Of a stretch of DNA of 22,080 bases, positions 1 through 22,080 are shown piece after piece. Position 1 is the stretch's first letter. Each line of letters opens with the position of its first letter. Below the pieces are notes generated by a model, which saw only the letters and a list, made by a program, of their open reading frames with translations, did not search any database and was not told where the DNA came from. The DNA is from a virus, in IMG/VR virus record IMGVR_UViG_3300025326_001224, positions 1 to 22,080 of that record, one strand, 5' to 3'. Position numbers and translations under genes: made by a program.

Positions 1-336
1 ACCCAGCGGCCCGTGCATCAACACCGGCACAAAGGGGCTGTCACGACGTGGCACCACAGGCATCACCACATCCACCATTCTATCCAGTAATTTCAACAGA
101 ATGTCTGGTGAAAACGTATGATCGTCCCCTAAAAACCAGACCCATTCTCCAATCATCCCCCTGACACCCTCGTTGAGTTGGTACGGGATGTCAGCACCCC
201 GTACCGTGATCAACTTGGTCCCATACGGCACTACCACATTTTCCAACGACATCCAGAACTCTGCGTATCGCGCAAGTGACGCGGCGGGTACGACGACGGT
301 TCCTTTGGGATGGGTGGTCTGGGAGGTGTGCTGCAT
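1..336 (-). CDS. glycosyltransferase-like protein, C-terminus outside window
   Basis: The first 112 codons are present and the gene runs off the left edge. A strand near residues 13-16 (TVVV) is followed near residues 66-73 by WVWFLGDDH, then by a helix and a second strand (DVVMPVVPRRDSPF). This is the usual order of a GT-A glycosyltransferase with a DxD-like acidic metal/nucleotide-sugar site (D71, D72, H73). Such enzymes in phages may glycosylate virion proteins, DNA or host surface sugars; the acceptor cannot be told here. ATG 336 was chosen because a TTGACA-N17-TACAGT promoter places the transcript start almost on it, so the mRNA may be leaderless. An AAAGGA lies 12 nt upstream but would fall inside the promoter. 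The family call is moderately sure, the substrate unknown. Confidence 0.7.
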   Translation of the reverse strand, partial: MQHTSQTTHPKGTVVVPAASLARYAEFWMSLENVVVPYGTKLITVRGADIPYQLNEGVRGMIGEWVWFLGDDHTFSPDILLKLLDRMVDVVMPVVPRRDSPFVPVLMHGPLG

Positions 337-342
337 GAGCGA

Positions 343-371
343 ACTGTATCCTTTCTGATACAAATTGTCAA
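343..371 (-). promoter_or_regulatory. sigma70-like promoter of the glycosyltransferase gene
   Basis: On the minus strand, TTGACA (371-366) is followed by a 17-nt spacer and TACAGT (348-343). The -35 is a perfect consensus and the -10 matches TATAAT at four of six positions. The expected start point lies at about 336-337, on the ATG itself. The dyad at 345-362 fills the spacer and part of the -10. Confidence 0.6.
345..362. promoter_or_regulatory. operator-like dyad TGTATC-N6-GATACA inside a promoter
   Basis: TGTATC and GATACA are separated by CTTTCT. This is the same 18-bp architecture found three times in 9859-10132 and again at 10742-10759. Its position between the -35 and -10 elements is where a repressor would block RNA polymerase. 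Binding itself is inferred. Confidence 0.6.
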
Positions 372-393
372 GTCAGGTGATCAACTTACTCCA

Positions 394-1335
394 TTACACG
401 GTATCTAGCGTGCCACCCGTTCCACCGTTGATCGTGGCAATGTAGTTGTTGCAAAGAGAGATATCGCTGGTGGCCGTGGCTGTGGTCAGCAAGACCCCCA
501 CCGGCTGCATACAGCGCATCACCGTCACACCGTTATCGTTGGTATTGCCGGTCACATTGACCACAGCGGTACCAATACGAGCACCCGATGAGGCGATGAT
601 GTCCAGGTCAGCTACGCAGAAGTTGTCTACGCCGGTCGTAATTTCGATCACATCATCCCATGCTGTGGTACCAGCCAAGACGATGGTCGAGCGCCTGAAC
701 ACACCCCCATCCATTCCCGCTGTTGCCGCGGCACACCGCAGGAAGGGACCTTGGTTGTCAGAGACATAGACATAGCAATTCGAGATACGCGGGCGGGCAC
801 TGGCTCCAGTCACGCTGATCCCGAATGTGGCGGTATTCGCCGCAGTCACCATGCTCCACGTCAGATCATGGATATTGGCATCGTCTGCTGCGAGATTGAT
901 GCCAGCTTTGGCCGACACCGGCACCACATGTAGGTAGGCAATCTCCGTTCTCGCAGCCGTCACAGTAAAAATATCAACAGACGCCGAAGATGTCACTGAT
1001 GACGCATACCGCGTGGTGCGGGTTCCATGCGCGTGGGCATCAACCGGCCCACCAGGGAGCCCCATGATCCGCAATCCTGGCTTCGAGATGGTCTGGGTCG
1101 CCGCGAAGGTATTGGCCCCGATGACCATGATCGTATCGCCCACATCGGCTGTGGCATTCGTCACCGCCTGATTGATCGTGGTCAACGCACGCTCTGGTGA
1201 CAGGCCATCGTGGTTGTCACTGGGGCTATAGGCACGGCCTTCCAACGTATAGCTGGAGGAAGCCACCCAAAAAATACGTCCTGTGGTGAGGGGGATATCC
1301 CCCCAGGCTGATCCCCATTTTGTCAAAAATCCCAT
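394..1335 (-). CDS. right-handed beta-helix protein (putative virion protein)
   Basis: The protein has 313 residues. A motif near residues 43-57 (DGLSPERALTTINQA) and the following short repeats rich in V, I, T, G and N (for example VGDTIMVIGANTF and ISKPGLRIMGL) are typical of pectate-lyase-like parallel beta-helices, whose rungs often begin with a 'time/abundance'-type opening helix. No catalytic triad can be assigned. Its place directly behind the capsid genes suggests a head- or tail-associated structural protein, possibly a spike or decoration, rather than a free enzyme. The start has AAGGAG 8-9 nt upstream. It is followed after a short gap by the separately promoted glycosyltransferase. 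The fold call is fairly sure and the role is inference. Confidence 0.65.
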   Translation of the reverse strand: MGFLTKWGSAWGDIPLTTGRIFWVASSSYTLEGRAYSPSDNHDGLSPERALTTINQAVTNATADVGDTIMVIGANTFAATQTISKPGLRIMGLPGGPVDAHAHGTRTTRYASSVTSSASVDIFTVTAARTEIAYLHVVPVSAKAGINLAADDANIHDLTWSMVTAANTATFGISVTGASARPRISNCYVYVSDNQGPFLRCAAATAGMDGGVFRRSTIVLAGTTAWDDVIEITTGVDNFCVADLDIIASSGARIGTAVVNVTGNTNDNGVTVMRCMQPVGVLLTTATATSDISLCNNYIATINGGTGGTLDTV

Positions 1336-1417
1336 TGTCTCTCTCCTTAGTACGATTGGCTGTATGCCAGATGTGGCATGATCCAGTGTGGCGCACTCCC
1401 CACAGGATGCTCAGCGA

Positions 1418-1627
1418 TCAAATACCGTATTCTTGCGAATTACCGCAGACCTTCTTTGCACCCTTCTTGAACTTTGCAAAACCTGCACTGGCTTTTCCTG
1501 GCAAATTCGGCTTGGCATAGCCCTGTTTCTGGGGCATGCTGGCCACCGATCCACCCTTACGAGACGCGGGTGGGGTGCCTGCTGTCACCTTTTTTTCCTT
1601 GAATTCGGTGTAGTAATTACTCGCCAT
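1418..1627 (-). CDS. small basic protein of the head operon, unknown function
   Basis: The protein has 69 residues, is lysine- and glycine-rich (KKGAKK, ASRKGGS) and probably disordered, with one cysteine near the C-terminus. AAGGA lies 9-10 nt before the ATG. It sits between the capsid gene and the beta-helix gene and could be a minor head or DNA-binding protein. No family was recognised. The reading frame is supported by its RBS and by the lack of any better gene in this interval. Confidence 0.5.
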   Translation of the reverse strand: MASNYYTEFKEKKVTAGTPPASRKGGSVASMPQKQGYAKPNLPGKASAGFAKFKKGAKKVCGNSQEYGI

Positions 1628-1644
1628 ATATGTGTTCCTTGTGA

Positions 1645-1663
1645 GGGCCCCATAACAGGGCCC
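1645..1663 (-). terminator. hairpin downstream of the capsid gene, no U-tract
   Basis: GGGCCC is repeated with a 7-nt loop and, being self-complementary, forms a 6-bp all-GC stem just after the capsid stop codon. There is no run of U behind it, so it is more likely an mRNA-stabilising or attenuating hairpin than a full terminator. Confidence 0.3.
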
Positions 1664-1681
1664 CCACTCTAACCTATTGAT

Positions 1682-2596
1682 TTAACTGACGTTTGAGCCC
1701 AGGATAAAGCGCCAGTCCCACCAGGCGCATGAGTATCTCATGTAAGCACGCCACTTGGCGATCAGGGTATCCAATTCCTCCGCCATGGCAAACTCCAGCG
1801 AAACACGATCAAACCAGGTCAAGAACTGCTTCTGTTGCCTGGAATCACACATGAACCAGTTGTTGCTGTCCGTCAGGTATTCCCAGTCATAGACCGCATA
1901 TTTGCCCTTGTGGACATTGGCGTTGTTGTTCGCCGTGTCCGGCTTGCCGCTGGATTCTGCAATCTCATACGCAATATCGTACAAGTCCGGTGGAATCCAC
2001 AGCGTATCCGGCATAATGCTGAGCCGTTCCGCTACATCGCCACGAAAACCTCGCATCTGGATGCGAGCCGCTGCCACCGACACGGCACTTAAGCCGCTGG
2101 TGGTCGCATTATCGAACCCAGATGCCGTTGAGGCTCCCGACGTGGTGGTATGGCTATCGCTGCACAACGCCACCCCTTCACTGTTGTTGTAGAAGAAGGT
2201 ATCCACGGTGAACGCATTGTTGAACATGCGAGCCCCGTGCTTCTGGCGGGTCCGCTGGGCGGCCTGGGCCAGTGCAACTGGTCTACGCTCCCAAATACCG
2301 TGCCGGTCATCGTCGTACAGCTCACGCTCGATCTGGATGCCGTTGCTGAACGGAATATGGGTCGCCGTCGTATCATAGCCCTGTGCTTGCGATTGGTACC
2401 CCACAGTACCCGCAAACTGGCTAAAATCAGGCAACGAACCCACGCCAGACCACTTCTCGAACGAATCACTGGACGACTCCATGCTGAATACGTCAGGAAG
2501 TCTGTCGGGCAACTGCGTATATTCGTCATAAAACAATTTCGTGACTCGCTTGTCCAGCAAATCAGCAAAATTTCTACTCGTCATTGGTGTAGGCAT
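1682..2596 (-). CDS. major capsid protein, probable HK97-fold (gpT-like)
   Basis: The protein has 304 residues, within the usual size for a capsid subunit. The N-terminal helix (SRNFADLLDKRVTKLFYDEY) is followed by a strand region, then by GIQIERELYDDDRHGIWERR and the alanine/arginine-rich helix ALAQAAQRTRQKHGARMFNNAF. Later comes MPDTLWIPPDLYDIAYEI and a Trp-rich C-terminus. This order resembles Mu gpT-like and other HK97-fold subunits. There is no separate protease gene visible in the window, so cleavage maturation is not suggested. The ATG at 2596 has AAGGA about 10 nt upstream. The neighbours (scaffold-like and decoration-like proteins upstream) agree with the call. Exact family membership needs a structure prediction. 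Confidence 0.8.
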   Translation of the reverse strand: MPTPMTSRNFADLLDKRVTKLFYDEYTQLPDRLPDVFSMESSSDSFEKWSGVGSLPDFSQFAGTVGYQSQAQGYDTTATHIPFSNGIQIERELYDDDRHGIWERRPVALAQAAQRTRQKHGARMFNNAFTVDTFFYNNSEGVALCSDSHTTTSGASTASGFDNATTSGLSAVSVAAARIQMRGFRGDVAERLSIMPDTLWIPPDLYDIAYEIAESSGKPDTANNNANVHKGKYAVYDWEYLTDSNNWFMCDSRQQKQFLTWFDRVSLEFAMAEELDTLIAKWRAYMRYSCAWWDWRFILGSNVS

Positions 2597-2620
2597 TGTC
2601 TCATTATCCTTTGTTCATTC

Positions 2621-2652
2621 AAAAACAGTGTTCACGAATCATGAACACCTGT
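2621..2652 (-). terminator. intrinsic terminator/attenuator upstream of the capsid gene
   Basis: Read on the minus strand, a stem GTGTTCA/TGAACAC with a 7-nt loop, extended by three base pairs across a one-base bulge, is followed by TTTTT. It lies in the 59-nt gap between the decoration-like gene and the capsid gene. It could end part of the upstream transcription, or mark the 5' end of a separately processed capsid mRNA. Confidence 0.5.
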
Positions 2653-2655
2653 CAT

Positions 2656-3360
2656 CTAGGTCGTGTAAGTCCATACACTGTCACCATAGGTCAGGTGTAC
2701 ATAGGAATCACCTGTCCCGTTCAATTCCAAATCCAGGATACCCATCGCGGCTCCGCTGGAATTGACAACATCGGTGCGGACTTTGAGCAAATCGGTCGTG
2801 AACGTGACAAACTGGAGCCCCACGTTGGCACTGGCACTGCCGAACGTGTCCCCCACATTGTTGGCCGCGTAGGGCACCACATGGGTCAACACAGTAGCCG
2901 CCGTACTCGTGATCTTCCGTGAACGACCCACATTCGACCCGCTAATGTACCAGCTGATACCCTCGTCCTTTTCAGGGGACGTGAAATCAGCGGCACCCGT
3001 GGCCGTGATGGTCAAGCCGTTGGAGGCAGCAGAGGTGGTGGTTTCGGCGGTCACTGCCGTCCCTGTGGCCCCTGTGACCATCTGCGCTCGCAGAATGGCG
3101 TCTGGGTTGACAATGACCCCAAATACTGCTTCAGGATCGCCCTGCGTGGTGCTATAGGTAATCGATGCACCAGAGGACAATCCATTATCCAACAGCAACC
3201 CGATGGCATTCGCCGCGCCCGTGGTGGTGGATACGGACATCTGCCCGCTGGCATTCGCTGCCGACCGCAACATGATAATGCCCGGGACATAGCCCGTCGC
3301 ACTGGCCTTGTATTTCTTGATCAGGGGTGCAGACCCGCTGAATGTTCCCATATACTGCAT
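2656..3360 (-). CDS. putative head decoration/stabilisation protein
   Basis: The protein has 234 residues and is made almost wholly of small and beta-forming residues (A, G, S, T, V). It contains TGYVPGIIMLRSAANASGQMS near the start and the central segment ATGTAVTAETTTSAAS. Low charge, lack of enzymatic motifs and position immediately before the capsid gene are typical of capsid decoration proteins or head fibres. AAGGAG lies 9 nt before the ATG. It is probably translated from the head operon. The name rests on composition and gene order, not on a recognised domain. Confidence 0.5.
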   Translation of the reverse strand: MQYMGTFSGSAPLIKKYKASATGYVPGIIMLRSAANASGQMSVSTTTGAANAIGLLLDNGLSSGASITYSTTQGDPEAVFGVIVNPDAILRAQMVTGATGTAVTAETTTSAASNGLTITATGAADFTSPEKDEGISWYISGSNVGRSRKITSTAATVLTHVVPYAANNVGDTFGSASANVGLQFVTFTTDLLKVRTDVVNSSGAAMGILDLELNGTGDSYVHLTYGDSVWTYTT

Positions 3361-3414
3361 AGTTTCGGACTCCTTGTAAGAGCGACACGTCTAGGGCTTG
3401 TCGTTTGTAGCCCG

Positions 3415-3777
3415 TTAGAGTTGTCCCTTTTTAATGCGTGATTCACGCGATTTGGCAAGCGCCCGCCGCTCCTCAGCGGTCGAACGCACGGACGTATAAA
3501 TTCCCTCGTACACATACCAGGCACAATGCGGATCGAATGTACTACATCCATCACATTTGCCTTGTGCCACAGGAAATTCCCGTTCCCGACGATACTGGAC
3601 ACGAGCGGGGTTGAATTTGTGCGTACACGAGGTACACAACAAGATCACCTTTTTGGATGCCGCAATATCGGCAATCCACCCACCCGCCGCACGCCCCCTT
3701 TTCTTCCCACCCGCTTCCGTGGACGCCAACACCTGGGCCGGTGTCCATTGCTGGGGGTTGATGATGGTGACGCTCAT
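3415..3777 (-). CDS. Cys4 zinc-binding-like protein of the head operon
   Basis: The protein has 120 residues and two cysteine pairs, CTSC and CDGC, about 25 residues apart, followed by another Cys/His pair (DPHC). The spacing suits a zinc ribbon. The C-terminus is basic and helical (AEERRALAKSRESRIKKG). Its ATG overlaps the stop of the scaffold-like gene as TAATG, so the two are translationally coupled. That coupling suggests a role in head assembly or genome packaging. No family was recognised. Confidence 0.55.
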   Translation of the reverse strand: MSVTIINPQQWTPAQVLASTEAGGKKRGRAAGGWIADIAASKKVILLCTSCTHKFNPARVQYRREREFPVAQGKCDGCSTFDPHCAWYVYEGIYTSVRSTAEERRALAKSRESRIKKGQL

Positions 3778-4688
3778 TATCGCCTCTTGGGTTTCAAGGA
3801 CGGGGGGACATAGGCGAGTTCAGCCCACACGTCATCCCACCCGTTGTAACGTCCATTCTTGATCATCTTCTCGTAATGGGCTTTTTCAACCACCGAAAGT
3901 GTGGTAATAGGATCTTTGCTTCTTGAGACAGGCCTTCCACCACTTGACTGTGTTTCCATATACGGTTCCTTTACATGTGACGTGCGCCGGGTTTGTGCCG
4001 TTCGTTCCACGGAGTCAATATCTCCCAGGGCTGCACGCGCAGCCACCAACTGCGTTTGGTAGGTAGGGGGGTACCCCAAACGCTGTGTCAGGTACACGTA
4101 TTCACGTTGTGCCTTCTGGAATTCAGGTGTCCCGGCTTGTTCCACTTCTGGGACGGCCTTTTTATATCGCTCCAATTCCGTGAGGATGGTCGATTCGCTA
4201 GAGGTCGTTTTGAGTTTGGCCTCCAGACGCTTTTCAGCGGCATCAATGGCCCGCTGTTCCACCAACTTCTCACGGTAATCTTGTGCCTGAGCACGAGTGA
4301 TCTTGCCCTCATCAATGAATGCTTCAAGTTGCTGCCAGGTGTATTCCGGTTGATTAACGGCAGTTTTCGCAGCATCCTGTGCCTTCAGCCGTTCTTCAAA
4401 CCGAATCCGTTCCTCGCGCTCCTTCTGCAATTCTTGCTTGAGGGCATCCGCCGTCTGTTCAGCGGTTTTCGCCCGTGCCCAGACTTGTTTGAACCGCTTC
4501 CCATCAGGGTCTAAGGGGTGCGCTTCGTCTGGTTCAGGTACCGACTGGGTTTCATCGCCAGGGGCTTCACCTTGGGCTTTTTCATCGAGGGGACGCCCTG
4601 TTTCGGCATCGTGGTCATTCGACGGGGGGGCTTCAGGGTCAGCATGTTGTTGAAGTTCATTGGGGGCCTCTTGTGTCTCAGGTGGCAT
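3777..4688 (-). CDS. scaffold-like capsid assembly protein
   Basis: The protein has 303 residues. Residues 1-65 are acidic, proline-rich and low in hydrophobics. Residues about 70-115 form a strongly charged coiled coil (ALKQELQKEREERIRFEERL), and further helices follow. The C-terminus is basic (SLKPKRR), as expected for a scaffold tail that contacts the capsid shell. It lies between the portal and the capsid gene, the usual scaffold position. GAGG precedes the ATG by 6 nt. The assignment rests on position and architecture; primary sequence in this class is poorly conserved. Confidence 0.65.
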   Translation of the reverse strand: MPPETQEAPNELQQHADPEAPPSNDHDAETGRPLDEKAQGEAPGDETQSVPEPDEAHPLDPDGKRFKQVWARAKTAEQTADALKQELQKEREERIRFEERLKAQDAAKTAVNQPEYTWQQLEAFIDEGKITRAQAQDYREKLVEQRAIDAAEKRLEAKLKTTSSESTILTELERYKKAVPEVEQAGTPEFQKAQREYVYLTQRLGYPPTYQTQLVAARAALGDIDSVERTAQTRRTSHVKEPYMETQSSGGRPVSRSKDPITTLSVVEKAHYEKMIKNGRYNGWDDVWAELAYVPPSLKPKRR

Positions 4689-4718
4689 ACGATCCTCACG
4701 ATTATGGGTGTGATTCCA

Positions 4719-4740
4719 CAGGCGTCTTATGGCACGCCTG
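4719..4740 (-). other. hairpin upstream of the scaffold-like gene
   Basis: A perfect 7-bp stem (CAGGCGT/ACGCCTG) with an 8-nt loop lies between the 67-residue gene and the scaffold-like gene. It has no U-tract. It may set the relative abundance of portal-side and scaffold mRNA segments. Confidence 0.3.
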
Positions 4741-4754
4741 GAGCCGACTTGCGA

Positions 4755-4958
4755 TTACTCATCAAGGGACTCTATGGATGTCGCAAGATCATCCGAGAGT
4801 TGTTCAACCAAACCCCGGCACATATAGGCCGGGCCGATTACGACGGTTGTAATTTTATCCACACTTTCCCGATGCACGCCCACGACCACAAGGGCGGTAT
4901 ACCGGGTGACCAATTCCCGCAAGAGTTCTTCAGCACTGGATAATTCAAGACTGGGCAT
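4755..4958 (-). CDS. small acidic protein, unknown function
   Basis: The protein has 67 residues, with an amphipathic helix at the N-terminus (AEELLRELVTRYTALVVVGVH) and an acidic C-terminus. GAGGG lies 7 nt before the ATG. It overlaps the end of the 112-residue gene by 14 nt, which marks it as part of the same operon. Its place between portal and scaffold suggests a head-assembly accessory. No domain was recognised. Confidence 0.5.
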   Translation of the reverse strand: MPSLELSSAEELLRELVTRYTALVVVGVHRESVDKITTVVIGPAYMCRGLVEQLSDDLATSIESLDE

Positions 4959-5283
4959 GAGCGGCCCTCACAAGTTCAGATGGTAAGGTCATCACTTCAT
5001 CCAGCAATTGGATACGCGCTTCATGAATGGCAACGTTCATTTGGCACAAGACCACATCATCCCCTACGGCACGTTTCAGTTTGGTGAGCCAATCGGCGGC
5101 TTGACAGACATCCAACTCACGAGCTGCTTGGAGTTGCGAAAGGAAGCTATCCCACTTGCTGTCGCCCACTAACAGGGCGGCTTTGACAGCGGCTTGGGCC
5201 AGCAGGGGGTCAATCGGTTGGAGCGGGCGTGATTTCTCCACCCGTTCCAAATAGCTGGCGTATTCACGCTTGACAGGGGGCAT
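4945..5283 (-). CDS. helical protein downstream of portal, unknown function
   Basis: The protein has 112 residues and is predicted almost all-helical (LLAQAAVKAALLVGDSKWDSFL, ELVRAAHAQS), with two cysteines. It starts one base beyond the portal stop, with AAGGG inside the end of the portal gene, so it is probably translationally coupled to portal. It may be a head-completion or portal-associated factor. No family was recognised. Confidence 0.55.
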   Translation of the reverse strand: MPPVKREYASYLERVEKSRPLQPIDPLLAQAAVKAALLVGDSKWDSFLSQLQAARELDVCQAADWLTKLKRAVGDDVVLCQMNVAIHEARIQLLDEVMTLPSELVRAAHAQS

Positions 5284-5284
5284 G

Positions 5285-7642
5285 CTACATCATCCCTTTC
5301 GCGCCTGGCAGTGACTCATCATTGACTTGTCCAGGCCCCTGCATACCCATCTCCTGAGCACCTGGATCCTGCTGACCTTGTGGGCCTGGTTGCCCACCCC
5401 CACCGCCCCCTTGGGCTTGGGCGAACATCTGGGCTTGCTGTGCCTGGACCTGTTGCTGTTGAAGAAGCCCTTGGACCTGCTGAAGGTAGGCGTGCAGGAT
5501 AAGAGAAAACGCGGGGTCCGCCTGGGCCAATTGGCTCATGCGCGGATCGTGCATGAAGTTCTGAATCGTGGCGAGATGGTCTTGAATACCTTCAGCAGGC
5601 TTTCCCTGGGGCATCTGCCCCTGTGCGATCTGGCCCAAGGCTTCTTCCGCAGTGATTTTGGGAATATTTGATTCAGGGGGCGCAATCAGGTAGCGTGTGT
5701 CATTCTGGCCTAAGCTCACCACCCAGTCATGCAACAGGTTATAGATATGTTCCTTATCGGTGAGACCCATTTGGAGCGTCATCCCGTTGGCCAACGCGCC
5801 CATCATCTGTTGGAGAATCTGGGACTGTGCAGCCTTGCTGGTATTGAGCGCATTGGCCTTGAAATCAAACTGAAAACGCCCACTGATCGAGGAAGCACTT
5901 TCGACCTGCTTGTATGGGTCCGCTCCAGCAGGAGGTACACCCGACACACGGTATTGTTTCTTGGGTGGGAGGAAGGCTTGATTCAGTTCGTGCATCTGCT
6001 GGTAGATTTCTGCCAAGCCCCTAAAAAATCTCCGTAGAAGGCGTTCAGGCCGCGCGTCCCCTTGTTGAAGAACAGCACTCATATTGGCACTGGTCCGCAA
6101 GGCCGAGGCTTTCCCTTGGGGAACCCCGCCAAACTGGAGGTTGCCCTGCATGCTCAATTTGTCAGCCCACTGCCCCATATAGGCCAGGATGTTCATGGCT
6201 ACTGATTGGTCGCCTAGGGGGAATGTGGGGAACACCACGTCCTGCTGGGGGTTGCTGACCGGGTACAATTCACCCGGAGCCATGCGGATCGTCTCAGGGC
6301 GCACGCCGCTGGCAGAACGATAGAAACCCCATGGCACATTCGTAATGGTGTGCTTGTCGATCATCTGGTCCAAGATGACCTTCATGAGGTCATAGGTCTG
6401 CTCTAGCAGCTCAAGCAAGGAGATCCCATAGAACTGCCCTGGCACTGGTATAAGAGTGGCTTCGGCAAAGGGGCGACGTGGGGTGGGGGTGGGGTATTCT
6501 TCCTGCAACAAGCGTATCCGGCAGAGCGCCTTCTGATCCACCAACACACGCGCCACGATTTCTTCTTCAAACCCGTCATCATCCAAGTCAAAGCGGCCAA
6601 AATACGTAAGGCGGGTAAAGGATTTGGCCGCGGTCTCACTATTGCTATAGGTCATACCTGCCAGCGCATCTCGCTGGGTTTTCTGTACATCGGGATCATC
6701 ACTGGGGCCGGGTGATTTCTGCCCCTTTTCGGCTTCGGCGATTTCCTCAATGGCCTCAAGTTTGTCGGCATCCAGTAGGTCATAGTAGCCAGAATTCTGG
6801 AGACGTTTGATCTCGTCGTAGGACGGGTAATCAACCATGATCACATGATCACTACCATTGGGATTAGAGGGGGACGGGGGCTGAAGGTTGGAGGCCCGCG
6901 CAGGGACTACAATATCTTCTAGAGACTTGGGGATCACACAAGGTCCCTCGAATATGACCTGCTTGCGGGTAATTTGCATCACCACACGGTCATCATCCGC
7001 CAGGTAAAATTCAATGCGGGCTTCCTGGGGGCGGTAGTGCTCATCGTCCCATTTGGCGGTCCAACTAGTGCCTTCCTTGTTGTTTTTGGTAGGAAACGCT
7101 TGCGGGAGCGCCTTGACGATCAGCTGGCGATAAATTAACCAGGCGTTTTCGGCTTCTTCTGGTGGGATGGGGGGCACAGGGATAACTTCAACTACTTCCC
7201 GTTCATCCCGTATCCAAGGCACAAAGGCGACAAACTTGCCATCGTTGACAAAGCTATCGATCAAGTCACCCAGCGTCTCCTCACCATTTTGCTCCACAAA
7301 CAATTGGTAGTCCTGGAGTTCATCAATGACCTTGCCTTTCTCGGCGTCCCCCTTGTTGAGGGCAATGGCGGAAATGGCGGGGCGAGATCCCAGGACGGCA
7401 TTATGCAAGGTATCCTGGGTCCGTTGTGAATTAGACATCATCAAGGGGACGTGCTGGTTACTGGCATCTGGCCAGGGATAGTTTTTCTGCCCCATCCAAC
7501 CGCGATATTTGGCATACCGCTGGAGCCGATCATCACTCCACCCAGCACGATCCGCCAGGTCCTCTCGGTAGCGCCGGAGAACGGTCTGGACGAATTCATC
7601 CGCATTGTCGGGAGTCAGAGAAGTACGGCGCTCAATAGCCAT
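5285..7642 (-). CDS. portal protein (P22-like size class)
   Basis: The protein has 785 residues, close to the P22 gp1 class (about 725). The N-terminus reads RYREDLADRAGW...YRGWMGQKNYPWPDASNQHVPLMM, a motif shared by many podovirus-type portals in which an aromatic PWP segment precedes a conserved helix. A DGKFVAFVPW strand and a long helical core follow. The last 90 residues are rich in Q and G (VQGLLQQQQVQAQQAQM), compatible with a flexible barrel or crown extension. It forms the dodecameric portal through which DNA is packaged by the neighbouring terminase. AGGA lies 7 nt upstream, and the gene overlaps the terminase stop by 11 nt. A podovirus-like particle is suggested but no tail gene is in the window. 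Confidence 0.85.
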   Translation of the reverse strand: MAIERRTSLTPDNADEFVQTVLRRYREDLADRAGWSDDRLQRYAKYRGWMGQKNYPWPDASNQHVPLMMSNSQRTQDTLHNAVLGSRPAISAIALNKGDAEKGKVIDELQDYQLFVEQNGEETLGDLIDSFVNDGKFVAFVPWIRDEREVVEVIPVPPIPPEEAENAWLIYRQLIVKALPQAFPTKNNKEGTSWTAKWDDEHYRPQEARIEFYLADDDRVVMQITRKQVIFEGPCVIPKSLEDIVVPARASNLQPPSPSNPNGSDHVIMVDYPSYDEIKRLQNSGYYDLLDADKLEAIEEIAEAEKGQKSPGPSDDPDVQKTQRDALAGMTYSNSETAAKSFTRLTYFGRFDLDDDGFEEEIVARVLVDQKALCRIRLLQEEYPTPTPRRPFAEATLIPVPGQFYGISLLELLEQTYDLMKVILDQMIDKHTITNVPWGFYRSASGVRPETIRMAPGELYPVSNPQQDVVFPTFPLGDQSVAMNILAYMGQWADKLSMQGNLQFGGVPQGKASALRTSANMSAVLQQGDARPERLLRRFFRGLAEIYQQMHELNQAFLPPKKQYRVSGVPPAGADPYKQVESASSISGRFQFDFKANALNTSKAAQSQILQQMMGALANGMTLQMGLTDKEHIYNLLHDWVVSLGQNDTRYLIAPPESNIPKITAEEALGQIAQGQMPQGKPAEGIQDHLATIQNFMHDPRMSQLAQADPAFSLILHAYLQQVQGLLQQQQVQAQQAQMFAQAQGGGGGGQPGPQGQQDPGAQEMGMQGPGQVNDESLPGAKGMM

Positions 7643-9296
7643 TCGTGCGTCCTAATGCTTGGTATATTTTACCGGAATCCTTAATGCCCCTAAAAGAGGG
7701 GTTAGAATTTACCAAATATTTGTGCAAAGTCGGGAAATCATCATGCCGTTGCTTAGCCCGTTGCTTCTGATCCTTTTCGAGGGAACGCTTGTGGTCGTCC
7801 CACGAATAGCGTTTCATTTGGTAGATCGTTTTGATGCAGCGCGGGTCGATGGCGACACGAGGTATGCGTGTAAACTCGTCAGGCTTGAGGTAGTCATTGA
7901 GGGTTTGCCGTCCCACTTCGCTATCGTCCGCCAGATCGAATGGCAGCCCTGCTGCTTCAAATGAATCTTGCCACGTTGTGGCACGGTCAGTACCGCTTGG
8001 AGAGCGGCCCATATTCGGGTCAATAAGGCGGCGAATGTGCGTCCAGCCATAGTCGGCCTCCACCTCGGCCACTTGGTCAGCCACATCCTGGGGGCTGCCC
8101 GTGACCTCCAATTCATGCACTTGGTGCAGGTCATCATTAGGGTCAATTTGGACCCAAATGAGCATATGAGGCTTGCGTGGATGAGGATCAATTAAACAGA
8201 CCACGGGATAGAGCGGGTTGGCGACCACATCTTTGACATGGGTGAATTCCACAATGTCATCGCTGCCACAGGTCCCACATTGCTCGATTTCGGTGCGGAT
8301 GGAGAGATCATGGCACTGGAAACACCAAATATGGGGGGTGTCAGTAAAGAGGGGGTGAACACGATTGCTCAACCGAATGGGTTGGCCATAGATACGGGTG
8401 GCTTGCTCATTTTTGGAGAGGGTACGGGCCAGTTCAGCCAACGCGGTCTGGTTGAGGTTCTGGTTATCAGTGGCGTACATGTTGAACCAGGCATAGGTCT
8501 TGTCGTGGTCCTTACCCGGTTGGGCTGGTTCGTATACCCTGTCAAGAATCCAGTCTACGGGGATGGTAGGATCATCGGGCCAAGTCATGCTCAGCATCTG
8601 GGTACCATCGACACGCTTCACACGGACCAGATTTTCAATCCAAATAGATTCCTTGGGGGGTTCATCATGGAGGCAGAAGTGCACGTCACCTGAGGCAAAA
8701 TCAGAGGGGTCCTGGTCATAGGACATAAATTGAAAGGTGCTAATTCCTTCAATCACGTCACTGCCTGGTTCACGGTAATAGACCTGAAGGGTACGGGTGC
8801 GCTCTGTCCAACTGTCTTTCCACTCCCCCTTGATCAGGCAGTGCTTGGGTATCCATCCAAAGTGCCCACGAGTGCCCCCCGGTCGATCCACTCCCTGCCA
8901 GCGCCACCACTGGAGCTTGGGGAGGATCACAGGTGCGAGGGTCGTGGTGAGGGATTCGCAGACCACTCGACAGTTGATCGGCCCCCTCAATTTACGGTGG
9001 GGATAACGGGCTGCGAGGGCAAGCGGGATTTGACCCGTGGCGCGGATCACCATTTCGGTGAGCGCCGTGTCCGTCTTAGAGGCTCCGTTTCCACCACCTA
9101 TTCCCAATATTTTTGCTTCACTATAATGAATCTCTTCAGCCACCTTGCTGACGGGTTGGTAGTATCTTAGCTGGTTCACTTGTCGGTCGAACGCTTGGAG
9201 TTCCAGGGCAGACTGGACCATGGAGACAATGTCGTCATCCTGGAGGGAGGATAAACCTGCTGGGTCCAGGCCATCAAGGGTGGTCAACAGATCCAT
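7632..9296 (-). CDS. terL: terminase large subunit (packaging ATPase/nuclease)
   Basis: The protein has 554 residues. The Walker A GGGNGASKT is at about residues 67-75, Walker B with catalytic glutamate (HFCLHDE) at 206-212. The nuclease domain begins near CLIDPHPRKP (D370) and continues with LIDPNMG (D426), the acidic residues expected of an RNase H-like nuclease. It uses ATP to drive DNA into the head and cuts the concatemer. A zinc-ribbon-like pair CFQC (325-328) and CGTC (340-343) is inserted between the ATPase and nuclease domains. The ATG overlaps the stop of the preceding gene (TAGATG). The call is firm; the role of the ribbon is unknown. Confidence 0.93.
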   Translation of the reverse strand: MDLLTTLDGLDPAGLSSLQDDDIVSMVQSALELQAFDRQVNQLRYYQPVSKVAEEIHYSEAKILGIGGGNGASKTDTALTEMVIRATGQIPLALAARYPHRKLRGPINCRVVCESLTTTLAPVILPKLQWWRWQGVDRPGGTRGHFGWIPKHCLIKGEWKDSWTERTRTLQVYYREPGSDVIEGISTFQFMSYDQDPSDFASGDVHFCLHDEPPKESIWIENLVRVKRVDGTQMLSMTWPDDPTIPVDWILDRVYEPAQPGKDHDKTYAWFNMYATDNQNLNQTALAELARTLSKNEQATRIYGQPIRLSNRVHPLFTDTPHIWCFQCHDLSIRTEIEQCGTCGSDDIVEFTHVKDVVANPLYPVVCLIDPHPRKPHMLIWVQIDPNDDLHQVHELEVTGSPQDVADQVAEVEADYGWTHIRRLIDPNMGRSPSGTDRATTWQDSFEAAGLPFDLADDSEVGRQTLNDYLKPDEFTRIPRVAIDPRCIKTIYQMKRYSWDDHKRSLEKDQKQRAKQRHDDFPTLHKYLVNSNPSFRGIKDSGKIYQALGRTNGY

Positions 9297-9737
9297 CTAG
9301 GCTGTACCCTCCGTGGGGGCAATTTCCACCTTTCGCTCTGTCAACGTGATGTGGCGACGCTTCATCTCCTCAGCCAGCCGCGGCAGGAGGTCATCCAACT
9401 TGGTCTGTTGCTGGGTGCTGATAATCGAGGTCGGTTGGCCTTCCAACAACAGTAACTTCTCGGTGGCAATCCCCAACGAGATCATCACGTCCTTCAGTTT
9501 GCTTTCCCCTAGCATGCGCTCCAGGCGGTCCCCCTCTAGCAACCAGGAAGTGAGGCGGCCCGTCAACTGCTGCGTGGAGAGTTTAAGATCATTCTTGTCA
9601 TATTTGCTAAACTTTCCACCTTTGGAATAAGGCACGCCTCCTTGGGTGCGAGGTTTGCCTACCACCAGGTCATCCAGCGTTGGCAGGTCTGGTATAGGAC
9701 GTACTGGACTTGTGGTACTGCTAGTCTTTTCAGCCAC
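9297..9737 (-). CDS. putative terminase small subunit
   Basis: The protein has 146 residues. A disordered Ser/Thr/Pro N-terminus precedes a basic segment (GKFSKYDKNDLK) and a helical body (LTSWLLEGDRLERMLGESKLKDVMISLG) with a charged C-terminal part. It immediately precedes the large terminase, the usual position of the DNA-recognising small subunit, but no clear helix-turn-helix can be pointed to. The start is GTG at 9737; no in-frame ATG exists nearby, and AGAGGTGG lies upstream with about 7 nt spacing. It is the first gene of the leftward operon and borders the control region. Confidence 0.5.
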   Translation of the reverse strand: MAEKTSSTTSPVRPIPDLPTLDDLVVGKPRTQGGVPYSKGGKFSKYDKNDLKLSTQQLTGRLTSWLLEGDRLERMLGESKLKDVMISLGIATEKLLLLEGQPTSIISTQQQTKLDDLLPRLAEEMKRRHITLTERKVEIAPTEGTA

Positions 9738-9858
9738 TTAGCAACCACCTCTCATAAAATCAATCACTTACAGGGATCCTTTTGTTTTCCCGTTGCATAC
9801 CCCATATGAGTCCCTTTGCCCAACGGGGTGGGGGGGTCTGCCGGTTCATTTCAACCAG

Positions 9859-9876
9859 TGTATCTGATTAGATACA
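9859..9876. promoter_or_regulatory. operator-like dyad, copy nearest the terminase genes
   Basis: TGTATC-TGATTA-GATACA, 18 bp. The symmetric core extends to seven bases per side (TGTATCT/AGATACA). It lies 122 bp upstream of the GTG of the leftward operon, where it could control that operon. Confidence 0.6.
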
Positions 9877-9909
9877 ACAGCTGGTGCATAGGGTATAAGG
9901 CTTGCATAC

Positions 9910-9926
9910 TGTAGCATATTGCTACA
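9910..9926. promoter_or_regulatory. variant dyad TGTAGC-N5-GCTACA
   Basis: A perfect dyad of the same outline as the main operator but with C/G in place of one T/A in each half and a spacer of five bases. It sits between two main copies and may be a lower-affinity site or the site of a second regulator. Confidence 0.4.
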
Positions 9927-9940
9927 CGCTGCCTACCTAC

Positions 9941-9958
9941 TGTATCTAGAAGGATACA
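9941..9958. promoter_or_regulatory. operator-like dyad, second copy in control region
   Basis: TGTATC-TAGAAG-GATACA, 18 bp. Both half-sites match exactly; only the six-base spacer differs from the other copies, as expected if the protein contacts the half-sites. Confidence 0.6.
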
Positions 9959-9984
9959 CCTTTGCCCACCTTACTGGGTAGATA

Positions 9985-10001
9985 TGTCGCCCTTCGCTAC
10001 A
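9985..10001. promoter_or_regulatory. imperfect variant dyad TGTCGC-N5-GCTACA
   Basis: It has the 17-bp outline of the copy at 9910 with one mismatch between the half-sites. It is weak on its own and listed because it falls in the same series. Confidence 0.25.
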
Positions 10002-10114
10002 CTAGCAGCCAGCCTGCCCCTATTTACCCCTACTGTAGCCATACGCCCCATTCATGTTCACGTTTTGAACGATGCAGGGGGGTTATGTAATGGGTACATG
10101 TACTTCCATACATA

Positions 10115-10132
10115 TGTATCACAAAAGATACA
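10115..10132. promoter_or_regulatory. operator-like dyad, third copy in control region
   Basis: TGTATC-ACAAAA-GATACA, 18 bp, centred about 66 bp upstream of the -35 of the rightward promoter and 9 bp before the first box of the second repeat family. Confidence 0.6.
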
Positions 10133-10140
10133 CCTGTATA

Positions 10141-10178
10141 TGTGTCGTTTGGAGGGGTAGTGTGGTATAAATGACACA
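10141..10178. repeat. box pair of the GGTAYAAATGACACA family, promoter-proximal
   Basis: GGTATAAATGACACA (10164-10178) faces an imperfect inverted partner starting TGTGTCGTTT at 10141. The right box ends 10 bp before the -35 hexamer of the rightward promoter, a position typical of activator sites. The same box recurs as a perfect inverted pair downstream of the 79-residue gene. Confidence 0.55.
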
Positions 10179-10188
10179 CTTTATAGGC

Positions 10189-10217
10189 TTGACAACGGTT
10201 ATCCTGTGGGGTAGCTT
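10189..10217 (+). promoter_or_regulatory. rightward sigma70-like promoter of the early genes
   Basis: TTGACA (10189-10194), a 17-nt spacer, then TAGCTT (10212-10217). The -35 is perfect and the -10 is weak (three of six, with the important first TA kept), so an activator bound at the adjacent box would make sense. Transcription should begin near 10224 and read through the leader into the 79-residue gene. Confidence 0.5.
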
Positions 10218-10237
10218 ATAGGACAGAGCGGAGGTAC

Positions 10238-10285
10238 TGGAGTTATGGCACTAGAAAGGAGGCTATACATACTACCATAACTCCA
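10238..10285 (+). promoter_or_regulatory. leader hairpin overlapping a minicistron
   Basis: An 11-bp perfect inverted repeat (TGGAGTTATGG at 10238-10248, CCATAACTCCA at 10275-10285) encloses 26 nt. The left arm contains the ATG and the right arm the stop codon of an 11-codon reading frame, so folding would hide its initiation site. Confidence 0.45.
10245..10280 (+). CDS. possible 11-codon leader peptide (MALERRLYILP)
   Basis: GGAGG lies 10 nt before the ATG. The frame ends with TAA inside the right arm of the leader hairpin. It may be a translated sensor of the hairpin state, or it may be chance; eleven codons are too few to judge by composition. Confidence 0.25.
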   Translation: MALERRLYILP

Positions 10286-10293
10286 ATGAATCC

Positions 10294-10345
10294 GTACTCT
10301 CCTACATACTAAGTGGCAGGGGTTGTACTGCCATATATGGAGTAC
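10294..10345 (+). other. branched fold in the 5' leader of the 79-residue gene
   Basis: GTACTC (10294-10299) pairs with GAGTAC (10340-10345) and encloses the hairpin TGGCAG/CTGCCA (10314-10319 with 10328-10333). A small TTAGA/TCTAA hairpin follows at 10347-10360. Together with the 10238 hairpin this gives a structured leader ahead of the start codon at 10392. Confidence 0.35.
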
Positions 10346-10391
10346 ATTAGAATCATCTAATCAACCAATGATCAAGCAAAGGGGATAGACG

Positions 10392-10631
10392 ATGCCACAA
10401 AAGAGCGGTAATGAATCATGGTACTACAATATCAGTCAGGAAATGAGCAAAAATGAAATCAGCATGGCGCAGGCTGAACTACAGCTCACCTATAGGCTAG
10501 TCAAGCAAATGCGAGACGAGGGTTGGTCACATGGGCGTATTCAAAAGCACTTCCAAGACCATTGGGCCATCTCACATGGAGCATACTACCGGCGTCTGAA
10601 GTGGATACGGGAAATATGGGCGCTCAAATAG
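10392..10631 (+). CDS. putative helix-turn-helix regulator of the early region
   Basis: The protein has 79 residues. The second half reads LVKQMRDEGWSHGRIQKHF, then a turn and WAISHGAYYRRLKWIREIW. This is the pattern of a helix-turn-helix in which GWS..RI..HF forms the first helix and SHGAYYRRL the recognition helix. AAGGGG lies 8 nt before the ATG. The gene is bracketed by GGTAYAAATGACACA boxes on both sides, which suggests it binds them and regulates itself. It is preceded by a structured leader. It could instead recognise the TGTATC dyads. The DNA-binding call is an inference from sequence pattern and context. Confidence 0.5.
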   Translation: MPQKSGNESWYYNISQEMSKNEISMAQAELQLTYRLVKQMRDEGWSHGRIQKHFQDHWAISHGAYYRRLKWIREIWALK

Positions 10632-10651
10632 TGGTATGCAAGGAATAGGCC

Positions 10652-10707
10652 GGTACAAATGACACACTTTTTGTATCACTAAAAACACAACCTGTGTCAT
10701 TTGTACC
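10652..10707. repeat. perfect inverted pair of 15-bp boxes after the regulator gene
   Basis: GGTACAAATGACACA (10652-10666) and its exact reverse complement (10693-10707) are separated by 26 bp. The left arm differs by one base from the box at 10164. There is no U-tract behind the potential hairpin, so a pair of protein-binding sites is more likely than a terminator. Confidence 0.6.
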
Positions 10708-10738
10708 AGGCTACTTGTATGGCCAACCACTATACATA

Positions 10739-10762
10739 GTGTGTATCTAATTAGATACACAC
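10739..10762. promoter_or_regulatory. operator-like dyad, perfect 24-bp palindrome
   Basis: The core TGTATC-TAATTA-GATACA (10742-10759) is extended by three complementary bases on each side, making a perfect palindrome of 24 bp. It is the most symmetric copy of the series. It lies 92 bp before the ATG of the first gene in the small-gene run and may control that run. Confidence 0.65.
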
Positions 10763-10853
10763 CAGGGGTTGTGGAAATAGGGTAATAGAAACAATGGCAT
10801 ACATGCTGCATATAGGTTAGGGCATGAACGCGAACACTAACCAGGAGGGCAAT

Positions 10854-11063
10854 ATGGAACTCAGGCACTACGCAATGTGTTACGAAACGCCTTACGGCAG
10901 GGCGGGAGTTGTAGAAACATGGCCAAAACTTCGACAAGAGTATCAATGCTTTCCTGCGAATACAAAACGAATCGGCTACGTAGGATGCAATGATTTTTCT
11001 GAAGCCGTGAAACGTGCAGGAATGATGGAACGCAACGAACTGAACGCCTGGGGGAGTTTCTAA
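10854..11063 (+). CDS. small early protein, unknown function
   Basis: The protein has 69 residues with no recognised domain (starts MELRHYAMCYE, ends NELNAWGSF). It has a mixed charge and a conserved-looking GYVGCNDFSEAVKRAGM segment. ATG 10854 was preferred to an upstream ATG at 10824 because AGGAGG lies 5-6 nt before it. It is the first gene of the rightward small-gene run. Confidence 0.6.
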   Translation: MELRHYAMCYETPYGRAGVVETWPKLRQEYQCFPANTKRIGYVGCNDFSEAVKRAGMMERNELNAWGSF

Positions 11064-11064
11064 C

Positions 11065-11370
11065 ATGCTACTCACCATAGAACAACTCCACGAAATGCAA
11101 TCACGAGCAGAGATGGCAGCGGAAGTCACACTGCCAGGGGAACAATTCAGAAACCTACTGGACACCGCTATGCAGGTAATAGCGAGAGGGCGCCCCTCAT
11201 GGTCTGAGGTTGTGGCACTCGATGGCCAAATTATGGATTATCGCAGGGCCTTCCACCATACGCATAAAGCAAGCAACGGACTCACGGAAAACCCCGATGC
11301 CTGCCGATGGTGTGGACTAGACCTGCGCGACAAAATCCACACCGATTCGCCACTATGGAAGGATGTGTAG
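11065..11370 (+). CDS. small early protein with a C-terminal CxxC, unknown function
   Basis: The protein has 101 residues. The N-terminal two thirds are helical (IEQLHEMQSRAEMAAEVTL, FRNLLDTAMQVIARG). Near the C-terminus CRWCGLDLRDKIH has two cysteines and a histidine that might bind zinc with the upstream HHTH. It starts one base after the previous stop, so it is probably coupled to it. No family was recognised. Confidence 0.6.
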   Translation: MLLTIEQLHEMQSRAEMAAEVTLPGEQFRNLLDTAMQVIARGRPSWSEVVALDGQIMDYRRAFHHTHKASNGLTENPDACRWCGLDLRDKIHTDSPLWKDV

Positions 11371-11372
11371 AC

Positions 11373-11513
11373 ATGAATCACAACACCAACCTCTACCATG
11401 ACACCCTTCGCGCACTCCCTGAATACGGGATTGTCGTAGCCTATAGCGTAGTCGGTGTGCTGAGTTGCTGGCTGGCATTGGCCTGTGCCTATACCCTCTT
11501 ACTGGTTCGATAA
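11373..11513 (+). CDS. small single-span membrane protein
   Basis: The protein has 46 residues with one hydrophobic segment at about residues 19-45 (YGIVVAYSVVGVLSCWLALA). The start ATG 11373 is two bases after the stop of the previous gene and has AAGGA about 10 nt upstream. Small phage membrane proteins of this kind can act in lysis control, superinfection exclusion or host takeover. Nothing here picks one of these. Confidence 0.55.
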   Translation: MNHNTNLYHDTLRALPEYGIVVAYSVVGVLSCWLALACAYTLLLVR

Positions 11514-11522
11514 GGAGATGCC

Positions 11523-11732
11523 ATGAAAAAAGTACTGTGTTACCAGCTAGACAATGGGAGTTTCCCAATTAAGCTGGAACAAACAGGAGTTGACTCGTTC
11601 ACAGTTACTTACGGTATGCAGGTAGAAAAGCAGCTAAACTATGGCAAGGCGGCTATGCGCCTTGGTTGCGCGATTATGCACAAGCTCAGTTGTGACGGCA
11701 TCGTAGACAACCGTGAAAAGGGCCAAAAATAG
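11523..11732 (+). CDS. small early protein, unknown function
   Basis: The protein has 69 residues, starts MKKVLCYQLDNGSFPIKL and looks like a small mixed alpha/beta fold (strand-rich first half, a helix GKAAMRLGCAIMHKL, basic tail). The RBS AAGGAG lies 6 nt before the ATG, in a short cassette repeated ahead of the gene at 11990. No domain was recognised. Confidence 0.6.
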   Translation: MKKVLCYQLDNGSFPIKLEQTGVDSFTVTYGMQVEKQLNYGKAAMRLGCAIMHKLSCDGIVDNREKGQK

Positions 11733-11764
11733 GGTCAAACATGTTACATAACTAGGGGATCATC

Positions 11765-11971
11765 ATGAAATCATTACCAAACATCGAGAAAAGCGCCTTC
11801 AAACGTGGGGAATACGTTGGCTACCATCATGGCGTTTGGAGGATTATGAAATCAAACTCATCCTACGGGAGATGGTGGGCGGTTTATACCCAGCAACCAA
11901 AGCTCCAGCTCTATGCCTGGTCCCTGGCTATGATGTCAAAACGACTCTCGGAAACGAACGTCATTCTGTAA
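11765..11971 (+). CDS. small basic early protein, unknown function
   Basis: The protein has 68 residues, is basic and aromatic (GEYVGYHHGVWRIMKSNSSY, RWWAVYTQQP), and may be a small beta-barrel followed by a helix. AGGGG precedes the ATG by 6 nt. No family was recognised. Confidence 0.55.
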   Translation: MKSLPNIEKSAFKRGEYVGYHHGVWRIMKSNSSYGRWWAVYTQQPKLQLYAWSLAMMSKRLSETNVIL

Positions 11972-11989
11972 TATCCACAAGGAGATGCC

Positions 11990-12199
11990 ATGACAAGCGA
12001 GCGAGCACTACAGCAAATGCGGCAGAGAATTTTTGGCTATCCTGCAGAAAAAGATGATCAAGCCATGCGGGTATTGTACTACCTGAAAGTTCGGCATCTT
12101 CGCTGCAGGAATCAACAACCCCTACCCACTGGCCCCTATAGTGGGTTGACACGGAGCGAACTTCGGCAATCTGGCACTTGTGAAACAGATTGGTATTAG
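11990..12199 (+). CDS. small basic early protein, unknown function
   Basis: The protein has 69 residues with a helical N-terminal half (ERALQQMRQRIFGYPAEKDDQAMRVLYYL) and a basic, probably flexible C-terminal half (GLTRSELRQSGTCETDWY). AAGGAG lies 6 nt before the ATG. It lies in a tight run of small plus-strand genes. No family was recognised. Confidence 0.5.
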   Translation: MTSERALQQMRQRIFGYPAEKDDQAMRVLYYLKVRHLRCRNQQPLPTGPYSGLTRSELRQSGTCETDWY

Positions 12200-12232
12200 C
12201 CTAAGCCACCAACCAGACAAAGGAGAAACAGC

Positions 12233-12403
12233 ATGAGCACCTACTATTTTGAAGGTACAGCACGGCAGGTAGGCGCTATCGGCATCACGCACCACTTCTC
12301 CGCTGAGATCAAGGCAGAAACACGAGGCGAGGCTGAGTTGAAGCTCTATGAGCAATGGGAACATATCCACATTGTTTTCTGTAATGAATGGAAGGGGAAC
12401 TAA
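12233..12403 (+). CDS. 56-residue protein, unknown function
   Basis: The frame opens at ATG 12233 with AAAGGAG 7 nt upstream and ends at TAA 12401-12403. The protein (starts MSTYYFEGTARQVGAIG) has two or three beta-strands and a helix (GEAELKLYEQWEHIH), a pattern seen in small ssDNA- or RNA-related phage proteins, but that is only resemblance. It fills a gap otherwise lacking a gene. Confidence 0.5.
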   Translation: MSTYYFEGTARQVGAIGITHHFSAEIKAETRGEAELKLYEQWEHIHIVFCNEWKGN

Positions 12404-12405
12404 CT

Positions 12406-12672
12406 ATGAAAGCAATTCTTACAAAAATCATCCCATGTACCAATACGAAGCCCACCCGAATCAAGGCCTACACGGAAGGGGGCAATTCAATCATCCTTCT
12501 CTGGTCTATGTGTGACGATGAAGGCCGGAACCAAGGACAGGCCCACTTGTATGCAGCGCAAGCCTTGGCGAAGAAAATGAGGTGGTCCGGCGACTTGATC
12601 GGCGGGGGCACGCCAGAGGGCTATTGTTTTGTGTTTGCTGATTCACAGATACAAACCACGAAGGGGGCCTAA
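12406..12672 (+). CDS. small protein, unknown function
   Basis: The protein has 88 residues: a first half of strands (MKAILTKIIPCTNTKPTRIK, NSIILLWSM), a central helix (QAHLYAAQALAKKMRW) and a C-terminal strand (GYCFVFAD). ATG 12406, two bases after the preceding stop and with AAGGGG upstream, is preferred over an upstream ATG at 12388 that overlaps the 56-residue gene. No family was recognised. Confidence 0.55.
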   Translation: MKAILTKIIPCTNTKPTRIKAYTEGGNSIILLWSMCDDEGRNQGQAHLYAAQALAKKMRWSGDLIGGGTPEGYCFVFADSQIQTTKGA

Positions 12673-12864
12673 ATGGAAACTACTTTTAAAGCCATACCAC
12701 GACAACACACTATAAAACATTGGCCATCCATTGCAGGGGGATGTGGCTATGCTGTCTGCGAATGTGGCGCTACGCAAAAAATTAAGCGAGGGGTACCAAC
12801 AGGCCCTTGGCATGCGTGCGCATTGTGCGCTCCGTCGTCATGTGTACATCCTTATCAGGCATAA
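12673..12864 (+). CDS. Cys-rich small protein, putative zinc-binding
   Basis: The protein has 63 residues and six cysteines, arranged as CGYAVCEC and CALC with a further C near the end (SCVHPYQA). A zinc-ribbon-type fold is plausible. The ATG follows the previous stop directly (TAAATG), so translation is coupled. No family was recognised. Confidence 0.5.
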   Translation: METTFKAIPRQHTIKHWPSIAGGCGYAVCECGATQKIKRGVPTGPWHACALCAPSSCVHPYQA

Positions 12865-12890
12865 ACGGCAGCATTAACCAGGAGGACTCG

Positions 12891-13070
12891 ATGAAACAGG
12901 CAATTATTCTGACAACGGGCAAGCGGCTCACGTTCACCAAAGAATTGGACGGCTCGAATACCATGAATGAGGTTATTACGGAACAGGAATGGACGGAGTA
13001 TTGCGCCATCATGAAGGCGAATCCAGACTATCGTTTTGTGGTGGGCTACACGGTGCAGAAACCATGCTGA
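12891..13070 (+). CDS. small protein, unknown function
   Basis: The protein has 59 residues, starts MKQAIILTTGKRLTF, and has a strand-rich first half and a helix (TEQEWTEYCAIMK). ATG 12891 has GGAGG 5 nt upstream within a sequence that recurs ahead of the gene at 10854 (TAACCAGGAGG). Its stop overlaps the next ATG (ATGCTGA). No family was recognised. Confidence 0.55.
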   Translation: MKQAIILTTGKRLTFTKELDGSNTMNEVITEQEWTEYCAIMKANPDYRFVVGYTVQKPC

Positions 13071-13231
13071 CCGTCCCGCGTTTCTCTCGCCTTATCGTGG
13101 TCTGCGCCTGGTGCAGCCAGTTCCAAAGCACCCGCCAGAGCCAGGCCAATATCACCGGCACGTCACACACCATCTGCCCAGCCTGCCAGGATCGAGTCTT
13201 GGTGGAGCTGGACACCGAGAAAGGACATTGA
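13064..13231 (+). CDS. Cys4 zinc-ribbon-like small protein
   Basis: The protein has 55 residues with CAWC and CPAC about 20 residues apart, the spacing of a zinc ribbon. The segment between them is polar (SQFQSTRQSQANITGTSH). It overlaps the stop of the preceding gene by 7 nt. It may bind nucleic acid or host RNA polymerase, as other small phage zinc proteins do. Function is not shown. Confidence 0.5.
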   Translation: MLTVPRFSRLIVVCAWCSQFQSTRQSQANITGTSHTICPACQDRVLVELDTEKGH

Positions 13232-13233
13232 CT

Positions 13234-13311
13234 ATGAGCACCGTAATAATCAATTTAAAGCAAAAAGACCCCGATGTTGTCGAACAACTAGGGGGAAGTA
13301 ATTATGCGTGA
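13234..13311 (+). CDS. 25-residue open frame, uncertain
   Basis: ATG 13234 has AAAGGA about 9 nt upstream and follows the preceding stop closely. The frame encodes MSTVIINLKQKDPDVVEQLG plus five residues and overlaps the next gene's ATG. It is short enough to arise by chance, but the RBS and the coupled position argue that it is translated. Confidence 0.35.
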   Translation: MSTVIINLKQKDPDVVEQLGGSNYA

Positions 13312-13447
13312 CGTGCAAACTGTACGGTTGTATCGAGAAAACCGTTCCGTACCCCAAGAAGGCCCCATTGGTGCCGTGCTAGATATTGTGGGTATCGTAT
13401 TTTTGGCGTTCTTGTGCTACGTGATTGTGTGGCTCACATTACTCTAA
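13304..13447 (+). CDS. small single-span membrane protein
   Basis: The protein has 47 residues: a basic N-terminus (MRDVQTVRLYRENRS) and a strongly hydrophobic C-terminal half (GAVLDIVGIVFLAFLCYVIV and beyond) that ends in WLTLL. The positive-inside rule puts the N-terminus in the cytoplasm. GGGGGA precedes the ATG. It overlaps the 25-residue frame. Role unknown. Confidence 0.5.
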   Translation: MRDVQTVRLYRENRSVPQEGPIGAVLDIVGIVFLAFLCYVIVWLTLL

Positions 13448-13461
13448 CCCAGGGGGGCATC

Positions 13462-13560
13462 ATGATACACGGCATGGCGTTTCCATTAGGCATGTGGTGG
13501 CTACTGTGTGTGGTGTTGTCGGTGATGTTGTGGGGAGTGATAATTTGGTTGATATTTTGA
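13462..13560 (+). CDS. 32-residue membrane peptide
   Basis: The frame ATG 13462 to TGA 13558-13560 encodes a peptide that is hydrophobic over nearly its whole length (MWWLLCVVLSVMLWGVIIWL). AGGGGGG lies about 6 nt upstream. With its neighbour at 13304 it makes a pair of tiny membrane proteins. Both its length and the richness in Trp are notable. Function unknown. Confidence 0.45.
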   Translation: MIHGMAFPLGMWWLLCVVLSVMLWGVIIWLIF

Positions 13561-13574
13561 AGAAGGGGGTTGTA

Positions 13575-13760
13575 ATGAGCCCAACACGTGACTATGACCG
13601 TTGGAAAACATCCGGGCCTGAGGAGTGCTCGTGCTGTGGGGCGGAAGGCCACACCAGAAGATTTTGCCCTGTATGGAAAGCTGGGCAAGCGGAAGCGGAT
13701 GAGATGAAAGCTGACGAATTGCGAGATGAACGGGCATTTTTTCACCAACAACAGGATTAA
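13575..13760 (+). CDS. small protein with retroviral-type CCHC zinc knuckle
   Basis: The protein has 61 residues. CSCCGAEGHTRRFC gives exactly CX2CX4HX4C with the conserved glycine after the second cysteine and glycine before the histidine. That is the full consensus of zinc knuckles, which bind single-stranded RNA or DNA in retroviral nucleocapsids and many eukaryotic proteins. A charged helix (AEADEMKADELRDERAFF) follows. ATG 13575 is chosen because AAGGGGG lies upstream, and the longer frame to 13425 would overlap two genes. A nucleic-acid-binding role is probable, the target unknown. Confidence 0.6.
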   Translation: MSPTRDYDRWKTSGPEECSCCGAEGHTRRFCPVWKAGQAEADEMKADELRDERAFFHQQQD

Positions 13761-13774
13761 TATAGGAGGTTTAT

Positions 13775-13933
13775 ATGCAATATCTATGGATCGGGATTGT
13801 GATGTTGGGCAGCCTGAGTATGCCCTCGCTGGCCCTGGCGGAATGTACCACGTGGACTGTGATGGATCGCGGCAAGATCGTATTTTGCCAGCAATGCTGT
13901 CAGAATGGACATTGTAATGTCATTTGCAACTAA
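13775..13933 (+). CDS. secreted Cys-rich small protein
   Basis: The frame opens at ATG 13775 with AGGAGG 5 nt upstream and encodes 52 residues. Residues 1-22 are a likely signal peptide (hydrophobic, ending SLALA with an A-x-A type cleavage site). The mature part of 30 residues has six cysteines (ECTTW, FCQQCCQNGHC, VIC), which suggests three disulphides in the periplasm or outside the cell. The residue before the first cysteine is E, so it is not a lipobox. Small secreted phage proteins of this shape are known to me from environmental phages, but with no established function. Confidence 0.55.
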   Translation: MQYLWIGIVMLGSLSMPSLALAECTTWTVMDRGKIVFCQQCCQNGHCNVICN

Positions 13934-13948
13934 CCGAAGGGGGCAAGC

Positions 13949-14140
13949 ATGAAAAGCGCCAAAGACACCTACATCGAGCTGATGGCTCAAGGTTGGGACC
14001 CTCGTGATATTGATGATGCCCTGTTGTGTGAGATGATGGACGCAGAACGGGAGGGGCTGGAACAGCAGCATGAACGGGAACGTGAGCAATTGGAAGAAGG
14101 TCAGCATGGTGAGGTCTATGTAACGGAAGGGGGTGAGTAA
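13949..14140 (+). CDS. small acidic helical protein, unknown function
   Basis: The protein has 63 residues, starts MKSAKDTYIELMAQGWDPRDIDDAL, and is strongly charged and coiled-coil-like in its second half (REGLEQQHEREREQLEEG). GGGGG precedes the ATG. Acidic helical proteins of this size often bind host factors. No family was recognised. Confidence 0.55.
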   Translation: MKSAKDTYIELMAQGWDPRDIDDALLCEMMDAEREGLEQQHEREREQLEEGQHGEVYVTEGGE

Positions 14141-14141
14141 G

Positions 14142-14312
14142 ATGTGCCCACGATGCCGGGGTTTGATGATACATGAATGGCTGAATGATAACCTTCAGGA
14201 AGGCCCCATTCTCGAAGCCCAACGGTGTTTGATGTGTGGGCATGTGGAAGATGTCTTGATGCGGGAACGGCAATTGTTGCGAATCTATGAACAAGGATTG
14301 AGTAAGCCATGA
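14142..14312 (+). CDS. Cys4 zinc-ribbon-like small protein
   Basis: ATG 14142 to TGA 14310-14312 encodes 56 residues with CPRC at residues 2-5 and CLMC at 29-32, followed by a histidine. This is the plan of a small zinc ribbon, as found in transcription-related and ribosome-associated proteins. A helix (DVLMRERQLLRIYEQG) follows. It starts one base beyond the preceding stop and overlaps the next gene by ATGA. Confidence 0.55.
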   Translation: MCPRCRGLMIHEWLNDNLQEGPILEAQRCLMCGHVEDVLMRERQLLRIYEQGLSKP

Positions 14313-14530
14313 CCAAGTACTTGAAACAAGCCCTCTATGATCTGTTCCAGGAGTGTGCCCGGCAGGGGCCTGATAATACGGGGTACTTACATTACATTGA
14401 CCAGTATACGGTCAGTGTGGCCCAGCATGAATTTGAAAAGGAATGCCGGAAACACGGGGACCTCAAGTGGGTCATTCAACGGCAACCTGCTCCTGTCTTA
14501 TGCCCCCCTAAACCCCCGGAGGTGCTATGA
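14309..14530 (+). CDS. small protein, unknown function
   Basis: The protein has 73 residues: a helical N-terminus (TKYLKQALYDLFQECARQG), a middle segment HYIDQYTVSVAQHEFEKECRKHG, and a proline-rich tail (APVLCPPKPPEVL). It overlaps both neighbours by ATGA, showing tight coupling. No family was recognised. Confidence 0.55.
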   Translation: MTKYLKQALYDLFQECARQGPDNTGYLHYIDQYTVSVAQHEFEKECRKHGDLKWVIQRQPAPVLCPPKPPEVL

Positions 14531-14784
14531 CCAAACAGGATGCCGCACAGATATTATACGGGGCTGTTCCTGCCTTTCCCCAGCATCAGGACCTGATACA
14601 GATGATGGAGGCGATACAAGGAAAATGGGATACGCCAGGATCAACCAATACGTGGCAAAATGACACCTACCATGGTATTTGGTGGGCCTTGTGTGCCATT
14701 GTTCACGGGAATCCACAATCGGTGGAGTGTGCGATGGTCTATCTGACATTGGTGCAGAAGGCGCGGTTAGAAAGGAGAATGTGA
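14527..14784 (+). CDS. small helical protein, unknown function
   Basis: The protein has 85 residues, mainly helical, with the segment NDTYHGIWWALCAIVHGNPQ near its middle. It overlaps the preceding stop by ATGA and is followed by the next gene after one base. Its last residues are basic (KARLERRM). No family was recognised. Confidence 0.55.
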   Translation: MTKQDAAQILYGAVPAFPQHQDLIQMMEAIQGKWDTPGSTNTWQNDTYHGIWWALCAIVHGNPQSVECAMVYLTLVQKARLERRM

Positions 14785-14785
14785 A

Positions 14786-14980
14786 ATGAACAGGATCAAT
14801 TGGAGAAGCCGTAAACAGGAAAAACCCCAGGACGAGCAAGAATGTTTAACGATCTGTAAGCACGGGATGATTCAGGGTAGCTATAGCGCTGCCGATGGAA
14901 CATTCAGCAGGTACTACTGGCGAGACATTGAATGGTACGCAGATAAATGGGTGCCTATCGAAGAGGTACAACCACAATGA
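14786..14980 (+). CDS. small protein, unknown function
   Basis: The protein has 64 residues with a basic N-terminus (MNRINWRSRKQEKPQDEQE) and a strand-rich, aromatic C-terminal half (FSRYYWRDIEWYADKWVPIE). It ends overlapping the start of the sigma-factor gene (ATGA). GGAG lies about 8 nt upstream. No family was recognised. Confidence 0.5.
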   Translation: MNRINWRSRKQEKPQDEQECLTICKHGMIQGSYSAADGTFSRYYWRDIEWYADKWVPIEEVQPQ

Positions 14981-15534
14981 CCCCTCTGCATGAGTGGCTT
15001 GAGCAACAATATCCCAAGCTACGACGGTATGCGATACGAACGGCGTATAACAATGTCGAACTGGGGGAAGAGTGGGCTCAGGAATTGGTCTGCAAAATTC
15101 TCGCAGGGGATATCAAGCTAGAGATCCGTGTGGGGGCCTTGAAAATGTGCCAATTGCGATTGGTGGATATTGCCCGTGCCCATACCCTGCGAGCGTTACC
15201 CCTGATGGACACGATGGATCATGTCATCGAGGGGGCCTGGGCACCCCCCTCCTTGGACTTTATCCAGGTGGATCAATGGATTGCCCAGTTGACGGTGGTG
15301 CAACAGGAAGTCATACGAGGGGTCTTGAATGGTGAGTCCATCCTTTCAATCGCTGCCCAGCGAAAGTGTACCCCCGCTGCGGTCAAACAGGTGTATGCGT
15401 GGGCGTTGAAACGTCTCCGCACGTTGGCGCAAGCTCACGCTTCAAACGGCTTGTCAGGTGATCGGGGAGATGGGGATGAGCTTTTGTCAAAATCACCTGG
15501 AAATCATGGTAGGACGCCCACGCCTGAGTCATAA
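14977..15534 (+). CDS. phage sigma-70-family (ECF-like) transcription factor
   Basis: The protein has 185 residues. Residues about 10-70 look like sigma region 2 (YPKLRRYAIRTAYNNVELGEE, then AQELVCKILAG). After a linker, residues about 98-152 look like region 4 with its helix-turn-helix (VDQWIAQLTVVQQEVIRGVL, SIAAQRKCTPAAVKQVYAWA). It would redirect host RNA polymerase, possibly to late genes such as the leftward packaging/head operon. ATG 14977 overlaps the previous stop by ATGA. The last 50 or so codons overlap the helicase gene on the other strand, and residues after about 155 look unstructured. The family call is fairly sure, the target promoters unknown. Confidence 0.7.
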   Translation: MTPLHEWLEQQYPKLRRYAIRTAYNNVELGEEWAQELVCKILAGDIKLEIRVGALKMCQLRLVDIARAHTLRALPLMDTMDHVIEGAWAPPSLDFIQVDQWIAQLTVVQQEVIRGVLNGESILSIAAQRKCTPAAVKQVYAWALKRLRTLAQAHASNGLSGDRGDGDELLSKSPGNHGRTPTPES

Positions 15535-16309
15535 ACAGGGCACGGCATTCCTCTTCCAGCTTCGTGAGTCGGGTGGATTCAGGGAAGATCCATAGTTTGG
15601 TAAGGGGGTCGCGTTCCGCCGTATAGTGGGTACTTTCGTCGAAACGGCAATCAGTTGAGAGGGCATTGTTGTAGAGAAGATAGGTGGCATCCACTTCGCC
15701 AGTGGTGAAGGAGGAGCCACGAGCCGCATCACTCGGTATGGGACGATGGGTGGCTTTCATGCCAGGAGGAGGACTGAGTTTATGGGTATGATGGACGAAC
15801 AAGACCGCACACTCCTTGAAGATATGGTTGAGAATGTCGAACACCTTCTTCATCGAGCCCGAATCATTCTCATCTCCACTATGGATCTTCCGCAGGGTAT
15901 CAATGATGACCAGCTTGGGGTGGATATCCGCCACGGCCTCCATCAAATAGGCCACATCCGCAGGTTCTTTGAGTATATCGAGATTCGGCTTGGTATCATC
16001 GGGAGCCAGGACATGAAAATTTCCAGCCAAGGAGACCCCCGCTGACTTGAGGTCCTTCATCCGATCAAGCCAGAGCGAGTGGGGCGTGTCATACTGAAGG
16101 TAGAGGACACGCCCACTGGTTGACGGTCGCCCCAAAAACCGTGTGCCTTGCGCAATGGCCAAGCCAATCTGCAAGGCGAGGTAGGATTTTCCTTTTTTGG
16201 GGGGGCCAACCAGCAACACTCGACCTGGACAGGGAATGAATTTGTCGATCAGGTAACAGGAGCCCGTGTCAGGGAGATCCGCGAATTGCTCAAGCGTTAA
16301 GGATTGCAT
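15383..16309 (-). CDS. RecA-fold replicative helicase/ATPase (RepA-like, AAA_25)
   Basis: The protein has 308 residues. Walker A GPPKKGKS is at 35-42, Walker B LVIID at 133-137, then the signature HSGDENDSGSM at 143-153, VLFVHHTHK at 169-177 and ARGSS at 196-200. These match the hexameric RepA/RSF1010-type helicases and related AAA_25 ATPases. It probably unwinds DNA for the neighbouring polymerase. It is the only replication gene on the minus strand, facing the sigma gene tail to tail and overlapping it by 152 nt. The C-terminal 70 residues look like a small winged-helix-like segment. The RBS is weak (GGAA about 13 nt upstream). Confidence 0.8.
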   Translation of the reverse strand: MQSLTLEQFADLPDTGSCYLIDKFIPCPGRVLLVGPPKKGKSYLALQIGLAIAQGTRFLGRPSTSGRVLYLQYDTPHSLWLDRMKDLKSAGVSLAGNFHVLAPDDTKPNLDILKEPADVAYLMEAVADIHPKLVIIDTLRKIHSGDENDSGSMKKVFDILNHIFKECAVLFVHHTHKLSPPPGMKATHRPIPSDAARGSSFTTGEVDATYLLYNNALSTDCRFDESTHYTAERDPLTKLWIFPESTRLTKLEEECRALFMTQAWASYHDFQVILTKAHPHLPDHLTSRLKRELAPTCGDVSTPTHTPV

Positions 16310-16345
16310 GATGGGTTATCGGTTCCAACGGTAGCTACCCACAGA

Positions 16346-16354
16346 TGCGATAAT
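16346..16354 (+). promoter_or_regulatory. extended -10 element before the nuclease gene
   Basis: TG-C-GATAAT forms an extended -10 with a five-of-six match to TATAAT. There is no good -35 at the right distance. It lies in the short gap between the leftward helicase and rightward nuclease genes, where a rightward promoter is needed. Confidence 0.4.
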
Positions 16355-16386
16355 CTAGTATCACCATTTTGTCGAGAAGGGGGTCT

Positions 16387-17295
16387 ATGCCGATCTATAG
16401 CCCAAGTTCGCGGGTTGATTATTCCTTTTGTCCTCGGTATTGGTACTTACGGAAGCAAGGGTTGATGTTGCAGCGGGTCTCCTACCCCGAATTGTGTGGG
16501 ATGGGGGGGACCGCGGTATCAGAGGCCATGAATGTGTGGAATCAGCATCGTATGGTAGGGTATGCCTCCGCTACAATGACGATAAGCTGTGCTGAATTGG
16601 TCAAGCACGGGCAAGAATATGTGAAGAATGCCCTGTATGAGGCAGCCCAGCAAGGCCGTCGAGCCACCGGGTTACAGGATGTAGAGTTCCAAGGGCGACT
16701 CCCTCAACTAGTGGAAACAGCCATCACCACCCTTTATGAGACAAACCCATTGGCTACTCACATGATCAGGGGATCTGAGTTGGAGTTCCCTGAGTGGGGG
16801 AATGCTCGGTTGGATGTGTTGTCTACCACGCCTGAAGGTGAGCTTGCGGTAGATGACTATAAGTGCAAGTTTTCCACGTTCGACGAAGCCTGGATCGATA
16901 AGGAATTTGAGAAGCATTTTGCCAGTGAGCAACGCTTGCATTATGCCGCGATGACAGGAGCGCGATTGTTTGGGATCATATTGGTGATGATTCAGCCTCA
17001 CGCCAAGCGCAAACCGTCTACCCCTCGTATCATACGGCGGGTCTCGCGGGTGACTGATGCTGAATTAGCTCAATGGAGGCGGGATGTGGTGCTGGATCAT
17101 CTGGAGATGGAGACTGTACTCCAACAACCCTCGCCCTTGATGGTACGCACCAAGGCAGCCCCTCATGCCAACCAATATGGGGATTGCCAGTATAAGGAAG
17201 CCTGTTTGGAAGCGAACCTAGACCCACAACTGATGGCGTTACGGTATGTCACCGTGACACGAAGGGAATCTATGACAATAGAAGGAGGTATATGA
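16387..17295 (+). CDS. PD-(D/E)XK nuclease, RecB/Cas4-like
   Basis: The protein has 302 residues. Near the N-terminus YSFCPRYWYLRK carries C15. The catalytic core follows: ELEF (131-134), ARLDVL (D143), VDDYKCK (D157, K159) and the helix SEQRLHYAAM with the Q-x3-Y pattern (Q182, Y186) typical of RecB and Cas4. Near the C-terminus C267 and C273 (GDCQYKEAC) with C15 could bind an iron-sulphur cluster. It is probably a DNA exonuclease that feeds the recombination ATPase next to it. ATG 16387 has AAGGGGG about 3 nt upstream and starts the conserved part; the longer frame begins with a TTG. Call is firm at family level. Confidence 0.82.
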   Translation: MPIYSPSSRVDYSFCPRYWYLRKQGLMLQRVSYPELCGMGGTAVSEAMNVWNQHRMVGYASATMTISCAELVKHGQEYVKNALYEAAQQGRRATGLQDVEFQGRLPQLVETAITTLYETNPLATHMIRGSELEFPEWGNARLDVLSTTPEGELAVDDYKCKFSTFDEAWIDKEFEKHFASEQRLHYAAMTGARLFGIILVMIQPHAKRKPSTPRIIRRVSRVTDAELAQWRRDVVLDHLEMETVLQQPSPLMVRTKAAPHANQYGDCQYKEACLEANLDPQLMALRYVTVTRRESMTIEGGI

Positions 17296-17516
17296 TGGAT
17301 AGCGACGATCAATTTTGGGCACGTATTTGGTTAATCACCGCAGGAAGCATTTTGGGATTGGTGCTGATGGGGGTCACCAACAATATCGTAGAAGACCAGT
17401 TAAAAACTCGCATGGTGCTAGAGGGGGCAAGCCCGTTGGAAGCGAATTGCGCATTAGCGTCTACAGGAACCCAGTCTACGATTTGTGTCATATTGGCAAC
17501 CAAGGGGGGTGAATAA
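17292..17516 (+). CDS. small membrane protein
   Basis: The protein has 74 residues and one strong transmembrane segment at about 8-29 (FWARIWLITAGSILGLVLMG). The rest carries a short amphipathic part and a second mildly hydrophobic stretch with two cysteines. ATGATG overlaps the nuclease stop, with GGAGG just upstream. Its place inside the replication run might be for anchoring or lysis timing, but nothing shows this. Role unknown. Confidence 0.55.
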   Translation: MMDSDDQFWARIWLITAGSILGLVLMGVTNNIVEDQLKTRMVLEGASPLEANCALASTGTQSTICVILATKGGE

Positions 17517-18287
17517 GTGCCCATTCATGAATTGACGAAAGATACTGCCAAGGTTGGCTCCACCCGCTTACAGATCATGGGGCCCCCAGCCAGCTACAAA
17601 ACCACGATTGCGGCCACCTTCGAGCGGCCCTTGGTGCTGATGGGGATGCCCGGTGAGAAGCATACCGACATCATCACCCCTACCGAAGGGTTGAAGGTCC
17701 TGTTGTTCGATGCCCCTGATTATAGCAATCTCAATTACAACTGGGTCAGCTTATGGAATGAGATCCGCACGGAAACCAAGGGCGTGCTGGAGGGCAAGTA
17801 CGGGGCATTGAATACGGTGGTATTCGATGGTGCCCATAAGGCGTTCTATGTGGCCTACCTAGCCGCCAAGCAGAAGTTCGGCAGTGATAACGGGAAAGAC
17901 TGGGATGGGCGAAAGGGCTGGCCATGGATCAATGATGAGTTCTTGGCCTGGTTCTCGCAGGCGTTCTACTCCAAGGTGCCATGGATTGTCTGGTTGGTGT
18001 GGAGCGCCAAGGAGCAAGACGATCAGGCGGCGGCGGCGAACAGTGAGGCGGCCAAAAAGCAAACCATCTGGCCTGATTACATGGGCAAGTTCCAGCGCAC
18101 CTGTATGGGAGAAACCAATATTATTTACCAGTACCTGGAAGGAGGCAAGGCGTATTGGCAACTACGCCAGGATGACAAGGTGAAGGGGGTGGGGTTGCGT
18201 GTCAGTCCAGAGCGGGCCGTCACCCTGCCAGTACGCATTGAAGCCAATTGGCCTAAATTGAAGGCCATTCTACAACCAGGAGGATAA
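17517..18287 (+). CDS. Sak4-like RecA-fold recombination ATPase
   Basis: The protein has 256 residues. The start is GTG directly after the preceding stop with a run of G upstream; the ATG at 17526 is in another frame. Walker A GPPASYKTT (22-30) and Walker B TVVFD (100-104) are followed by long helices (AHKAFYVAYLAAKQKFG) and WIVWLVWSAKEQDD. These features match the phage Sak4 (AAA_24) family of RecA/Rad51-like single-strand annealing and recombination ATPases. It lies between a RecB-like nuclease and an ssDNA-binding protein, the common recombination module of phages. Confidence 0.8.
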   Translation: MPIHELTKDTAKVGSTRLQIMGPPASYKTTIAATFERPLVLMGMPGEKHTDIITPTEGLKVLLFDAPDYSNLNYNWVSLWNEIRTETKGVLEGKYGALNTVVFDGAHKAFYVAYLAAKQKFGSDNGKDWDGRKGWPWINDEFLAWFSQAFYSKVPWIVWLVWSAKEQDDQAAAANSEAAKKQTIWPDYMGKFQRTCMGETNIIYQYLEGGKAYWQLRQDDKVKGVGLRVSPERAVTLPVRIEANWPKLKAILQPGG

Positions 18288-18288
18288 G

Positions 18289-18507
18289 ATGGGACGACCG
18301 GCATTTACACCAGCACAACGGAAAGCACACGGCCAGGCGATACGGGTGGCCCTTGCCCGCCGCAAGCAGAACAGCACAATTGAAGTCCATCAACCTGCTA
18401 GTCAATTGGCACGGCAGATTACGAAGATGAAATTTGATGTGGCAATTTTGGAATCAGCCTTGACCATTCTTACAGGAGGGGGGCATGCGTCAGGTACAGG
18501 TCAGTAA
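18289..18507 (+). CDS. small basic helical protein, unknown function
   Basis: The protein has 72 residues, begins MGRPAFTPAQRKAHGQAIR and is rich in K and R. The N-terminal segment resembles a short DNA-binding or AT-hook-like motif (GRP) and the middle is a predicted helix. AGGAGG lies 6 nt upstream. The next gene begins within its end. It may accompany the recombination genes. No family was recognised. Confidence 0.55.
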   Translation: MGRPAFTPAQRKAHGQAIRVALARRKQNSTIEVHQPASQLARQITKMKFDVAILESALTILTGGGHASGTGQ

Positions 18508-18649
18508 TCAGGTGTACGAGACGGTCCAGAAGGCCTTGTATGAGGCCAGCAAATTGGGTAGCGGGACTCGTATGGTAATGCTATTTGTCGATGATTACGA
18601 ACAATTGATGACGGCTTGGCATCAAGCCACAACCAGGGAGGACGCATAA
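18485..18649 (+). CDS. 54-residue protein, unknown function
   Basis: ATG 18485 with AGGAGGGG upstream; TAA at 18647-18649. The protein (starts MRQVQVSNQVYETVQ) has a helix with mixed charges and a strand VMLFVDDYE. It overlaps the preceding gene by 23 nt and ends one base before the next, so it fills a gap. No family was recognised. Confidence 0.5.
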   Translation: MRQVQVSNQVYETVQKALYEASKLGSGTRMVMLFVDDYEQLMTAWHQATTREDA

Positions 18650-18650
18650 C

Positions 18651-19286
18651 ATGAGCAACGTCGATATGATGGGTGAAGTGGATATTATCACCAGTGAACA
18701 GGTGGTGGAGCAGGACCAGGCTGAAAAAGAAGCCAACCTGATTCCAGCGGGCACCTGGGAAGGCCAGGTCATTTCGTGGACGAAGGTACCTGAAGAAGAG
18801 AAGGGTGAGAAGAACGGCTTTAAGGGGGTCCCTCAGTACCGGGTGGGGTTCAAGTTCTATGACTGCCCCGAGTCAGGGAAGACGAAGACGGGGTTTTTCA
18901 ACATGACCCCCCATAAGCTGTTGGGGGACAAAGGCAACCCCAAGCTGGCCTATACCACGTTGGTCCAGTTGATCAAGCAGTTGCGGATGGAAGGCCAGCC
19001 GGTCACTGAAGCGTTGGAGCAAGCCAAGGTCACACGGTTGAAGTATAAGGTGGCCACGTTTGAAACCAACGAAGGCAACACGATCAACTTCCTGAAGGCG
19101 GTCACGATGGCCTCGTTGATGGCGCTGATGCTGGTTGGTTGTGGGATCTCCTTTGAGCGTGAAACCCACGGGGTCAGCAAGGGGGCAGATGGCCAATTAT
19201 ATACCCACGTGGAACATGAGATTGGGTTGCATAGTTATCCGGTGTGTAATGGGTCGTGTAATCCCCATGAGAAGTCAAGCAAGTAA
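18651..19286 (+). CDS. ssDNA-binding-type (DUF669-like) protein with lipoprotein-like tail
   Basis: The protein has 211 residues. Residues 31-149 (IPAGTWEGQV, PQYRVGFKFYDCPESGKTKT, then a helical VQLIKQLR and a final strand ATFETNEGNTINFL) look like the single-stranded DNA-binding protein that commonly follows Sak4-type genes. From residue 153 the frame continues as MASLMALMLVGC, a hydrophobic stretch ending in a perfect lipobox (LVGC), then 47 polar residues with two more cysteines. Such a tail is unusual on a cytoplasmic protein. It may be a genuine fusion, or a nested lipoprotein gene that shares the frame, or a loss of the stop codon. An RBS (AGGGAGG) precedes the ATG by about 9 nt. Confidence 0.65.
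   Translation: MSNVDMMGEVDIITSEQVVEQDQAEKEANLIPAGTWEGQVISWTKVPEEEKGEKNGFKGVPQYRVGFKFYDCPESGKTKTGFFNMTPHKLLGDKGNPKLAYTTLVQLIKQLRMEGQPVTEALEQAKVTRLKYKVATFETNEGNTINFLKAVTMASLMALMLVGCGISFERETHGVSKGADGQLYTHVEHEIGLHSYPVCNGSCNPHEKSSK
19107..19286 (+). CDS. possible nested lipoprotein in the same frame
   Basis: ATG 19107 has AAGG with 8 nt spacing. From here 59 residues begin MASLMALMLVGCGISFERET: a short hydrophobic stretch ending in the lipobox LVGC, with the cysteine at position 12. The n-region lacks a lysine or arginine, which is a weakness. If real, the product would be anchored in the membrane with a mature peptide of 48 residues, and might act in lysis (Rz1-like) or as an exclusion lipoprotein. 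Confidence 0.35.
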   Translation: MASLMALMLVGCGISFERETHGVSKGADGQLYTHVEHEIGLHSYPVCNGSCNPHEKSSK

Positions 19287-19290
19287 GTAA

Positions 19291-19420
19291 GGGGCACGGG
19301 CGGCGTGGAAGGACACGCGCTGTCGTAGGGGTGCAGGTCAGCGAGAGACCGGGGGCGGCCCCTGACAGTCCACCGTCTCGCGTATGGGTCAAGCCGGAAT
19401 CAAGCCCGGCCCCGTGCCTC
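19291..19420 (+). ncRNA. compact structured RNA, class not recognised
   Basis: A 10-bp helix (19291-19300 with 19411-19420) closes a GC-rich 130-nt domain. Inside are hairpins GCGTG/CACGC (19303-19307 with 19314-19318), GGTC/GACC (19336-19339 with 19347-19350), GGGG/CCCC (19351-19354 with 19359-19362) and GCCGG/CCGGC (19393-19397 with 19406-19410), the last abutting the closing helix. GGTG (19330-19333) can pair with CACC (19371-19374). The loop GCGAGA (19341-19346) can pair with TCTCGC (19376-19381) as a pseudoknot. A G-U pair in the closing helix favours the plus strand. It may be a riboswitch, ribozyme or other cis-acting RNA. No known class could be assigned by eye. Confidence 0.45.
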
Positions 19421-19421
19421 C

Positions 19422-19553
19422 TATAGCCTGGGTCGGGTATGGTTCCCCCTGATCCATTGAAAGGGGCGTGTCGCACTCGTGCTCCGGGTGGCGGCTGAAC
19501 ACACGGCACCAGGGCAGGGGTCTAGAGGCTCCTTGCCCTGGTTACGTGCTATA
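19422..19553 (+). promoter_or_regulatory. second structured leader segment before the polymerase gene
   Basis: TATAGC (19422-19427) pairs with GCTATA (19548-19553), whose last base begins AAGGAGG. Within it lies a strong hairpin with a 9-bp perfect outer stem (19508-19516 with 19534-19542) extended by four inner pairs, one of them G-U. There is no gene in 19287-19562. The fold borders the Shine-Dalgarno site and may control access to it; a strong hairpin without a U-tract argues against a terminator. Confidence 0.4.
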
Positions 19554-19562
19554 AGGAGGATG

Positions 19563-21323
19563 ATGCTCCCTAAACCAAAAATTTGTGAAGCGTGCCCCCT
19601 CTACCAAATTGGTATGGGATTTGTCCCTGATCACATACCCCCTACGGCTACTGTCGCGATACTGGGGAGCCATCCCTCCCAACACGATGAACAAGGCCAG
19701 CAAGTCGAGGGGTATTATGGGCGGGATGTGCTCTATTCCACAGTGACCCCCCAACCATTCCTAGGGACAACCGGCTGGGTCCTCAGGAATACCTTTGTCC
19801 CACTGGCTCGATTGAAACCACGTGAAGTCAGCTACCATCATCTGATCAAATGCCGCTATCAGCGGGGTAACAGCCTTCCACCCAAGGAGATCTATGAGCA
19901 AGCCATCGCCTATTGCACCACCCACCACTTACATTTCAGCCCCCAAACCCAAACAATTGTCGCCTTTGGCAATACGCCCTCGAAAACGGACAAAGACACC
20001 CGTAGTGCGTGGGAGTACACCCAAGGCAAGGGCTACCCGATCAGTGAATGGCGGGGGTTCCTCGGTCCGCGTGCGTTTCAAGGAATCCGTGTATATGGGG
20101 CGCTATCTGTTGCAGGCTTCTTGCGAGATCCCCATGCCAAATTTATTGCCCGGTTTGATTGGAAGCGGTTGGCACGACTTCACAATGGTGACTGGCCAAG
20201 TGCTATCCCTGAGCGTATCATCGCAAGCCCAGCGACTCGTGATCAATTTGTCGCTATACTAGAGGAAGCCCTCCTCCAACCTGAAATCATGGTTGATACT
20301 GAGTACATCCCTGATCAACAACTTTTGACACATGTGGGGGCCGCATGGCGTTCTGGATCTACGGTACATGGGTTCCAACTCGAATGGCTCCGAGGGCAAG
20401 CAACCTCGGTCGAGCGGGCTATTTTTATGCGCTACTGGCCACGCCTGTGCCAATCGGTGACGATGGGGTTTTGGAACGCCAAAGCGGATGTGCCGATCCT
20501 GGAACACAACGTATCATCCAAACCAGTACGAATTGAGGACCCCATGCAGGCCCATGCGGTGTTGTGGCCGGATATGGGCCATGATTATGGGTTTGTCGCT
20601 TCCATCTACGGCAAGTACAACAAGCTCAAACACTTGGCCAAGGACGACATCTTGTTGTACCATTGGGGGGACATGATCGATTTGGTGTGGATTTGGGAAG
20701 CCCTCAAGGAGGAATTTCAACATGATCCCGCCTGCGAGAAAAAGTATCGCGAACAAAACCTCAAGCTCATCCCCATCCTCCTTGACACTGAAGCCCGTGG
20801 TATCCGGGTTAACCAGGCTCGGATTGAAGCCGCTATTCCTCTCTACCAAGCCCTCAGCGAGCAAGCTAGCCAGCTTGCCACTGCCTATTGTGGCTACCCC
20901 CTCAATGTTGGTAGCTCCAAGCAAGTTCTTGCCCATCTCCAAGAGGAGTTAGCCGGGTCCATCCACAAATTAATATCCACACTCAGGCAGGAGGGCGACA
21001 CAGCACAACAAATCCGCCTCTTGCAACGATCCCCAATGATCTCCGCGATATTGTCATGCCTGATGAGGGAACTGTCTGGATTGGTGGAGACTGGGACCAG
21101 CAAGAGCCTCGAATTCAGCGAGCCGAGTCAGGTTCTCGGGTCCTTGGAGCCGCCTTCGATCAAGGGGAAGATATCCATACCACCTTCGTCTGCCAGCTCT
21201 ATGGGTGGCCCCTTCCACAAGATCGTCGAGACCCCCATTCTTCTGCCATTGACGCTGAGTGGCGAGCAGCCCACAATTGGGGTGGGAAAGAAGATTCGCG
21301 CCGGACATTTGCGAAAGCCTTAA
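19563..21323 (+). CDS. UDG-like/3'-5' exonuclease/DNA polymerase A, N-terminal part (broken gene)
   Basis: From ATG 19563 residues 1-180 resemble family 4 uracil-DNA glycosylase with four possible cluster cysteines (C8, C11, C97, C118), but the GEAPG-type site reads GSHPS. The 3'-5' exonuclease follows: D245/E247 (MVDTEY), N305/D309 (FWNAKAD), Y366/D370 (YHWGDMID). The start of the polymerase domain is LLDTEARGIRVNQAR (406-420) and LNVGSSKQVLAHLQEE (447-462). After about residue 462 the frame carries unrelated sequence to its stop, while the polymerase continues in the -1 frame. About 60 residues of the thumb seem absent. AAGGAGG lies 3 nt upstream of this ATG; another ATG at 19560 is adjacent. 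Confidence 0.78.
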   Translation: MLPKPKICEACPLYQIGMGFVPDHIPPTATVAILGSHPSQHDEQGQQVEGYYGRDVLYSTVTPQPFLGTTGWVLRNTFVPLARLKPREVSYHHLIKCRYQRGNSLPPKEIYEQAIAYCTTHHLHFSPQTQTIVAFGNTPSKTDKDTRSAWEYTQGKGYPISEWRGFLGPRAFQGIRVYGALSVAGFLRDPHAKFIARFDWKRLARLHNGDWPSAIPERIIASPATRDQFVAILEEALLQPEIMVDTEYIPDQQLLTHVGAAWRSGSTVHGFQLEWLRGQATSVERAIFMRYWPRLCQSVTMGFWNAKADVPILEHNVSSKPVRIEDPMQAHAVLWPDMGHDYGFVASIYGKYNKLKHLAKDDILLYHWGDMIDLVWIWEALKEEFQHDPACEKKYREQNLKLIPILLDTEARGIRVNQARIEAAIPLYQALSEQASQLATAYCGYPLNVGSSKQVLAHLQEELAGSIHKLISTLRQEGDTAQQIRLLQRSPMISAILSCLMRELSGLVETGTSKSLEFSEPSQVLGSLEPPSIKGKISIPPSSASSMGGPFHKIVETPILLPLTLSGEQPTIGVGKKIRAGHLRKP

Positions 21324-21850
21324 GGTATGAATTGGCCTATGGTGGCCAGGGTATGCAAGCTGCCAAGAAAGCGTTGAGAATGGGGGTCGAGAGCAAAGTT
21401 GTCAAGAATGCAGCACAAGTACTGCTCACCAGTGATCCAGAGCTAACCGCTTGGTTCTCAAAGGTGGAAAAGGAAGTCGTGTCCACTCGTATGATTCATT
21501 CGTGGGGCGGGGGGCGGCGGGTGTTTTATTGGGTGGAGCGACAGGATCAGATCGAGGAAATGAAGCGGCAGGCACGGAATTTTCCGCCACAGGGTGGTGG
21601 AGCTGACTTGTATAACTTGGCGATTATCGAAGTGTGCGAGCAGGTGCCCGAGGTTCGCTTCGTATTTGGCATGCATGATTCCCTGTGGTTCTCCTGTCGA
21701 TGGGGGTTGTGGGTCAAGGTGTTCAGCCGAGTGAAGGACATTCTGACCAAGCCCCGTATGATCAACGGGATGGCCGTGCACTTCCCCATGACAATGAAGG
21801 TGATGTATGACGATGGACGAGTGGAGAAGGTTTCATCAGGCAACACTTAG
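21056..21850 (+). CDS. DNA polymerase A, palm and fingers part (second frame)
   Basis: The protein has 264 residues from ATG 21056, but homologous sequence begins earlier in this open frame, near 20942: VHPQINIHTQAGGRHSTTNP, then PPLATIPNDLRDIV. Motif A is GGDWDQQEPR (D12), motif B RRTFAKALRYELAYGG (82-97) with tyrosine at the position of E. coli Pol I F762, then RNFPPQGGGADL and motif C GMHDS (206-210), where HDE is usual. These are the catalytic residues of family A polymerases, so this is the palm/fingers domain of the gene starting at 19563. No good RBS is seen at this ATG. A real gene would need both frames joined. Confidence 0.78.
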   Translation: MPDEGTVWIGGDWDQQEPRIQRAESGSRVLGAAFDQGEDIHTTFVCQLYGWPLPQDRRDPHSSAIDAEWRAAHNWGGKEDSRRTFAKALRYELAYGGQGMQAAKKALRMGVESKVVKNAAQVLLTSDPELTAWFSKVEKEVVSTRMIHSWGGGRRVFYWVERQDQIEEMKRQARNFPPQGGGADLYNLAIIEVCEQVPEVRFVFGMHDSLWFSCRWGLWVKVFSRVKDILTKPRMINGMAVHFPMTMKVMYDDGRVEKVSSGNT

Positions 21851-21992
21851 CGAGCTGGTGATGGAACGGGCATTACGATCATGGAAACGCCCTATGCTGG
21901 AAATCAAAGATGATGATGACTATCCCGACTGGGATCCCAACGCCATGCAACGCGGGAGGCCATGGAATGCAAACCAAAAACAATCTTCGTAG
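21807..21992 (+). CDS. small acidic protein overlapping polymerase end
   Basis: The protein has 61 residues with the acidic run EIKDDDDYPDWDP in the middle. ATG 21807 lies inside the end of the polymerase frame with GAAGG 6 nt upstream. It overlaps the next gene by 26 nt. No domain was recognised. It may be a coupled accessory to replication, or a spurious frame. Confidence 0.45.
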   Translation: MTMDEWRRFHQATLSELVMERALRSWKRPMLEIKDDDDYPDWDPNAMQRGRPWNANQKQSS

Positions 21993-22080
21993 GGTTCTCC
22001 TGATCCCCGATGCCCATTGCCCCTATCACGATAAGCGTGCCTTGGAGGGGTTGATTATCGGAAAAGTACTACCAGCCTTT
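21967..22080 (+). CDS. calcineurin-like metallophosphoesterase, N-terminus only
   Basis: The first 38 codons are in the window. LLIPDAHCPYHDKRALEGLI contains the D-x-H motif (D15, H17) that starts the two-metal site of calcineurin-like phosphoesterases, followed by a conserved histidine-rich turn. GGAGG lies 7 nt before ATG 21967. Phage members hydrolyse phosphodiesters, sometimes as SbcD-like nucleases or phosphatases. The rest of the gene is outside the window, so the subtype is open. Confidence 0.7.
   Translation, partial: MQTKNNLRRVLLIPDAHCPYHDKRALEGLIIGKVLPAF

Follow-up and report, generated by a model that had tools for sequence, protein, structure and literature searches.

Ribosome shunting in the plant pararetroviruses CaMV and RTBV takes place at leaders in which the stop codon of an ORF lies 7-8 nt before a stem whose arm sequences are not conserved (PMC5902531). 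Bacterial translational coupling links adjacent co-directional genes, the downstream one with a weak ribosome-binding site, and the known cases work best at short distance (PMC12548453). A DNA polymerase gene of the phages T4 and RB69, gene 43, also has a structured leader, in which the operator is a small hairpin with a conserved loop ~40 nt upstream of a family B polymerase (PMC3014915). Here we analyze the region preceding the DNA polymerase gene of the virus record IMGVR_UViG_3300025326_001224 and the equivalent regions of its relatives, which resemble each of these systems in part. Like the CaMV and RTBV shunts, they place a stop codon a few nucleotides (here 4-9) before a stable stem with unconserved arms, just beyond which translation would resume; however, the pararetroviral shunts are eukaryotic and involve a short uORF, scanning and an AU-rich landing site, whereas here a full gene lies upstream in a presumed bacterial mRNA. 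The adjacent co-directional genes, the weak downstream ribosome-binding site and, in the relative L066, an overlap of stop and start recall translational coupling, but ~150 folded nucleotides lie between the genes. As with the gene 43 operator, a DNA polymerase leader contains RNA structure, but the element is 130-150 nt long and closed by a stem, lacks a conserved loop and precedes a family A polymerase. Retron ncRNAs are likewise stem-closed RNAs of similar size that directly precede a polymerase gene; in the present case, however, the gene encodes a family A DNA polymerase and not a reverse transcriptase. Any function of the element would most closely resemble translational coupling or a ribosome shunt. 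A literature search on ribosome shunting in combination with bacteria and phages found, among the papers listed, none using the term in that setting.

The window analyzed is the entire virus record of 22,080 bp, possibly a fragment of a genome. Gene X (18651..19286) and the DNA polymerase gene (19563..21850), both on the plus strand, lie 273 nt apart; the intervening sequence (19287-19559) shows no coding signal and is the sole sizeable gap among the nearby genes. The upstream cistron, X, has no match in Pfam, PHROG or NCBIfam. It is homologous to X of the relatives L002 and L066 until ~19107 and then continues as a 59-aa tail (19108-19286), absent from both of these relatives, that has a lipobox-like start (MASLMALMLVGCG) and may represent a small gene, either fused or separate. 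The polymerase (window 19563-20500; L002 3001-5493) comprises a family 4 uracil-DNA glycosylase (UDG)-like N-terminus followed by a family A polymerase C-terminus, with weak similarity to DpoZ. It starts at 19560 or 19563, the latter start being served by a Shine-Dalgarno AGGAGG (19554..19559, plus strand) of -11.6 kcal/mol. Compared with L002 (4383-4606), ~217 bp are missing from the window gene and the frame changes at 20939-20945, splitting it near 20940 into two frames through either a real deletion or an assembly error. No intrinsic terminator (a GC-rich hairpin followed by a T run) is present in 19050-19650, and a forward promoter search at the X-polymerase region found none. Elsewhere in the window, a non-coding stretch between two gene blocks (10640-10716) gives weak matches to several unrelated microRNA models on both strands, a sign of a long palindrome.

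The original prediction was an undescribed structured RNA of about 130 nt upstream of the polymerase, built from a 10-bp closing helix, four hairpins and a potential pseudoknot, and each of these parts was found on the plus strand. The 5' arm of the closing helix P1 (GGGGCACGGG, 19291..19300) begins 4 nt past the X stop and forms 10 bp with the 3' arm (CCCGTGCCTC, 19411..19420). Between them, fold prediction places hairpin P2 (GCGUG-GAAGGA-CACGC, 19303..19318), a long arm P3 (19319..19369), hairpin P4 (19370..19387) and hairpin P5 (19393..19410), the last of which directly adjoins the closing helix. The terminal loop of P3 (GCGAGA, 19341-19346) can form 6 bp with UCUCGC in P4 (19376-19381), the pseudoknot pairing that had been proposed, although 13 of 500 shuffled sequences offer a comparable one. 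The higher GC content that had been noted is that of the record's GC-richest 130-nt stretch (71.5% vs 53% in flanking genes), and coding signal is absent from every frame of 19291-19420, in agreement with the original prediction that no reading frame with an RBS crosses the region. In folds of windows across this region the plus strand is more stable than the minus strand. Among 1500 random windows from this genome, 3 carry an equally strong span-closing helix, and the helix anchored near both ends has p = 0.0005, both statistics applying to coordinates that the original prediction had picked after the helix was seen. Total folding energy is not exceptional for 19291-19420 (z -1.4) or for the same segment with flanks (19270-19440, z -0.6), and is unusual for the whole gap 19287-19559 (z -2.6 to -2.8).

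All of these folds are equilibrium predictions without pseudoknots or folding kinetics, and they depend on how much RNA is included. When growing transcripts were folded in silico, the closing helix had a pair probability of 0.8-0.98 only when RNA past ~19445 was omitted. With ~30 nt further transcribed (~19445-19450), a competing hairpin on the plus strand (19404..19438, pairing 19404-19412 with 19430-19438), which cannot coexist with P1 or P5, wins and the closing-helix probability falls to ~0; forcing the closing helix on the whole-gap fold costs 8.9 kcal/mol. Because the closing helix yields to this hairpin, the fold as drawn may be short-lived or represent a single state of a switch. Downstream lies a second folded segment (19422..19553, plus strand) with a 13-bp hairpin (19508-19542) and a weak closing helix of 6 bp (TATAGC 19422-19427 / GCTATA 19548-19553) that is not significant. 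The predicted ~130-nt element thus holds in part: its helix and hairpins are present, but the structured region of the window runs on beyond 19420 to ~19553 and the closing helix is lost in the longer RNA.

The region could not be placed in a known RNA class from its letters, and searches bear this out. No Rfam 15 covariance model reached its gathering threshold, and at E values up to 10 there were chance matches only, the sole one overlapping the region being mir-2058 (E 6.5). ARAGORN at default settings found no tRNA in the window, L002 or MW202645 (L005), and a tRNA or tmRNA in the window was rejected after neither default nor lowered thresholds gave anything credible.

Protein searches identified four relatives that share the gene order nuclease (PD-(D/E)XK), AAA protein, X and DNA polymerase, giving five loci in total: the window, L002, MW202645, G010 and L066. 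The polymerase of L002 (IMGVR_UViG_3300025671_000515) is 57% identical to that of the window in its N-terminal part and 56% in its C-terminal part. Identity to the L002 polymerase is 59% for L066 (IMGVR_UViG_3300049917_000136), 34% for MW202645 (Manatee Spring) and 33-36% for G010 (L064; IMGVR_UViG_3300031576_000061). The identification of X in MW202645 and G010 rests mainly on position, because protein similarity is weak (18-23%). Further homologue searches with the X protein, the MW202645 polymerase and profiles of the polymerase and AAA protein, against targets that included host genomes, plasmids, phages near L066 and terminase relatives, added only G010, L066 and an unrelated-looking locus (L068).

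The X-polymerase gap measures 145 nt in L002, 150 nt in MW202645 and 162 nt in G010; L066 has none, its X stop overlapping the polymerase start (TAATG), and in three further phage polymerases inspected the gap is absent or short. The gap is non-coding in the window, L002 and MW202645 and ambiguous in G010, where one frame of 59 codons is open (L064 4096-4271, minus strand) with an ATG that overlaps the X stop; its coding score is ambiguous and it matches no family. Small ORFs of the gaps compared with Pfam and PHROGs likewise belong to no family. In MW202645, the conserved KPxxCxGCP N-terminus of the polymerase starts at 16062 (L005 4001), so that the deposited start (16098) probably lies 36 nt downstream of the true one. 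The same genome has 1.46 kb without annotated genes between two gene blocks (L077 19541-21002).

The L002, MW202645 and G010 gaps each contain a helix of 7-10 bp that begins 4-9 nt past the X stop and leaves 0-6 nt between its end and the polymerase start (arms GCCCCAG/CTGGGGC, TTCGGGGGGG/TCCCCCCGAA and AACGGTACCA/TGGTACCGTT). Compared with random windows of its own genome, a helix starting no more than 10 nt from the X stop and ending no more than 6 nt from the polymerase start has p = 0.00095, 0.00025 and 0.0003 in these three relatives (Fisher combined ~2e-8, window excluded), the end limits having been chosen after the loci were seen. Two looser helix tests agree with this result, and among 11 gaps tested in MW202645 the X-polymerase gap alone stands out (p 0.0017; next-best gap 0.048). 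The shunt-like layout of stop, few nucleotides, stem and start is complete in these three relatives, and the window has its first half only. The L002 and G010 closing helices are, like that of the window, context-sensitive in predicted folds.

What the gaps have in common appears confined to this layout. The four sequences are divergent and non-alignable, the arms of the stem are not conserved either, and total folding energies are close to shuffled controls for the window element and every relative. Gap interiors share no sequence beyond chance (the best pair, window and MW202645, has p 0.007, uncorrected for ten pairs), and structural alignment with a purpose-written program in the style of LocARNA found no pair significant after correction; in that alignment the piece for the second domain of the window was 3 nt short, with no effect on comparisons among the four main elements. 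A single RNA family with a conserved fold is not supported, since the interiors have no common sequence or structure beyond chance and the close relative L066 has no element. A structured RNA before the polymerase is nevertheless supported because three distant relatives hold a stem-closed gap in the same slot: the stem-closed configuration of the X-polymerase slot is supported, and the original prediction is supported in part, as to an undescribed structured RNA at this place but not as to one class with this fold.

The position of the stem points to a putative role in controlling polymerase production. The Shine-Dalgarno of the polymerase is weak in L002, MW202645 and G010 (-4.7, -2.2 and -5.3 kcal/mol); those of the nuclease, AAA protein and X in the same genomes range from -7.8 to -12.9 kcal/mol, and equally weak sites precede 9 of 46 other MW202645 genes. 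The weak polymerase Shine-Dalgarno and the overlapping stop and start of L066 suggest a link between translation of X and translation of the polymerase. We tentatively propose, as a reading that is possible but short of probable, that the structured spacer acts in cis within the X-polymerase mRNA to govern the start of polymerase translation. The stem would let a folded RNA occupy the space between X and the polymerase, either by joining stop to start or by masking the start until the ribosome ending X opens the stem, and the polymerase would be made mainly by ribosomes fresh from translating X. Unmasking by the terminating ribosome was rejected as a general explanation, as the calculation fits MW202645 only. 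A screen reviewed in PMC12548453 found weaker coupling where structure directly followed a stop codon; this result and the context-sensitive helices of the window, L002 and G010 count against the proposed mechanism. The window also deviates from the simple version, which misfits it because the polymerase start lies 140 nt past the closing helix, the start has a strong Shine-Dalgarno of its own and the helix is lost in the full-gap equilibrium fold. There, the second folded segment, the strong Shine-Dalgarno and the competing hairpin may instead form a two-state leader that tunes initiation.

A more specific version, which we consider improbable, is a bacterial ribosome shunt, in which ribosomes terminating on X would bypass ~130-150 nt of stem-closed RNA and restart on the polymerase with only a poor ribosome-binding site. 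Selection would then act on the stem only as a bridge, so that the interior could change freely or house further RNAs, for example the tRNA-like insert of L002, and a bridge or shunt would account for the retention of the ends alone.

That insert is the starting point of a rival explanation, which we regard as somewhat unlikely, that each phage carries a separate small RNA gene whose product is cut from the operon mRNA and acts in trans, the closing stem being an acceptor-like end helix. The L002 element resembles tRNA genes in having, at its 3' side, a 7-bp acceptor-like helix flush with a canonical T arm (GTTGG TTCGAAT CCAAC). Within 1.67 Mb this strict pattern matches only the L002 locus, an annotated tRNA-Val and one more tRNA-sized place, and blastn gave matches to phage tRNA T arms. 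Unrelated interiors in different phages would also be expected of such genes. The L002 element is, however, 135 nt long, has no acceptable anticodon arm and goes unreported by ARAGORN at its default settings. The flush acceptor and T arm are absent from the window, where the T-arm likeness is only a loose resemblance, from MW202645 and from G010, which has no T arm at all, and small RNA genes would not require their ends to coincide so closely with stop and start codons. Ordinary GC-rich spacers that fold by chance without selected structure are an unlikely reading given the combined p of ~2e-8 obtained with the window excluded and the position-specific signal within MW202645. Chance would nonetheless account for total folding energies near those of shuffled controls, for unconserved interiors and for a relative (L066) without the element, and the loci number five.

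A riboswitch-like or protein-bound leader, in which P1 closes an aptamer or operator and a ligand or the polymerase shifts the balance with the 19404-19438 hairpin, is quite unlikely: the relatives have no conserved aptamer core, Rfam gives no match, the terminator search found none and GC-rich RNA readily yields competing helices. The mutual exclusion of P1 and the downstream hairpin, with a switch as transcription passes ~19450, fits such a leader, and T4 DNA polymerase represses its own translation via a leader hairpin (PMC3014915); the alternative hairpin of the window is at most compatible with a riboswitch. At the DNA level, a helix spanning the gap amounts to an inverted repeat, and presence or absence of the element differs between close relatives, as might be seen if the repeats belonged to a small mobile insertion or to a replication signal at the X-polymerase junction. 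The opening codons of the L002 polymerase, ATGAAT, recur as a direct repeat beyond the tRNA-like element (2856-3006), an arrangement that an insertion at this site might leave. This DNA-level reading is very unlikely, as the terminal repeats are unrelated between phages, searches for further copies found none, MW202645 has no clear flanking repeat and GC skew has no turning point here.

Structured RNAs are usually spotted by conserved sequence or covarying pairs, whereas the apparent constraint on the X-polymerase slot is a configuration of stop, stem, free interior, stem and start. If this configuration is real, a phage operon could hold a folded RNA between genes while leaving the translational link uncut, and the configuration would offer a route to elements that family models miss.
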